64,000 bases of DNA. Origin: Luteibacter jiangsuensis (GTDB lineage: Bacteria; Pseudomonadota; Gammaproteobacteria; Xanthomonadales; Rhodanobacteraceae). How positions within the stretch are numbered: position 1 is the stretch's first letter; every line of letters begins with the position of its first letter. The notes beneath the pieces are model-generated. The model was not told the origin of the DNA. It saw only the letters and a list, made by a program, of their open reading frames with translations, and did not search any database. Positions 1 to 64,000 of this stretch are shown one piece after another. The DNA is taken from assembly GCF_011742555.1 (NCBI RefSeq), contig NZ_JAAQQR010000001.1, positions 620,001 to 684,000 on the forward strand, read 5' to 3'. Position numbers and translations under genes: made by a program.

Positions 1-1136
1 TCCGCGCCTACCACCGCTCGCGCGGCGAAGGCCATCGCGACATCTGCCTAATTCCGGAATCCGCGCACGGCACCAATCCGGCGTCCGCGCAGATGTGCGG
101 CATGACGGTGGTCGTCACGCGCTGCGACGCCAACGGCAACGTGGACGTGGACGACATCCGCGAGAAGGCGGAGAAGTACGCCGACCGCCTCGCCGCCATC
201 ATGATCACCTACCCCTCCACGCACGGCGTGTTCGAGGAAGACGTGGTCGCCATCTGCGAAGCCGTGCACAAGCATGGCGGCCAGGTGTACACCGACGGCG
301 CGAACATGAACGCGCTGGTTGGCGTGGCGAAGCCCGGCAAGTGGGGCTCGGACGTCTCCCACCTCAACCTGCACAAGACCTTCTGCATTCCGCACGGCGG
401 CGGCGGCCCGGGCGTGGGGCCCTGCGCGGTGAAGTCGCACCTCGCTCCGTTCCTGCCGCGCGCTTTCGGCGGCGAGGGCGACGTGGGCATGGTCAGCGCG
501 GCCACCTTCGGCTCCGCGTCGATCCTGCCGATCTCGTGGATGTACATCACGCTGATGGGCACGGAAGGACTGCGCAAGGCGACCCAGGTGGCCCTGCTCA
601 ACGCCAACTACATCGCCAGGCGCCTCGCGCCGCACTTCAAGACGCTTTACACCGGCCGCAACGGCCTCGTGGCGCACGAGTGCATCCTCGACCTGCGTCC
701 GCTCAAGGACGCCACGGGCGTGGGTGCCGAAGATGTGGCCAAGCGCCTGATCGACTTCGGCTTCCATGCGCCGACGCTGTCGTTCCCCGTCGCCGGCACG
801 CTCATGGTCGAGCCGACCGAGAGCGAGTCGCTGCACGAGCTCGACCGCTTCATCGACGCCATGATCCAGATCCGCGAGGAAATCCGCGCGGTGGAAGACG
901 GCCGCCTCGACCGCGAGGACAACCCGCTGCGCAACGCCCCGCACACGGCCACCATGGTCACGGGCAGCGAGTGGACGCACGCCTATCCGCGAGAACTTGC
1001 GGCCTTCCCGCTGCCGTCGCTGAAGCTGTCCAAGTACTGGCCGCCGGTGTCGCGCGTGGACAACGTGTACGGCGACAAGAACGTGATGTGCGCCTGCATC
1101 CCGATCGACGCCTATAAGGAAGACGTGGAGGCTTGA
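1..1136 (+). CDS. gcvP: Glycine dehydrogenase (decarboxylating), P-protein, C-terminal part
   Basis: This is the 3' end of the P-protein of the glycine cleavage system, which decarboxylates glycine with PLP and passes the aminomethyl group to the lipoyl H-protein. The frame is open from base 3, so the gene starts outside the window; about 377 residues remain of a protein that is usually about 950 residues. The PLP lysine lies in [17 protein letters not shown] (near base 375), the hallmark of the family, and the [10 protein letters not shown] motif opens the fragment. It is followed by a strong intrinsic terminator, so it ends its transcription unit. Confidence 0.95.
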
Positions 1137-1158
1137 AGCCTCCGCAAGGGCCAGACTG

Positions 1159-1191
1159 GGCCGTCCTGCCAACGCAGGGCGGCCTTTTTTT
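1159..1191 (+). terminator. Intrinsic terminator of gcvP
   Basis: An 11-bp stem (GGCCGTCCTGC against GCAGGGCGGCC, one G-T wobble) with a 4-nt loop is followed directly by seven T residues, 22 bases after the gcvP stop. Confidence 0.92.
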
Positions 1192-1216
1192 GATTCTTCA
1201 CGCGGTCGAGGCCCCA

Positions 1217-1296
1217 TGTGGGAGCCGGCTCTGCCGGCGATCCCGCGGCAGCGGGCACTCTCGCGAAGACGTATCGCCGCTGAAGCGGCTCCCACA
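1217..1296. repeat. REP-like palindrome, copy A
   Basis: The unit starts TGTGGGAGCCGGCT and ends AGCGGCTCCCACA, with inner hairpins CCGGCTctgCCGGC and GCCGCTgaaGCGGC. The same layout occurs at 36890, 41892, 53780, 61113 and 63868. It lies between gcvP and the carbonic anhydrase gene. No transposase of the RAYT type is present in the window. Confidence 0.85.
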
Positions 1297-1396
1297 GGCT
1301 GGGCGCCATACTCCCGCGAATCCCCTGCGCGCCGCTTTGGCATAAACTTCGCCGGTTGCCGCGCCCTCGCGCGGCCCGATCTGCCGAGGTGAACGC

Positions 1397-2062
1397 ATGA
1401 CCCAGGATACCCCCCGCGACGACAGCCTCCTTGGCCTGCTCAAAGGCGTCGAGGACTTCAGCCACAAGGTCTTCCCCGAGCGCGAGCAGCTCTTCAGCGA
1501 ACTGGCCGAAGGCCAGAGCCCCCACACCCTGTTCATCACCTGCGCCGATTCCCGCGTGGTACCGGAGATGATCACCCAGACCCAGCCGGGCGAGCTTTTC
1601 GTCTGCCGCAATATCGGCAACATCGTGCCGGGCTACGGCGAGATGCTGGGCGGCGTGTCGGCGGTGGTGGAGTTCGCCGTCATGGTGCTGCGTGTCCGCC
1701 ACGTCGTGATCTGCGGCCACACCGACTGCGGTGCCATGAAGGGCCTGCTGAACCCCGATTCCACGCGCGACCTGCCCACCGTCGAGGCATGGCTGCGCAA
1801 CGCCCAGGCCGCCAAGAGCGCCGTGTTCGCGCGCAAGCTCGAAGGCGCGGCCGCCATGAACGCCCTGATCGAAGAAAACGTTCGCCTGCAACTCGCGCAC
1901 CTGCGCACCCATCCGGCCGTCGCAGCGGCACGGGCCAATGACGCCATCAGCCTGCAAGGCTGGGTATACGACATCGGCGACGGCACTGTCTCCGTGCTCG
2001 ACGGTGCCACCGACCGCTTCATTCCCCTGGCGGAAGCGATCCGTCGCGAGAACGGCGTGTGA
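1397..2062 (+). CDS. Beta-class carbonic anhydrase
   Basis: This 221-residue protein should interconvert CO2 and bicarbonate in the cytoplasm. The zinc ligands of beta-carbonic anhydrases are visible: Cys49 with the Asp-Arg dyad in ITCADSR, and His108/Cys111 in GHTDCGAMKG. Length and motif spacing fit the family. An RBS-like GAGGTGA lies just before ATG 1397. Its TGA overlaps the GTG start of the next gene by four bases (GTGA), so it is probably translationally coupled to the bestrophin-like channel. A channel of that family could move bicarbonate or another anion, which would link the pair, but this is inference. Confidence 0.93.
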   Translation: MTQDTPRDDSLLGLLKGVEDFSHKVFPEREQLFSELAEGQSPHTLFITCADSRVVPEMITQTQPGELFVCRNIGNIVPGYGEMLGGVSAVVEFAVMVLRVRHVVICGHTDCGAMKGLLNPDSTRDLPTVEAWLRNAQAAKSAVFARKLEGAAAMNALIEENVRLQLAHLRTHPAVAAARANDAISLQGWVYDIGDGTVSVLDGATDRFIPLAEAIRRENGV

Positions 2063-2934
2063 TCCTGCCTGGACGCGCCCATCTCGGGCACATCCTGCAC
2101 TACGTCGGCAAACCGTTGGTGTGGCTGCTGGCGTGGGACATCGCCGTCACCGCGTTCTGGTACCTCGTGCAGCCGGTGTGGATCGAGTTTCCCAGCCTCC
2201 CCATTACGCTGCTGGGCTCCGCGGTCGCCGTCTATCTGAGTTTCCGCAACACCACCGCCTATGCGCGCTGGTGGGAGGCTCGCACGCTGTGGGGCGCGAT
2301 GGTGAACGCATCGCGCACCCTCGCACGCGACGCGCTTACGCTGCTGGCGGATCGGCAGGTCGCGGCACGTGTGGTCCATCGCCAGATCGCCTACGTGCAT
2401 GCGCTGCGCATGCACCTGCGCCGGCAGACGCCGTGGGACGAACTGGAAGGCCGTCTTCCCGCCGACGAAGTCGAACGCCTGCACGGCGTGCTCAACGTGC
2501 CCAATGCCATTCATTCGCGCACGGCTGCGACCATCGCCGACACGGGAACGGATCCCATCCTGCTCGCCACTTTCGCGCGCACGCTGGCCGACATCTCGAA
2601 CGCGCAGGGCGGCATGGAGCGCATCAAGAACACACCGCTGCCCCAGCAATACGCCGTCTATCCGGCCATCTTCACGCACGGCTTCTGTCTCCTGCTGCCC
2701 CTGGGCCTGGTCGAAACCCTCGGCCTCTATACGCCGCTCGGTTCCACCGTGGCGGGCTTTCTCTTCCTCGCCCTGCTGCAGATCGGCAACGACATGCAGA
2801 ACCCGTTCGAAAACAAGGAAGACGATGTGCCGCTGACCGCCCTCACGCGCGGCATCGAGATCGACCTGCGCGACGGGCTCGGCGAAGCGCATGGCCTGCA
2901 ACCCGTACAGCCGGTCGACGGCATTCTCTGGTAG
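2059..2934 (+). CDS. Bestrophin-like (YneE/UPF0187) membrane channel
   Basis: A 291-residue inner-membrane protein of the bacterial bestrophin family. Hydrophobic segments occur near residues 15-40 and 45-60 and again near residues 210-250. The family signature FRNTTAYARWWEARTLWGA follows the second helix. It starts with GTG 2059, overlapping the stop codon of the carbonic anhydrase gene. Bacterial members form pentameric ion channels; the ion carried here cannot be read from sequence. Cotranscription with a carbonic anhydrase suggests bicarbonate or pH handling. Confidence 0.85.
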   Translation: MILPGRAHLGHILHYVGKPLVWLLAWDIAVTAFWYLVQPVWIEFPSLPITLLGSAVAVYLSFRNTTAYARWWEARTLWGAMVNASRTLARDALTLLADRQVAARVVHRQIAYVHALRMHLRRQTPWDELEGRLPADEVERLHGVLNVPNAIHSRTAATIADTGTDPILLATFARTLADISNAQGGMERIKNTPLPQQYAVYPAIFTHGFCLLLPLGLVETLGLYTPLGSTVAGFLFLALLQIGNDMQNPFENKEDDVPLTALTRGIEIDLRDGLGEAHGLQPVQPVDGILW

Positions 2935-3046
2935 CTCGATCGGGCCACGGTCGCGCCGCCCGCCACCGTTGCCTGGCCCCGCGGCACGCGATCCCTGATA
3001 TAACGGGATTTCAATCGAGATAAATCGATAGCTGCCGGAGGTTACC

Positions 3047-5452
3047 TTGCGCACCATTCGTCCCCTCGCCGTTGTTGCCGCCCTGCTCCCTGCCCTCGCG
3101 GCGGCGGCCTCCGGCCCCGCCGAGCTGGTGAATCCGCTCATCGGCACCACCAATGGCGGCAACGTCTTTCCGGGTGCCGTCGTGCCTTTCGGCATGCTGC
3201 AATTCAGTCCCGAGGCCTCGCCGTTGCCGGGCAAGAAGGCGCCCATCGCGGCGCCGGGCGGCTACGAATATCGCGCCGATGCCATCCGGGGTTTCAGCCT
3301 CACCAACGTCGAAGGCTGGGGCTGCGCCGGCGCGTCGGGCGACGTGCCCCTCATGCCGATCACGCAGGACGTGACCACGTCGCCCTCCAGCGACTTCCGC
3401 CACGCGTACGCATCGAAGTTCTCGCACGCGAACGAAACCGCGAAGGCCGGGCACTACCGCGTGGCGCTGGACAACGGCGTGGAAGTGGACCTCACCGCCG
3501 CCCTGCATAGCGGCGCGGCCCGATTCGCCTTCCCCGCCGGCAAGCCGGCGAACGTGCTTGTGCGCGTATCGGATTCGGAAGTGGGTTCGGAAGAGGCGAA
3601 GGTCGCCGTCGACACGGCGCATGCCAGGGTCTCGGGTGAAGTCACCAGCGGCAACTTCTGCGGTTACATCAACGAAGCCGATCGCCGCAGCTATTACACG
3701 CTCTATTTCGTGGCGGAGTTCGACCAGCCGTTCGCCGCCACCGGTGCCTGGCATGACGGAACGGTCGAAAAAGGCGGCACGCACGCCCAGGGCGGCACGG
3801 GGTACGGACCGAAGGGCTTCCCCGAGGCAGGCAAGGGGTCGGGCGCCTGGGTCGGCTTCGCCAAGGGCACGCGCGATGTGAACGTGCGAATCGGCATTTC
3901 CTATGTGAGCTCCGCGAACGCGCAAGCCAACCTGGACGCCGAGATTCCGAAGGGCACCCGCTTCGAGTCCGTGCGCGACAAGGCCGTGGCCGCGTGGAAC
4001 GAACGCCTCTCGCATATCGACGTGCAGGGCGGCACGCCGGACCAGCGCACCGTGTTCTATACGGCGCTGTACCACGCGCTGATGCACCCCAACGTCTTCA
4101 GCGACGTGAACGGCGAATACCGTGGCTTCGACGGCAAGACCCATCGCGTCGCGGGAAACCAGAAAGCCCAGTACGCGAACTTCTCCGGCTGGGACGTCTA
4201 TCGCTCGCAGTTGCCGCTCGTCGCATGGCTGGAACCCAAGACCGCCGGCGACATCGCACAGAGCCTCTATAACCAGGCGCAACAGAACGGCGGCGTGTGG
4301 GATCGCTGGACGCACAACAACGGCGGCACGCACGTCATGAACGGCGACCCCGCCGCGCCATCCGTCGCAGGCATCTACGCCTTCGGTGCGCGCGATTTCG
4401 ACGCAAAGGGGGCCCTCGCCTCCCTGGTGCACGCGGCCGACCATCCCACGGCGCTGGATACCTCGCACGACGGCTGCGAAGTGGAATGCGTGGGGCAGCG
4501 CCCGGGCCTCGACGCGTGGCTGAAGCTGCACTACATCCCGGTCGGTGCGCCGGCCTGGGGCCCGGCCGCCGACACGCTCGAAACCGTGGCTGCCGAATTC
4601 GGCATCAGTGCGCTTGCCGGGCGTCTGGGCGACAAGGACACCGCTGCCCGCTTCCTCGAGCGCGCGCAGTACTGGCGCAACCTGTTCGACCCCAAGGCCA
4701 CGCCGGAAGGCGGTTACATCCGCAACCGCAATGCCGACGGCAGCTGGGCCCTGATAAAGGACGACGAGAAGGAAGCACCGCACGCCTTCACACCGTCGAC
4801 GGAGGACGGTTTCGTGGAGGGCAGCGCTGCCCAGTACGTGTGGATGGTGCCCTTCAACGTCGGTGGCCTGTTCGACGCCATGGGCGGGCGGGAGAAGGCG
4901 CGCAAGCGGCTCGACGCGTTCTTCTATCAGCCCGACGGCAGCTTCGCGGTCACGAAGTCCGGCCCCCTGCACGCCGAACTCGACAACGAGCCGTCCATCG
5001 GCACGCCCTGGCTCTACAACTACGCCGGGCAGCCGTGGAAAACGCAGGAGCTGGTCCGCCGCGTGCTCGATACCATCTGGCTGAACGCCCCGAACGGCAT
5101 TCCGGGCAACGACGATCTCGGCGAGATGTCGTCGTGGTATGTCTTCGCCGCGCTCGGCGTCTATCCGGCCATTCCCGGCCGCGCCGAACTGGTGGTGGGC
5201 AGCCCCCTCTTCACGCACGCCGTGGTGCACAGGCCGGAAGGCGACGTGATCATCGATGCGCCGAACGCCGGCGCCGGCAAACCGTATGTCACCGCATTGA
5301 AGGTGAACGGCAAGGCATCCTCGCGCGCCTGGTTGCCGGAGTCGTTCGCATTGAAGGGCGGCACGCTGGAACTCGACCTCTCGGACAAGCCGAACAAGGC
5401 GTGGGCCACGAAGGAAGCGGACGCCCCGCCCTCCTTCGACGCGAAGCGCTGA
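3047..5452 (+). CDS. Secreted GH92 alpha-mannosidase
   Basis: An 801-residue glycoside hydrolase of family 92, calcium-dependent exo-alpha-mannosidases acting on N-glycans and yeast mannan. A signal peptide (residues 1-20, ending ALAAAASG) predicts export. Family motifs include NPLIGTTNGGNVFPGAVVPFG near the N-terminus and the catalytic-region strings NDDLGEMSSWYVFAALGVYP near residue 690. The start is TTG 3047 with a GGAG Shine-Dalgarno 7 bases upstream; no better ATG exists before the signal sequence. It stands alone, about 10 kb from a second GH92 gene (16250) with which it probably shares a substrate class. The exact linkage specificity is not predictable here. Confidence 0.92.
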   Translation: MRTIRPLAVVAALLPALAAAASGPAELVNPLIGTTNGGNVFPGAVVPFGMLQFSPEASPLPGKKAPIAAPGGYEYRADAIRGFSLTNVEGWGCAGASGDVPLMPITQDVTTSPSSDFRHAYASKFSHANETAKAGHYRVALDNGVEVDLTAALHSGAARFAFPAGKPANVLVRVSDSEVGSEEAKVAVDTAHARVSGEVTSGNFCGYINEADRRSYYTLYFVAEFDQPFAATGAWHDGTVEKGGTHAQGGTGYGPKGFPEAGKGSGAWVGFAKGTRDVNVRIGISYVSSANAQANLDAEIPKGTRFESVRDKAVAAWNERLSHIDVQGGTPDQRTVFYTALYHALMHPNVFSDVNGEYRGFDGKTHRVAGNQKAQYANFSGWDVYRSQLPLVAWLEPKTAGDIAQSLYNQAQQNGGVWDRWTHNNGGTHVMNGDPAAPSVAGIYAFGARDFDAKGALASLVHAADHPTALDTSHDGCEVECVGQRPGLDAWLKLHYIPVGAPAWGPAADTLETVAAEFGISALAGRLGDKDTAARFLERAQYWRNLFDPKATPEGGYIRNRNADGSWALIKDDEKEAPHAFTPSTEDGFVEGSAAQYVWMVPFNVGGLFDAMGGREKARKRLDAFFYQPDGSFAVTKSGPLHAELDNEPSIGTPWLYNYAGQPWKTQELVRRVLDTIWLNAPNGIPGNDDLGEMSSWYVFAALGVYPAIPGRAELVVGSPLFTHAVVHRPEGDVIIDAPNAGAGKPYVTALKVNGKASSRAWLPESFALKGGTLELDLSDKPNKAWATKEADAPPSFDAKR

Positions 5453-5491
5453 CGAACGTCCGCACGTTCGGCAGCGGGAAGCGCGCCGGGG

Positions 5492-7666
5492 TCAGGTACC
5501 CCGGCGCAACCTCAAGGCGTTTCCTACCACCGACACCGAACTGAGGCTCATCGCCAGCGCCGCGATCATGGGCGACAGGGTGATGCCGAAGAACGGATAA
5601 AGCACACCGGCCGCCACCGGTACGCCCACCGCGTTGTACACGAAGGCGAAGAACAGGTTCTGGCGGATATTCTTCACCGTTTCCCGCGACAGCGCCCGCG
5701 CCCGCGCGATACCGGCAAGGTCGCCCTTCAGGAGCGTGACCGACGCGCTCTGGATGGCGATGTCGCTGCCGTTGCCCATGCCGATGCCCACGTCGGCGGC
5801 AGCCAGTGCCGGAGCATCGTTCACGCCGTCGCCCGCCATCGCCACCGTGGCGCCCCCGCGCTTCAATTCGGCGACGAGATGCGCTTTGTCTTCCGGCGAG
5901 ATGCCTGCGTGCACCTCATCGATGGGCAAGGACGATGCCACCGCCTTCGCCGTCGCCTCGTTATCGCCCGTGGCCATAACCAGGCGCACGCCGGCCGCGT
6001 GCAGCGCATCCAGCGCAGGCTGCGAGGAGGGCTTCACGGCGTCGGCGAGGGACAGCAGCGCCGCGAGACGGCCATCCACGGCGAGATACATCGCGGTCGC
6101 ACCGCCGGCACGTGCCGCGTCGGCCGCTGCCTCGGCGGCGCGCGCGTCGACGTGCCGTTCATTCATGAGGCCGATGTTTCCCAGCGCCACGTCGTGCCCG
6201 CCGACCCGCCCGGTCACGCCGCGACCCACGGTGGACTGGAATCCCGACACGTCGTCGGTGCGAATGCCCTCGCCCTCCGCCGCCGCCACGATTGCCGCGG
6301 CAAGCGGATGCTCGCTGGGACGCTCCACGGCCGCTGCCAGCGCAAGCGCTTCCGCGCGCTCCATGCCGAAGGGCTGGATGTCCACAAGCGCGGGCTTCCC
6401 TTCGGTGAGGGTGCCTGTCTTGTCGAACACCAGGGTGTCCACATCGCGCAGCCGCTCGATCGCCGCCGCGTCCCGAAAGAGCACGCCGCCGCGGGCGCCG
6501 CGGCCGCTCGCCACCATGATGGACATCGGCGTGGCGAGGCCCAGCGCGCAGGGACAGGCAACGATGAGCACGCTCACCGCCGCGACGAGCGCATGCGCCA
6601 GCGCAGGCGCCGGCCCCACGAACCACCACACGGCGAAGGCCAGCAGCGCTACCGCTACCACGGCGGGCACGAACCACGCGGCAACCTTGTCCGCCACGCG
6701 CTGCAACGGTGCGCGCGAGCGTTGCGCCTCGGCCACCATTGTCACGATGCGCGAGAGCACCGTGTCGTTGCCCACGTGCTCCACGCGCATGAGCAAGGCA
6801 CCATGCTGGTTCTGCGTGCCGCCGGTGAGCCTTTCGCCCGGCCGCTTCGCGACAGGCACGGCTTCGCCCGTAAGCATCGATTCGTCCACATGGCTCTCTC
6901 CCTCGAGCACGCTTCCATCGGCCGGCACCTTCTCGCCGGGCCGCACCCGCAGGCGATCGCCCACCCGGAGGCTGTCCAGCGGCACATCCTCTTCCGTGCC
7001 GTCGCCTCCCAGCCGCCGCGCCGTCTTGGGCACCAGTCCCAACAGCCCGCGAAGCGCCTCGCCGGTGCGCCGGCGGGCGCGCCCTTCGAGGAAATCGCCG
7101 AGGGTCACCAGCGTGACGATCACCGCGGCCGATTCGAAATAGACGTCCACATGCCCATGCATGCCGCGCATGGCGGGCGGGAAAAGCGACGGCGCCAGGA
7201 AGGCCACCGCGCTGTAAAGCCACGCCACACCCGTGCCCAGCGCGATCAGCGTGTACATGTTCGGCGACCAGGGAACCAGCGAACGCCAGCCCCGGACGAA
7301 GAACGGTGCACCGCCCCACAGCACCACCACGGTGGCCAGCACCGCCTCGCTCCACCGGGCGACCGTGGCCCATGGCTCAGGCCACATCCAGCCGAACAGG
7401 TGCGGCCCCATCGCCACCGCCACGACTGGGATCGTCAGGACGGCGAGAATCGCAAGGCGCCTCGCGAGCGCGCGGGCCTCGCCGTCATCGACGTCGAGCG
7501 TAGGCTGGGCCGGTTCGAGCGCCATGCCGCACTTCGGGCAGGCGCCGGGGCCTTCCTGGCGCACCTCCGGATGCATGGGGCAGGTATAAATCGTTCCCGC
7601 CGGGGCCGGCGCCACGTTTTTCTGCGGCGTCGCGGCGGCGCCGTGCGAACAGCAGCTGTGGCTCAT
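5492..7666 (-). CDS. Copper-type P1B ATPase (CPx efflux pump)
   Basis: A 724-residue heavy-metal translocating P-type ATPase that should export Cu(I) across the inner membrane. Instead of an N-terminal HMA domain it carries the short zinc-ribbon-like domain YTCPMHPE...[10 protein letters not shown] (about residues 27-51), after a Cys/His-rich start (MSHSCCSHG). The transmembrane CPC site is [11 protein letters not shown], the phosphorylated Asp is in DKTGTLTEG, and the hinge is [10 protein letters not shown]. The start is ATG 7666, which overlaps the stop of the MerR regulator by four bases (ATGA). The frame continues upstream without stops, but that extension reads the regulator gene out of frame and is not coding. 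Confidence 0.93.
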
Positions 7667-8079
7667 GCGCCCGGCTCCGCCAGTGCCTTGAGGATCGGAC
7701 AGTCTTCCGGGGCGCCGTGCCCGGGACAGGCCTCGACGAGTTCCGCCAGGCCGTCCCGAACGCGCTGCAGTTCGGCAATTCGCGCCTCGATGGCGTGCAA
7801 CCTGGCAGCGGCGCGCTCGCGCACGCCTTCCACGCCGCCGTGCCGGTCGGCAGACAAGGCAAGGAGCTCGCGAACCTCCTCGAGCGTGAACCCCAGATCC
7901 TTCGCACGGCGGATGAAGCGCAGCCGCGCGACGGTGCCGGAGTCGTATTCGCGGTAACCGGAGGGGCGGCGCCTCGGCTCGGGAAGCAGCCCTTCCCGCT
8001 CGTAGAACCGGATCGTATCGATGGCGACGCCGGCGCTCTGCGCGACGCGGCCGATGGTGAGGGCGGTTTGTGTGGTCAT
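7663..8079 (-). CDS. MerR-family metal-responsive regulator (CueR/HmrR-like)
   Basis: A 138-residue regulator: MerR winged helix at residues 8-75 ([25 protein letters not shown]), a dimerisation helix, and a C-terminal metal loop [12 protein letters not shown] with two cysteines nine residues apart, as in Cu(I)-sensing CueR/HmrR proteins. It is the first gene of a two-gene operon with the copper ATPase and presumably activates it when copper rises. The MerR-type promoter lies directly upstream, and its predicted start site falls on the ATG, so the mRNA may be leaderless. Zinc or lead response cannot be excluded. Confidence 0.9.
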
Positions 8080-8085
8080 GGGGCA

Positions 8086-8117
8086 AGTCTAGACCCTTGA
8101 TGTAGGTCTAGAGTCAA
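8086..8117 (-). promoter_or_regulatory. MerR-type promoter and operator
   Basis: Reading the minus strand, TTGACT (8117-8112) is followed after an unusually long 20-bp spacer by TAGACT (8091-8086). A perfect dyad TCTAGACC/GGTCTAGA (8088-8095 and 8105-8112) fills the spacer. An over-long spacer with a central dyad is the signature of promoters activated by MerR proteins through DNA untwisting. The start codon is only 7 bases below the -10 box. Confidence 0.8.
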
Positions 8118-8251
8118 CAGGCCCGTCGAGAGGCCCGTCCGGAGCCCGAACCCGTCTTCACGATCCATTTGCTTGCGCTGGATCACCAGCCCCCCGTGCC
8201 GTGCGCACTAGCGTCTGTCGTCATCCGCAGGCAAGTAGCGAGCGTGCCCGC

Positions 8252-8983
8252 ATGTCACCGTCCCCGTTGCCGTCACAACCTGCCCCGGTCTTCCGCGCGC
8301 GGGGCCTCACCAAGGTGTACCGGATGGGCGAGGTGGAAGTACACGCGCTGCGCGGGGTCGACCTGGACCTGTTTCCCGGCGAGTTCGTCGTGCTGCTGGG
8401 ACCATCGGGCAGCGGCAAATCCACGCTTCTCAATATCCTTGGTGGACTCGATGCGCCGACGGGGGGCGAGGTCTGGTACGTCGACCATTGCCTTACCGGA
8501 GCCGACGACCGGGCGCTCACCCAGTTCCGCCGCGAGCATGTGGGCTTCGTCTTCCAGTTCTACAACCTGATACCCAGCCTGACCGCGCGCGAAAACGTGG
8601 CCATCGTGACCGATCTGGCCGAGCGCCCCATGCGGCCGGAAGAGGCGCTGGATCGCGTCGGACTGGGTGACCGTCTCGATCATTTTCCCGCGCAGATGTC
8701 CGGCGGCGAACAACAACGCGTGGCGATCGCCCGTGCGATCGCGAAACGCCCGGCCGTCCTTCTCTGCGACGAACCCACCGGCGCCCTCGATTCGAGCACC
8801 GGCATTCGTGTGCTTGAAACACTGGAACAAGTGAATGCGGAGCTCGGTACCACGACCGTCGTGATTACCCACAATGCCGGCATCGGGGCCATGGCCCATC
8901 GGGTCCTGTACCTCGCCGACGGGCGCATCGTGCGCGAGGTGAGGCCGCCACGGCGAACACCCGCAAGGGAGCTCAACTGGTGA
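8252..8983 (+). CDS. ABC transporter ATP-binding protein (MacB/LolD type)
   Basis: A 243-residue ATPase. Walker A is GPSGSGKST, the signature [15 protein letters not shown] and Walker [13 protein letters not shown], typical of the ATPases that energise FtsX-type mechanotransmission permeases. Start ATG 8252 (MSPSPLP) was chosen; an in-frame GTG at 8201 would add 17 residues of no family character. Its TGA overlaps the start of the permease gene (GTGA, 8980-8983), so ATPase, permease and the HlyD-type adaptor downstream form one operon and one export machine. The substrate is unknown. Confidence 0.93.
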
Positions 8984-11346
8984 GCATGCTCACGCGCAAA
9001 GGCCTCCGCGACCTGTGGCACGTGCGCACGCAGGCGCTGGCCATCGCCTGTGTCATCGCGGGCGGCGTGGCCACGCTGGTGATGTCTCGCTCCACGCTGG
9101 AGTCGCTATCGAACACACGCGCACTGTTCTATCAGGAAGAAGCACTCGCCGACCTGTGGGCACCGCTGAAGCGGGCACCCGACACGCTGCTGCCGCGCCT
9201 GGCATCCGTGCCGGGTGTGCAGGCTGCCGAAACACGGTTGCTTGCCAACGCCACATTGAACGTGGCGGGATTCGAGGAACCGGCGCGCGGCGACATCGTT
9301 TCGCTCCCCCTGGACGGGGGCCAACCGTTGCTCAATCGCGTGCATCTCGTGAGCGGGCGCCTTCCCGATCCTGATGCGGACGCAGAGATCTTGCTGGGCG
9401 AGGCCTTCGCCCAGGCCCACCGCTTGCAGCTTGGCGACAGCCTGCGGCTGATCCTTCAAGGGCACGCCACGACGATGCGCATCGTCGGCATCGGAACGTC
9501 GCCCGAATACGTGTACCAGAGCCCGCCGGGGGCCGCATTTCCCGACTTCCAGCGCTTCGCCGTGTTGTGGATGAACCGACATGCGATGGAGAAGGCGCTG
9601 GATATGGATGGTGCGTTCAACAATGTGGTGTTCCGTCTCCGCACGGGAGCCATCGCCGAGGCCGTGGCTTCGGAGGTCGACGGGCTGCTGGCGCGTTACG
9701 GTGGCGTGGGCGCCTACGGCCGGCACGAGCAAACGTCAGCCCGTTACCTGGAAGAAGAATTGCGCCAGCTGCGCACCATGGCCACGCTGTTCCCTGTCAT
9801 CTTCCTCGGAGTAGCTGCCTTTCTCGTCCACGTGGTGCTGATGCGACTGCTGAGCACGCAGCGCGAACAGGTCGGCGTGCTGAAGGCCTTTGGTTACGGC
9901 AACCGGACCCTGGCCGTTCATTACCTGGGCATCGCAACCTGGATCGCCGCCGGCGGAGCGTTACTCGGCATCGCGCTGGGAACCGCCCTGGGAAGCTGGC
10001 TGGCCCATGTCTACCAGGGGATCTATCGCTTTCCGTTCCTCACCTATCGGCTCAGCCTGGGCGCGACGGCACTCGGACTGGCGGTGAGTTTCGCCGCCGC
10101 GTGCGGTGGCGCGCTCCTGGCACTGCGTGCCGCTGCCGCGCTGCCGCCAGCCGAGGCCATGCGAGCCGCGGCCCCTTCCCGCTTCGGCGCAACGATACTG
10201 GAGCGACTGGGATTCCAGCGGTGGTTGTCGCCCTCTGCCCGCATCGCCATTCGCGACCTGGAGCGCCGGCCCGGCAGGGCATCGATCACCCTCGCTGGCC
10301 TGGCCATGGCGTGTGCCGTGATGACGGTCGGCCGCTTCCAGGGCGATGCCATCGATCGCATGGTGAACGTGCAGCTCAGCATCGCGCAGACACACGATAT
10401 CGAAGTGAACTTCGTGGATCTTGCCCCGCGTGGCGCCGTGTTCGAGCTCGCCGCACTGCCCGGCGTACGGGAAGCCGAACCGGTGCGTTCGGCGCCGGTG
10501 CGCCTGGTTCATGGGCTGCGTTCGTATCGCACGACCCTGGAAGGCCTGCCACCGAATGCACGACTGAGGCGCCCCGTGGACGCGAAGCTCCGGCGTGTGG
10601 AACCCCAGAGCAACGATCTGCTACTGACCGACTACCTCGGAACGATGCTGGACCTGAAAGCCGGAGACCTTCTGGACATCCAGGCGCTGGACGGTCACAG
10701 GCACCGGCGGGAAATGCGGGTGTCCGGTTTCGTGCACGAGTACATCGGCGCACGTGGCTACATGGACCTGGACTCCCTCAACCGGCAGCTGGGGGATGGC
10801 GATGTGATTTCCGGAGTACTTCTGGGCGTGGCACCGGGCGCCGAGCCGGATGTCTACCTCCGGCTGAGCCGCCGCCCCCGCGTGATGGGAATCGCTTCGC
10901 GCCTGGCATCCGTGCGCAGCTTTTACGCCACCATGGGCGAAAGCATGCTGATCTTCTCGCTCGTCGCTGCGCTTCTCGGCGCGGTCATCAACTTTGGCGT
11001 CGTCTACAACGCCGCACGCATCAGCCTGTCCGAGCGAGGGCGCGAACTGGCCAGCCTGCGCGTTCTCGGCATGACCCGCGCGGAGGTCGGCGGCTTGCTG
11101 CTCGGCCAGCTCGGATTGCTGGTGTTCCTGTCACTGCCCTGCGGCCTGGTGGCCGGCTGGGCGCTCTGCTGGCTGATGGCTCGCGGATTCCAGTCGGAAC
11201 TGTTCCGCGTGCCGGCGGTGCTTTCCACGGCAACCTACGCGTTCGCCGCGATCACCGTGCTGGCCGCCAGCGGGTTGTCGGCTCTGCTGGTGTACCGGCG
11301 CATCAGCCGCCTGGACCTTGTCGCCGTGCTCAAGACGCGGGAGTGA
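8980..11346 (+). CDS. ABC transporter permease with two FtsX domains
   Basis: A 788-residue inner-membrane protein. One transmembrane helix at residues 18-38 is followed by a periplasmic region and a first FtsX core of three helices (about 265-390); a second helix-periplasm-FtsX unit follows (about 430-785). This doubled layout is that of YbbP-like permeases. It probably starts at GTG 8980, overlapping the ATPase stop; ATG 8986, two codons later, is the alternative. With its ATPase and adaptor it should act on periplasmic or envelope substrates, such as lipid, antibiotic or peptide export. Confidence 0.88.
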
Positions 11347-11360
11347 TTCCGGATACCGTC

Positions 11361-12566
11361 ATGACCATTCGCCGCCGCATTGCCATTCTGATTGCCGCCG
11401 GGGTCGTCGTCGCCGGCGCGTGGTGGGCCCTACGGCCCACGCCCCGCCCGGTGGATGTGGTGCGCGTCACCCGCGGACCGCTGCTGCAGCAGTTCGAAGA
11501 AGAAGGCCGGACCGAGCTCGCGCATCGATGGGCCGTGTCCTCGCCCATCGCCGGCACCCTTCGCCGCATCGATCTCCTGCAGGGCGACCCGGTGAAGGAA
11601 GGCCAATCAATCGCGCAGATCGAGCCGCTGCGTGCCCAACTGCTCGACCCCGCCAACCGCGCGCGCCTGCTCGCGGAAGAACGAGCCGCGCAGGCAGCCA
11701 TGCGGGCTGCCCGGCAACGCCAGGCCGCCGCGCAGGTGGACGCCGATCTCGCATCGAAAGACGTGCAACGCATGCGAAAGCTCGGCAATGCGGGCGTCGT
11801 GAGCGTCGCCGCTCTGGACGAGGCCGAAGGGCGAGTGCTCCGTGCAAGGGCGTCGGCCTCCGCGGCCGAAGCCGATTACAACGCAGCGGACGCTCAGCGG
11901 GCCGCCCTGGCAGCGCTCCTGCAAGGACAAGGCGCTTCCGGCGGCCCCTTGGTGACACTCGTCTCACCCATCGACGGCGTCGTTCTCCATCGCTACCTCC
12001 AGAGCGCCACGCCGGTCCAGCCAGGCCAGACGCTGATAGAGGTCGGTAACCTCAAGGAACTCCAGGTGATGGCGCAAGTGCTCTCCCAGCAGGCCGCCCT
12101 GCTGCGGCCGGGAACGCCCGCGCAGGTATTGCGCTGGGGTGGCGACATGCCACTGCCTGCGCGCGTGGCCAGGATCGAACCCGGCGGTTACACAAAGATC
12201 TCGGCGCTCGGTGTGGAGGAGCAACGCACGCAGGTCTGGCTCGACATCATGGCGCCACGCGAACGCTGGTCGCAGCTTGGCGATGGTTATCGCGTCGAAG
12301 TCGCATTCGACGTGGCGCGCAAGGAAAACGTACTGAAAGTCGAGGCAAATGCCTTGTTTCTCGATGGAGCGGATTGGGCAGCCTATCGGCTCGACGGGAA
12401 CCGGCTTCGCCGGGTGCACGTCCAGACCGGCATGCGTGGCGGCGTCGAGGTCGAGGTGGCGAAGGGCCTTGCGGAAGGCGACCGCGTCGCGGCATTTCCC
12501 GACGATCGCATGGACGACGGCATGCGCGTCGAGGCTCTGGAGCGAAGCGCTTCAGCGGCGAAATAG
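11361..12566 (+). CDS. HlyD-family periplasmic adaptor of the ABC exporter
   Basis: A membrane-fusion protein of 401 residues: N-terminal anchor (RIAILIAAGVVVAGAWWAL), a lipoyl-like half (SPIAGTLRRIDLLQGDPV), an Ala/Arg/Gln-rich coiled-coil hairpin (about residues 90-190), the second lipoyl half (LVSPIDGVVLHRYL) and beta-barrel/C-terminal domains. It bridges the inner-membrane ABC pump to an outer-membrane channel; no TolC gene is present here, so one must be supplied elsewhere. An in-frame GTG at 11343 overlaps the permease stop (GTGA) and may be the real, coupled start, adding six residues. Confidence 0.88.
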   Translation: MTIRRRIAILIAAGVVVAGAWWALRPTPRPVDVVRVTRGPLLQQFEEEGRTELAHRWAVSSPIAGTLRRIDLLQGDPVKEGQSIAQIEPLRAQLLDPANRARLLAEERAAQAAMRAARQRQAAAQVDADLASKDVQRMRKLGNAGVVSVAALDEAEGRVLRARASASAAEADYNAADAQRAALAALLQGQGASGGPLVTLVSPIDGVVLHRYLQSATPVQPGQTLIEVGNLKELQVMAQVLSQQAALLRPGTPAQVLRWGGDMPLPARVARIEPGGYTKISALGVEEQRTQVWLDIMAPRERWSQLGDGYRVEVAFDVARKENVLKVEANALFLDGADWAAYRLDGNRLRRVHVQTGMRGGVEVEVAKGLAEGDRVAAFPDDRMDDGMRVEALERSASAAK

Positions 12567-12654
12567 GGGTGGCGCCCGGAGGCTGAACGGCCTGCCGTTT
12601 TTGCGGTGCAGCGTGACAGCCGACGGAACACCGACTTAACTTGCGCCTGGGGAT

Positions 12655-12668
12655 TTAGATCGATCCAA
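12655..12668. promoter_or_regulatory. LacI-type operator, distal copy
   Basis: TTAGATCGATCCAA differs by one base from the perfect palindrome at 12863. The centre-to-centre distance of 208 bp is close to a whole number of helical turns, which would suit looping by a tetrameric LacI-family repressor. Confidence 0.6.
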
Positions 12669-12862
12669 GTTAAGGACGGGCAAGACGGCCGCAAGGGGAC
12701 CGTCGGCGACCTCCCAAACCTGGATCGCAAGTCGGGGAGCCAGCGCATGAAACCTGAAACGACCTGCGTTTTTTCAACGACCGGCACGCCTGCCGCCGTA
12801 CTGCATTCCCTGAGTTGAAGCTTCCTCGCCAATGAGCCGGGGGGCTTGCTGGCGGCCAGATT

Positions 12863-12876
12863 TTGGATCGATCCAA
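12863..12876. promoter_or_regulatory. LacI-type operator, proximal copy
   Basis: TTGGATCGATCCAA is a perfect 14-bp palindrome with the central CG typical of LacI-family operators, 106 bases before the TonB-receptor start. The repressor gene is not in the window. The genes downstream suggest an effector from mannose-containing glycans. Confidence 0.65.
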
Positions 12877-12982
12877 GGTGTAGGAGGGCGCGTGCAGTCA
12901 TAGATCGCACATCTGCAGCAGTGAACGGGGGAGTACCGCGCCACCTTATTCAAGGGCGCGCATCACTGAGGGAAACACAACA

Positions 12983-15900
12983 ATGTCTTATTTGCCGCAT
13001 ATGCTCACGCGCAAACCGCTTTACGCCGCCATCGCCACCGCCACCCTGTCGCTCGCCGGCTTCGCGATCGTTCCCGCGACGGCCTTCGCGCAGGACGCTG
13101 CGCCTGCCGCCGCCTCGACGGCAGCGACACCCGCAACCACACAGACGGACAAGGACCGGCAGGCTGCCGACAAAGAACAGCAGGCCGCAGACAAGGATAG
13201 GCAGGGTAACGCCGCCAAGAGCGCCACCAAGCTGGACACCGTCGTCGTCACCAGTTATCGCCAGTCGATCGACCAGAACGTGCTCGACAAGCGCGACGCC
13301 AATTCCATCGTGGAAGTGATCAACGCGCAGAACATCGCGCAGTTCCCCGCCAAGAACATCGCCGACGCGCTGGCGCACGTTCCGGGCGTGGTCATCAGCC
13401 GCGAATCGGGCGAAGGCAAGACCGTCAGCATCCGCGGCCTCGCGCCGGAGCTGACCTATACGCAGTTGAACGGCAACTACGTCGCCTCGGCCGATACCTC
13501 GGCGGGCCTGACGCGCTCGTTCAACTACACGCTGTTCCCGGCCAACATGTTCGCCGACATCAAGCTCTACAAGAGCCTTGAAGCGCGCCTCGACGAAGGC
13601 GGCATCGGCGGCAACGTGGACCTGCGCACCCGTCGTCCGCTCGAAATGGACGCGAACGAGGGTTTCGTGACCGGCACCGCCGCGGGTTCGGATACCAGCG
13701 CCAAGACGGAGCCGCAGGGCGCTGCGCTGTGGTCCTGGAAGAACAAGGACGAGACGTTCGGCGTGCTCGTTGCCGGTGCCTACCAGAAGCGCCAGGCAAG
13801 GACGTATTCGGCGGACGCCTCGAGCTGGCACTGGTGGTCGGACAACTGTACCGACCATGACACCTGCACGCAGCCGCCCGTCGACGTCCATGGCAACCCG
13901 TATGGCTCGGCCGTGAACAACAACATCGACCTCTGGGGCAACGGTGTCGTCGACCAGGCCGGCAACGTTTCCAACGGCTTCTGGATGCCGCAGCAGTTCT
14001 CCACCAGCCGCAACGACCTGACGCTGAAGACCAAGGGCGCCCAGGCCACGATGCAGTTCAAGCCCAGCGACCACTTCCTGCTGACGGGTAACTACTTCCG
14101 CTTCGAGCGCCAGCAGACCCAGATCACGAACACGCTGGAAATCCCCGAGTGGGGCCTGCCGAACAACAGCAACTACGCCGATCAGAACGGCCGCCTGCTC
14201 GCCCCGAACGGCCTGACCTTCGACAAGTCCGGCACCATCGTCACCGGTGCGAACTACGTGCTGCCGCCGGCCGGCGTCGGCTGTAATTCCACCGTGAACC
14301 CGGTCACCGGCGCGACCCGCCAGGCCGTGGACGTGTGCAACACGGAAATTCCGTGGCTCAACGGCAACTACTCGGTCGAGAAGGCCACGTCGCAAACCAT
14401 CAACCTCGAAGGCGAGTGGGACAACGGCGGCAACCTCAGCGGCTCGTTCAACGTCGGCCGCACGTGGGCGAAGGGTGGTCCGTCGATCGAACTGGGCATG
14501 GCCGCCAAGCCACGCAACTTCGTGAACGGCCAGTGGGTGAACGGCAGCACCGGCGCGGCGTGGAACCTGAGCGGCAAGCCCGGGATCACCGCCGACCAGT
14601 CCGTACTGCAGAACATGCTCGCCGGCGCCGGTCAGGTCGACCTGGGCTCGACGGGCTCCAACATGGTGAACACCCGTAACTCGCAGAACTTCGCGCAGAC
14701 GGACTTCACCTGGGCGTTCGATTCCTCGTGGCTGCAGTCGCTGCAGTTCGGTGCGAAGTACAGCGACGCCAACGCGGAGCAGCAGAGCAACGAGGTGCGC
14801 TGGTACTGCAAGGGCACCACGCTGCAGTTCCAGACCTGCGATCCAAACGCGGGCCAGCTGCCTGCCGGCTTCCTGCTGCCGGATTACCTCGAAGGCGTGA
14901 ACCATGCCTACGGCGACAGCATCTTCCCGGCGATCAACTTCCCGGCCTACTACAACCACCTGAACGACACCTACGACCGCACGATCTACAACAAGCCGCA
15001 GAACAAGTCGTCGATCGGCGAGAAGGTCGCTGCCGCCTATGTCCAGGCGAACTTCGACACGGGCACCGTGCGCGGCAACGTCGGCGTGCGCTTCGTCACC
15101 ACGAAGCAGGACCTCACCGTCGCCAACCAGGTCACCACAAACAACGCGGTGTACTACCACGACGCGGGCGGCAACATCCTGATCTGCCCGGCCTCGGGCA
15201 TCAACGCCGGCGGTGGCCCATGCGCTCCGGGTGACTTCCAGTACCTGCCGCGCGAAGTGTCGGTCATCGAGAACTTCAACAACTCGACGACGAACAAGCG
15301 CTACAACAAGTTCCTGCCCAGCTTCAACGTGGCGTGGACGATCGCGGACGACTTCGTCCTCCGTGCCGCAGGCTCGCAGGCGATGGCCCGTGCCAACTAC
15401 ACGGACCTCGCGCAGTTGGGTCAGCTCACGAACAACACGCAGGAGTATTACAACGACCGCAAGCAGTTCGGCGCTCCCCTGCCGGGCTGGTACGGTTCCG
15501 GTGCCAACGCCGACCTGAAGCCGTTCACGGCCACGCAGTTCGACCTCGCCGGCGAGTGGTACTACGCAACGCACGGCGTCGTCGGCATCGACTTCTTCCA
15601 GAAGAAGGTGAAGAACTTCGTCGTTCCCGTCACCGTCAACAACATCGACGTGAACGTGGGCGGTACGCAGACGAACTTCCGTCAGTACAGCACGAATGCG
15701 AACGGCCGTTCCGGTACCTCGAAGGGTATCGAAATCTACGCACAGCACACCTGGGATTCGGGCTTCGGCTACATCGCCAACTACACGCTCAACCACACCA
15801 ACGAAACCGCCGTGTCCCTGGGCGACACCCAGGTGGGCAAGGCGGAGTTGATCGGCAGCGCGAAGTACGCGGCGAACGTGTCGCTGTTCTATGAAAAGAA

Positions 15901-16186
15901 CGGCCTGCTGCTGCGTGCCAGCGACAACTGGACCGGCCGCACGATGCAGGGGCTGGCCGCCGGCCTGCCGATCTACGCGCAGCCGTACCACCAGATCGAT
16001 CTGAACGGCGACTACGAGTTCAACAAGCACTTCATGGTCACCGCCTCGATCATCAACTTCAACAAGGCAAGGCCGCACACCTATCTGGGTGGCGACACGC
16101 GGTCGCGCCTGGTGCAGCTGATGTATCCGGGCCGCCAGTACTACCTCGGCGTGACCTACAAGTTCGGTGGTGAAAGCGACAGGTAA
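12983..16186 (+). CDS. TonB-dependent outer-membrane receptor (Xanthomonas/Caulobacter class)
   Basis: A 1067-residue outer-membrane receptor. A signal peptide ending ATAFAQDAAP is followed by an unusual polar spacer with DKDRQAADKEQQAADKDRQ (about residues 53-71), a TonB-box-like LDTVVVTSYRQS and a plug domain (about residues 85-250, with IADALAHVPGVVISRESGEG). The long beta-barrel ends in an aromatic strand (YYLGVTYKFGG). Receptors of this class import large carbohydrates with energy from TonB-ExbB-ExbD. Paired LacI-like operators lie upstream, and GH92 and GH2 enzymes follow after a strong hairpin, so the likely ligands are mannose-containing oligosaccharides. Confidence 0.93.
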   Translation: MSYLPHMLTRKPLYAAIATATLSLAGFAIVPATAFAQDAAPAAASTAATPATTQTDKDRQAADKEQQAADKDRQGNAAKSATKLDTVVVTSYRQSIDQNVLDKRDANSIVEVINAQNIAQFPAKNIADALAHVPGVVISRESGEGKTVSIRGLAPELTYTQLNGNYVASADTSAGLTRSFNYTLFPANMFADIKLYKSLEARLDEGGIGGNVDLRTRRPLEMDANEGFVTGTAAGSDTSAKTEPQGAALWSWKNKDETFGVLVAGAYQKRQARTYSADASSWHWWSDNCTDHDTCTQPPVDVHGNPYGSAVNNNIDLWGNGVVDQAGNVSNGFWMPQQFSTSRNDLTLKTKGAQATMQFKPSDHFLLTGNYFRFERQQTQITNTLEIPEWGLPNNSNYADQNGRLLAPNGLTFDKSGTIVTGANYVLPPAGVGCNSTVNPVTGATRQAVDVCNTEIPWLNGNYSVEKATSQTINLEGEWDNGGNLSGSFNVGRTWAKGGPSIELGMAAKPRNFVNGQWVNGSTGAAWNLSGKPGITADQSVLQNMLAGAGQVDLGSTGSNMVNTRNSQNFAQTDFTWAFDSSWLQSLQFGAKYSDANAEQQSNEVRWYCKGTTLQFQTCDPNAGQLPAGFLLPDYLEGVNHAYGDSIFPAINFPAYYNHLNDTYDRTIYNKPQNKSSIGEKVAAAYVQANFDTGTVRGNVGVRFVTTKQDLTVANQVTTNNAVYYHDAGGNILICPASGINAGGGPCAPGDFQYLPREVSVIENFNNSTTNKRYNKFLPSFNVAWTIADDFVLRAAGSQAMARANYTDLAQLGQLTNNTQEYYNDRKQFGAPLPGWYGSGANADLKPFTATQFDLAGEWYYATHGVVGIDFFQKKVKNFVVPVTVNNIDVNVGGTQTNFRQYSTNANGRSGTSKGIEIYAQHTWDSGFGYIANYTLNHTNETAVSLGDTQVGKAELIGSAKYAANVSLFYEKNGLLLRASDNWTGRTMQGLAAGLPIYAQPYHQIDLNGDYEFNKHFMVTASIINFNKARPHTYLGGDTRSRLVQLMYPGRQYYLGVTYKFGGESDR

Positions 16187-16196
16187 AAAAATCGGC

Positions 16197-16221
16197 GGGG
16201 CCGGGCAGATCGCCCGGCCCC
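16197..16221 (+). terminator. Strong intercistronic hairpin
   Basis: GGGGCCGGGC and GCCCGGCCCC form a perfect 10-bp GC stem with a 5-nt loop, 11 bases after the receptor stop. The T-tract after it (GTCTTCTTT) is interrupted, so it may act as a partial terminator or an mRNA-stabilising hairpin that sets receptor expression above that of the enzymes. Confidence 0.7.
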
Positions 16222-16249
16222 GTCTTCTTTCCAGGCGAAGGAAACCCAC

Positions 16250-18616
16250 ATGACCATTTCCCCGGCACGCCGTCCCCATCGTGCCCTGGCCGCCGCGTTG
16301 TCGATGCTCATCGTCACTTCCGCGACGACCGTGCTGGCCAAGGACAACAAGCCCGCCTCCCCGACCGCGCCGGTCGACCTGGCCAATCCACTGGTGGGCA
16401 CCGCGTCGCTCGACAACCAGGCGCTGCTCGGCAACGCGCCGCCACCCGGCGAACCTACCTACACCGGCATGACCACGCCCGGCGCCAGCCTTCCGCAAAG
16501 CGCGACCGAAGCGGCGCCGGTCAACATCAATGCCGACCTCGGTTTCGCTACCGGCGTGCCCGTGGCTTACGACTACCGGCGTCCCGTGATGTTCGGCTTC
16601 ACCGGCGGCGGCTCGACCTACGGTGCGCGCGGCGCGCCGATGGTCATGCCCGTGGTGGGCGACTGGACCGTCCCCCCCGACTACGCCACCGCCTATTACG
16701 ACAAGGCGACCGAGAAAGCCTCACCCGGCTACTACGCCGTCGATCTGGCGACCTTCCGCACAAAGGTGGAGCTGACGGCGACGCAGTGGACCAGCCTCAT
16801 GCGCTTCACCTTCCCCGAAAGCCATCGCTCGAACGTGGTCGTGAACCTGCGCCGGGATGGGGGCGATGTGGAGGTGGTGGACGACCATACCGTTCGTGGC
16901 GTCGCCACGGCCGGCCGCAGGGACAGGGACGCCGACGGCCCCTACTTCATCGCCGAATTCTCGCGCCCGTTCGCCAGCTTCGGCACGTTCCACTCGGAAG
17001 TGACCAACAAGGGCGAGGGTCTCGGCCGAGAGGACGTGCAGGCAGGTCGCCGGAAGGTTTCCGGCGACTATGCCGGCGCCTACCTCACGTTCGACACCAA
17101 GGCAGGCGACCAGGTCGTGGTTCGCATCGCCCACGGCCACAGTGCCGAGGAAGCCGGGCAGCGGCTTCGCGCGCAGGACAGCGACACGGACTTCGACCGT
17201 GTGCATGCGAAGGCACGCGCCCGCTGGGCGCAGTTATTCGATCGTGTGCAAGTCACCGGCGGCACGGCGAAGCAGCGCACCCTGTTCTACTCCACGCTCT
17301 ACCACTCCTTCGCCAGCCCGCGCATGATCGCCCGCAAGGGCGAGCACTACACCGACGCCGAAGGCAACGACCGGGTGGCCGACTACGACCACTACGGACC
17401 GGTGCCCTTCTGGGACACGGGCCGCAACCAGATCGTTCTGCTGATGCTGCTCGAACCGAACGTGGTGCAGGACATCATGCGTTCCGAGTTCGACAGGGCG
17501 CGCGAGCGCGGATACATGAACACGTCGTTCCACGGCGACCATGCCGTGTTCCTTTACGACGGCGCGTGGCAGCGCGGCATCGATTTCGACTACGCCGCCG
17601 TGTACGAGTACCTGCGCAAGAACGCCACCGACCCGAAGGGGCCGCGCGGCTACCTCGCCGAGTACATGAAGCAGGGATGGATTTCCGACATCGTTCCGCC
17701 CGGCAATCCCAGCCCGCCTTACGCGGGTGGCAAGGCCGGCGTGGCCACCACACTGGAATACGCCTGGGACGATTACGCCCTGGCCGATGTGGCGCGGCGC
17801 CTCGGCAAGAACGACGATGCCGAGATGTTCACGCAGCGGGCGTCGAACTACCGCAACCTGTTCGATCCTTCGGTCGGATTCTTCCGCGGCCGCACCGAGG
17901 ACGGAAAATGGATCTCGCCCTTCGACCCGGGCGAACCGTATTACAACTTCATGATGAAGGAAGCATCGGGCTGGTCCACATTGTGGCTGGTTCCGCATGA
18001 CGTGCAGGGCCTGATGAACCTGCTCGGCGGGCGGGATGCCTTCAACAGGAAGCTCGATACGTTCTTCTCCACGCCGTATACCGCCAAAGGCATCTGCCGC
18101 GACTGCACCGGCCTGATCGGGCAATACGTGCAAGGCAACCAGCCGGACCAGCAGGCCGCCTACCTTTATGCGTGGAGCGGCCAGCCCTGGAAGACGCAGG
18201 CCCTGACGCGCCGCATCCTCGACGAACTCTACGGCAGCGACGCCACCGGCTACGGTTTCCCCGGCATGGACGACCAGGGCTCGACGTCCTCCTGGTATGT
18301 GCTGAGTGCGATGGGCTTCTACCCTGTCGATCCGTCCACGCCCGACTACATCATCGGCAGTCCGATCTTCGACCGGGTGCGCCTGAGCATGGGGAACGGA
18401 AAGACCTTCGAGATCGTCGCCCGCAACAACTCGGCAAAGAACAAGTACATCCAGTCGGCCACGCTTAATGGCAAGGCGTGGACGAAGCCGTGGTTCAGCC
18501 ACGCCGACATAGCCAACGGCGCCACGCTGGTGCTCACGATGGGACCCGAGCCGAACAAGGCCTGGGGTGCCGACCCGCACGACGCACCGCGTTCCATGTC
18601 CGCGGCACAGCGATAA
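16250..18616 (+). CDS. Secreted GH92 alpha-mannosidase, second copy
   Basis: A 788-residue GH92 enzyme with a signal peptide (residues 1-33, ending TTVLAKD). GH92 motifs are present: VDLANPLVGTAS at the N-terminus, GFPGMDDQGSTSSWYVLSAMGFYPVDP near residue 670 and GSPIFDRVRL after it. It is clearly a diverged paralogue of the enzyme at 3047: the N-terminal PLIGTTNGGN region differs and it has DDQGSTSSW where the first has DDLGEMSSW. That suggests a different linkage or cleavage step. It is the second gene of the TonB-receptor locus, with AAGGA before ATG 16250. Confidence 0.92.
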   Translation: MTISPARRPHRALAAALSMLIVTSATTVLAKDNKPASPTAPVDLANPLVGTASLDNQALLGNAPPPGEPTYTGMTTPGASLPQSATEAAPVNINADLGFATGVPVAYDYRRPVMFGFTGGGSTYGARGAPMVMPVVGDWTVPPDYATAYYDKATEKASPGYYAVDLATFRTKVELTATQWTSLMRFTFPESHRSNVVVNLRRDGGDVEVVDDHTVRGVATAGRRDRDADGPYFIAEFSRPFASFGTFHSEVTNKGEGLGREDVQAGRRKVSGDYAGAYLTFDTKAGDQVVVRIAHGHSAEEAGQRLRAQDSDTDFDRVHAKARARWAQLFDRVQVTGGTAKQRTLFYSTLYHSFASPRMIARKGEHYTDAEGNDRVADYDHYGPVPFWDTGRNQIVLLMLLEPNVVQDIMRSEFDRARERGYMNTSFHGDHAVFLYDGAWQRGIDFDYAAVYEYLRKNATDPKGPRGYLAEYMKQGWISDIVPPGNPSPPYAGGKAGVATTLEYAWDDYALADVARRLGKNDDAEMFTQRASNYRNLFDPSVGFFRGRTEDGKWISPFDPGEPYYNFMMKEASGWSTLWLVPHDVQGLMNLLGGRDAFNRKLDTFFSTPYTAKGICRDCTGLIGQYVQGNQPDQQAAYLYAWSGQPWKTQALTRRILDELYGSDATGYGFPGMDDQGSTSSWYVLSAMGFYPVDPSTPDYIIGSPIFDRVRLSMGNGKTFEIVARNNSAKNKYIQSATLNGKAWTKPWFSHADIANGATLVLTMGPEPNKAWGADPHDAPRSMSAAQR

Positions 18617-18636
18617 CACGAGAAAGGGAAGAACGG

Positions 18637-20499
18637 ATGACGAATCGAACGAAAGCCATGAAACTCGGCGCCTGCATCGGCCTCCTGCTGGCGAGCGGCA
18701 TGGCGACGGCGCAGGCCAAGGAAGACACCGGCGTCTGGAACGGCATGAAGGCGCCCCTGACGACGCCGTGGACGAGCAAGGTCTCGCCGGGCAACGCACT
18801 GCCCGAGTATCCCCGGCCGCAACTCGCGCGCCCCTCCCTGGAGCATCCTCGCTGGATGAACCTCAACGGCCTCTGGGAGTTCGCAGCCACCGACGGGCGC
18901 ACGGAGCCGTCCTTCGGTCATCCGTTGAAGGACAAGGTGCTGGTGCCCTACCCCATCGAGTCGGTGCTGTCGGGCATCCAGAAACATGCCGACTTCATGG
19001 TCTACCGCAGGACGGTGGACATCCCCTCGGACTTCACCGCGCACGGCCAGCACGTGATGCTGAACTTCGGAGCCGTGGCCCAGGAAGCCACCGTCTACGT
19101 GAACGGCAAGCAGGTGGCGAGGCACACGGACGGGTACACCTCGTTCGCGGCCGACATCACCGCGGCGCTCAAGCCGAAAGGCCCGCAGGAAATCGTCGTC
19201 GCCGTGCACGCGCCCGTCGACGGTGCCAACGTCATGGTCGGCAAGCAGCGGTTGAAACCGGAAGGCATCTTCTACACCGCGGCTTCGGGCATCTGGCAAT
19301 CGGTGTGGCTCGAGCCGGTGGCCGCCACCAGCCTGGCACAGCTGGATTTCACCGCCACGCCGAGCCTGGACGCGTTCACCGTCACGGCGAAGACGCAGGG
19401 CGACGCCAACGACGCCACGCTGCGCGTGACGGCCTATGCCGACGGCAAGGCGGTCGGCGAAGCGAGCGGCCCTGCCGGCAAGCCGATGCGTCTTGCCATC
19501 GCCCAGCCCCGGCTCTGGAGCCCGACGGACCCGTTCCTCTACACGTTCAAGGCCACCCTGGAGAAAGGCGGACAGCGCGACGAAGTCACCAGCTATGCCG
19601 GCATGCGTACCGTCGCCCTCGCCAATGTGGGCGGCGTCAACCGCATCGTGCTGAACGGCAAGCCGACCTTCCTGCTGGCCACGCTGGACCAGGGCTACTG
19701 GCCCGACGGCCTGCACACGGCACCGACCGACGAGGCGCTCAAGTTCGACATCCAGAAAACGAAGGACTTCGGCTTCAACACCATCCGCAAGCACATCAAG
19801 GTGGAACCGGCGCGCTGGTACTACTGGGCCGATCGCCTGGGCCTGATGGTGTGGCAGGACATGCCCGCGCTGCCCAACGGCCGCAACGACAAGCTCAGCG
19901 ACGCGGACAAGGCGCGCTTCCGCACGGACGTCTCGGCCATCGTCGAGCAGCTCAAGGGCGAGACCTCGATCATCGGCTGGATTCCCTTCAACGAAGGCTG
20001 GGGACAGTGGAGCATTCCTGCCGCGGCGGAACTGGCGAAGCAGATCAAGCAGCTCGATCCGTCCCGCCTCGTCAACGCGCGCAGCGGACTCAACTGCTGC
20101 GACACCAAGGGCGACCCGCATGCCGGCGACGTGTACGACGTGCACGATTACCAGGGCCCGGGGCTGCCCTCGCCCGACGCCACGCGCGCGTCGATGGACG
20201 GCGAACACGGCGGGCTGACGCTGAATGTGCCCGGCCACGTGTGGCCGAATTCGGCGATCAATCCCTACGGTGCCGTGAAGGACGCGACCGCCCTCACCGA
20301 CGGCTACGTGGCCAATACGGCGGTGCTGCGTGACAAGGGACCGGCGAAGGGCATGTCGGGGGCCGTCTACACCCAGATCACCGACGTCGAAGGCGAACAC
20401 AACGGCCTGTACACCTACGATCGCAAGGTCGAGAAGATGGACGAAGCCAAGGTGCGGGCCATCAATGAGGCGACGATTCGCGCCTTCGAAGCTCGCTGA
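18637..20499 (+). CDS. Secreted glycoside hydrolase family 2 enzyme
   Basis: A 620-residue GH2 protein: signal peptide (residues 1-26, ending ATAQAKE), sugar-binding jelly-roll (about 70-230, with NLNGLWEF and YRRTVDIP), immunoglobulin-like domain (about 235-330) and TIM barrel. The acid/base Glu is in WIPFNEGWGQ; a Glu in SMDGEHGG is the nucleophile candidate. GH2 covers beta-galactosidase, beta-mannosidase and beta-glucuronidase; beside two GH92 enzymes, a role in trimming N-glycan core sugars is reasonable but unproven. GGGAAGAACGG precedes ATG 18637. Its 3' end overlaps the convergent cyclase gene by 38 bases. Confidence 0.88.
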   Translation: MTNRTKAMKLGACIGLLLASGMATAQAKEDTGVWNGMKAPLTTPWTSKVSPGNALPEYPRPQLARPSLEHPRWMNLNGLWEFAATDGRTEPSFGHPLKDKVLVPYPIESVLSGIQKHADFMVYRRTVDIPSDFTAHGQHVMLNFGAVAQEATVYVNGKQVARHTDGYTSFAADITAALKPKGPQEIVVAVHAPVDGANVMVGKQRLKPEGIFYTAASGIWQSVWLEPVAATSLAQLDFTATPSLDAFTVTAKTQGDANDATLRVTAYADGKAVGEASGPAGKPMRLAIAQPRLWSPTDPFLYTFKATLEKGGQRDEVTSYAGMRTVALANVGGVNRIVLNGKPTFLLATLDQGYWPDGLHTAPTDEALKFDIQKTKDFGFNTIRKHIKVEPARWYYWADRLGLMVWQDMPALPNGRNDKLSDADKARFRTDVSAIVEQLKGETSIIGWIPFNEGWGQWSIPAAAELAKQIKQLDPSRLVNARSGLNCCDTKGDPHAGDVYDVHDYQGPGLPSPDATRASMDGEHGGLTLNVPGHVWPNSAINPYGAVKDATALTDGYVANTAVLRDKGPAKGMSGAVYTQITDVEGEHNGLYTYDRKVEKMDEAKVRAINEATIRAFEAR

Positions 20500-22264
20500 G
20501 CCCGTCTACCGATTCGTCGCCTTCGACGACGCGATTCCGGCCCATGTGCTTGGCCTTGTAGAGCGCCGCGTCCGCCGCGCGGCGCAGGCGTTGCAGGTCA
20601 TGGCCCATGGTGTCGGTGCAGGCCACCCCGATGCTGACGGACAGCGGCACCACCACGCCGTCCGTCACCAGCGGGGACGACGCCAGCGCCACGCGTATGC
20701 GCTCGGCCACCACCCGGGCCTGCAATCTCGGCGTGTCCATCAGCAGGATGCCGAACTCCTCGCCGCCGAGACGGCCCAGGAGGTCGCCGTCGCGCAGTTC
20801 GCCCTTGATGATCGCCACGGCGTGTTTCAGCACGGCATCGCCGACGGCGTGTCCGTGTGCGTCGTTCACCTGCTTGAAGTGATCGAGGTCGAGGAACACG
20901 AGGCAACCGTCGCCGAGCCGCCGTTCCAGAACGCGCAGCAGGCGCTCGGCTTCGCTCATGAAATGCTGGTGGTGGAAGATCCCGGTGAGGCCGTCGCACG
21001 ACGACAGCCATTTGAAGCGAAGCTGCGAGCGCTTGATCCGTACCATCCAGAACACGATGGACAGGAGCAGGAGCGCCATCACCACCATGTAGAGCCGGCT
21101 CGTTTCCACCGCCTTTGCGTCCAGCGCCTTCTGCAACCGCAGGATGCGGTTCTCCTTGCTCAGCCCTTCCGTCTCCAGCTTCTCCGCGCGGAAATGCTGT
21201 CGCGCGGCTTCGTAGGCCGCGTTCCGCACGTTGGCATCGCGCAGGTAGCCCTGGTCCTGGACGACGTAGCGCTCGTAGTAGTCCAGCGCGCTGGCGTAGT
21301 TCCCCTCGTTCTTCTCGATGGTGTAGAGGATGCGGTAGGCGAAGCGCAGCGCCTCGTTGACATCGCCCGGATGGCCGAGGGCCACCGTTTCGAGGGCGGC
21401 CTTGCGCGCCTCGTCCATTCGGCCGAGCTGCTCGTAGATCTGCGCGCGCTGGCTGGCCAGGCTGATGATGTGCGGAAAATACTTGCTCGCCTGGATGACG
21501 GGAGCGATGCGCTGCACGCTGGCCAGCGCTTCGTCCAGTCGCCCCTCGTCGAACAGACGGTCCACGAGGATCAGAGAGGCGGTATTGGCGAAGATGGGCT
21601 GACCGGCCGCCTTGCAGGTGTCGATGGTGCCGAGCAGCTCAGGGCTGCGGGCGGTCAGCACCCTTGCGCCTTCGAGTGCCGTCACTTTCTGCACCATGGC
21701 CTGGCAGGTCGACTGCCCCGGCGGCGTGGCCTTCAGCATCATGTCCGCGTATTGCAGGCCCTGATCGGGCTGCCCCGCGAATGTCAGCATCTGTGCCAGA
21801 TTCGCGAGGAGCACGAAGCGGGCCTCGGGATCGGCGACCGACGGCAAGGTATCGGCCGCGCGCGTGGCCATGGCGTACGCTTCCGCATACTTGCCCTGCT
21901 CGCTCAGGTTGTTCATCAGCATGGCGATGGCACGCGTGCCGATGGGATCGTCGTCGGCACGGGCCATCACCCGTCGCAGGCCCGCCTCCGCATCGGGATA
22001 ACGGCCTTCGTAATTCGCTTCCCAGGCGTCCAGGAACTGCAGGTAGCGTTTTTCGTTTGCATTGAGGTCGGCCACGTCCCGGTGGAGGTCCGCGAGCAGG
22101 GTCAGGAACCGTGGGTGATCCTTCGTACGCAGCGCGTCGACGCGTGCCACCCGCCCGGGAGTGGCAACCTCCGTCGCGGCATGGACGCAGCCCAGCTGCG
22201 CCCCCAGGGCGAGCCCCATCCATAGAAGGAAGGAGCGCGCTTGCGGGAAGGAACCGACCGGCAC
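20462..22264 (-). CDS. Diguanylate cyclase with periplasmic TPR-like sensor
   Basis: A 600-residue protein with a signal-type N-terminus (LLWMGLALGAQLGCVHA) and a long helical repeat region of TPR character (about 50-370). A coiled coil follows, then one transmembrane helix (about 400-420, LYMVVMALLLLSIVFWMV) and a GGDEF domain. The active site reads GGEEF and the inhibitory I-site RDGD lies five residues before it, so the enzyme should make c-di-GMP with product inhibition. The start is GTG 22264, 12 bases after the stop of the borosin-like peptide gene, so it is probably cotranscribed with it. Its end overlaps the convergent GH2 gene. Confidence 0.9.
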   Translation of the reverse strand: MPVGSFPQARSFLLWMGLALGAQLGCVHAATEVATPGRVARVDALRTKDHPRFLTLLADLHRDVADLNANEKRYLQFLDAWEANYEGRYPDAEAGLRRVMARADDDPIGTRAIAMLMNNLSEQGKYAEAYAMATRAADTLPSVADPEARFVLLANLAQMLTFAGQPDQGLQYADMMLKATPPGQSTCQAMVQKVTALEGARVLTARSPELLGTIDTCKAAGQPIFANTASLILVDRLFDEGRLDEALASVQRIAPVIQASKYFPHIISLASQRAQIYEQLGRMDEARKAALETVALGHPGDVNEALRFAYRILYTIEKNEGNYASALDYYERYVVQDQGYLRDANVRNAAYEAARQHFRAEKLETEGLSKENRILRLQKALDAKAVETSRLYMVVMALLLLSIVFWMVRIKRSQLRFKWLSSCDGLTGIFHHQHFMSEAERLLRVLERRLGDGCLVFLDLDHFKQVNDAHGHAVGDAVLKHAVAIIKGELRDGDLLGRLGGEEFGILLMDTPRLQARVVAERIRVALASSPLVTDGVVVPLSVSIGVACTDTMGHDLQRLRRAADAALYKAKHMGRNRVVEGDESVDGLSELRRRESSPH

Positions 22265-22276
22265 GATACCCGACCG

Positions 22277-22588
22277 TCAGGCCGCCGACGAATCGTCTGC
22301 GTCGTCGTCGTGGCGCTCGTTTGGTTGCTCGTCGCCGTTGTCGCCATCATCGCCCGGCTCGTCGGGATCCACTTCCTCGTGGCCGCCGGTCTGGCTCTGA
22401 TGTTCGACATGCATGTGCTTGAGACCCAGCTCCGCGGTGAGCACGGTGCTGTCGCCGTGCGCCGCCATGTCCAGGAGCCCGGGCGAGGCGCCGTCCGCCT
22501 CCAGTGCACGGGCCAGTTCCTCGGGCGAGGCGCGGCGCAGACTCGCATCGCGTCCAATGGCTTCCAGCAGTTCAACGGTATCGCGCAT
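22277..22588 (-). CDS. Candidate split-borosin precursor peptide
   Basis: A 103-residue peptide. Residues 5-60 look like a small all-helical domain (VELLEAIGRDASLRRASPEE, then LARALEADGASPGLLDMA) of the kind found as the borosin-binding domain in trans-acting precursors such as SonA. Residues 57-70 are beta-prone and His-rich (LKHMHVEHQSQTGG), and the tail (about 70-103) is almost all Asp, Glu, Gly and Asn. It follows the methyltransferase gene by 67 bases and has a strong RBS (AGGGGA). The likely modified core is the stretch after residue 57; the exact methylated residues cannot be told. If not a RiPP substrate it is an uncharacterised acidic protein. Confidence 0.75.
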   Translation of the reverse strand: MRDTVELLEAIGRDASLRRASPEELARALEADGASPGLLDMAAHGDSTVLTAELGLKHMHVEHQSQTGGHEEVDPDEPGDDGDNGDEQPNERHDDDADDSSAA

Positions 22589-22600
22589 GATCTTTCCCCT

Positions 22601-22616
22601 GTGCTTGTAAAAGCAC
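22601..22616 (-). other. Small hairpin before the precursor gene
   Basis: GTGCTT and AAGCAC form a 6-bp stem with a 4-nt loop, 12 bases above the precursor ATG. Its place between enzyme and peptide genes could favour a stable short precursor mRNA. Confidence 0.4.
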
Positions 22617-22655
22617 GGCAGGTCGAACTGGCGACCCGCCGCGCGGTTTCCGGTT

Positions 22656-23501
22656 TCACGCCGCGACGGCAGGCTCCGCGCCCGTGCCGTACACCGCGTC
22701 CAGTGCGTCGAGACGAGCGCGCATCGCGACATTCGGCTTGAGCGCGTGTGCGGGCGGGAGCACCAGCGTCTCCTGCCCGGTGAACTCCGCTGCGGCAAAT
22801 TCGCGCAACGGCATGCGCTGAATGTGCGGACCTTCGATCGGCAACGTCGGCGCGCGGTACACGATGACCTCGTGGTCGGCGGGATAGTCGGCGCACAAGC
22901 GCTCGACCAGCAGTTCGCGATAGGCGTCGGGGGTGCGGAACCGCCCGAGCGAACGGTCGCCCACGACACCGAGTTGCCAAAGGATCACGTGCCCGGTGGT
23001 GTCGAGCGTGCGTTCGAAGAAAAGCAGCTGGCTGGCTTCCAGATGCTGGCACCCGATGCGTCCCGGGTCGATGCCGAGGTCGGCGTAGAGGCAGTCCTCG
23101 GCGGACACGCCCGGCTCCATGTACGCCGGATAGCCTTCGGCGCGCGCGAGTTCGATGACCTTGTGCGGCGACCAGGCGAAAATGCCCGGGTGCCCGTAGA
23201 ACACCGCGCATACCCGACGTCCCGCGCGCACTTCGGCAATCATCAACTCGACCCATTCGCGATAGGTCTTCATGCGCGACTTGCCCGGACGGTAATACGG
23301 CTGGAGGCTGCGGACATCGGGATGAAGGCGCCGCAGCCACAGTTCCACCACGTAATCCGAAAGCGCAGCGAACACGACGTCGGCCGTTTCGATGCAGTTG
23401 CGCGCCAGCGGCGTGAGATGGGAGCCGAGAGTGATGCCCATGCCCACGCAGGTGATGCTGCCGGAACGGGTTTCGGACGAACTCGGAGCGGATGCGTTCA
23501 T
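22656..23501 (-). CDS. Tetrapyrrole-methylase-fold alpha-N-methyltransferase (borosin type)
   Basis: A 281-residue SAM-dependent enzyme of the tetrapyrrole methylase superfamily. The SAM-binding loop is ITCVGMGITLGSHLT near the N-terminus; YGHPGIFAWSPHK and MEPGVSAEDCLYADLGIDP are class hallmarks. Unlike porphyrin or cobalamin methylases it carries Tyr70, Arg76, Tyr80 and Tyr102, spaced 6, 4 and 22 apart, which is the spacing I recall for the catalytic Tyr66/Arg72/Tyr76/Tyr98 of the fungal borosin enzyme OphMA. No peptide is fused to its C-terminus; the candidate substrate is the next gene. Start ATG 23501 lacks a good RBS, and a longer frame from 23591 is possible. Confidence 0.82.
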   Translation of the reverse strand: MNASAPSSSETRSGSITCVGMGITLGSHLTPLARNCIETADVVFAALSDYVVELWLRRLHPDVRSLQPYYRPGKSRMKTYREWVELMIAEVRAGRRVCAVFYGHPGIFAWSPHKVIELARAEGYPAYMEPGVSAEDCLYADLGIDPGRIGCQHLEASQLLFFERTLDTTGHVILWQLGVVGDRSLGRFRTPDAYRELLVERLCADYPADHEVIVYRAPTLPIEGPHIQRMPLREFAAAEFTGQETLVLPPAHALKPNVAMRARLDALDAVYGTGAEPAVAA

Positions 23502-23583
23502 AGGCGATGACAGGCTCGGATGATGACAAGCCCGGTCTCGCATGAAGCCAAGATGGATGGAACCCGGGCACCCCTGCCCATAA

Positions 23584-23599
23584 TGTGACACAACTCACA
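23584..23599. promoter_or_regulatory. Crp/Clp-type binding site
   Basis: TGTGACACAACTCACA matches the TGTGA-N6-TCACA consensus at all ten fixed positions. It is 83 bases upstream of the methyltransferase start, a distance compatible with activation of the methyltransferase-peptide-cyclase operon. In Xanthomonas the cognate protein Clp is controlled by c-di-GMP. Confidence 0.7.
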
Positions 23600-23659
23600 T
23601 ACGCTGACAGCGGGTCCCGTGTCGATCGACGTTCACGCTCCTGTTTGCCCCGTGCCGGC

Positions 23660-24193
23660 TCAGGCCGGCAGGCGCTTTGCGTAGTCCGCCTTGAGCGCCA
23701 GCCAGGCATCCCAGAACGGTGCCGGTTCCGTGCCTCGCATGCGGGCCGACAGCACATCCAGGTGAGCATGCCACCCGGCGCTCACGTTGAGGCGCGTGGA
23801 GGGATCGAGAATGCGGCTGTGCGTGAGCGTGAGGATCACATCCGCGCCCCTGGTTTCGAGCTCGAAGGTGACCCCGCCGGTGCTACCCCATTCAAATGCG
23901 AGCTTCCGCGGCGGATCGCACTCCGTGACGCGGCTCTGCATGCGGTGTTCCTCGCCGAAGCCCTCCGGCTTGTGACCCGGCGGATCGGTCAGTTCGTCGT
24001 TGCGCCAGCAAAACTCGAACGGGGTGCCCGCCTTCATCTCCATCTCGCCCGAGGCGAGCCATTGCCGGCGCAGGTCGCTCTCGGTGAGGTAGGCCCACAC
24101 GCGCTCGATGGGCCCCGGAAGCACGCGCTGGATCCTCAGTGTGGTCTGTTCGACGAGCGTGCCGTAGGTGTCCGGACCGATGGCTGCGTTCAT
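23660..24193 (-). CDS. SRPBCC (AHSA1-like) domain protein
   Basis: A 177-residue START/Bet v 1-fold protein of the AHSA1 group (TLRIQRVLPGPIERVWAYLTE near the N-terminus, WGSTGGVTFELE in the middle). Such proteins bind hydrophobic ligands or act as small stress proteins. Its ATG overlaps the stop of the ArsR gene (ATGA, 24190-24193). ArsR-SRPBCC pairs are common in bacteria, where the ArsR member represses both genes; the ligand is unknown. Confidence 0.88.
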   Translation of the reverse strand: MNAAIGPDTYGTLVEQTTLRIQRVLPGPIERVWAYLTESDLRRQWLASGEMEMKAGTPFEFCWRNDELTDPPGHKPEGFGEEHRMQSRVTECDPPRKLAFEWGSTGGVTFELETRGADVILTLTHSRILDPSTRLNVSAGWHAHLDVLSARMRGTEPAPFWDAWLALKADYAKRLPA

Positions 24194-24555
24194 GGCTTGT
24201 CTCCTTTGGAGGGGGTGGAGGCGCTCGCATCGGCGTCGCGAAGGAGCCGGTCGAGCATCGAGAGACGGTCGGTCCAGAAGCGCTCGTAGAACGCCAGCCA
24301 TTCCTGCACGCCCGCCAGCGGAGCCGGCTCCAGGCGGCACAGGTGCACCCGTCCGCGGACCTCGCGGCGGATCAGGCCGGCGTTCTCGAGCACCTTGATG
24401 TGCTTGGACGCCGCGGCGAGGGACATCGCGAAGGGTTCGGCCAGTTGGCCCACGCTGCGCTCGCCGCCGGCGAGTTCACGAAGCATGCGGCGGCGCGTGC
24501 GGTCGCCGAGGGCGTGGAAGACCGGGTCCAGGTGCGGGGCATCTAATTCAACCAT
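24190..24555 (-). CDS. ArsR-family transcriptional repressor
   Basis: A 121-residue winged-helix protein of the ArsR family (ALGDRTRRRMLRELAGGE, then SLAAASKHIKVLENAGLI as recognition helix and VRGRVHLCRLEP as wing). No metal-binding cysteine motif is present in helix 3, so it probably does not sense arsenic. It should repress itself and the SRPBCC gene by binding the perfect palindrome that covers its own start codon. Start ATG 24555 was chosen because the predicted promoter places +1 at this codon; a GTG seven codons upstream lies inside the -10 region. Confidence 0.88.
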   Translation of the reverse strand: MVELDAPHLDPVFHALGDRTRRRMLRELAGGERSVGQLAEPFAMSLAAASKHIKVLENAGLIRREVRGRVHLCRLEPAPLAGVQEWLAFYERFWTDRLSMLDRLLRDADASASTPSKGDKP

Positions 24556-24565
24556 ATGGTTGAAT
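24546..24565. promoter_or_regulatory. ArsR operator over the start codon
   Basis: ATTCAACCATATGGTTGAAT is a perfect 20-bp palindrome containing the ATG of the ArsR gene and part of its -10 box. A second copy lies at 24587. Confidence 0.82.
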
Positions 24566-24590
24566 ATACGCCGCACCGAAAAATAGTCAA
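24563..24590 (-). promoter_or_regulatory. Promoter of the ArsR-SRPBCC operon
   Basis: On the minus strand, TTGACT (24590-24585) and TATATT (24568-24563) are separated by 16 bases, close to sigma-70 consensus. Seven bases below the -10 lies the ATG, so the transcript is predicted to begin at or one base before the start codon. Confidence 0.78.
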
Positions 24591-24602
24591 CCTATTGGTT
24601 GA
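24587..24602. promoter_or_regulatory. Second ArsR operator
   Basis: TCAACCTATTGGTTGA has the same TCAACC/GGTTGA half sites as the start-codon palindrome and overlaps the -35 box. Confidence 0.75.
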
Positions 24603-24623
24603 GCTTTTTTCCTCGACGTGAGG

Positions 24624-25634
24624 TCAGGCCCGATAGTAGTCGCGGTACCAGCGCACGAAACGCCCCACGCCCTCTTCCACCGACACCTGCGGCACGTACC
24701 CGACCGCGCGACGAAGCTCGCTCACGTCCGCTTCGGTGTCCGGCACATCGCCCGCTTGCAGCGGCAGCATGTCCAGGATCGCCTCGCGTCCCAGGGATCG
24801 CTCGAGACAGCGTATGTAATCGAGCAGTTCCACCGGGTGCTCGTTGCCGATGTTGTACAGGCGGAACGGCGCCACGCCGCTCAAGGCCGGGTCGGGTTCC
24901 ATGCCGTTCCAGGCGGGATCCGCGGTGGGTGGACGGTCGAGGCAACGGATCACGCCCTCGACGATGTCGTCGACGTAGGTGAAGCTGCGCCGGTGCCTGC
25001 CGTGGTTGAAAACCTTCAGCGGCTCGCCCGCGAGGATGGCCCGGGTAAAGAGGAACAAGGCCATGTCCGGCCGACCCCATGGACCGTACACCGTGAAAAA
25101 GCGCAAGCCCGTGCTGGGAATGCCGTAGAGGTGCGCGTAGCTGTGCGCCATCTGCTCGTTCGCCTTTTTCGTCGCGGCGTAGAGTGTCAGCGGGTGTTCG
25201 GCGGAGGCATGTTCCGAGAACGGCATCGCGCGATTCGCGCCATAGACCGAACTGGTGGAGGCGAACACGAGGTGCTCGACAGCGTGTGCGCGGCAGCCTT
25301 CGAGCACATGCAGGAACCCCGTGACGTTGCTGGACACGTACACGTGCGGGTTTTCCGCCGCGTAGCGGACGCCGGCCTGCGCCGCCAGATGTACCACCCG
25401 GAGAGGCCGATGCTGCCCGAACACTGTCGCGATGGCGTCGCGGTCGGCGAGGTCGGCATGCACGTGGGTGTAGCGTGGATCGTGCCTGAAGCGGTCGAGC
25501 CGGGCCTGTTTGAGCCCCACGTCGTAGTAGTCGTTGAGGTTGTCGATACCGACCACCTCGTCGCCGCGATCCAGGAGCCGCATCGCCACGTGCGAGCCGA
25601 TGAAGCCCGCCGTGCCCGTCACCAGTACCTTCAT
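24624..25634 (-). CDS. UDP-glucuronate 4-epimerase-like nucleotide-sugar epimerase
   Basis: A 336-residue extended short-chain dehydrogenase. The NAD-binding motif is GTAGFIGSHVA and the catalytic pair YAATKKA follows the Ser-Ser-Val-Tyr strand (ASTSSVYG). The DNLNDYYD motif after beta-2 is typical of UDP-glucuronate 4-epimerases (LpsL/CapI type). It lies 10 bases after the dehydrogenase gene, so the pair probably makes an acidic sugar nucleotide for surface polysaccharide, in the same logic as TviB/TviC. No glycosyltransferase is nearby. Confidence 0.88.
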   Translation of the reverse strand: MKVLVTGTAGFIGSHVAMRLLDRGDEVVGIDNLNDYYDVGLKQARLDRFRHDPRYTHVHADLADRDAIATVFGQHRPLRVVHLAAQAGVRYAAENPHVYVSSNVTGFLHVLEGCRAHAVEHLVFASTSSVYGANRAMPFSEHASAEHPLTLYAATKKANEQMAHSYAHLYGIPSTGLRFFTVYGPWGRPDMALFLFTRAILAGEPLKVFNHGRHRRSFTYVDDIVEGVIRCLDRPPTADPAWNGMEPDPALSGVAPFRLYNIGNEHPVELLDYIRCLERSLGREAILDMLPLQAGDVPDTEADVSELRRAVGYVPQVSVEEGVGRFVRWYRDYYRA

Positions 25635-25644
25635 GAGCGCACCT

Positions 25645-26922
25645 TCAGAGCCGGCCGTCCACCGCGTCGCGCGGCAGCACGTATTTCACATCGTAGACCA
25701 CGGCGTCCGGCTTGCCGAACGCGCGGATGCCGGCAGCGCCGAGCTCGTGGAACTGCCTGTGCGCCACGGCGATGACGATGGCGTCGTACTCGCCGGTCCC
25801 CGGCGCGGCGACGGTGCGCAAACCGTAAACCTGTTCGGCTTCGGCGGCGTCGACCCAGGGGTCGTACACGTCGATCGTGGCGTTGTAGGTTTTCAGCGAA
25901 GCGATGATGTCGACGACACGCGTGTTGCGCAGGTCGGGGCAGTTTTCCTTGAAGGCGAGACCGAGCACGAGCACTCGCGCGCCGACCGGATTCAGGCCCT
26001 TGCACACCATGAGCCGGATCAGCTCGCCGGCGATGTACGGCCCCATGTGGTCGTTGGTGCGTCGCCCGGCCAGGATCACGTCGGGATGGTGGCCGACTTC
26101 CTGCGCCTTGTGCGTCAGGTAGTAGGGATCGACGCCGATGCAATGGCCGCCGACGAGGCCCGGCCGGAAGGGAAGGAAGTTCCACTTCGTACCGGCGGCC
26201 TCGAGCACTTCCAGCGTGTCGATGCCGAGCTTGTTGAAGAGGATGGCGAGGTCGTTCACCAGGGCGATGTTGAGGTCGCGCTGCGTGTTCTCGATGACCT
26301 TGGCCGCCTCCGCCACCTTGATGCCGCTGGCCTTGTACGTGCCCGCGGCAATGATGCTGCCGTACAGCGCATCGACGAAGTCGGCGGTTTCGGGACTGGA
26401 GCCGGAGGTGACCTTGCGGATGCTGGTGACCCGATGCTGCTTGTCGCCGGGGTTGATGCGCTCGGGGCTGTATCCCACGAAGAAGTCGCGATTGAAGATC
26501 AGGCCCGAGGTGCGTTCGAGGATCGGCACGCAGACTTCCTCGGTGCAGCCGGGATACACGGTGGATTCGTAGACCACGACGTCGCCCGGTTCGAGCACCT
26601 TGCCAAGCGATTCGCTTGCCCGCGTCAGCGGCGCGAGATCGGGACGCTTCGCGCTGTCGATGGGCGTGGGCACCGTCACGATGAAGACGTTGCAGGAGCG
26701 AAGGTCGTCGATACGGTCGGTGTACGTCAGCGCGCCGGCCTCCGCGAGCGATGCCGCGTCCACTTCCAGCGTGCGGTCGTTACCGGCGCGAAGTTCGCCG
26801 ATGCGCGAGGCATCGATGTCGAAACCGACAGTGGGATACCGCTTGCCGAATTCGACCGCCAGGGGAAGCCCCACGTAGCCGAGCCCGACGATGCCGATCC
26901 TTACCTTGTCCAGCTGCTGCAT
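25645..26922 (-). CDS. Nucleotide-sugar 6-dehydrogenase (TviB/WbpO-like)
   Basis: A 425-residue UDP-sugar dehydrogenase that oxidises C6 in two NAD-dependent steps. The N-terminal Rossmann motif is GIVGLGYVGLPLAVEFG, the catalytic Cys is in GGHCIGVDPYYL and the Lys/Asn helix in KVIENTQRDLN. The strings resemble UDP-HexNAc dehydrogenases of the TviB/WbpO group more than plain UDP-glucose dehydrogenase, although the partner epimerase looks glucuronate-like, so the substrate is uncertain. Start ATG 26922 (MQQLDKVRIG) was preferred to ATG 26952. Confidence 0.88.
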   Translation of the reverse strand: MQQLDKVRIGIVGLGYVGLPLAVEFGKRYPTVGFDIDASRIGELRAGNDRTLEVDAASLAEAGALTYTDRIDDLRSCNVFIVTVPTPIDSAKRPDLAPLTRASESLGKVLEPGDVVVYESTVYPGCTEEVCVPILERTSGLIFNRDFFVGYSPERINPGDKQHRVTSIRKVTSGSSPETADFVDALYGSIIAAGTYKASGIKVAEAAKVIENTQRDLNIALVNDLAILFNKLGIDTLEVLEAAGTKWNFLPFRPGLVGGHCIGVDPYYLTHKAQEVGHHPDVILAGRRTNDHMGPYIAGELIRLMVCKGLNPVGARVLVLGLAFKENCPDLRNTRVVDIIASLKTYNATIDVYDPWVDAAEAEQVYGLRTVAAPGTGEYDAIVIAVAHRQFHELGAAGIRAFGKPDAVVYDVKYVLPRDAVDGRL

Positions 26923-26998
26923 CGGGCTTCCATCGAGGATGTGTGGAACCAACGGGCAAGCCTAGCGGATCGCCCGCGCCGGGCGCCAGAGGCCGGAC

Positions 26999-27859
26999 TC
27001 AGCCCGCGAACGCGCGCTCGCGCATCCACTTGGTGAGGATCCATTTCTCCCCGGACAGCACGGGCGCGCCGCCGTGCAGCGACAGCGGGTCGAGCGACCC
27101 GTCGGCGGTCGTGTATTCGAAATACAGCGCCTGCCCCCGGCGCGGCACGTAGCTGAAGTCGATGCGGGGGAAAATCGTTTCGCCGCCGGCTTCCACGTCG
27201 TCCAGATACATGATGAGGGTGGACACCCGTTGCCCGCCGTTGCGCAGGTGCGGTTCGCTGCCTGGATCGTCGGGCGGGAAATAGTCGAAATGCGGCACGT
27301 ACTGGGCACCGACGCCGTAGCGCATCGCCTGCAGGCCTTCGCCGTGCTCCGTATCCATGCCCATGAGGGCGGCGGCGCGGGCGTCGATGCGTGCGATGAG
27401 TTCGGTTTCGCCCCTGCCGAAGTTCGCGCCTTCGCTGGTGCGGATGTCCTGCACCACACCGACGCCGGTACCCGGATTCACCACCTGCGAGCGCTCGAGC
27501 CGGGTGCGCGCGAGTTCGCGCAGCATGGTGCATTCGTTCGCATCGAGCACGCCGTCCAGCACGGCGATGGTGGGGCGCGACACCCGCACCAGCACGCGCA
27601 CCTCGCGGTCGCCGGCGTTCAACGTATGGCCTTCGGCAAGACGGCTCCGGAATGCCGCCGCCGTATCGGCGGGCGGCGAGGCGGCGGGCGGACGCGGGCC
27701 GAACAGCGCATCGGCGATGGCGTCGCGGGCGGCGCGTTCGTCGAAGCGGTTTTCCTTCATCGTGGCCAGCAGATCCGCGGGCGGGTGTCCGGCCGCGAGC
27801 GCCTCGCCGATCCAGCGGTGCCAGTCGGGGGTGACCTTCGTATGCAGTCGAGTATCCAT
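26999..27859 (-). CDS. Prolyl 4-hydroxylase-type 2-oxoglutarate/Fe(II) oxygenase
   Basis: A 286-residue dioxygenase. The double-stranded beta-helix core begins near residue 180 with HFDYF (Fe ligands His and Asp); the distal His and the 2-oxoglutarate-binding Lys are in LHGGAPVLSGEKWILTKW. RVSTLIMYLDDVEAGGETIFP is typical of prolyl hydroxylases. The first 100 residues form an extra helical region. Candidate substrates are collagen-like or proline-rich proteins; the proline-rich secreted protein at 40062 is one possible target in this genome, as speculation only. Confidence 0.86.
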   Translation of the reverse strand: MDTRLHTKVTPDWHRWIGEALAAGHPPADLLATMKENRFDERAARDAIADALFGPRPPAASPPADTAAAFRSRLAEGHTLNAGDREVRVLVRVSRPTIAVLDGVLDANECTMLRELARTRLERSQVVNPGTGVGVVQDIRTSEGANFGRGETELIARIDARAAALMGMDTEHGEGLQAMRYGVGAQYVPHFDYFPPDDPGSEPHLRNGGQRVSTLIMYLDDVEAGGETIFPRIDFSYVPRRGQALYFEYTTADGSLDPLSLHGGAPVLSGEKWILTKWMRERAFAG

Positions 27860-27908
27860 CGCCGCTCATCCTAAGCCACGCCACGGGGCACGGGTACCCT
27901 GTGCTTCG

Positions 27909-28166
27909 TCAGGCGCCGTGAACCGAGGGAAGCGACAGCCAGGCGAGTTTTTTCGACCTCGGCAGGCGCTTCACCTCGCACTCCGCCTTCGAGGCCGCAG
28001 AACGGTCTGGGAACACACGCGAGCCGAGCAGGCGAACCGGCGGGTTGGCGCGGGTATAACGGGCGCCCTTCCCCGCCACATGCGCCGCATAGCGGGCATC
28101 GAGGTCGTTCGTAATGCCCGCGTACCACGCACCGTTCCGGCATTCGATGAGATATACACACCACAT
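27909..28166 (-). CDS. GIY-YIG nuclease-domain protein
   Basis: An 85-residue stand-alone GIY-YIG domain of the YhbQ/UPF0213 group: [26 protein letters not shown] gives the two signature strands and the conserved Arg, with Glu in [12 protein letters not shown] as the metal ligand. The start MWCVYLIEC at 28166 fits the family length. It is divergent from the aminotransferase gene with only 28 bases between the start codons. Confidence 0.85.
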
Positions 28167-28194
28167 GGCGCGAAGCCTAACCGATGATGTGCCC

Positions 28195-29271
28195 ATGGAT
28201 ATGACCTACAACCTCGCCGTGAACCTGCCGCCGCGGCAAGCCACCGCGGCGCTGCTCGGTGAAACGCTGGCCGCCGGCACGGTGACTGCCGACGACCTCG
28301 CCTATCCGGACCCGGCGGGCGCGCCGCGGGTGAGGCTGGCGATCGCCGGCTGGTTGCAACGCACCGCTGGGCATGGGCCCGTGGATCCTGCGCTGCTCAC
28401 GCTCACCAACGGTGCACGCCACGCGCTCGCGCTGGCCCTGCGGCCCCTCGCCCGCACACCCGGAGCCGCCTTGCTCGTCGAGGCGCATACCTACCAGGGC
28501 ATGCGAGCGCTGGCCCGCGCCATGGATATCCGCTGCATCGACGTGGCGACGGACGAACATGGCATGCGCCCGGACGCGCTCCTGGAGGCATCGCACGGCA
28601 GTCAGGCCCGGACGGTCTATGTGCAGCCGACCCTGCACAATCCCACCACGGCCACGATGCCGCTCTCTCGACGCATGGAGATCGCCATGGTGGCGGAGCA
28701 GGCCGGACTCACCCTGGTCGAAGGCGATGTGTATTCGCCCCTCGCCTGGTACGGGCGGGACGCCTTGCCACCTTTCACTGTCATCGCACCGGGCCGCACC
28801 GTGCACGCGGGCGGCATCGGAAAGATTCTCGGGCCGGGGCTCAGGATGGGATGGCTGCTCCATCCCGACGCCACGATGCAGGCGGACTCGGTGGCGGCGA
28901 TCGAGCGCGAACTGGACGGCTTGCCGGCGTGGTGGCCGGCCATGGTGGCGCGGTGGATGGAAGACGGCACGGCGGAGGCCTGCCTGCGCGGCGTCACGGA
29001 AACCATGACAAGGCGCGCCGACATGGCCCGGCGCGTGCTCGGCAGCGCCGTCGTTACCGCCGGTGCGAGCCTGCACGCCTGGGTGCCGCATCGCGACGCC
29101 GACGGCCTCGAAAAACGCCTGCTTGGCCGGGGCGTCCGCGTTGCCGCGGGCTCGGGTTTCGTCGCGGCGGCGTCATCCGCGCGGGGTGTGCGCCTTGCCC
29201 TGGGCGCGGAGGAATCGACCGAGCGGCTGGAAGCCGCGCTGCAGATCGTGGCGCGGGAGCTGGAAGCCTAG
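28195..29271 (+). CDS. PLP-dependent class I aminotransferase, MocR-like core without DNA-binding domain
   Basis: A 358-residue fold-type I enzyme. The PLP lysine is in [15 protein letters not shown], and [11 protein letters not shown] and [13 protein letters not shown] match the aminotransferase half of MocR/GntR-type regulators. The N-terminal winged helix of MocR proteins is missing: the start region ([13 protein letters not shown]) goes straight to the linker-like segment. It may therefore be a stand-alone aminotransferase or a truncated regulator. The start is uncertain; ATG 28195 and 28201 are both possible. Confidence 0.8.
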
Positions 29272-29278
29272 AAGGCCT

Positions 29279-30097
29279 TCAGGAACGCTTCGCCGCGGTC
29301 AGCTTCTCCAGTGCCTTGCCCACGGCGGCGAACGCGAACGCACCGGTGACGTGTGTGGCGGCACCGAGCCCGCCGCCGCAGTCGAGCTTCAGCGCGTCGG
29401 AGCCCGGCGGCCGCACGCCGCACACGCTGCCGTCCGCCTGCGGGTATTGCACGTTCTGTAGCGAGTACACGGCCGAGACACCGAAGAAGCGGTCGGGGTT
29501 GCGCGGAAAGCCGTGCTCCTGCCGGAGCTTCTTGCGGATCAGGCTGAGCATGGCGTCGTGCTCCGTACGCGAGAGGTCGCGCACGCGGATCTGCGTTGGA
29601 TCGGTGCGCCCGCCCGCCGCGCCCACGGTCACGAGCGGCAGCTTGCGGCGCCGGCACCAGACGATCGTTTCGAGCTTCACCTTCAAGGCGTCGCACGCGT
29701 CGATCACCACGTCGTAGTTGCGGTCCAGCAGTTCGTCCAGGGTGGACGGCGTGAGGAAACGCTCCACCGCTTCGAGGCGGATCGTGGGGCTGATGGCATG
29801 CATGCGCTCGGCCACCACGCCCACCTTGGGCTTGCCGTACTGGCCGTCGAGCGCGTGCAGCTGCCTGTTCGTGTTCGACAGGCAGACATCGTCGCCGTCG
29901 ATGAGCGTGAGGCGGCCGATACCGCTGCGGGCCAGGGCCTCGGCGGCCCAGGAACCCACGCCGCCCACGCCGATGACGCAGACATGTGCCTGGGACAGTC
30001 GGTCGAGGCTGCCGCGGCCATAGAGGCGCTCGATGCCTGCGAAACGTTCGGCCTGGGCCGTGCTCACGGATGACTCGCTGGAAAGAAGTGCGTTCAT
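29279..30097 (-). CDS. tcdA: tRNA threonylcarbamoyladenosine dehydratase
   Basis: A 272-residue E1-like enzyme that cyclises t6A37 of tRNAs to ct6A in an ATP-dependent reaction. The adenylation motif GVGGVGSWAAEALARSGIG, the SNTNRQ region, and Cys-containing VIDACDALKVKLE are all in place. It ends in a predicted amphipathic stretch (ATHVTGAFAFAAVGKALEKL). Start ATG 30097 gives the usual family length. It is convergent with the aminotransferase gene (7-base gap) and divergent from the cytochrome gene. Confidence 0.92.
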   Translation of the reverse strand: MNALLSSESSVSTAQAERFAGIERLYGRGSLDRLSQAHVCVIGVGGVGSWAAEALARSGIGRLTLIDGDDVCLSNTNRQLHALDGQYGKPKVGVVAERMHAISPTIRLEAVERFLTPSTLDELLDRNYDVVIDACDALKVKLETIVWCRRRKLPLVTVGAAGGRTDPTQIRVRDLSRTEHDAMLSLIRKKLRQEHGFPRNPDRFFGVSAVYSLQNVQYPQADGSVCGVRPPGSDALKLDCGGGLGAATHVTGAFAFAAVGKALEKLTAAKRS

Positions 30098-30172
30098 TGT
30101 CTCATATCGAAAAATCGCGGACCCGCTGATCCCTGGGCTATGCTGGCGCCCTCGTGTTGCGATGGATTCCCG

Positions 30173-30562
30173 ATGCGCCCGCTGCTGCTCGTCCTTCTCG
30201 GCCTCGTCGTGGGCGCGATGGGGGCCACCTTCGCCCTGTCTGCCCTGCGCCAGGGCACGCCGTTCCATAGCGGCGTCATGGCCGTGATGCAGTACCACCT
30301 GGGCGCGCTCCGCGCCAACGTGCGGGCGAAGCAGTGCGATGCCAAGGGCTCCGCCGGGCGCCTGTCCCGGATGGAGGCGATGGCCGGCGACATCCGCGAG
30401 GCCTTCCCGGGCATGGACACCCCGTTCTACGAAGCCGCCGAGCGGCTTCGGGGCATACTGGACGGCGCAGCGAAGGCGCCACCCGCCACTTGCGAGGCCC
30501 TCACCCGCACGCTTGCCACGGTCGGCGAGGCCTGCCAGTCCTGTCACCGGCAATACCGGTAG
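30173..30562 (+). CDS. Cytochrome c'-like haem protein
   Basis: A 129-residue exported protein with an N-terminal membrane anchor or signal (LLLVLLGLVVGAMGATFAL) and a four-helix-bundle type sequence ending CQSCHRQYR, the C-terminal CXXCH haem site of cytochrome c' and c-556 proteins. The usual length is about 130-150, so it is complete. It probably acts in periplasmic electron transfer or binding of nitric oxide. It directly precedes the sensor kinase gene (46 bases), which could put it in the same operon. Confidence 0.8.
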   Translation: MRPLLLVLLGLVVGAMGATFALSALRQGTPFHSGVMAVMQYHLGALRANVRAKQCDAKGSAGRLSRMEAMAGDIREAFPGMDTPFYEAAERLRGILDGAAKAPPATCEALTRTLATVGEACQSCHRQYR

Positions 30563-30608
30563 CGAGCCGCCCGTGTCGTCCGACCCACTGACCGGGACAC
30601 CGCCCTCC

Positions 30609-31985
30609 ATGTCCACGCCAGCGGACAAACCGGATCGCCCCCGGCGCTTCTTCCGGATGCGGCTGTGGCTGTTGCTGCGCGCCCTGGAACGCTTCGAAAC
30701 CACCATGTTCCTGCGTACCCGGTATTCGCAGCCGAAGATGGTGGCCATCGGCGTGGTGGGCAGTTTCTGCCTCGCCGTGTATTACCCGGTCTGGGCGTAC
30801 CTGTTCCCACAGCCCTACGAAAACCTTCCCATGCGGCTGGTGTGCAGCGCCACGTTCATTCCGCTCGCCCTGCTGCCCTGGTGGCCGCGCCGGCTCCGCA
30901 CACACCTGCCCACGTACTGGTATTTCGCCATGACCGTGGCGATGCCCTTCTTCGTGGGCTACATGACCCTGCGCAACGCGACGCCTCCATGGCTCATGAC
31001 GCACCTGGCGTGCGTGATGCTGCTCATGATGCTGTTCGACATCGCCAGCTTCCTCGTGGTCTTCAGCATCGGCAGCCTGCTCGCCGCGCTCGTATTCGTG
31101 TTGTCGCCGGAGGCGCACCTGCAGACGCAGACGATGCTGGAATACGTTCCGCTGCTGCTCTTCGGCATGGTGGGCGGGGCCACCTGCACCGTTTCCTCCA
31201 ATATGGCCGAGCAGTCGCGCATCGATGCCCTCACGGCCGCGTCGAACAACATCGCACACGAGCTGCGCACGCCGCTGGGTTCGCTGCGCATCGCCGCGCG
31301 CGCCGTCGCCCGCTTCATGCCGGACCTCATCCGCAGCCACCGTCTGGCCGAGCGCGAGGGACTGCCGGTGCCGGAAGTACGCGCCCAGAGCCTGCACGCC
31401 CTGGAACGGAGCATCGGGGTCATGGAGCGGGAAGTGACCTATGCCAACACCATCATCGACATGCTGCTCCTCTCGGCCCGACCCATCGGCGAGGTGCCCC
31501 TGTCGCCGCTGATGGCGCGGGAGTGCGTGGAGCAGGCCCTGCGCCGGTTTCCCTACGGTTCACGTGCCGAGCGCGAACGCATCACCTTGTCGCCCGTGGG
31601 CGACTTCCCGCTCCTGGGGGAAGAGGCCCTGGTGGTGCACATCCTGTTCAACCTCCTGCGCAACGCGCTTTTCCATACCGATCGGGCCGGAAAGGGCGAA
31701 ATCCAGGTGTTCATCGAGCCAGGGGAAACGACCAACCGTATCCGCGTCTACGACACAGGCCCCGGCATCCCCCCGGACGTGGTGCCTCGCATCTTCAACC
31801 GGTTCTACTCCTACGCCAGCGACAGCGAGGGCACCGGCACCGTGACCGGGCTGGGAATAGGGCTCGCTTTTTGCCGCGCGGCGATGGAGCATATGGGCGG
31901 TGGCATCGCATGCCGTACAAACCTGGGCGAATTCACCGAGTTCACCCTAACCTTCCCGCATCCGGAGCCCGGGGACCGGCAGTGA
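30609..31985 (+). CDS. LqsS/CqsS-like quorum-sensing histidine kinase
   Basis: A 458-residue sensor kinase. The N-terminal half has about six transmembrane helices (residues 30-210) and no periplasmic domain, as in CqsS and LqsS, which sense lipophilic alpha-hydroxyketones. The dimerisation/phosphoacceptor helix is NNIAHELRTPLGSL, followed by the ATPase: N-box NLLRNALFHTDRAGKGE, G1 DTGPGIPPD, and GLGIGLAF. Unlike Vibrio CqsS it has no fused receiver; the receiver is the next gene, overlapping its stop by one base (TGATG). A GTG at 30573 could extend the N-terminus by 12 residues. Confidence 0.85.
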   Translation: MSTPADKPDRPRRFFRMRLWLLLRALERFETTMFLRTRYSQPKMVAIGVVGSFCLAVYYPVWAYLFPQPYENLPMRLVCSATFIPLALLPWWPRRLRTHLPTYWYFAMTVAMPFFVGYMTLRNATPPWLMTHLACVMLLMMLFDIASFLVVFSIGSLLAALVFVLSPEAHLQTQTMLEYVPLLLFGMVGGATCTVSSNMAEQSRIDALTAASNNIAHELRTPLGSLRIAARAVARFMPDLIRSHRLAEREGLPVPEVRAQSLHALERSIGVMEREVTYANTIIDMLLLSARPIGEVPLSPLMARECVEQALRRFPYGSRAERERITLSPVGDFPLLGEEALVVHILFNLLRNALFHTDRAGKGEIQVFIEPGETTNRIRVYDTGPGIPPDVVPRIFNRFYSYASDSEGTGTVTGLGIGLAFCRAAMEHMGGGIACRTNLGEFTEFTLTFPHPEPGDRQ

Positions 31986-33022
31986 TGACGTTGAACTCGC
32001 AGGGCGACATCCAGCCCTTCCATTTTCCGACCACGACGGTGCTGGTCGACGACCACGAGGAATACCTCGAGGTCGTGCCGTTGCTGCTCGATCCGATGAT
32101 GCGGGTGCGGACCTTCAGTTCGCCGCGCAGCGCCCTGGCCACGCTCGGCAACAACGGCAGCCGTCCCGTGCCGGGCGGCGGCTGGCTTTACCGGTGGAAG
32201 GACCGTCCGTCGGAGACCCAGGAACTGGTGGCGCTGGACATCGATTCCATCCATCGCGTGGTCTACGACCCGGAGCGCTTCGCCGAGATCTCGGTAGTGG
32301 TCGTCGATCAGGCCATGCCCGAGATGGACGGCATCACTTTCTGTAAGCGCTTACCGAATCCGCACATCGGCAAGATACTCCTCACCGGCCGGGCCGACGA
32401 CGCCACGGCCATCGACGCCTTCAACTCCGGGGTCATCGACCGCTTCATCCGCAAGAACGATCCCGCGGCCATCGAAAAGCTGCAGACCGCCATCACCGAA
32501 TTGCAGCACCGCTATTTCGAGCGGGCCAGCGCCTTCGTGGCGGAAACGCTTGCCCTGGGCAACTTCCGCTTCCTGCGCGACCCCGCATTCCGCGAAGTGC
32601 TGCAGTCGGTGACCGCCACCTTCCAGCCCGTGGAGTGCTACGTGCACTGCAATCCCACCGGATTGCTGCTGGTGGACGCCTGGGGCATCGGGCGTTTCCT
32701 CCTCGTGCAGACCGACGAAGATCTCCGCACCCACTATGAAATTGCGGCAGATCTCGGCGCGCCGCAGGCCGTGCTGGAGGCCCTCCGGCGCGGCACCGCC
32801 CTGCCCTGGTTCAATTCGCGCGACGGTTTCTACCACAAGGGCGTGGTGAATCCGGAATCCCAGCTCCACATCGCCACGGCAGTGTCGGGCGAACAGTGGT
32901 ATTACTACGCGCTCATCGACGATGTGCAGCGATTCCGCCTGCAGCACGTGAAGTCGTACCGTGCCTGGCTGCGCGAGCAAGACCTCAGCCTCGCCGCCGA
33001 CAGCAGGTCGCGGTTCATCTAG
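31985..33022 (+). CDS. LqsR-like response regulator with interrupted receiver domain
   Basis: A 345-residue protein. The acid pocket (LVDDHEEY, residues 20-27), the phosphoacceptor Asp108 in VVVDQAMPEMDG and Lys157 in RFIRKND define a receiver. The Asp lies about 50 residues later than usual because of an insertion (about residues 55-100, with GGGWLYRWKDRP). The C-terminal half (about 185-345) shows no DNA-binding motif. This agrees with the unusual output of Legionella LqsR. It is cotranscribed with the kinase and precedes the autoinducer synthase gene by 272 bases. Confidence 0.8.
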   Translation: MTLNSQGDIQPFHFPTTTVLVDDHEEYLEVVPLLLDPMMRVRTFSSPRSALATLGNNGSRPVPGGGWLYRWKDRPSETQELVALDIDSIHRVVYDPERFAEISVVVVDQAMPEMDGITFCKRLPNPHIGKILLTGRADDATAIDAFNSGVIDRFIRKNDPAAIEKLQTAITELQHRYFERASAFVAETLALGNFRFLRDPAFREVLQSVTATFQPVECYVHCNPTGLLLVDAWGIGRFLLVQTDEDLRTHYEIAADLGAPQAVLEALRRGTALPWFNSRDGFYHKGVVNPESQLHIATAVSGEQWYYYALIDDVQRFRLQHVKSYRAWLREQDLSLAADSRSRFI

Positions 33023-33294
33023 AGCCCTCTCAAACCGTCCTGTTCTTCAAGCCGGTCAGGCGCTTCGCTCCGGGATCAACGGGGTGGAGCGGCGTTGTCG
33101 CGCGCGTTCATCTCGCGCGTACGACCCTGGCCGCACAAAGTCTCTCCAGTTAACGGCCCGAGGGGCCGGCCCCCACGGGGATCCGGATCGCCCTCCCGAT
33201 CACAACGCGCCTTTCCGGGCGAGGCGCGCGCGTGCGTCGTCGCAACGGCGCCGCGGATATCCGCCTGGCCCTTAACCAGAGAGAGAGAAGATTC
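33023..33294 (+). other. Long leader of the autoinducer synthase gene
   Basis: This 272-bp non-coding stretch contains short GC hairpins (for example GGCCCgaGGGGCC near 33157-33170) and ends in a purine-rich AGAGAGAGAAG Shine-Dalgarno region. No terminator with a T-run was seen, so readthrough from the regulator gene is possible. A separate promoter or post-transcriptional control of the synthase could sit here. Confidence 0.5.
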
Positions 33295-34560
33295 ATGGAA
33301 AACGTTTCCATCCTGCACCCGATCATCAAGGCGCCGGTACTTCCCGACTTCGTTGCGCGTAGGGTCGACCGATTTCACAACGAACGGGTAGCCATCGATT
33401 GGGGTGGGCGTCACATTTTGAGGGGGCGGCAGCCCGGCGCCGGCGACCTCATGCTCCAGAGCAACGACTACCTCGCCATCGCGGGACACCCCGCCATTGT
33501 CGAGGCACAGCGCGAGGCACTCGCGACGGGTGGCCTCGGCATGATGATGTCGGCGCTTTTCCAGCAGGACCAAAGCCAGCCACTGCACCGCGTGGAAGCC
33601 GAACTGGCCCGTGCGGTGGGCAGCGAGGACGGGATCCTGGCGCAATCCGGATTCGCCGCCAATGTCGGACTCATCCAGTCCATCGCGGGCGAACGCGTGC
33701 CGGTGTACATCGACATGCTCGCCCATGCCTCGCTGTGGGAAGGCATACGCAGCGCCGGAGCGAAAGCCGTGCCGACCTTGCACAACGACGTGGCACATCT
33801 CGAACGCCAGGTGCTTCGGCACGGCCCCGGCGTGATCGTCGTGGACGCCGTTTACAGTACCAACGGCAGCCTCGCGCCACTCCAGGACATTGCCGACATC
33901 GCGCACGCGCACGGGTGCGTGCTGGTGGTGGACGAATCGCACTCGCTGGGCACGCACGGCCAGCGTGGCGAGGGGCTCGTCGCCAGCCTCGGCCTCAACG
34001 ACCGGGTGCACTTCGTCACCGCCAGCCTCGCCAAGGCCTATTGCTCGCGCGCCGGCTTCATCGCCTGCACCCGCCGCTTCAAGGATTACTTCGGTTGCGA
34101 AGCGCTGCCCGCGATCTTCAGTTCGTCATTGTTGCCGCACGAACTGGCCGGGATTTCGGCCTCGCATCGCGTCATTCAGAGCGAAGGATGGCGGCGCCGG
34201 CGCCTGCGCGAGATCACGCGGCGCGTGCGCGGCGAACTTGCCGCCCTCGGGTATCCGATCGGCGACGGCACGGAACAGATTGTGGCGTTCGAGGCCGGGC
34301 AGGAAATCCTCACGGGACGGGTGCGCGACACCATGGAACGCCATGGCGTGTTCGGCTCGGTGTTCAGCGCACCGGCGACCACCGTCAACCGGTCGCTCCT
34401 GCGCCTCACCCTCAACGCGGGCATGAGCGACGGAGACGTCGAACGCCTGCTCGATGTATGCCGCCGCGCAAGGGACGAGATGGACCTTCCCGAGTGGAGC
34501 GCGTCGCGACGGGCACAAAGGGAGACGGCACGTTCGGCTTTGCCGGCCGAGGTCGCCTGA
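33295..34560 (+). CDS. Alpha-hydroxyketone autoinducer synthase (LqsA/CqsA family)
   Basis: A 421-residue PLP enzyme of the alpha-oxoamine synthase fold. Lys247 (VTASLAKAYCSRAG) should hold PLP; Asp213 and His216 (VVDESHSLGTHG) pair with it. CqsA joins acyl-CoA with SAM or a 2-aminobutyrate source to form CAI-1-type signals, and LqsA makes the related 3-hydroxypentadecan-4-one. Biotin or haem enzymes of the same fold (BioF, HemA) were considered, but the setting behind a CqsS-like kinase and LqsR-like regulator fits signal synthesis. ATG 33295 follows an AGAGAGAAG Shine-Dalgarno region. Confidence 0.87.
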   Translation: MENVSILHPIIKAPVLPDFVARRVDRFHNERVAIDWGGRHILRGRQPGAGDLMLQSNDYLAIAGHPAIVEAQREALATGGLGMMMSALFQQDQSQPLHRVEAELARAVGSEDGILAQSGFAANVGLIQSIAGERVPVYIDMLAHASLWEGIRSAGAKAVPTLHNDVAHLERQVLRHGPGVIVVDAVYSTNGSLAPLQDIADIAHAHGCVLVVDESHSLGTHGQRGEGLVASLGLNDRVHFVTASLAKAYCSRAGFIACTRRFKDYFGCEALPAIFSSSLLPHELAGISASHRVIQSEGWRRRRLREITRRVRGELAALGYPIGDGTEQIVAFEAGQEILTGRVRDTMERHGVFGSVFSAPATTVNRSLLRLTLNAGMSDGDVERLLDVCRRARDEMDLPEWSASRRAQRETARSALPAEVA

Positions 34561-34578
34561 CGTTCGGCGCGGGCGTGC

Positions 34579-34884
34579 TTACCTCAGGGAAACGCGCCCG
34601 CGCAGGATGTCCCAGAACATCGCCCAATCGCCCATCAGGCTGTAGAAGGGATGGCGAAACGTGGCCGGCCGGTTCTTCTCGAACACGAAGTGGCCTACCC
34701 AGGCGAAACCGTAGCCACCGGCAAGGGCAAGCAACAGCCACCACCCTTGCCCGGTGAAAAGGAGCATCGCCAGGGCGAAGAGCACCACCCAGCTGCCGGC
34801 AAAATGCAGCCGGCGGCAACGGACGTCGGCGTGTTCGCCGAGGTAGTACGGATAGAAGTCGCGAAAACTGTCGAAGCCAGCCAT
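34579..34884 (-). CDS. DUF962/Mpo1-like membrane protein
   Basis: A 101-residue protein with the DUF962 pattern: FDSFRDFYPYYLGEHADVRCRRLHFAGSW-type N-terminus with conserved His, two hydrophobic helices (about 31-60), GHFVFEKNRPATF and HPFYSLMGDWAMF. The yeast homologue Mpo1 is an Fe-dependent dioxygenase in alpha-oxidation of 2-hydroxy fatty acids. It is convergent with the autoinducer synthase gene (18-base gap); a role in turnover of hydroxylated lipids near a hydroxyketone synthase is only a suggestion. Confidence 0.85.
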   Translation of the reverse strand: MAGFDSFRDFYPYYLGEHADVRCRRLHFAGSWVVLFALAMLLFTGQGWWLLLALAGGYGFAWVGHFVFEKNRPATFRHPFYSLMGDWAMFWDILRGRVSLR

Positions 34885-34894
34885 GCGCCCTCCG

Positions 34895-35764
34895 TCAGTA
34901 GTTGGGCAGAGGAATCCGCTCGTATTCGTCGCCGGGCACCAGCGGGAATCTTCCGGCCGCCCAATCCGCCTTGGCCTTCTCGATCAGGTCCGGCGAACTG
35001 GCGACGAAATTCCACCAGAGGTGCCGCTCGCCGTCGAGCGGCGCACCGCCGAAGAGCATCACGAGGGACGGTTCCGTCGCCTCGAGCACGGTGGGCGGCC
35101 CGTCGTGGGCCACCGCCATGTCCTGCTTGGCCATGGCGAGGTCGCCGAACCGGACGGCACCCTCGACCACGTAGGCGCCCCACTCCGCGTGCTCTTCCGG
35201 CATCGCGAGGCGCGCACCCGCCTCGAGGCGGGCTTGCACGAAGAACATGGGGGCGAAGACACGCACGGGCGACATGGCGCCGAATGCCTGACCGGCGATT
35301 ACCACCATGCGCGCTCCGTCGCGCTCGACCTTGGGCAGTTCGGACGCGGGATGGTGATGGAACTCCGGGTCGATCTTTTCGTGCGACTTCGGCAAGGCCA
35401 CCCACACCTGGATACCGTGGAGGCTTGCGTGGTCGTGGCGGACTTCCGGCGGCGTGCGTTCCGAGTGCGCGATGCCGCGACCCGCGGTCATCCAGTTCAC
35501 GTCGCCCGGATGGATGTCGACATGGCTGCCAAGGCTGTCGCGATGGCGGATCACGCCATCGAAGAGCCAGGTGACGGTGGCGAGGCCGATGTGCGGATGG
35601 GGGCGCACGTCCAGTCCGGTGTCATCGCCAAAGGCGACGGGGCCCATCTCGTCGAAGAACACGAAGGGACCGACGTGACGGGCCTTCAGATGCGGCAACA
35701 TGCGCCGGACGACGAAACCGCCGCCGAGGTCGCGTTCCTTGCCGTCTATGGGAATGGTGGTCAT
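34895..35764 (-). CDS. Pirin family protein
   Basis: A 289-residue bicupin of the pirin family. The N-terminal cupin carries the metal ligands in RPHPHIGLATVTWLFDG and VDIHPGDVNWMTAGRGI followed by HSE, the classic pirin signature. The second cupin (about 150-289) ends in NFVASSPDLIEKAKADW. Bacterial pirins can act as quercetinases or as partners of metabolic enzymes. Start MTTIPIDG (35764) was chosen over an upstream ATG at 35803. The gene ends 10 bases before the DUF962 gene. Confidence 0.9.
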   Translation of the reverse strand: MTTIPIDGKERDLGGGFVVRRMLPHLKARHVGPFVFFDEMGPVAFGDDTGLDVRPHPHIGLATVTWLFDGVIRHRDSLGSHVDIHPGDVNWMTAGRGIAHSERTPPEVRHDHASLHGIQVWVALPKSHEKIDPEFHHHPASELPKVERDGARMVVIAGQAFGAMSPVRVFAPMFFVQARLEAGARLAMPEEHAEWGAYVVEGAVRFGDLAMAKQDMAVAHDGPPTVLEATEPSLVMLFGGAPLDGERHLWWNFVASSPDLIEKAKADWAAGRFPLVPGDEYERIPLPNY

Positions 35765-35785
35765 GGTTCGAAGTATCCGGACGCG

Positions 35786-35819
35786 CAAAAACTCCTCCGG
35801 CACAGGGACCGGAGGAGTG
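35786..35819 (-). terminator. Terminator of the first cold-shock gene
   Basis: On the minus strand ACTCCTCCGG and CCGGAGGAGT pair perfectly around an 8-nt loop and are followed by five T residues (TTTTT), 39 bases after the csp stop. Confidence 0.88.
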
Positions 35820-35858
35820 GAAGCTTGCTCGCAAGGCCGTATCGCTACGGCCGCACGA

Positions 35859-36062
35859 TCAGATCGCTTTGACGTTCTCCGCCTGCGGACCCTTCTGCCC
35901 CTGGGTCACTTCGTATTCCACCTTCTGACCTTCCTGCAGCGACTTGAAGCCGTTGCCCTGGATCGAGCGGAAATGCACGAACACGTCCGCGCCGCCGCCG
36001 TCCTGAGTAATGAAGCCAAAGCCCTTGGCGTCGTTGAACCACTTCACGGTACCTGTTGCCAT
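35859..36062 (-). CDS. CspA-type cold-shock protein, first copy
   Basis: A 67-residue OB-fold RNA chaperone. RNP1 is KGFGFITQ and RNP2 [17 protein letters not shown] is complete. A GGG insertion (QDGGGADV) lengthens the L3 loop relative to its paralogue at 37675. Start MATGTVKW at 36062 is preceded by GAGG. It has its own terminator and a leader of over 100 bases, as is usual for cold-inducible csp mRNAs. Confidence 0.93.
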
Positions 36063-36230
36063 CACACACACCTCTATCCAACACACGAAAACCCGGCTCG
36101 CGAGCCGGCGACTTACTGGGCATGCAGGACCGGGTGAGGCGATGGAGCGTCTAACTGCTCGCTAACATCGGGTCACTCTCGTGACCGCGCAGACACAGTA
36201 CGTCCGATCATAACCACATTTCCCTAAACA

Positions 36231-36252
36231 TCTGTAGGGGAATTCCTACAGA
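36231..36252. promoter_or_regulatory. Dyad in the upstream region of the first csp gene
   Basis: TCTGTAGG and CCTACAGA are perfect inverted arms around GGAATT. On the minus strand a -10-like TATGAT lies some 18 bases downstream (about 36208-36213), so the dyad covers the -35 region. It could be an operator, but no regulator is known. Confidence 0.45.
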
Positions 36253-36374
36253 AGACGAATTTTTGACGCTGATCACGACGAAAATCGTGAAGACGGGGAG
36301 AAGTTGGCCGAATATGCGTGATGGGATCGCGGATCGCGCTTGAACCGGATGCCGAACAAAATGGGTCTTCGCGC

Positions 36375-36703
36375 ATTTCCGGGGAGTCGTGGCGTGCGGC
36401 GTTCGCTTCGTAGGGTGGGCTCGCCTGTTCGGCCTCGCGCTCGGCGCTCGTACGTGGTCCGGAGGCCGGCAGCCGTCGCCCTCGCCGCGAAGGCTTACGT
36501 CGTTCCTTGCGAAAGGAGGAGCCGCTGCGCGGCTCGGTGTCTGATGGCTGGCGCCGCGGCGGACCCGGCCGTCCGGGCGGGGGTTTCCGACTCGGCATCC
36601 TGCCTCGGCGGAAACGGCGGGCCGTCCTGGCCCGCCCCCTGACGGGCCTTTTCCGCCCGCACGCCCTCGACTCCAGACATCGCGGCGAGGGGAACGGGTA
36701 CCG
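36375..36703. repeat. Left arm of a long inverted repeat
   Basis: About 330 bp that recur in inverted orientation at 37276-37607 with many short mismatches. The arm contains GTAGGGTGGGCTCGCCTGTT, a GAGCCGctgCGCGGCTC hairpin and TGACGGGCCTTTTC. No start codon, RBS or coding pattern is convincing on either strand, so it is taken as non-coding. Confidence 0.8.
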
Positions 36704-36798
36704 GCCACCGACGGTGCGGGTTATTGGCGGAAGAGCGAAGCGCGCGTTGGGATAGCGAAGCACGAGCCGATGGTCTGCTTTCGCCTATTGCCGACCGG

Positions 36799-36841
36799 GG
36801 CGCTGGGTGCCTGCTTTCGCAGGCACGACGGTTGGTGGGGA
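36799..36841. repeat. Inner inverted repeat, left arm
   Basis: CGCTGGGTGCCTGC followed by a TTTCGCAGGCACGACGG stretch recurs inverted at 37158-37198, nested within the longer repeat. Each arm also forms its own small hairpin (TGCCTGC/GCAGGCA). Confidence 0.8.
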
Positions 36842-36889
36842 CGCTGTGATGCCGTTGCATCGCGCTCTTGTGGGCCCCGCTTCGCCTTG

Positions 36890-36972
36890 TGTGGGAGCCG
36901 CTTCAGCGGCGATGGGTGCTCGCGGCAAGCGGGCCCGCTGCCGCGGGATCGCCGGCGTAGCCGGCTCCCACA
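36890..36972. repeat. REP-like palindrome, copy B
   Basis: This copy starts TGTGGGAGCCGCTTCAGCGG and ends AGCCGGCTCCCACA, as in the other copies. It lies near the centre of the nested inverted repeats between the two csp genes. Confidence 0.85.
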
Positions 36973-37011
36973 GAAAACATCGCGAATCGTCTTTGGTGCG
37001 GATGGGGGAAT

Positions 37012-37139
37012 TGTAGGAGCGCGCCTTGCGCGTTTATGCCCGTGTCGGGTACGACATGCTTTGAGGCCGAACCTGGGAGCTGGCGCGCGAGCGTATGGAC
37101 TGGTGCGAAAACCTGTCGCGCGCAGGGCGCGCTCCTACA
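37012..37139. repeat. Second REP-like family: TGTAGGAGCGCGCC palindrome
   Basis: TGTAGGAGCGCGCCTTGCGCG (37012) and its inverse, with one difference, at 37119-37139 enclose 86 bases. A compact relative sits on the stop codon of the GNAT gene at 47154. Confidence 0.75.
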
Positions 37140-37157
37140 CACACCACGCGCGGGAGA

Positions 37158-37198
37158 CCCCAACTACCGTCGTGCCTGCGAAGGCAGGCACCCAGCGA
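37158..37198. repeat. Inner inverted repeat, right arm
   Basis: This is the inverted partner of 36799-36841; about 36 of 40 positions match by eye. Confidence 0.8.
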
Positions 37199-37275
37199 CT
37201 CAAGCGCGAACGGTCGCCACAGACGGACAAAACGACGCCACGCCACGCACTACGCGCAGCACACCGCCGCACCGT

Positions 37276-37607
37276 CCGATGCCGGCAGCCGTCGCCCTCG
37301 CCGCGATGTCTGGAGTCGAGGGCGTGCGGGTGGAAAAGGCCCGTCAGGGGGCGGGCCAGGAGGGCCCGCCGTCTTCGCCGAGGCAGGAGGCCGAGTCGAA
37401 GACCCCCGCCCGGACGCCCGGGTCCGCCGCGGCGAAGCCATAGAACATTGAGCCGCGAAGCGGCTCTCCTTGCGCAAGGAACGACGTAAGCCTTCGGGCG
37501 AGGGAAACGGGTACTGGCTCCCAGACCACGGCACAGGCGCCGATGCGAGGCCGAACAGGCGAGCCCACCCTACGAAGCGAACACCGCACGCCACGGACCC
37601 CGGAAAT
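37276..37607. repeat. Right arm of the long inverted repeat
   Basis: The inverse complement of 36375-36703; identity by eye is about 80 percent, with blocks of perfect match such as GGCCCGTCAGGGGGCGGGCC. It ends just before the terminator of the second csp gene. Confidence 0.8.
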
Positions 37608-37617
37608 AACGAAGAAC

Positions 37618-37648
37618 CAAAAAAAAGCCGGGCGTCGCCGCCCGGCTT
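37618..37648 (-). terminator. Terminator of the second cold-shock gene
   Basis: AAGCCGGGCG and CGCCCGGCTT form a perfect 10-bp stem with loop TCGC; on the minus strand it runs into eight T residues, 27 bases after the csp stop. Confidence 0.93.
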
Positions 37649-37674
37649 CTTTACAAGCTGGTCAAGTCGGCCGA

Positions 37675-37884
37675 TCAGGCCTTGTTGACTTCCTCAGCCT
37701 GCAGACCCTTCTGGCCGTTCACGACCTTGAAGGAGACCTTCTCGCCTTCGGCGAGGGACTTGAAGCCGTTGCCCTGGATGGCGCGGAAGTGCACGAACAC
37801 GTCCGGGCCGTTCTCACGGGAAATGAAGCCGAAGCCCTTGGCGTCGTTGAACCACTTAACGGTGCCGATCTCACGATCCGACAT
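37675..37884 (-). CDS. CspA-type cold-shock protein, second copy
   Basis: A 69-residue cold-shock RNA chaperone with RNP1 KGFGFISR and RNP2 DVFVHF. It shares [12 protein letters not shown] with the first copy ([12 protein letters not shown]) and is clearly its paralogue. ATG 37884 follows TTGGAGTG. The region upstream holds a long structured leader, and the gene has its own strong terminator. The two csp genes point the same way and are separated by the repeat-filled 1.6 kb region. Confidence 0.94.
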
Positions 37885-38210
37885 AGAAACACTCCAATAC
37901 GATTTACGAATGAAACCAGCGACTTGGAATAAGTCGCTGCATTACTGGTGTGCAAGGAAACGCGAGGAGCGAAGCGATGTGGCGGATCCGTGATCAGCGG
38001 CATCGGGTCAACGTAACTCTATGACCCCGGCAAACACAGTGCGGCGACTATACCTGTACCCGCGCGAAATAGCGATGGGGGATGAGATTGAGGGTCACGG
38101 CTTGCGCTGACATCGATTTCACTCCTTCGAGGTACATGCTTGCGCGGCGTCGCATCGCTGTTGCGACTTTGGCTACCATCCGTCCACGTTCGCCAAGGGG
38201 ACCGCTGACC
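37885..38210 (-). other. Leader and promoter region of the second csp gene
   Basis: On the minus strand a -10-like TATAGT (38052-38047) would give a leader of about 155 bases, a typical csp length. Near its 3' end AGCGACTT and AAGTCGCT form an 8-bp hairpin (about 37919-37939). The TGACCCGATG string in this leader also occurs in the upstream region of the first csp gene. The promoter of the lipoprotein gene on the other strand must also lie here, but no clear boxes were seen. Confidence 0.5.
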
Positions 38211-38675
38211 ATGAACCGTTCCATGACCCGACTCATTCCGCTCCTTGCCGGCGCGCTCGCGCTGGCTGCCTGCTCGGACCACACGACCCGGCCCGCGACG
38301 AACACCGAGCATACCGCCGCACCTTCCACCACCACGACGGGCGGCACACCGGCGAAGCGGTCGACCGGCACCGCGACAGGCGCCCCGAAGGCCGGCAGCA
38401 AGAAGGAGGCGCCGCTGCCCGACAACACCGGCATCGCCGCATGCGACGAATACCTGGCCAGCTACAAGAGCTGCCATCTGGCCGCCGGCATCTACGCTCG
38501 CGACCAGATCGAGAGCCGCTACGACATGATGCGTACGAGCCTGCTGCGCCAGTCGCAGGACCCGGACATGCGCGGCCAGCTCGGCGCACGCTGCACCTCG
38601 CTGGCCACCCAGCTGAAGGAAGCACTGCACGGCAAGTCCTGCGCGGACGTTCCGGCCCCCGCCTCCACCCGCTGA
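38211..38675 (+). CDS. Hypothetical lipoprotein
   Basis: A 154-residue protein not recognised beyond its export signal: a lipobox LALAAC at residues 16-21 predicts lipidation of Cys21. A Thr/Ala/Pro-rich low-complexity linker (about 25-70) leads to a small Cys-containing helical domain (IAACDEYLASYKSCHLAAG to GKSCADVP) with three or four cysteines that could pair. Start ATG 38211 was chosen because the signal sequence begins there. It is convergent with the glycosylase gene, whose stop is the next base. Confidence 0.82.
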   Translation: MNRSMTRLIPLLAGALALAACSDHTTRPATNTEHTAAPSTTTTGGTPAKRSTGTATGAPKAGSKKEAPLPDNTGIAACDEYLASYKSCHLAAGIYARDQIESRYDMMRTSLLRQSQDPDMRGQLGARCTSLATQLKEALHGKSCADVPAPASTR

Positions 38676-39944
38676 TCAGTCTTCGAGGGCCTTGGCGAGC
38701 CGGCCGGCCAGATCGCGCGGCTGGCTGCGGTCGATAACGATGCGCGGCGTGCCATGCCACGTCGCGCATTCGCGGATCGCACTTGCCACGCCTTCGACCA
38801 GCGCGGGCGTGGCGGCCTCGCCAGGCTCCAGCCAGATGCCGAGCACCTGGAACAGGCCTGCCTGGCGGTGCGCCTTGGCGTCCAGCCGCCCGACGAGGCG
38901 GCCGCGATGCAGGATCGGAAGCACGTAATACCCGTATTTGCGCTTCGCCGCCGGCGTGTAGCACTCGATGGTGTATTCGAAGCCGAACAGGTCCTGCGCC
39001 CTCGCCCGGTCCCACACCACCGGGTCGAATGGCGAAAGCAGCGTCGTGCGCGACGCACGCAGCGCGTTCCTGGCAGCCTCGCGCAGCAATGCCTCGTGGT
39101 CCCGGTGCGCATAGGCGGATTCGTCCCACCCGTCGACGGCTATGCGCACCAGCAGGCCCTGATCCACGAGCGGCGCCAGTTCGTCGTCGGTCACGCGTGG
39201 CCGAAGCCGGAAGTAGTCGGCGATCCAACGCGCCTTCGCCACACCGAGCGCGCGGACGCTTTCGAGGACGAAGTGGCGACGCGCCTCGCCTTCGTCCATG
39301 GCAGCCGCCGGTGGCGGAGCGGGCCAGCGCGCGGTGACCCGTTCCGCCAGGTCGTACACGCGCTGGAAGCGTTCGCGCCTCGCGACCATCAGCCGGCCGA
39401 GCGCGAACCACGCCTCCAGCCAGCGCTTTTCGGGTTTCCATCCCCACCAGCCTTTCGTTCCCAGCGTGTCGCGCTCGAAATCCGCCGCTCGCAGCGGACC
39501 CTCGCGGCGAATGCGCTCCAGCAGCGCGTCCATGTCGACGCGTGCCTCCTCGTGTGTGCGTTCCGCCATGCGGTGGGCCCAGTGGCCGGCGCGGCCGGAG
39601 CGGTAATCGCGGTGGTAGCGGTACTCTGCCGCGGGCACGAAGCAGGCTTCGTGCGCCCAGCACTCCGCGAGCACGCCCTCGGCCAGCGATTCGTCGAGCC
39701 ATTCGTTGCGGAACGCGCCCAGTCGCGAGAAAAGCGTCATATACGGACTGCGCGCGACGACGTTGATGGTGTCGATCTGCAGCAGGCCCATGCGCTCGAT
39801 CGCGGCGGCGACGTCCGCCTTGCGCGCCTTGCGCGTGGAGCGCTTCAGCAGGCCCTGCGCGCCGAGATGCAGGAGTTGTGCGGAGCGTTGCGAGAGGCGG
39901 ATCACGCTGTTCGTCGAGACGGCGTCGGTGGCGCGTGACGGCAC
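38676..39944 (-). CDS. YcaQ-like winged-helix DNA glycosylase
   Basis: A 422-residue protein of the HTH_42 family. The QxD motif of the YcaQ/AlkX DNA glycosylases, which unhook interstrand crosslinks, is seen in GLLQIDTINVVARSPY near residue 55; EACFVPAAEYRYH and FDPVVWDRARAQDLFGF match the family further on. It starts with GTG 39944; no ATG is available before the conserved part. A role in repair of crosslinks or bulky alkyl adducts is expected. Confidence 0.85.
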   Translation of the reverse strand: MPSRATDAVSTNSVIRLSQRSAQLLHLGAQGLLKRSTRKARKADVAAAIERMGLLQIDTINVVARSPYMTLFSRLGAFRNEWLDESLAEGVLAECWAHEACFVPAAEYRYHRDYRSGRAGHWAHRMAERTHEEARVDMDALLERIRREGPLRAADFERDTLGTKGWWGWKPEKRWLEAWFALGRLMVARRERFQRVYDLAERVTARWPAPPPAAAMDEGEARRHFVLESVRALGVAKARWIADYFRLRPRVTDDELAPLVDQGLLVRIAVDGWDESAYAHRDHEALLREAARNALRASRTTLLSPFDPVVWDRARAQDLFGFEYTIECYTPAAKRKYGYYVLPILHRGRLVGRLDAKAHRQAGLFQVLGIWLEPGEAATPALVEGVASAIRECATWHGTPRIVIDRSQPRDLAGRLAKALED

Positions 39945-40061
39945 GGTAGAGGCCTTTCCGCAGTTGGGCCGCCATTAAATCGCTCCTTGCTAGCGTCGGC
40001 AACGATGCCACGACGCGCGGCGTCGTAAGCACTCCAACCCCACTCGAAAGGAGGCCTTTCC

Positions 40062-40634
40062 ATGAAGAAGCAAGTTCGCGCCGCGACCCTCGGCGTATCG
40101 CTGCTGCTGGCAGGCGCGGCATTCGCCCAAGTGCCGCCGCCCCCCAACCAGGTCCCGCCTCCGCCGCCTGGCGAAGCCACGCCTCCCCCGCCTCCGCCGC
40201 CGGGCGATGTGCCACCGCCGCCGGGACAGCCGGGCCAGGCGGGTAATCCGATACCGCCGACGACCCAGGCCCCGGACCCGAACATGCCGCCGCCGGCCAA
40301 CCAGGCACCGCCGCCGCCCCCCGGCGCCCCGGCAGCGCCGATGCCGCCCCCGCCCCCGCCGGCAGGAGCCGAAGCCGGCTCCAGCGGCGCGACGATGCAG
40401 ACCCCGCAGGGCCAGGTCACCGTGAACAGCGCTCCGGCACCCGCGAAGCCGGCGGGTCCCGCGCCCGATTTCGCGACGCTCTCGGGCGGCAAGGGTTCCA
40501 TTACGCCGGAACAGGCTTCGGCCTATCCGTTGCTCGCCAACGACTTCCAGTACGCCGACAGCAACCGTGACGGCCGGATTTCGAAGGCGGAATACGCCAA
40601 GTGGGTAGCGCACTCGGGCGCCAGCGGCCAATAA
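40062..40634 (+). CDS. Secreted proline-rich EF-hand protein
   Basis: A 190-residue exported protein. A signal peptide (residues 1-22, ending GAAFAQ) is followed by a Pro-rich region (about 24-100, runs of 4-7 prolines with PPPPPG motifs). A short spacer leads to one canonical EF-hand loop DSNRDGRISKAE near residue 166, with Asp, Asn, Asp, Ile and Glu at the calcium positions. The partner half of an EF-hand pair is weak (GGKGSITPEQA). AGGAGG precedes ATG 40062. The function is unknown; a calcium-dependent envelope or matrix protein is possible. Confidence 0.85.
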   Translation: MKKQVRAATLGVSLLLAGAAFAQVPPPPNQVPPPPPGEATPPPPPPPGDVPPPPGQPGQAGNPIPPTTQAPDPNMPPPANQAPPPPPGAPAAPMPPPPPPAGAEAGSSGATMQTPQGQVTVNSAPAPAKPAGPAPDFATLSGGKGSITPEQASAYPLLANDFQYADSNRDGRISKAEYAKWVAHSGASGQ

Positions 40635-40663
40635 CGAGACGCCGGAACCATCCGGCCTGCACC

Positions 40664-40698
40664 GTGGGAAGCCCTTCGCCGGGCTTCCCACTTTTTTT
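40664..40698 (+). terminator. Terminator of the proline-rich protein gene
   Basis: GTGGGAAGCCC and GGGCTTCCCAC make a perfect 11-bp stem with a TTCGCC loop, followed by seven T residues. Confidence 0.95.
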
Positions 40699-40794
40699 GT
40701 TCCGTTCGCAAAGCCGTCACGGCACGTTCTTCACAAACCTTGCCGCTACACTCCGTTGCCCACCGGAACGTGTCCGGACAGCACGGAGTCCCCC

Positions 40795-41865
40795 ATGAAG
40801 TCATTCCGCGCCGCCTCCGGCGCCTTGTGCGCCTACGCGTGCCTCCATGCGAGCCTGGCGCTCGCGCAGAACCCCAGTCCGATGGACATCCGCGCGTGCT
40901 CGGCGATCGAGACCGACTCGCAGCGCCTGCTGTGCTACGACAAGGCGGTGGGCCGCGATCGCCTGCCGCAGGCAGCGAAAAAGGAAGATGCCAAGGCGAA
41001 TTCGGTCAGCGTCGACCTCGCCACGCGCGAATCGCAAGACGTGGCCCGGCCGCTCTCGCTACTGGACAGCCGCTGGGAACTCTCGCCAGAATCGAAACTC
41101 GGCACGTTCAATCTCCGCGGCTACAAGCCGACGTATGCCCTGCCCTTCTTCGGTACGTCGAAGCAGAACACCCGGCCGCACAGCCCGGCACCGGACCATA
41201 CGGTGGCCACGCCGCAACAGCTCGACGACGTGGAAGCGAAATTCCAGATCAGCCTGAAGACGAAGGTGGGCGAGAATCTCTTCGGCGACAATGGCGATCT
41301 GTGGGTCGGCTATACCCAATCCTCGCGCTGGCAGGTCTACAACACGGACAACTCGCGCCCGTTCCGCGAAACCAATTACGAGCCCGAGGCGATTCTCGCC
41401 TTCAACACGCACTACGAGGTGTTCGGCTGGACGGGCCGGCTCGCCGGCATCGGCATCAACCACCAGTCGAACGGCCGCGCCGATCCGCTGTCGCGCAGCT
41501 GGAATCGCGTGATCGCCGACATCGGGCTGGAACGCGAAGGCTGGACCATCATGCTGCGCCCGTGGTGGCGCATCCCGGAAGATCGCAAGGACGACGACAA
41601 CCCGGACATCCAGGACTACATGGGCCGGGGCGAGATCCAGATCGTGCACGAGGTGGGGCGCCAGGAATTCGGCCTCACCGCGCGTCATTCGTTCCGGGGT
41701 GGCGACCGTTCGCACGGTTCGCTACGCGGCACGTGGAGCTTTCCGGTCGTCGGCAACCTGCGCGGCTATATGGAAATCTTCAACGGTTACGGGGAGAGCC
41801 TGATCGACTACAACCACCGGGCGACCTACCTCGGGTTGGGTGTGTCGTTGCTGGATTGGTATTGA
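40795..41865 (+). CDS. pldA: Outer-membrane phospholipase A1
   Basis: A 356-residue OMPLA protein. The signal peptide ends SLALAQ; an N-terminal stretch with Cys-Cys spacing (IRACSAIETDSQRLLCYDKA) is common in xanthomonad members. The beta-barrel holds the catalytic His and Ser in GINHQSNGRADPLSRSWNR, with the Arg-Ser-Trp-Asn motif that supplies the Asn. It hydrolyses phospholipids displaced to the outer leaflet after dimerisation with calcium. ATG 40795 was chosen for the signal peptide. A REP-like element separates it from the convergent slyD. Confidence 0.92.
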   Translation: MKSFRAASGALCAYACLHASLALAQNPSPMDIRACSAIETDSQRLLCYDKAVGRDRLPQAAKKEDAKANSVSVDLATRESQDVARPLSLLDSRWELSPESKLGTFNLRGYKPTYALPFFGTSKQNTRPHSPAPDHTVATPQQLDDVEAKFQISLKTKVGENLFGDNGDLWVGYTQSSRWQVYNTDNSRPFRETNYEPEAILAFNTHYEVFGWTGRLAGIGINHQSNGRADPLSRSWNRVIADIGLEREGWTIMLRPWWRIPEDRKDDDNPDIQDYMGRGEIQIVHEVGRQEFGLTARHSFRGGDRSHGSLRGTWSFPVVGNLRGYMEIFNGYGESLIDYNHRATYLGLGVSLLDWY

Positions 41866-41891
41866 CGAGCGATTCGGCCTTGCAGGCTTTG

Positions 41892-41975
41892 TGTGGGAGC
41901 CGCTTCAGCGGCGATGGGTTCTTGCGGCAAGGTTGTCCGATACCGCGGGAATCGCCGGCAAAGCCGGCTCCCACA
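41892..41975. repeat. REP-like palindrome, copy C
   Basis: This copy lies between the convergent pldA and slyD genes and could end transcription from both sides. Confidence 0.85.
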
Positions 41976-41988
41976 TGGGTCCGCCACC

Positions 41989-42471
41989 TTAATGGTGGTG
42001 ACCACCCTCACCGTGCACGTGACCATGCGAAAGTTCTTCGTCGGTCGCTTCGCGCACGTTGGTGATCTCGACGGCGAAGTGCAGCGTCTGGCCGGCGAGC
42101 GGATGGTTGCCGTCGACGGTGACGTTGTCACCCTCGATCTTGCTGACGGTGACGTTGATGCTGCCCTGGTCGTTACGGCCCTGGAACTGCATGCCGGGCT
42201 GGAGGTCTTCGACGCCCTGGAACGCGGCGCGCGGCACCACCTGGATCAGTTCCTGGTGGCGCGGGCCATAGCCTTCTTCCGGAGCGACGTCGACCTTGAA
42301 CTGGTCGCCAGCCGAGCGGCCTTCCAGCGCCTTCTCCAGGCCCGGGACGATATGGCCTTCGCCATGGATGTAGGCCAGCGGCTCGCGGCCTTCCGAGCTG
42401 TCGATGACGTTGCCCTGGTCGTCGGTCAGCGTGTAATGGAAGGAAACGGCGTGGCGATTGGCGATCTGCAT
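41989..42471 (-). CDS. slyD: FKBP-type peptidyl-prolyl isomerase SlyD
   Basis: A 160-residue FKBP with the inserted chaperone flap. VSFHYTLTDDQGNVIDSSEG and YIHGEGHIVPGLEKALEG form the FKBP part, VDVAPEEGYGPRHQELIQVVP the hinge of the insert. The His-rich tail HGHVHGEGGHHH is a metal-binding end as in E. coli SlyD, which delivers nickel to hydrogenase. Here it is shorter, so nickel handling is likely but unproven. It is divergent from the carboxylase gene. Confidence 0.94.
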   Translation of the reverse strand: MQIANRHAVSFHYTLTDDQGNVIDSSEGREPLAYIHGEGHIVPGLEKALEGRSAGDQFKVDVAPEEGYGPRHQELIQVVPRAAFQGVEDLQPGMQFQGRNDQGSINVTVSKIEGDNVTVDGNHPLAGQTLHFAVEITNVREATDEELSHGHVHGEGGHHH

Positions 42472-42659
42472 GGAATTCTCGCTATGGAGGGGGGACAGGG
42501 ATGGGACAAAGCGCCTTCCCGGGTCCCCAAGGCTAGGCGACCCGCTCCCTGACTGCAAATCACGAAACATTGGCGATGCTGCGGCGCAACCCGCCGGGAA
42601 GCCGCAATCTGCTAGTTTTCCCGCTTTTCCCCCACCCTCCGACCCGTGCCGGGAGCCGC

Positions 42660-44654
42660 ATGTTCGACTGCATTCTGATCGCCAACCGTGGCGAAATCGC
42701 CTGCCGCGTGATCCGGACCTGCCGACGCCTCGGCATCCGCACCGTCGCGGTGTATTCCGCCGCAGACGCGGACGCGCAGCACGTGCGGCTGGCGGATGAG
42801 GCCTGGCCCATCGGCGGCCCACGGCCCGCGGAGTCCTACCTGCGCGGCGACGCCATCATCGAGGTGGCGAAACGGAGCGGTGCGCAGGCGATCCACCCCG
42901 GCTACGGCTTCCTCTCCGAGAACACCGGCTTCGCTAGGGCCTGCGCGGAAGCAGGCATCGCATTCATCGGCCCGCGCCCCGAGAGCATCGACGCCATGGG
43001 TTCCAAGGCGGCCGCGAAAGCGCTCATGGAGCGCCACGCCGTACCGCTGGTTCCGGGTTACCACGGGGAGAACCAGGACCCCGCGCACCTCGCGGCGGAG
43101 GCACGGCGCACCGGCTTCCCGCTGATGATCAAGGCGGCCGCCGGCGGTGGCGGCAAGGGCATGCGCATCGTGCGCGACGCCGCCGGGTTCGACGAGGCCC
43201 TTGCCTCAGCACAGCGCGAGGCCGCAGGGGCGTTCGGCGATACGCGCGTCATCCTGGAACGTTACGTCGAGCATCCCCGCCACATCGAATTCCAGGTGTT
43301 CGGCGACAACCACGGCAACATCGTCCACCTCAACGAGCGCGAGTGCTCCGCGCAGCGGCGTTACCAGAAGGTGCTGGAGGAAACGCCCTCGCCCTTCCTC
43401 GACGAAGCGAGGCGCGCCCGCATGGGGGCCGCCGCCGTCGCCGCCGCGCGCGCGGTGGACTACGTGGGCGCCGGCACGGTCGAGTTCATCGTGGGCCAGG
43501 ACGGCGAGTTCTTCTTCATGGAGATGAACACCCGCCTCCAGGTCGAGCATCCGGTCACCGAGGAAACCCTCGGCCTCGATCTCGTGGAGTGGCAGTTGCG
43601 GGTGGCGGCGGGCGAAGCGCTGCCGCTGACGCAGGATGCGATCCGTGCGCAAGGCCATGCGATCGAGGTGCGCCTCTATGCAGAGGACCCGGAAGCGAAC
43701 TTCCTGCCGGGTTCCGGCCGGCTCGTGGCACTGACCCTGCCGCCGACCTCCGCCCATGTCCGTCTCGACGGCGGCGTGGTCGCCGGCGATACGGTGACGA
43801 TCTTCTACGATCCCATGATCGCGAAGCTCATCGTGCACGACCGCGACCGCACGCAGGCGCTCGAGCGTCTGCGCGGGGCCCTGGCGCAAACGGAGATCGT
43901 GGGACCGAAGTCCAATGTCGCCTTCCTTGAACGCCTGGCCCGCCACCCCGTCGTGGTCGAAGGACGCATCGACACGGGCTACCTCGACCGTCACCTCGAC
44001 GAGTTTCTTGCAGGGTCTTCCGAGCCCGGCGACCTCGAGTGCTTCGCGGCGGCCACCGCCCTGCTGCTCGCCGACGAGAACGCGGCGAGGAACGCGCCGG
44101 GCGATCCGCATTCGCCCTGGGGCGCCGCCGATGCATGGCGCCTCGGGCATCCCGGGAAGCGCGTGGTGGCACTGGTGGAAGGCGGGCGTCGGCATGAGGT
44201 CGATGCACACGGGCACGCGGGCGACTACGTGCTCCACATGGGTGATCGCTCGTGCACCGTCGCCGGCGCGCGCGTCGACGGCGACACCCTCTCCGCCCGC
44301 TTCGACGATCGCGCGCGACGCGTGCCCGTTTCGCTGTCCGGCGGCCGCGTGCGCGTGCACGACGACCACGGCCGGCGCTGGAGCTTCGAACGCGCGCCCG
44401 CCTTCGCCTGGCAGGGAGAGGAAGCCGCCGGGGCGCGGCAACTGGTGGCGCCCATGCCGGGGCGGATTGTCCTGGTTCGCGCAGCCGTCGGCGACGCCGT
44501 GGAGGAAGGTCAGGAACTGCTGGTGATGGAAGCGATGAAGATGGAACTGGCCTTGAAGGCGCCGCGCGCCGGCAGCATTGAATCCATCTCGGTGGCGCAA
44601 GGCGATTTCGTGGATGCGGACACCGTCCTCGTTCGTTTCGTCGAAACGGCCTGA
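42660..44654 (+). CDS. Methylcrotonoyl-CoA carboxylase biotin-containing alpha subunit
   Basis: A 664-residue acyl-CoA carboxylase subunit: biotin carboxylase (residues 1-445; ANRGEIACRVIRTCRRLGI, ATP-grasp GGGGKGMR, HPGYGFLSEN), a linking BT region, and a C-terminal biotinyl domain with the acceptor Lys in VMEAMKME near residue 625. HMG-CoA lyase 11 bases downstream supports the leucine catabolic 3-methylcrotonoyl-CoA enzyme over propionyl- or geranyl-CoA carboxylase. The beta subunit is not in the window. ATG 42660 gives the usual N-terminus. Confidence 0.9.
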   Translation: MFDCILIANRGEIACRVIRTCRRLGIRTVAVYSAADADAQHVRLADEAWPIGGPRPAESYLRGDAIIEVAKRSGAQAIHPGYGFLSENTGFARACAEAGIAFIGPRPESIDAMGSKAAAKALMERHAVPLVPGYHGENQDPAHLAAEARRTGFPLMIKAAAGGGGKGMRIVRDAAGFDEALASAQREAAGAFGDTRVILERYVEHPRHIEFQVFGDNHGNIVHLNERECSAQRRYQKVLEETPSPFLDEARRARMGAAAVAAARAVDYVGAGTVEFIVGQDGEFFFMEMNTRLQVEHPVTEETLGLDLVEWQLRVAAGEALPLTQDAIRAQGHAIEVRLYAEDPEANFLPGSGRLVALTLPPTSAHVRLDGGVVAGDTVTIFYDPMIAKLIVHDRDRTQALERLRGALAQTEIVGPKSNVAFLERLARHPVVVEGRIDTGYLDRHLDEFLAGSSEPGDLECFAAATALLLADENAARNAPGDPHSPWGAADAWRLGHPGKRVVALVEGGRRHEVDAHGHAGDYVLHMGDRSCTVAGARVDGDTLSARFDDRARRVPVSLSGGRVRVHDDHGRRWSFERAPAFAWQGEEAAGARQLVAPMPGRIVLVRAAVGDAVEEGQELLVMEAMKMELALKAPRAGSIESISVAQGDFVDADTVLVRFVETA

Positions 44655-44665
44655 CAGGAACCCTC

Positions 44666-45565
44666 ATGAATTCGTCGAACCACGTCCGCATCGTCGAAGT
44701 CGGTCCCCGCGACGGACTGCAGAACGAGAAAGCCATGCTGCCGGCGGCGATCAAGATCGAATTGATCGACCGCCTGTCCGACACGGGCCTGACCACCATC
44801 GAAGCCACCAGCTTCGTCAGCCCCAAGTGGGTGCCGCAGCTGGCCGACGCCGCCGAAGTGTTCCGTGGCATCCGCAAGGCGCCCGGTGTTGTGTACCCGG
44901 TACTGGTGCCGAACCTGCAAGGTTACGAGCGTGCCCGCGAGGTCGGGGCCGGCGAAGTCGCCGTCTTCACGGCAGCGTCCGAGGCGTTCAACCGCAAGAA
45001 CGTCAACGCGTCGATCGACGAGTCCATCGACCGGTTCGTGCCCGTGCTCGAACGGGCACGCGCCGACGGCGTGGCGGTGCGTGGCTATGTGTCCACGGTG
45101 CTCGGCTGTCCGTACCAGGGCGAGGTGCCGGTCGCGGACGTGGTGCGCGTGGCGCGCCGCCTGCACGAGTTGGGCTGCCACGAAGTCTCCCTGGGCGACA
45201 CGATCGGGGTCGGCACGCCCGCGAAAGCCCGCGCCATGTTGCGCGCGGTGGCGGCGGAAGTACCGATGGCGGCGCTTGCCGTCCATTTCCACGACACCTA
45301 CGGCCAGGCGCTCGCCAACATCCTCGCCTGTCTCGAGGAAGGCGTGCGCGTGGTGGACAGCGCGGTGTCCGGCACGGGCGGCTGCCCTTATGCAAAGGGT
45401 GCCACGGGCAACGTGGCCAGCGAGGACGTCGTATACATGCTGCACGGCATGGGCATGACCACCGGCGTCGACCTCGACCGCCTGGTGGAAACGGGCGCAT
45501 GGCTAGCCGGCCAGTTGGGCAAGGCCACCGCCAGCCGCGTGACCCGGGCGCGCACCGCCGCCTGA
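44666..45565 (+). CDS. mvaB: Hydroxymethylglutaryl-CoA lyase
   Basis: A 299-residue TIM-barrel lyase that splits HMG-CoA to acetyl-CoA and acetoacetate, the last step of leucine breakdown. The N-terminal EVGPRDGLQNEK, the metal ligands in HFHDTYGQALAN and the catalytic Cys in GTGGCPYAKGATGN are complete. It follows the carboxylase alpha gene by 11 bases and is surely in the same operon. Confidence 0.95.
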   Translation: MNSSNHVRIVEVGPRDGLQNEKAMLPAAIKIELIDRLSDTGLTTIEATSFVSPKWVPQLADAAEVFRGIRKAPGVVYPVLVPNLQGYERAREVGAGEVAVFTAASEAFNRKNVNASIDESIDRFVPVLERARADGVAVRGYVSTVLGCPYQGEVPVADVVRVARRLHELGCHEVSLGDTIGVGTPAKARAMLRAVAAEVPMAALAVHFHDTYGQALANILACLEEGVRVVDSAVSGTGGCPYAKGATGNVASEDVVYMLHGMGMTTGVDLDRLVETGAWLAGQLGKATASRVTRARTAA

Positions 45566-45609
45566 CGGTGGGCGATGGGGCTCCCTCCATCGCCGCTATC
45601 CATGGCAGC

Positions 45610-46590
45610 ATGGGTTCCATGCCTGCCGACTTCCTCATCCGCCCCATCGAACCGCGCGACGATGCCGACATCGCCGCCGTCATACGCACGGTCATGCCCG
45701 AATTCGGTGCCGACGGCCCCGGCTTCGCCATCCACGACACGGAGGTCGATGCCATGTCGTCCGCCTACTCGCGACCGCGCACGGCCTATTTCGTCGTGGA
45801 GATGAACGGCCGCGCCGTCGGTGGCGGAGGCATGGCCCCGCTGGAAGGCGGCGACGAGGAAACCTGCGAACTGCGCAAGATGTATTTCCTTCCCGAAGCA
45901 CGCGGCACGGGCGCCGCATCGCAGCTCCTGCGCCGCTGCCTCGACGCCGCGCGGCGTGCGGGCTTCTCGCGCTGCTACCTCGAAACGCTGACGGGCATGG
46001 ACGCGGCGCAGGCCCTTTACCTCCGCCACGGATTCACCCGTATCGACGCCCCCATGGGCGGCACGGGGCACTTCGCCTGCGATCGCTTTTTCCTGCGCAG
46101 CCTCAACGACGGGGATCTCACCGTCCCGCCGCCACCGCCGTCGCTGGTCTTCGCCGTCGACGACCCCGGCCGGCCGGACGTACTCCCGCTGATCGAACAA
46201 CTGCACGGTTACCTTTCCGACCTCGACCGCCACCTGCCGCCGCCTTCCGTGGGAGTCGAGAGCCTTCGTCAGCCGCACACCACCTTCATGACCGCCCGTG
46301 TCGACGGTCTCCCCCTGGCCTGCGGGGCCGCCGTGGATCATGGCGAGTACGTGGAACTCAAGTACATGTACGTCCTGCCCGCCTGCCGTGGCATGGGCCT
46401 GGGCAAGCAGATGCTCGAAGCGCTGGAACAGCAGGTGCGCTCGGCCGGCGGCAAGACGGTGAAACTGGAAACGGGCACGGCGCAAACCGAGTCCATCGAA
46501 CTGTACGAGCGCGCGGGCTATCGCCGCTGCCGCCCGTTCGGCGACCATCGTGCCATCGCGTCGAGCATCTTCATGGAAAAAAGCCTGTGA
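45610..46590 (+). CDS. Tandem GNAT acetyltransferase
   Basis: A 326-residue protein with two GNAT folds. Domain one (about 1-160) has the acetyl-CoA-binding loop LPEARGTGAASQLL; domain two (about 175-326) has VLPACRGMGLGKQMLEAL. A run of prolines (PPPPPS) joins them. The acceptor is unknown; both copies keep the Arg/Gly-x-Gly loop, so both may be active. The start is uncertain (ATG 45610 or 45619, no clear RBS). Its TGA overlaps the next GNAT gene (GTGA). Confidence 0.85.
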   Translation: MGSMPADFLIRPIEPRDDADIAAVIRTVMPEFGADGPGFAIHDTEVDAMSSAYSRPRTAYFVVEMNGRAVGGGGMAPLEGGDEETCELRKMYFLPEARGTGAASQLLRRCLDAARRAGFSRCYLETLTGMDAAQALYLRHGFTRIDAPMGGTGHFACDRFFLRSLNDGDLTVPPPPPSLVFAVDDPGRPDVLPLIEQLHGYLSDLDRHLPPPSVGVESLRQPHTTFMTARVDGLPLACGAAVDHGEYVELKYMYVLPACRGMGLGKQMLEALEQQVRSAGGKTVKLETGTAQTESIELYERAGYRRCRPFGDHRAIASSIFMEKSL

Positions 46591-47159
46591 TCCGCGTCGC
46601 TGTCGAAGCCGATGCCGGCGCCTGCCACGCGATCTACGCGCCTATCGTCGAATCGAGCGCGATCACGTTCGAAACATCGCTCCCCGGCGAAGAGGCCATG
46701 GCTGGCCGTATCCGCGCCCGGCTAGCCAACCATCCCTGGCTGGTATGGGGAGAAGGCGGCGAGGTGCTGGCCTATGCCTACGCGGGCCGCTTCCGCGAAC
46801 GCGCGGCGTATGACTGGGTCGCCGAAACCTCCATCTACGTGCACGAGAAGGCACGTCGGCGCGGTATCGCCCGCCGCCTCTACGGCGCGCTGCTCGAGAC
46901 GATGCGGCTGCAAGGCATCAACCAGGCAGTCGGGGTCATCACGCTGCCGGGCGATACGAGCGTGGCGATGCACGAAGCCATGGGCTTCACGCCGGCGGGC
47001 GTCTGGCCGAAGGCGGGTTACAAGCTCGATCGCTGGTGGGACGTCGGCGTATGGAGCCTGTTCCTTTCCGAACCGGCCAATCCGCCGTCGCCGGTGGTTC
47101 CGTTCGCCGAACTTGCGGCAGACACGCGGCTCGCGGGCGTCTTCGCCGCGCAGGGGTAG
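46587..47159 (+). CDS. Phosphinothricin-type GNAT acetyltransferase
   Basis: A 190-residue GNAT of the Pat/Bar/MddA class: AIYAPIVESSAITFET near the N-terminus, ETSIYVHEKARRRGIARRLYGALLE for acetyl-CoA binding, and GFTPAGVWPKAGYKLDRWWDVGVW, a class signature. Homologues acetylate phosphinothricin or methionine sulfone/sulfoximine; the natural substrate here is open. It starts with GTG 46587 inside the stop of the preceding gene. A repeat hairpin runs through its own stop codon. Confidence 0.88.
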   Translation: MIRVAVEADAGACHAIYAPIVESSAITFETSLPGEEAMAGRIRARLANHPWLVWGEGGEVLAYAYAGRFRERAAYDWVAETSIYVHEKARRRGIARRLYGALLETMRLQGINQAVGVITLPGDTSVAMHEAMGFTPAGVWPKAGYKLDRWWDVGVWSLFLSEPANPPSPVVPFAELAADTRLAGVFAAQG

Positions 47160-47184
47160 GAGCGCGCAAGGCGCGCCCCTACCC
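47154..47184. repeat. Compact REP-like hairpin spanning a stop codon
   Basis: GGGTAGGAGCGCGC and GCGCGCCCCTACCC pair with one mismatch around a 3-nt loop; the TAG of the GNAT gene is inside the left arm. It belongs to the TGTAGGAGCGCGCC family at 37012. Confidence 0.75.
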
Positions 47185-47225
47185 GCTAACATGTGTTTCT
47201 TTGCCAGTCGCACAGCGGAGTTTCC

Positions 47226-47993
47226 ATGCAGCTAGAACAGGTCAGGGCCGTCATCACCGGCGGCGCATCCGGGCTGGGTCACGCCGTGGCCCAGCGCCTC
47301 GTCGCCGCGGGTGCCAAGGTGGCGCTCTTTGACGTGAACGAGGAAAAAGGCCAGGCCGCCGCCGCGGCGCTGGGTGCCAATGCCTCGTTCCACCGCACCG
47401 ATGTCACCTCCGAGGAAGGCGTCGCCGCGAACGTCGCCGCGGCGAGCGAAGCGATGGGCGGCCTGAACGCGGTGATCAACTGCGCGGGCATCCTGGGCGC
47501 CGGCCGCGTGCTCGGCAAGGAAGGCGCCATGCCCCTGGCCAATTTCTCCACCACCGTCATGGTGAACCTCGTCGGCAGCTTCAACGTGGCCAAGGCCGCG
47601 GCCCAGCTGATGCAGACAAACCCGGCTGGAGACGACGGCGAGCGCGGCGTGATCGTGAATACCGCCTCCGTCGCCGCGTACGAAGGGCAGATCGGCCAGG
47701 CCGCCTATTCCGCTTCCAAGGGCGGTGTGGTCGGCATGACCCTGCCGATGGCCCGCGAACTCGCCCGCTTCGGCATCCGCGTGAACACCATCGCGCCGGG
47801 TATCTTCTGGACCCCGATGGTCGACGGCATGCCGCCGCAGGTGCAGGAGTCGCTGTCCGCCTCCATCCCCTTCCCGTCGCGCCTGGGCAAGCCGGAGGAA
47901 TTCGCCGACACCGTGGCCTTCATCCTCGCCAGCCGTTACCTCAACGGCGAAACGATCCGTCTCGACGGCGCCGTGCGCCTCGCGCCGAAGTAA
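47226..47993 (+). CDS. Short-chain dehydrogenase (3-hydroxyacyl-CoA dehydrogenase type 2-like)
   Basis: A 255-residue SDR. The cofactor motif is [18 protein letters not shown] holds the structural Asn, and the catalytic residues are Ser in [14 protein letters not shown] and YSASKGG. The PGIFWTPMV region and overall strings resemble HSD17B10-type 3-hydroxyacyl-CoA dehydrogenases, which act in branched-chain (isoleucine) and fatty acid oxidation. That fits its place near the leucine catabolic genes, although the operon is interrupted by the GNAT genes. Confidence 0.88.
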
Positions 47994-48030
47994 TCACCCC
48001 TCAAACCAGACGACACGAAGTCGAACAGCC

Positions 48031-48594
48031 ATGAAAGCATCCGAAGTCAAGAAAGGTAACGTGGTCGAAAACGACGGCACGGTGTACCAGGTGCGCGACA
48101 TCGAACGCAGCGCCCCCACCGCGCGCGGCGGCAACGTCACGTTCCGCTTCACGCTCTACTCCATCCCGGGCAATCGCAAGTTCGACCTGAGCCTGCGTGC
48201 CGACGACGAACTGAAGGAAGTCGAACTCACCCGCCGCCAGGCGAAGTTTTCCTATATGGACGGCGACAACTTCGTCTTCATGGACGACGAGGATTACACG
48301 CAGTACATCCTCGGCCCCGAGGTGATCGGCGACAACGCCGGCTATATCGTGGAAGACATGGAGGGCTACTACGTGCAGGTGATCGACGATGCACCGGTCG
48401 GCCTACAGGTGCCCACCTCGGTCGTGCTCACGGTCGCCGACACGGCACCGGAGCTGAAGGGCGCCAGCGCCACCAAGCGCACGAAGCCCGCCAAGCTCAG
48501 CACCGGCATCGAAGTGCAGGTGCCGGAATACATCACCACCGGGGAAAAGGTCACGGTGAACACCCTCACCGGCGAATTCGCCGGCCGAGCGTGA
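48031..48594 (+). CDS. efpL: Elongation factor P-like protein EfpL (YeiP)
   Basis: A 187-residue paralogue of EF-P with KOW, OB and C-terminal OB domains. The tip of the first domain reads SAPTARGG with Arg32 where EF-P has the Lys or Arg that is modified. This matches EfpL, which works with an unmodified Arg to relieve ribosome stalling at proline and other motifs. ATG 48031 is preceded by AGACGACACGAAG. The gene stands between the SDR and the heptamer array. Confidence 0.93.
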
Positions 48595-48606
48595 GGTGCG
48601 TGAAGA

Positions 48607-48720
48607 GTGAACCGTGAACAGTGAACAGTGAACCGAAGGTGCGGCTGCCTTGCTCACGGTTCACGCTTTACTGTTTACAGTTCACGGTTCACTGTTCACG
48701 CTTTACGCCCCACGGTTTAC
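48607..48720. repeat. GTGAACN heptamer array, inverted
   Basis: Four tandem heptamers GTGAAC(C/A) at 48607-48634 are followed, after a 16-base spacer, by ten heptamers of the opposite strand (GGTTCAC, GCTTTAC, TGTTTAC, AGTTCAC and others, 48651-48720). The two halves are complementary in register and could fold into a long hairpin. The array ends nine bases before the ATG of the FUSC gene. Confidence 0.85.
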
Positions 48721-48729
48721 TCTGACCCC

Positions 48730-50793
48730 ATGAGCTATTCGTTCCGCGCCAGCGTCATCGGTACGTTGATCCGGACGAAGCGACCCGACGTCCCCTTGAG
48801 GGTGGCGCTGCGAAACACGGCGGCAGTGGTCCTGCCGCTCGCGCTCGGCCTGATGTGGGGCTACCCGCAGGTGGGCATCGGCATCGCCGCCGGTGCGCTG
48901 GACACGATGTTCTCGGACCAGCCGGGGCCCTACCAGCAGCGGCTCAGCCGCCTGTTCCTCGCGGCCCTCGCCGCGGGTGCGGCGTCCCTGGTGGGCTTTT
49001 CGATCGGCAACCTCGTCCTGCCGATGTCGGTGGCCTGCGCCATCTGCGGTTTCTTCGGCGGCTTGCTGGTGGTGTTCGGCCCCGATATCGCCCGCGTGGG
49101 CATGACGAGCATGCTTCTGCTCGTGATCACCGCCGCCACGCCCACCAGTCTCGCCGGTGCGTTCGCCGGTGGTGGGCTGATCTTCGCCGGCGGCATGTTG
49201 CTGGCCGCGTTCTCCGTCGCGGAATGGCCGCTGCAACGCTACCGGCCGGAGCGCATGGCGCTTGCCACCGTTTATCGCGGGCTGGCCGCCCTGGCGCGCA
49301 AGCAACACCACGATGCGGAGGCCCCAGCGCTCACCGACGCCATGGACGCGCTGCAGAGCACCCTGCTCGGGCGCCACCATGCCCGGGGGCGCGCCATGGA
49401 GGCGTTTCGCGTGCTGCTGGAGCTGGCGGAGCGCATCCGTTTGGAGCTCATCGCCATGGAGGTGCTGGAAACGGCCCGCGACGGCATGGGCGAAATGTTC
49501 CGCAACGACGCCGCCCGTGTGCTGGCCGCCACGGCCGATGCGCTGGATGCGGCCGAACCACCGCAGCGCGCCGAGCGTGCGCTTGCCACCTTGCAGGCCA
49601 GCGAGCGCGCGTTGCGTGCCGGCGGCAGCCCCACCGAGCTGGGCGCACACATCCATGCCCTTTCGGGCCAGCTCGCCGCCGCGGTACGCAACACGAACTG
49701 GGCCGGCTCGCGCGGCGAACTGCGCGCGCAGCGTGCCGAAACCGCCCTGCCGGAAACGCTGCGCAGCGCCTCCGCCCTGTCCACGCTGCGCGCGAACCTC
49801 ACGCCGCACTCGGTGGCGTTCCGGCACGCGGTGCGCTGCGCGGTGGTGCTCACCCTCGCGTTCGCCGTGTCCCGTTATTTTTCGTTGCCGCACGGCTACT
49901 GGCTGCCGATGACGGCCGCGATCGTCCTGCGCCCCGATTTCGCCGCCACCTTCAATTTCGGCCTCCTTCGCGTGGTGGGCACGGTGCTCGGCCTCATGCT
50001 CACCACCCTCGTGCTCCGACTCACCCCGGATGTGGTCTGGGCACACGTGGCGGTGATGGGCGTGCTCTGCCTCGGTTTCCGCTACCTGGCCGGCGCGCAC
50101 TACGGCATCGCCGTGGCGGCGCTGACCGGCACGGTGGTGGTGCTCCTCTCGTTCGAGGGCGTCGATCCGTTCTCCGCGATGTCCGACCGCGTGCTCAACA
50201 CGGCGCTCGGCAGCGGCCTGGCCCTGCTCGCCTACGTGCTCTGGCCGACCTGGGAACGGCACCGGGCCCGCAGTGCGCTGTCGGACATGCTCCGCGCCTA
50301 TGCGGACTACCTGGAAGCCCTGGTGGCTCCGGCCGACAGCCGCAGGCGCCATGAGGTGCGGGCAGCCACGCGCACCGCGCGTACGAACGCGCAGGCGTCG
50401 ATCGACCGCATGCTGGCCGAACCGGGCACGCCCGCCGTGCTGGCGGAACTGGCCGAAACCCTCTACGCGAACGGCAACCGACTCGCACGAACGGCCATGG
50501 CGCTGGAATCCCTCATCGACGTCGGCGACGTGCCCGAGGCATGGCCCCCGGTGGGCGCCTTCATCCACGAGGCGGCAGCGGCGCTGCGTGCCCAGGCCGA
50601 GGCATTGACCCGTGCCGAGGCCATCGCCATGCCACCCGCCCTGCGCGATCACCAGCGCGCGCTGGTGGAAACGCTGGCGCGTGAGAAAGATCGCGGCTTC
50701 GCCGAAGCGGTGGCGCGTCTCACCGACCGCCTGACCGACAACGTGGACACCATCGCCCACGTGGTGAACCGGCGCTCCAGCGCGCCGGCGTAA
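48730..50793 (+). CDS. FUSC-family membrane transporter
   Basis: A 687-residue protein with the YccS/aromatic-acid-exporter layout: two blocks of five to six transmembrane helices (about 30-165 and 365-510), each followed by a cytosolic helical domain. GYWLPMTAAIVLRPDF and LRVVGTVLGLMLTTLVL are typical of the second FUSC block. Such proteins are thought to export aromatic acids or related compounds. No Shine-Dalgarno is visible, and the heptamer array lies directly upstream. ATG 48730 fits the first helix. Confidence 0.88.
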   Translation: MSYSFRASVIGTLIRTKRPDVPLRVALRNTAAVVLPLALGLMWGYPQVGIGIAAGALDTMFSDQPGPYQQRLSRLFLAALAAGAASLVGFSIGNLVLPMSVACAICGFFGGLLVVFGPDIARVGMTSMLLLVITAATPTSLAGAFAGGGLIFAGGMLLAAFSVAEWPLQRYRPERMALATVYRGLAALARKQHHDAEAPALTDAMDALQSTLLGRHHARGRAMEAFRVLLELAERIRLELIAMEVLETARDGMGEMFRNDAARVLAATADALDAAEPPQRAERALATLQASERALRAGGSPTELGAHIHALSGQLAAAVRNTNWAGSRGELRAQRAETALPETLRSASALSTLRANLTPHSVAFRHAVRCAVVLTLAFAVSRYFSLPHGYWLPMTAAIVLRPDFAATFNFGLLRVVGTVLGLMLTTLVLRLTPDVVWAHVAVMGVLCLGFRYLAGAHYGIAVAALTGTVVVLLSFEGVDPFSAMSDRVLNTALGSGLALLAYVLWPTWERHRARSALSDMLRAYADYLEALVAPADSRRRHEVRAATRTARTNAQASIDRMLAEPGTPAVLAELAETLYANGNRLARTAMALESLIDVGDVPEAWPPVGAFIHEAAAALRAQAEALTRAEAIAMPPALRDHQRALVETLAREKDRGFAEAVARLTDRLTDNVDTIAHVVNRRSSAPA

Positions 50794-50861
50794 GGCTCGC
50801 GCCGGGCCGCTTGCTGCACCGCGAGAGGCCTCCGCGCGCGCCCGGCGGTACACTCGGCGAC

Positions 50862-51887
50862 ATGCTCAAGATCGACACCCACGCGCACATTCTGCCCCGC
50901 GACTGGCCCGATCTCGCCGCCCGCTACGGTGACGAGCGCTTCCCCGTGATGACCCATTCCAGCGGCCACCACCGCATCTACAAGGACGGGAAGTTTTTCC
51001 GGGAGGTATGGGAATCCGCATTCGATGCGGAGCATCGCATCGCCGACTACGCGCGCTTTGGCGTGGGCGTGCAGGTGGTCTCGACCGTTCCCGTGATGTT
51101 CTCGTACTGGGCCAAGGGCCATCAGGCGCTGGAACTGCACACGCACCTCAACGACGCCATGGCCGAGGTCTGCGAGGCCCACCCCCGCCACTACGCGGGC
51201 ATCGGCACCGTGCCGCTGCAATCGCCCTCGCTCGCGATCCGCGAAATGGAACGCTGCATCGGCGAACTGGGTCTGCAAGGCGTGCAGATCGGATCGCATT
51301 GCAATGCGTGGAACCTCGACGCACCCGAGCTGTTCCCGTTTTTCGAGGCGGCCGCCGACCTCGGCGCGGCGATCCTCGTGCACCCGTGGGACATGATGGG
51401 CGCCGATTCGATGCCCAAGTACTGGCTGCCGTGGCTGGTGGGCATGCCCGCCGAACAATCGCGAGCGGCCTGCGCGCTGATCTTCGGCGGCGTCCTGGAA
51501 CGCCTGCCCTCGCTGAGGGTCATGCTCGCTCATGGCGGCGGCAGTTTTCCGTATTCCATCGGCCGCATCGAACACGGTTTCCGCATGCGCCCCGACCTCG
51601 TCGCTACCGACAACGCGCGCAATCCCCGCGAGTACCTGTCGCGCCTCTACTTCGACTCCTGCGTGCACGACGATGCAGCGCTGCGCTATCTGCTCGCCAC
51701 CGCGGGCAGCGACCGGGTGATGCTCGGCACCGACTATCCGTTCCCGTTGGGCGAACAGGAACCCGGCAGCGGTATCGAGGCCCTTGGCCTGGACGAGACG
51801 GAACGCGCGCGCCTCTTCCATGGCACCGCGCTGGAGTGGCTCGGCGTGCCGATGTCGAAGTTCCAGCCCGTCGCCGCCGTGGCGTGA
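50862..51887 (+). CDS. 2-amino-3-carboxymuconate-6-semialdehyde decarboxylase
   Basis: A 341-residue amidohydrolase-fold enzyme that decarboxylates ACMS in tryptophan and 2-nitrobenzoate catabolism. The zinc ligands are in KIDTHAHILP, LVHPWDMMG and GTDYPFPLGEQEPG, and the catalytic His in LAHGGGSFPYSIGR. ATG 50862 was chosen since conserved MLKIDTHAHI begins there. With kynureninase two genes downstream it forms part of a kynurenine-type pathway; the oxygenases are not in the window. Confidence 0.92.
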   Translation: MLKIDTHAHILPRDWPDLAARYGDERFPVMTHSSGHHRIYKDGKFFREVWESAFDAEHRIADYARFGVGVQVVSTVPVMFSYWAKGHQALELHTHLNDAMAEVCEAHPRHYAGIGTVPLQSPSLAIREMERCIGELGLQGVQIGSHCNAWNLDAPELFPFFEAAADLGAAILVHPWDMMGADSMPKYWLPWLVGMPAEQSRAACALIFGGVLERLPSLRVMLAHGGGSFPYSIGRIEHGFRMRPDLVATDNARNPREYLSRLYFDSCVHDDAALRYLLATAGSDRVMLGTDYPFPLGEQEPGSGIEALGLDETERARLFHGTALEWLGVPMSKFQPVAAVA

Positions 51888-51946
51888 ACTGGCGCACATC
51901 CGGGCCCGTCATCCGGGAGCGCCCGCTGTGCCAGAATGCCGCCGTT

Positions 51947-52483
51947 ATGCGGCGTCGCCGCGTCCCCAGGGGATCTGCACTCGTGATTCGTCTTTCGCGC
52001 CTCATCCTGCCCGCCCTGCTCCTCGCAAGCCCCACCCTCGGCGCCACCGACGTCTCCATGATGGGCGGCGCCATCCGCTTTCCGGTGCCGGACGCATGGG
52101 TGCCCATCATGCAGTCGGAGGGCGAAAAGGAAACGCAGGTGTTCCAGGTGCCCGGCGCGAGTGCCGCGGACGCCACCCTGGCACGGGTTTCCATCACCGC
52201 GCAGAAGGTGCCCAATCTCAACGGTTTCCAGCAGTTCGCCGGCAACCTGCGCAGCCACGCCACCGCCTTGACCGATTACGCGCCGGGCAAGGCCAATTCG
52301 CCGACCGAGAATGTGTACACGGCGAAGGAAGGCGCAGTGAAGCTGGATTATTTCGAACGCTATTTCTACAGCGACGGTTACGCGATCCAGCTCCGTTGCA
52401 TTCGTCCTGCGGGTGGCGATGCCGCCTTCCGCGCCGCATTCGACAAGGGCTGCGCCGAAGTGGCCGCCCACATGCCCTCGTGA
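51947..52483 (+). CDS. Hypothetical secreted protein
   Basis: A 178-residue protein with a signal peptide (LSRLILPALLLASPTLGATD) and a beta-rich mature part with no motif I recognise (AIRFPVPDAWVPIMQSEGEK, KLDYFERYFYSDGYAIQL, RCIRPAGG). One Cys pair is possible (Cys in LRCIRP and DKGCAEV). It sits between the ACMS decarboxylase and kynureninase genes on the same strand. The start is uncertain; GTG 51983 (VIRLSRLIL) is a plausible alternative. Confidence 0.78.
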   Translation: MRRRRVPRGSALVIRLSRLILPALLLASPTLGATDVSMMGGAIRFPVPDAWVPIMQSEGEKETQVFQVPGASAADATLARVSITAQKVPNLNGFQQFAGNLRSHATALTDYAPGKANSPTENVYTAKEGAVKLDYFERYFYSDGYAIQLRCIRPAGGDAAFRAAFDKGCAEVAAHMPS

Positions 52484-52499
52484 TCCACGGGTTCTGCCA

Positions 52500-53771
52500 A
52501 TGACCGCTTTCGAAGCGACGCGCACCTGGGCCGAGGCCCAGGACGCCGCCGATCCGCTCCGCGCCTTCCGCGACGAGTTCCACATTCCCCGGCACGAAGG
52601 CCACGACACCCTCTACTTCTGCGGGAACTCCCTGGGCCTGCAACCCAAGGGCGTGCGTGCCGCGATCCAAGCCGAGCTGGACGATTGGTCCGAACTCGCC
52701 GTGGAAGCGCATTTTCGCGGCCGCTCGCCGTGGATGCATTATCACGAGTACGTGCGCGACGCGATGGCGGAAGTGGTGGGCGCGCTGCCGCATGAAGTGG
52801 TCGCGATGAATTCGCTCGGTGCGAACCTGCACCTCATGATGGTCAGCTTCTATCGGCCGACCGCGGAACGACCGGCGATACTCATGGAGGCCGGGGCGTT
52901 CCCGACCGACCGCTATGCGCTGGAATCGCAGGTGCGCTTCCACGGCTTTGACCCGTCGCGCGACCTCATCGAAGTGGAACCCGACGGCCCCGGCGGCACG
53001 CTCTCCATGGCAGCGATCGAGCATGCCATCGCTGAACATGGGCATCGCGTTGCGCTGATCCTGCTGCCGGGCGTGCAATACCGCACGGGCCAGGTGTTCG
53101 ACCTGCAGACCATCGTGCGCCTGGGCCATGCGAAGGGTTGCACCGTGGGCTTCGACCTCGCCCATGCCGTCGGCAACCTGCCGCTCGCGTTGCACGAAAG
53201 CGGCGCGGACTTCGCGGTGTGGTGCACCTACAAATATCTCAATGCAGGTCCAGGCGCCGTGGCCGGCGCCTTCGTGCACGACCGTCACGCGCACGCCGAC
53301 CTGCCGCGCTTCGCCGGCTGGTGGGGCCACGACAAAGATACGCGCTTCCAGATGGGGCCGCACTTCGTCCCGACACCCGGCGCCGACGGCTGGCAGCTTT
53401 CCAATCCGCCCATCCTCGCGCTCGCACCGTTGCGTGCGTCGCTCGACGTGTTCGCGCGGGCCGGCATGCCGCAACTGGTGGAAAAGAGCCGCCGCCTCAC
53501 CGCCTACCTGGACTGGCTGATCCGCACGCGCCTCGACGCCGTGCTCGACATCGTGACGCCGAACGATCCGGCACAGCGCGGCGCGCAGTTGTCGATTCGC
53601 GTGCGCGCGGGACGTGAGGCGGGGCGCGCGTTGTTCGAACACCTGGAACAGCGCGGCGTGATCGGCGACTGGCGCGAGCCGGATGTCATCCGCCTGTCGC
53701 CGACGCCGCTGTACAACCGTTATGCGGATTGCCTTGGTGCGGTCGAAGCCATCGAATCCTGGACAGGGTAA
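52500..53771 (+). CDS. kynU: Kynureninase
   Basis: A 423-residue PLP enzyme that cleaves kynurenine or 3-hydroxykynurenine to (hydroxy)anthranilate and alanine. YFCGNSLGLQPKG is the N-terminal signature, FDLAHAVGNLPL carries the PLP-pyridine Asp, and the Lys is in WCTYKYLNAGPG. ATG 52500 lies 16 bases after the preceding stop. The neighbouring decarboxylase suggests the 3-hydroxyanthranilate branch of tryptophan catabolism or NAD precursor supply. Confidence 0.95.
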   Translation: MTAFEATRTWAEAQDAADPLRAFRDEFHIPRHEGHDTLYFCGNSLGLQPKGVRAAIQAELDDWSELAVEAHFRGRSPWMHYHEYVRDAMAEVVGALPHEVVAMNSLGANLHLMMVSFYRPTAERPAILMEAGAFPTDRYALESQVRFHGFDPSRDLIEVEPDGPGGTLSMAAIEHAIAEHGHRVALILLPGVQYRTGQVFDLQTIVRLGHAKGCTVGFDLAHAVGNLPLALHESGADFAVWCTYKYLNAGPGAVAGAFVHDRHAHADLPRFAGWWGHDKDTRFQMGPHFVPTPGADGWQLSNPPILALAPLRASLDVFARAGMPQLVEKSRRLTAYLDWLIRTRLDAVLDIVTPNDPAQRGAQLSIRVRAGREAGRALFEHLEQRGVIGDWREPDVIRLSPTPLYNRYADCLGAVEAIESWTG

Positions 53772-53779
53772 CCAAACAT

Positions 53780-53862
53780 TGTGGGAGCCGCTTCAGCGGC
53801 GATGGGAGCTTGTAGCAAGCCTGCCCGCTGCCGCGGGATCGCCGGCGTAGCCGGCTCCCACA
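53780..53862. repeat. REP-like palindrome, copy D
   Basis: This copy lies between the convergent kynU and argH genes, 8 bases after the kynU stop. Confidence 0.85.
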
Positions 53863-53880
53863 CAAAGCAGCCCCCACAGG

Positions 53881-55176
53881 TCATCGTTGCATCGCGCTCA
53901 AGCGGGCGCGCAGGGTGTCGAGCATCAGATCGTTGCCCGCACCCGGCGAGGTGCGTGCCGCGAGGCTGGCTTCCGGCGTGCGGCCTTCGCCGGCCGACGC
54001 CGCCGCTTCGGCCGCGGCGCGGTAGGCGTCGCGGAACGGAACGCCGGCGGCGGCCTGCTCGATCGCCACGTCCGTCGCGTACATCGCAGGCTCGATGGCC
54101 GCGCGCATGTTGCCCGCCTTCCACTCGAGACGGGCCAGCATGTCGGGCAGCAGTTCGAGCGCGCCGAGCCCCATGGAAAATCCGTGGAAGAGCGAGCCCT
54201 TGGAGAACTGCAGGTCGCGCTGGTAACCGGAAGGAAGCGAGAGCAGCTGTTCGATCTCGGTGCGTGCGGCCGCCACGCTCGCATAGCTCGCGCGCAGGAG
54301 TTCCACCACGTCGGGATTGCGCTTGTTCGGCATGATCGACGAGCCGGTGGTGTATTCCGCCGGCAGCTTCACGAAATCGAACTCGGCCGTGGTGAACAGC
54401 GACAGGTCCCATGCCAGACGGCGGGTGTCGAGCAGCGCGGTGCCTACGGCATCCAGCGCGGCCATCTCGAACTTGCCACGCGACAGCTGCGCGTAGATGG
54501 GCGACACCTGCATGCGGCCGAAGCCGAGTGCCGCCGTCGTATGTGCGCGGTCGAGGGGAACGTTCACGCCGTAACCGGCCGCGGTGCCGAGCGGGTTCGC
54601 GTCCACGAGTTCCAGTGCCTGGCGCGCGCGCAGCGTGTTGTCGATGAATGCCTCGGCGAATGCCGCGAACCACATGCCCGTGGAGGAGACCACGGCGCGC
54701 TGGATGTGTGTATAGCCCGGCATCGGCAGCGCGTGGCCGGCGGCACGCTCCAGGCACACTTCCGCCACACGGCGACAAAGGCCTTCCAGCGCGACCAGCT
54801 TTTCCTTCAGCCAAAGGCGCGTCGCCACAAGGATCTGGTCGTTGCGGCTGCGCCCCGTGTGCACGCGGCGGCCGGCGTCGCCGAGCCGTTCCGTGAGTCG
54901 GGCCTCGATGGCGGAATGGCCGTCCTCGTAACGCTCGTCCAGTACGAACGCGCCCTCGGCGAAATCCGCCGCCAGCGCGTCGAGTTCGCGCAGCAGCGCG
55001 TCGCGCTCCTCCTGCGAAACGATGCCGATGTTGGCCAGGCCTTCGACATGCGCCTTGCTCGCCGCGATGTCGTGCAGGAAGAACTCGCGATCGAGAATCA
55101 CGTCGTTGCCCGCGAGGAAACGCATGATGCGTGCGTCGACCTGGGTGTCGGATTTCTGCCAGAGCGGCTGGGTCAT
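53881..55176 (-). CDS. argH: Argininosuccinate lyase
   Basis: A 431-residue fumarase-superfamily enzyme producing arginine and fumarate. The signature [18 protein letters not shown] with its catalytic Ser, and HTGRSRNDQ and [10 protein letters not shown], are complete. It is the last gene of the six-gene arg operon, 17 bases after argC. ATG 55176 follows an AAGGAA-type RBS. Confidence 0.95.
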
Positions 55177-55193
55177 GTGGAGTTCCTTACCGT

Positions 55194-56141
55194 TCAAAGC
55201 GGAATGGCGGTGAGTTCGGCGAAGCCGAGCGCACGATTGACGTTCTGCATGGCTTGCGTGGCCGCACCTTTCAGCAGGTTGTCCAGCGTGGCGACCACGA
55301 CGACGCGGCGGCCGTCGGTCGACATGGCGAAGCCGCCCACGTCGAGATGGTGCCGGTTGGCGATCTGGCTCACCCATGGCGCCTCGTCCACCACGTGGAT
55401 CAGGGGCTCCTTCTCGTAACGCGCCTCGAAGCGGCGCACGATGTCCTCGCGCTTCGCCTGCTTCGCGAGATAGAGATTGGTGGTGACGGTGAGACCGCGG
55501 AAATGCGGCGCCACGTGCGGCATGAATTCGACCGGCAGGCCGAGATGCCGGCTGGCTTCCTTCTCGTGCATGTGGCCGGTGAGCGAATACGGCATGAGGT
55601 TGTCGCGCAGCTTTTCGGGGTCGTTGCGGTCGGACGGCGTGGTGCCCGCGCCCGAATAGCCCGACACGCCGAACGACACCGGCGGCGCGGCGAGGAGGTC
55701 TTTGATCGGTGCGATGGAGACCTGCACGGCCGTGGCGTAGCAGCCCGGATTGCTTATCCGCTTTTCGCCACGCCAGCGGTCGCGATACAGCTCCGGCAAA
55801 CCGTAGTACCAGCGCTCGTCGAAGCGATAGTCGGCAGAGAGATCCACGATCACCGTCGGGGCTCCCGCCTTGTCGATCGCTTCCACATAGGGAGCGGCCT
55901 TGCCATTGGGGAGCGCCAGCACAACCGCGTCCACGCCCGTGGCAGCCACGGCGGCGGGATCGAGGTTTCCGAAGGCGAGTTCGCCGCGATAGGCGTCGTT
56001 GTGATCGGCCAACCGCTGTCCCGCCAGTTCCCGCGAGGACACGAAGGCGAGTTCCAGATCGGGATGACCGGCGATGAGCCGGATGAGTTCGGCGCCCGTG
56101 TGACCGCGCGCGCCGACGATGCCGATGGTCTTCTTGGCCAT
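55194..56141 (-). CDS. argC: N-acetyl-gamma-glutamyl-phosphate reductase
   Basis: A 315-residue NADPH-dependent reductase of N-acetylglutamyl phosphate. [17 protein letters not shown] binds the cofactor; the catalytic Cys is in SNPGCYATA and the His in [10 protein letters not shown]. It starts 7 bases after the stop of argB. Confidence 0.95.
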
Positions 56142-56148
56142 GAAAGGG

Positions 56149-57465
56149 TCAGTCCTGCAAGGTGGGGACGCGCGTACGGCTGTGGGCCACGCAGCGTTCG
56201 ATGTCGGCGAAGTTGTCCAGGCCATACCAGAACACCGTCCAGCGGCCCTGCTTGAGGCAGCCGTCGGCCTCGCCGTAGTAGAACGAGTTGATCGGGTTGT
56301 CGTGGCGCGAACGCCAGAACAGCTTCGGATTCTCGTCCCGCATCACCTGCCACACTGCCCGCCCCAGGCCCTCGCCCTGGGCGTCGTCGAGCACGGCGAA
56401 CTTGTCGAGGTACGCGAAGCCTTCTTCCTGCGTGAGCACCATCGCCGCACGATAGTTTTCGGACACGTACAGGCGATATAGCTTGGTGCGCTCGAAATAG
56501 CCATCCACGAGGGTGCGCCCGAAGCTCGATTCGATGAGCTGGCGCATGCGCAGGAGATCGACGTCGTCCCACGAATCGAACCGCAGCACGCGTTCGCCAC
56601 GGCGCACGAGCGTGCCGGAGCCCTTGTGCGTGAACAGCTCCTTCGCCAGCTCGGCCGGGCGGGTGATCGACACGGACGACGTGAGCGGCAGGTCGTCCAG
56701 GAGATCCTTGATCTGCTCGATCTTCAGGCGCATGCCCGAATGCAGCCACGGCTGCTCGAGGAGCTGCTCGTATTCCGTCGACAGGTTGATCGAGTCGATC
56801 ACCCTGCCCTCGCCGTCGAGCAGGCCGCCCGTGCCGGTGAGGAACACGATCTTGTACGGCTGCAGCACGCGCACGAGCTCGTTGGCCGCGAAGTCAGCGT
56901 TGATGTTGAGGATCTGGCCCGCATCGGTTTCGCCCAGGCTCGCGATCACCGGGATGGAGCCGGCACGCAGGCTCGCCTCGATCGGCGCCAGGTTGATGTC
57001 GCGCACACGGCCCACGAGGCCGAACGTGTCCTGGTCGAGGAAATCGGCGGCGAACACGCCCGACGGCACCGACGTGGCCCGCGTGTCAGCTTCCTGAAGG
57101 GCTTCCACCAGGCGCAGGTTCTGCGCCTGGAATACGCGGCGCACGATGGCCAGCGCCTCGGGAGACGTGACACGAAGACCGTTGACGGTCTTCTTCTCGA
57201 TCCCGGCCGCCGCCAGTTCCTCGTCCAGCTGCGGGCCCGCGCCGTGCAGCACGATCGGGGTGAGACCCACCTGCTGCAGGAACGACAGCGACGACGTGAG
57301 GTCCGGCAGTTCGTCGCGCAGCACCGCGCCTCCCACCTTCACCACCGCGAAGCGTGCGGCGTCCAGTTGGGAGAAGCGCTTCAGGTATTGCTGGATCTCG
57401 CGCGCGCTGCCCATCGAGGACAGCAGGCGGACGATGGTCTTGCGGGTATGTTTGTCAGAGTGCAC
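56149..57465 (-). CDS. argB: Acetylglutamate kinase fused to a GNAT domain (NAGS/K type)
   Basis: A 438-residue fusion. Residues 1-285 are the amino-acid kinase ([32 protein letters not shown]); residues 290-438 are a GNAT domain ([32 protein letters not shown]). In Xanthomonas this architecture has both N-acetylglutamate synthase and kinase activity, so one protein does steps one and two of arginine synthesis. GTG 57465 overlaps the end of argE by 11 bases; the known N-terminal [15 protein letters not shown] starts right after it. Confidence 0.9.
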
Positions 57466-58552
57466 GGTCGACGATCCGATGGATGGTCTGGGCGTAATGC
57501 GCCAGTTGATCGAGGGCGACCCATTCGTCGGCGCTGTGCGCCTGCGCGATGTCGCCGGGTCCATAAACGAAGGACGTGTAACCGGCCTTGGAGAACAGCG
57601 CGGCCTCGGTCCAGAAATCGACGGCGTTGCCCACCGGGATGCCGAGTTCGTCGGCGAGGTCGCGGGCGGCGAGGCGCCGCGCTTCCGCGGTAGCCGTGTC
57701 GCCGGCCGGCAGGGAGTCGCCGCGGAAGGTCTCGCCATACTCCACCGGGTGCGGTTCCACGAGGGTGCGGAACGTCTCGAGGAGGCCATCCGCGTCCATC
57801 GACGGAAGCGGCCGGAACCCGAAGCGCACATCGGCCGTCGGGGCGATCACGTTCGCCTTGATGCCGCCCTCCACCTTGCCGATGTTGAAGCGGAGGCCGG
57901 TCAGGCCGCCGAAGCGCTCGTGCGACTGGGCCTGCACATGGTCGAGCGCGGCAGCCCCCCAACGAATGGCCTGGTGCAGGGCGCTGTCCGACGGCTTCTG
58001 CTCGCCCGACGCGTGGCCCGCCCGGCCCTGGAAGCGCATCTGCACCGAATGGATGCCTCGATGCGCGAGCACGGCTTCGCCGCGCGTCGGCTCGGCGACG
58101 ATGATCGCCTCGTAATCGCGCGGCACCTTCAGGAACCCGTCGATGCAGCGCGCGTCGTTGGCTTCCTCGTCGGTGGACAGCAGCAGGGCCATGTCGCCCT
58201 GCGTGGCGTTCGCCACGGCCACGAGCGCGGCCGCGGCGCCCTTGATGTCGCACGAGCCGAGGCCGATGGCACGGTCTTCCGTAAGGCGCAGCTCGAACGG
58301 GCTGGCCGTCCAGTGCGGCGAATCCGGCACGGTGTCCAGATGCACGTTGAACAGGTACTTAGGCTTGCCGCGCACGGCGTACAGGTTGACGGCACCGGCG
58401 CCGAAATCGGTCACCTGCACGTCGAAACCGGGCAGGTTCGCGCGCAGGTAGTCGAAGATGCCACCGGTACCGATGGTTCGTGGCGGATTGCGCGTGTCGA
58501 AACCGACCAGCGCCTGCAAGTGGGTGAGCGTGTCCTTCAGCAAGGCATCCAT
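57455..58552 (-). CDS. argE: N-acetylcitrulline/acetylornithine deacetylase
   Basis: A 365-residue M20 metallopeptidase-fold deacetylase. Metal ligands lie in [17 protein letters not shown] and STDEEAND, with a dimerisation lid (about 175-285). In this operon the carbamoyltransferase is of the acetylornithine type, so the product to deacetylate is N-acetylcitrulline. It begins 8 bases after argG. Confidence 0.9.
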
Positions 58553-58560
58553 GGGCTGTC

Positions 58561-59766
58561 TTATTTCCCGTTGGCTCGATCGACTTCGGCCCAGAGCGTG
58601 GAGCTCATGCCGTAGAGCTTGATGAAACCTTCCGCCTCGGCGACGCCCCAGTCGGCCGCCTGGGCGTAGGTGGCCTTGGACGACTGGAGGATGTGCTTCG
58701 ACTCGACCTTCACCGCATACACGGTGCCGCCGCGCGTCTCGACGATGACCTTGCCGTCCACCTTGCGCTGCGTGGAGACGAGGAAGGCTTCCAGGTCGGC
58801 CTTGATCGGATCGTTGAAGAAGCCCTCGTAGGCCACCTCGGTCCACTTGCGGCCGATCTCCGGCTTGAAGCGGTTCTGCTGCTTCGACAGCACGGTTTCT
58901 TCCAGCGCACGGTGCGCCGTGAGGAGCGCGGTGAGCGCGGGTGCCTCGAACACGATGCGGCCCTTCAGGCCGATGTTCGTGTCGCCGGTGTACATGCTAC
59001 GGCCGACGCCGTACTTCGCCAGTTCGCGATTGAGGTACGCGAGAATCTCGGGGCCCGACGCCGCCTTGCCGTTGAGCGACACCGCGGTGCCCTTCTCGAA
59101 GCCCAGCTCGATGCGCAACGGCTCGGACGGCCATTCGGCGCGCGGCGCGCACCAGGCGACCGCGCCCTCGCCCGGGATCTCCCAGGCGTCGATCTCGCCG
59201 CCGGAAATCGTGACGCCGAGGACGTTCTCGTTGATGGTGTAGTGCTTGGTCTTGGCGCGAACCTCGAAGCCCTTGTCCTCGAGATACTTCTGCTCGTACG
59301 CGCGCACCTGCGTGTGCTCGCGCTGGATCTCGCGGATCGGCGCCACGATGGTGTAGTCGCCCAGGGCCTTCACCGTCAGGTCGAAGCGCACCTGGTCGTT
59401 ACCCATGCCCGTGCAGCCGTGCGCGAAGAACTTCGTGCCGAGTTCGTCGCAACGTTCCAGCGACGCCTTGACGATGAGGTAGCGATCCGACACCAGCAGC
59501 GGATACTGGCCCTGGTAGAACTCGCCTGCCCAGATCAGCGGCGTGACGAAGCTGTCCCAGATGGCCTGCGCGGCGTCCACCGTGCGATGCGAAGCGGCAC
59601 CGAGTTCGGTCGCGCGCTGCTCGATGTATTCGCGTTCCTCGGCGGAGACGCCACCGGTGTCGACGAACACGGTATGCACGGCGTAGCCGCGCTCGATCAG
59701 ATAGGGGACGCAGAAGCTGGTGTCGAGGCCACCGGAAAAGGCGAGGACGATATCTTTGCTGGACAT
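58561..59766 (-). CDS. argG: Argininosuccinate synthase
   Basis: A 401-residue ATP pyrophosphatase that joins citrulline and aspartate. The PP-loop is [23 protein letters not shown] holds the conserved citrulline/aspartate binding residues. It begins 40 bases after argF'. Confidence 0.95.
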
Positions 59767-59806
59767 GCGGGCTCCGAAGAAGGCGTGGACCGAAGGAAGA
59801 GACGAA

Positions 59807-60814
59807 TCAGGAGTGCGAAACGAGCGAGGCCATGACCGCCTTCTGCACGTGCAGGCGGTTTTCGGCTTCGTCGATGGCGATGCAGGCGGGCGAGTCCATC
59901 ACGGCATCGGTGGCCTTGATGTTCCGGCGAAGCGGCAGGCAATGGCTGAAGAGCCCGTTGTTGGTGAGTGCCATCTTGGCCTCGTCGACGATGAAGTGCC
60001 GGTTCGCGTCGCGAATCGCCTTCTCTTCGTCCCAGCGGCCGAAATACGGGATGGCGCCCCAGCTCTTGGCGTACACGACGTCCGCGCCGCGATAGGCCGA
60101 TTCGATGTCGTGCGACACCTGGAGCGAACCGCCGTTCTCGCGCGCATTGGCGCGGGCGAACTCCATGTAGCGCTCGTCGAGCACGTATTCGGGTGTCGGA
60201 CACAGCAGGGTCACGTCCATGCCCATCTTCGTGGCGATCAGCAGCGCCGAATTGGCGACGGCCGTGTTCAACGGTTTCGGGTGGTAGGTCCAGGTGAGGA
60301 CGTACTTGCGGTTCTGCAGATCGCCCAGGTGTTCCTTGAGGGCCAGTGCATGGGCCAGTTCCTGGCAGGGGTGAGTGATGGTCTCCAGGTTGATCACCGG
60401 CACGGTGGCGTATTGGGCGAAGGCGGCAAGCACCTTGTCCTGGCGGTCCACCGACCAGTCCACGAACTTGGGGAAGGCTCGCACGCCGATCAGGTCCACG
60501 TAGCGCGACAGCACGCGTGCCACTTCGGCGATGTGCTCCTCGGTCTCGCCGTCCATCACCGCCCCGACCTCGAACTCGATCGGCCACGCGTCCTTGCCGG
60601 GAGAGAGGACCACGGCGTGGCCACCCAGCTGGAAGGCGCCCAGTTCGAAGCTGGTGCGCGTGCGCATGGACGAATTGAAGAACAGCAGCGCGATGGATTT
60701 GCCCGCCAGTTGACGGCCCTGCGGCGACCGCTTGAACTCGGCGGCCTGCTCGAGCAGGGCGTCGAGTTCGGCGCGGCTGTAATCCTGGGTGGAGAGGAAA
60801 TGGCGAAGGGTCAT
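59807..60814 (-). CDS. argF': N-acetylornithine carbamoyltransferase
   Basis: A 335-residue carbamoyltransferase. The carbamoyl-phosphate loop is [12 protein letters not shown] and the second motif [12 protein letters not shown]. Glu92 in [10 protein letters not shown] corresponds to the residue that selects N-acetylornithine over N-succinylornithine in the Xanthomonas enzyme, and FPKFVDW and the HCLPLRRN loop match that enzyme as well. It is the first gene of the arg operon; a possible leader-peptide attenuator lies upstream. Confidence 0.93.
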
Positions 60815-60870
60815 GGCGATCCGGATCGGCAGGTGGCCCGGGGGCCGTGGAAAGGGGTGGGCGGAAACGA

Positions 60871-60897
60871 AAAAACCCGGCACATGGCCGGGTTTTT
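60871..60897 (-). terminator. Terminator hairpin in the arg operon leader
   Basis: AAAAACCCGGC and GCCGGGTTTTT form a perfect 11-bp stem with a 5-nt loop and a run of at least six T residues on the minus strand. It lies between the arginine-rich leader frame and argF', so it would stop operon transcription unless an alternative fold forms. Confidence 0.88.
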
Positions 60898-60927
60898 AGT
60901 CGATACGAATGAAACGCGCGCGACAGC

Positions 60928-60987
60928 CTACCCGGCAATGGGTCCGATGTACGGTCGACGAGCACGCGACGTCATCCCGGCGGCCAT
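60928..60987 (-). CDS. Candidate arginine leader peptide
   Basis: A 19-codon frame, MAAGMTSRARRPYIGPIAG, with three Arg codons in four (CGT, GCT, CGT, CGA) in its middle. Its stop lies 31 bases before the leader terminator. The final codons include GCCGGGT, identical to the 3' arm of that terminator and therefore able to pair with its 5' arm. Stalling at the Arg codons would leave this segment free and favour antitermination. An in-frame GTG at 61032 could be the real start. No clear RBS was found. Confidence 0.55.
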   Translation of the reverse strand: MAAGMTSRARRPYIGPIAG

Positions 60988-61059
60988 GCGGGCGCTGGTC
61001 AGGATGATGGCGGTGTAGACGGCGTGGGACACGGATGAGCCTGGGTAGGTGGAACGGCG

Positions 61060-61088
61060 ATCATGCCGTGGATTGCTGCGGCGCGCAA
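61060..61088 (-). promoter_or_regulatory. Possible promoter of the arg operon
   Basis: On the minus strand TTGCGC (61088-61083) and CATGAT (61065-61060) are 17 bases apart. Both boxes deviate from consensus, and no ArgR box was identified. Confidence 0.3.
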
Positions 61089-61112
61089 CAGGGGGCAAGG
61101 CGGCCGGCTGTG

Positions 61113-61194
61113 TGTGGGAGCCGCTTTAGCGGCGATGGGTGCTCGCTGCAAGATTGCCCGCTTCCGCGGGATCGCCGCTTAAGCGGCTCCCACA
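61113..61194. repeat. REP-like palindrome, copy E
   Basis: This copy is close to symmetrical: TGTGGGAGCCGCTTTAGCGG against CCGCTTAAGCGGCTCCCACA. A degenerate relative (TGTGGGAAACC to GTTGCTCCCACA) follows at 61210-61263. Confidence 0.85.
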
Positions 61195-61287
61195 CAAAGC
61201 TCGCATTCCTGTGGGAAACCTCTGTGCTTGGGAGGGCTTCCGAAAAAGACAGTTGCTCCCACAGGCTGCCTCCCTGCCTCCCCCCGC

Positions 61288-61833
61288 TCAATCGGCGGGG
61301 GAGACGCTCACGCGGACGCGCAGGCGTTCGCCCGGGTCGTAGTTGAGGCGGGACACGTAGACCTCGCCGCGGTAGCGGTATTCCACGTCGTAGCCGGCGA
61401 TGCGGCGCTGTTCGGAGACCGTGCTGACGTCGCGGCAGCGGGTTTCGGTGCCTTCGTAGGTCCGGTCGCCACGGTGGGAAATGCTGTTGCCCACGGCACC
61501 GCCGGCGACCGCGCCGGCCACGGTGGCGGCCTTGCGGCCGTCGCCCTTGCCAACGGTGTTGCCCAGCACGCCACCGACGACGGCGCCGAGGATGGTGCCC
61601 GCCGTGCTGTTGCCGCTGGACTCCTGGCGAACCACCGGCTGGTCGTAGCATTCCTGACGCGGGGTTTCGACGCGGGCGACGCCGTAGACGGGATCCACGC
61701 GGAGCACGTCGGCCCACCCGTAATGGGTGTTGTCGTCGGGGCCCGGACCCGGAGGACCATATCGACCGTCCTGGGCTTGGGCACCGGTAGCGAAGACCGC
61801 GAGAACGAGCGCGGGGATAAGCAGGCGAGACAT
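61288..61833 (-). CDS. Glycine-zipper 2TM outer-membrane-associated protein
   Basis: A 181-residue exported protein: signal peptide (residues 1-21, ending TGAQAQD), then a beta-prone region and a glycine zipper (GTILGAVVGGVLGNTVGKGDG, then AATVAGAVAGGAVGNS) like that of the Rickettsia 17-kDa antigen family. A C-terminal beta domain (YDVEYRYRGEVYVSRL) follows. Two cysteines (QECYDQ, TRCRDV) may pair. These proteins are thought to sit at the envelope; their function is unclear. Start ATG 61833 begins the signal peptide. Confidence 0.85.
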   Translation of the reverse strand: MSRLLIPALVLAVFATGAQAQDGRYGPPGPGPDDNTHYGWADVLRVDPVYGVARVETPRQECYDQPVVRQESSGNSTAGTILGAVVGGVLGNTVGKGDGRKAATVAGAVAGGAVGNSISHRGDRTYEGTETRCRDVSTVSEQRRIAGYDVEYRYRGEVYVSRLNYDPGERLRVRVSVSPAD

Positions 61834-62040
61834 GTAGGAGAACCTCCAGCCAGGCGCAAGAGCGCGCCTACTGGCATGCATTTCAGCAAGTTCACGCTGA
61901 ATCCACGCTTAGAAAGCCCGGGCGTATGATGTGTGATCTTGTCAACCAAATCCGCGCCCGCGCGTGGGCCGTTTCCCCGGCCTCCCTTGGTACTATCCCG
62001 GGCTGGACACTTGCACCCCCGCAGCACTCACGGACTGCCG

Positions 62041-63416
<1,376 letters not shown>

Positions 63417-63420
<4 letters not shown>

Positions 63421-63854
63421 ACGCACCGGTGGAAACGAGCGCAGCGGAGGCCCAGGCGGCGATCGCCGAGGAATTCGCGTTCTTCGGCGACTGGACCGAG
63501 CGTTACCAGTACCTCATCGACCTGGGGCGCCAGTTGCCCCCCTTCCCGGACGAGCGCAAGACGGAAGAGAACCGTGTGCACGGCTGCCAGTCCATGGTGT
63601 GGCTGATCCCCTCCGGCGACGCCTCGCGGATGCATTTCGACGCAGCGAGCGATTCCGCGATCGTGTCGGGATTGATCGCGCTGGTGCTGCGCGTGTATTC
63701 GGATCGCTCCGCGCGGGAGATCGTGGAAACGGAGCCCGCCTTCATCCAGGAGATCGGCCTGGCGAAGCACCTCTCCCCCACCCGCTCGAACGGCCTGGCG
63801 GCGATGCTGGCGAAGTTGAAGGCATACGCCGCGGCGGCGTTGGTCGCGAAATAG
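63417..63854 (+). CDS. sufE: SufE-family sulfur acceptor
   Basis: A 145-residue SufE/CsdE protein that accepts persulfide sulfur from the cysteine desulfurase and passes it to the Suf scaffold or the TcdA-CsdL branch. The active Cys57 is in [10 protein letters not shown]. It overlaps cysS by four bases, an arrangement that ties cysteine charging and sulfur transfer. The tcdA gene in this window is a possible partner through CsdA/CsdE. Confidence 0.93.
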
Positions 63855-63867
63855 CCCGACCGCCCTG

Positions 63868-63949
63868 TGTGGGAGCCGCTTCAGCGGCGATGGATGCTTG
63901 CGGCAAGTGTGCCCGCTGCCGCGGGATCGCCGCTGAAGCGGCTCCCACA
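63868..63949. repeat. REP-like palindrome, copy F
   Basis: This copy lies 14 bases after the sufE stop; it starts TGTGGGAGCCGCTTCAGCGG and ends CCGCTGAAGCGGCTCCCACA. Confidence 0.85.
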
Positions 63950-63972
63950 GTCACCAGGGACATCACGAACAA

Positions 63973-63997
63973 AAAAGCCCCGCATCGCGGGGCTTTT
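63973..63997. terminator. Bidirectional terminator at the window end
   Basis: AAAAGCCCCGC and GCGGGGCTTTT pair perfectly around a 3-nt loop, with an A-run before and T residues after. It probably ends the cysS-sufE unit. Confidence 0.88.
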
Positions 63998-64000
63998 CGG

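Follow-up and report, generated by a model that had tools for sequence, protein, structure and literature searches.

A split borosin gene pair next to a predicted TPR-GGDEF membrane sensor in Luteibacter jiangsuensis: a candidate peptide signal

Split borosins, in which the methylase and the peptide that it modifies are separate proteins, are treated as a class in three papers (PMC8429565; PMC11395268; PMC11285071). The closest described system is SonM/SonA, a type IV split borosin of Shewanella oneidensis that consists of a methylase and a short peptide (Miller et al. 2021, PMC8429565). According to that paper, the leader of SonA is a five-helix bundle comprising residues 1-53, the core spans residues 62-71 and is methylated at positions 63 and 65 (Leu63 and Ile65), and SonM mutants at Y58, R67, Y71 and Y93 are slower. 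The same paper describes split borosins as natural-product pathways and states that, in 2021, the end product was not known for any of these pathways. In the fungal borosins, such as OphMA, enzyme and core are fused in a single protein. Later work reportedly describes the product of a bacterial borosin and a peptidase that acts on one of the precursors. In a different setting, the RRNPP receptors of Gram-positive bacteria combine a TPR domain with an adjacent small peptide gene. Since split borosins are already published, an enzyme-peptide pair alone would not be new in kind.

The locus considered here lies in a stretch of 64,000 nucleotides from Luteibacter jiangsuensis, called the window below, and comprises three consecutive genes with the following features:

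22656..23501, minus strand: borosin-type alpha-N-methyltransferase (SonM-like), 281 aa, with active-site residues Y70, R76, Y80 and Y102
22277..22588, minus strand: precursor peptide, 103 aa, with a borosin-binding leader, a core and an acidic tail
22430..22588, minus strand: leader (borosin-binding domain) of the peptide, residues 1-53, with five predicted helices, from a profile and a model
22376..22414, minus strand: conserved core island of the peptide, residues 59-71, of which 62-71 correspond in register to the SonA core, from the peptide alignment
22280..22375, minus strand: acidic tail of the peptide, residues 72-103
20462..22264, minus strand: TPR - transmembrane - GGDEF protein, 600 aa, a putative receptor, starting 12 nt past the peptide stop

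The first two genes, separated by 67 nt, had been proposed as a split borosin pair in a sequence-only reading. Both open reading frames lie where that reading placed them, on the minus strand, and encode an enzyme of 281 and a peptide of 103 residues. The split borosin assignment is supported by the homology to SonM, by a tree and by the register of the peptide. In effect, enzyme and peptide very probably form a working split borosin pair. The organism was called a xanthomonad, which holds in the wide, order-level sense (Lysobacterales), but the family is Rhodanobacteraceae. Beyond that reading, gene order and homology indicate that enzyme and peptide belong to a larger set of genes whose order is conserved, the third of them encoding the predicted TPR-GGDEF membrane protein.

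The closest solved relative of the window methylase is SonM, with 45% identity (114 of 251 aligned residues) and an E value of 2.7e-70 in a phmmer search of PDB sequences. In the same search, dbOphMA and OphMA were matched at about 2e-49 and MroMA at 2e-43, in line with the relationship to OphMA that had been proposed, while the top non-borosin match, a precorrin-2 C20-methyltransferase, reached only 4e-5. Tyr70, Arg76, Tyr80 and Tyr102, as well as the YGHPGIF and MEPGVSAED motifs, are all present in the enzyme as the earlier reading had listed them. The spacing of the four residues, 6, 4 and 22, equals that of OphMA, as proposed, the OphMA residues named in PDB titles being Y66, R72, Y76 and Y98. 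The same four residues align with Y58, R67, Y71 and Y93 of SonM, a match at four of four active-site positions that requires one 3-residue gap in the alignment, with a spacing of 9, 4 and 22 in SonM. Thus, the locus shares methylase homology and active-site spacing with the fungal fused borosins, but in the window enzyme and core are separate proteins. The nearest named locus, in Luteibacter sp. SG786, has an enzyme 97% identical to that of the window. In Pfam, TP_methylase is the only family above its cut-off, and all nine NCBIfam matches are far below theirs.

The position of the enzyme within the TP methylases was addressed with a tree of 44 rows, which included the window, 10 further rows of its lineage (lineage 1) and 11 other methylases that came from a TP_methylase family search and that we take, by our own reading of their names, to be of the cobalamin, sirohaem and RsmI types. 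In this tree, for which the program gave a long-branch warning and in which OphMA rows are absent and locus L148 was dropped, 33 borosin-like rows, including SonM, are separate from the 11 others with a support of 98/96, and the 11 rows of the window's lineage form a single clade (100/99). The enzyme does not, then, group with cobalamin or sirohaem methylases, as its earlier placement in the borosin branch implied. With an AlphaFold model of the enzyme (mean pLDDT 71), Foldseek returned SonM and OphMA as the top matches, with TM-scores that do not exceed about 0.5. Because an overlay of the model on SonM gives a TM-score of only about 0.48-0.52, support for the fold rests on sequence.

The peptide resembles a borosin precursor. 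Its residues 1-53 align with the SonA leader without gaps, and G45, D46 and L50 coincide, in an otherwise weak sequence match. A profile of related peptides scores 16.8 bits against SonA and at most 8.2 against 5000 shuffled versions of it. Applied to the ORFs of 25 loci, the same profile also detects, at an E value of 6.6e-7, a peptide similar to SonA in L151, which is the locus called L201 below. The profile and the ungapped register are in keeping with the proposed likeness to a borosin-binding domain, but neither phmmer with the window peptide nor a profile of 21 relatives found SonA in the PDB. A small helical domain, as suggested in the earlier reading, is predicted at low confidence. 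An AlphaFold model places helices at residues 4-13, 15-18, 22-31, 36-43 and 47-53 and none after 53, but its mean pLDDT is 58 and it has no significant structural match; with this weak model, the SonA leader is the fifth of nine Foldseek matches, at an E value of 7.4.

At the positions of the SonA core, 62-71, the window peptide reads EHQSQTGGHE. The core had been proposed to be HMHVEHQ, which does overlap the start of the core, but the conserved stretch extends over residues 59-71. Among the 110 of 121 peptides that match the start motif of lineage 1 and were used for the profile and alignment, the commonest letters are M at 59, P at 62 (E second), Q at 63 (H second), S at 65 (T second), Q at 66, T at 67, H at 70 and E at 71, and the residues that follow are rich in D and E. 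The letters of the tail vary more freely than those of the core island. In the tails of four loci (L011, L013, L014 and L037), runs of five or six His stand among Asp, and metal binding is possible there. In summary, the window resembles SonM/SonA in its active-site residues, in the helical leader predicted here and in the core register. It differs in its 32-residue acidic tail and in its polar core, whereas SonM methylates Leu63 and Ile65 of SonA. We infer that the window core is methylated.

The protein encoded by the third gene has a GGEEF site, an RxxD site five residues before it and a strong transmembrane peak at about residue 392; a weaker peak at 532 falls within the GGDEF domain. Its first 30 residues look signal-like by eye, with no N-terminal peak above the threshold. 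The central transmembrane peak is found in 12 of the 13 correctly framed sensor proteins compared, and an N-terminal peak in 10 of the 12 other than that of the window. A first survey of the genes around 33 loci showed a TPR-GGDEF protein in 31 of them. The window's GH2, AHSA1, ArsR, epimerase, UDP-sugar dehydrogenase and P4H genes, six further neighbours, each recurred in only 2 to 6 of these loci and were rejected as parts of the system. No peptidase or exporter was found among the window's neighbours, which are the genes that were compared across loci. The gene adjoining the epimerase gene, at 25645-26952, is similar to TviB, the UDP-N-acetylglucosamine C-6 dehydrogenase, above the NCBIfam cut-off.

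The association was then counted in 101 distinct methylase loci of the window's own family, 99 of which have enough DNA for a count of the TPR part. In 92 of the 99, the TPR part is encoded on the same strand as the enzyme and no farther than 1.3 kb downstream; it lies within 5.5 kb on either side in 96. L114, L038 and L089 have the enzyme but no such sensor near. The GGDEF part is also present in all 86 of those 92 loci that have 2.9 kb or more of DNA downstream. A peptide is found near the enzyme and on its strand in 99 of the 101 loci. At the level of genomes, homologues of the enzyme (E up to 1e-20) occur in 162 of 233 Rhodanobacteraceae, the peptide (E up to 1e-5) in 156 and the TPR ectodomain in 158. 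The enzyme (E up to 1e-25) was found in 9 of 369 genomes sampled from the class and in 15 of 398 sampled from the phylum, each including the window's own genome. The enzyme-peptide pair is thus common in the family, as 155 genomes carry both, while seven have the enzyme alone and one the peptide alone. For enzyme and ectodomain, the corresponding numbers are 157 with both, five with only the enzyme, one with only the ectodomain and 70 with neither, and the single genome that has the ectodomain without the enzyme also has the peptide. These lists were compared by eye, and neither the co-occurrence nor the locus counts are independent, since the genomes of a family share ancestry.

The presence of a tail on the peptide goes closely with the sensor gene. 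Among 113 lineage-1 peptides, all 88 that lie directly before a sensor gene have a tail and all 25 that lie elsewhere lack one, a tail being defined as at least 12 residues beyond residue 72. The p value of Fisher's test is about 1e-25, which overstates the association because the rows are related; the 25 tailless peptides derive from seven loci. In this test, repeats were removed, and peptides over 200 aa, those that did not fit the motif (such as a truncated one in L179) and those with too little downstream DNA were left out. In the first tail count (89/0 and 1/27), the single exception was L082, where the peptide overlaps the sensor match by 3 nt. The same division is observed within mixed loci: in L179, L180, L182 and L183, the peptide adjacent to the sensor has a tail and the other intact peptides are tailless. 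Two of these loci, both from the window's genus, carry arrays after one methylase, with 12 peptide genes in L179, one of which lacks its start, and seven in L180; the leaders are similar, whereas the cores vary around PQ..Q.

A similar arrangement is found further away. Of 20 distant methylase loci, 19 were examined with wide flanks, L148 being left out as it has only 1.5 kb downstream, and in 11 of the 19 a TPR-type protein with a GGDEF or histidine kinase output is encoded downstream. The output is GGDEF in nine (L188, L195, L196, L197, L199, L200, L201, L203 and L204), and HisKA, HATPase and receiver domains take its place in L190 and L205. TPR repeats exceed the Pfam cut-off in L188, L190, L201, L203, L204 and L205 and are below it in the other five, of which L195-L197 match the window ectodomain in tblastn. 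No such protein was found downstream in the remaining eight loci (L189, L191-L194, L198, L202 and L206). A small ORF lies between methylase and sensor in 10 of the 11 loci, L188 having none. The peptide profile matches those of L195, L196, L197 and L201, two of them at E values of 0.002-0.004, and that of L203 is identical to SonA at 31 of 66 residues; the others were judged to be peptides by eye. L201 is the orthologue locus of SonM/SonA, its methylase and peptide being 77% and 62% identical to SonM and SonA, respectively, and it has a TPR-GGDEF gene downstream, as the window does.

Sensor and peptide are also linked where a methylase is not near. All three ectodomain homologues in the window's genome have a borosin-leader peptide just upstream. 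The stretches upstream of 40 further ectodomain genes, taken from 74 matches on the basis of the ectodomain and regardless of a GGDEF part, contain such a peptide in 25 cases, including L226, where it ends 636 nt from the ectodomain gene. In 12 of these 25, the 2.5 kb of upstream DNA examined has no methylase. No peptide was detected upstream of the other 15 genes, which include the sensors of L212 and L213, close orthologues of that of the window (66% identity). Four further hand-picked loci (L208-L211) all have one.

Because related bacteria repeatedly have a sensor-like gene next to peptides of this kind, the peptide may act as a signal. Specifically, we lean slightly towards an explanation in which the window encodes a split borosin pair whose methylated core is the ligand of the adjacent TPR-GGDEF sensor. 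The helical leader of the peptide would dock onto the methylase dimer, and the enzyme would transfer methyl groups from SAM to amides in the backbone of the core, around residues 62-71, much as SonM does at positions 63 and 65 of SonA. A protease, none of which was found here, would then free the core, which would get to the periplasm and be bound by the TPR ectodomain, and binding would alter the synthesis of c-di-GMP by the cytoplasmic GGDEF domain. For cleavage, export, ligand binding and c-di-GMP output taken together, we consider the chances to be even. The sequences show the homology, the active-site residues, the register, the conserved gene order, the linkage of peptide and sensor also where no methylase is near, and the exchange of the output domain; the last two appear to be the strongest points for a ligand. 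The weakest are the sensors that have no detected peptide and the missing export route, as no signal sequence is evident in the peptide and its passage to a periplasmic domain therefore lacks an explanation. Compared with the RRNPP receptors, the likeness lies in the TPR domain and the adjacent small peptide gene. The window-type TPR part, however, is predicted to lie outside the inner membrane, with binding proposed here, the output is a cyclase or a histidine kinase, and an enzyme that would modify the peptide is encoded alongside.

Other explanations have to be weighed against a ligand for the sensor. An ordinary split borosin could make a secreted metabolite, with the TPR-GGDEF protein tuning its production or the response to it through c-di-GMP without binding the peptide. 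The description of split borosins as natural-product pathways in PMC8429565 agrees with this, and the arrays of L179 and L180 resemble a product library. Nevertheless, such a role seems rather unlikely in view of the 12 of 40 further ectodomain genes that have a peptide and no methylase in the 2.5 kb upstream, and of the ectodomain region that is kept in L190 and L205 though the output is a histidine kinase. Alternatively, the peptide might not be matured, and the whole protein might act in the cell or envelope through its methylated core and its acidic or His-rich tail, for instance by binding metal. This would account for tails that are long, acidic and, in the four loci named above, rich in His, and for the fact that no peptidase recurs among the window neighbours compared; but 25 peptides keep the core and have no tail, and the tail is freer to vary than the core island, so we consider it quite improbable. 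Finally, the TP methylase might modify tetrapyrroles or rRNA and the small ORF be unrelated, as could be supposed from the Pfam result, in which TP_methylase alone is above the cut-off. The PDB searches and the tree, the latter with its long-branch warning, lead us to reject a sirohaem or cobalamin methylase, and 155 of the 162 family genomes with the enzyme have peptide genes, which leaves this last explanation with hardly any credibility.

In a wider form, the ligand reading would apply to Gammaproteobacteria in general: backbone-N-methylated ribosomal peptides would be dedicated ligands of membrane sensors with a TPR ectodomain and feed into c-di-GMP control. The sensor would be a diguanylate cyclase or a hybrid histidine kinase, immediately preceded by a borosin-leader peptide gene of its own, and the methylase would be encoded beside the peptide gene or elsewhere in the genome. 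We put this forward tentatively, as somewhat short of an even chance. A GGDEF domain has already been drawn with some borosin architecture, since the legend of Figure 1 in PMC11395268, the part of that paper that bears on this, explains 'GGDEF, GGDEF-sequence-containing domain'. A literature search that did not cover the split-borosin catalogues Imani 2022 and Lee 2024 returned no text joining 'borosin' and 'diguanylate cyclase', and no link between the two was seen in broader searches. If the proposal is true, split borosins, perhaps including SonA, would gain a function in peptide signalling. A sensor gene that remains next to the peptide gene, in many cases with no methylase in the vicinity, and that retains its ectodomain as the output domain changes makes the question of function experimentally answerable.

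Some individual loci may also be mentioned. The genome of the window has a second split borosin locus (L034/L111, G000:C14, about 409-412 kb), with a methylase 58% identical to that of the window, a peptide with the core GKFFGIQLDQDEP and an acidic tail, and a TPR-GGDEF gene downstream. At a third site in the same genome (L207, G000:C11:348000-355500), a borosin-leader peptide (E 4e-14) directly precedes a TPR-GGDEF gene; both are far removed from either methylase of the genome, and this peptide is possibly methylated in trans. In Rhodanobacter sp. DHB23 (L049), several TPR-GGDEF genes are arranged around one methylase, and three peptides each precede their own sensor.
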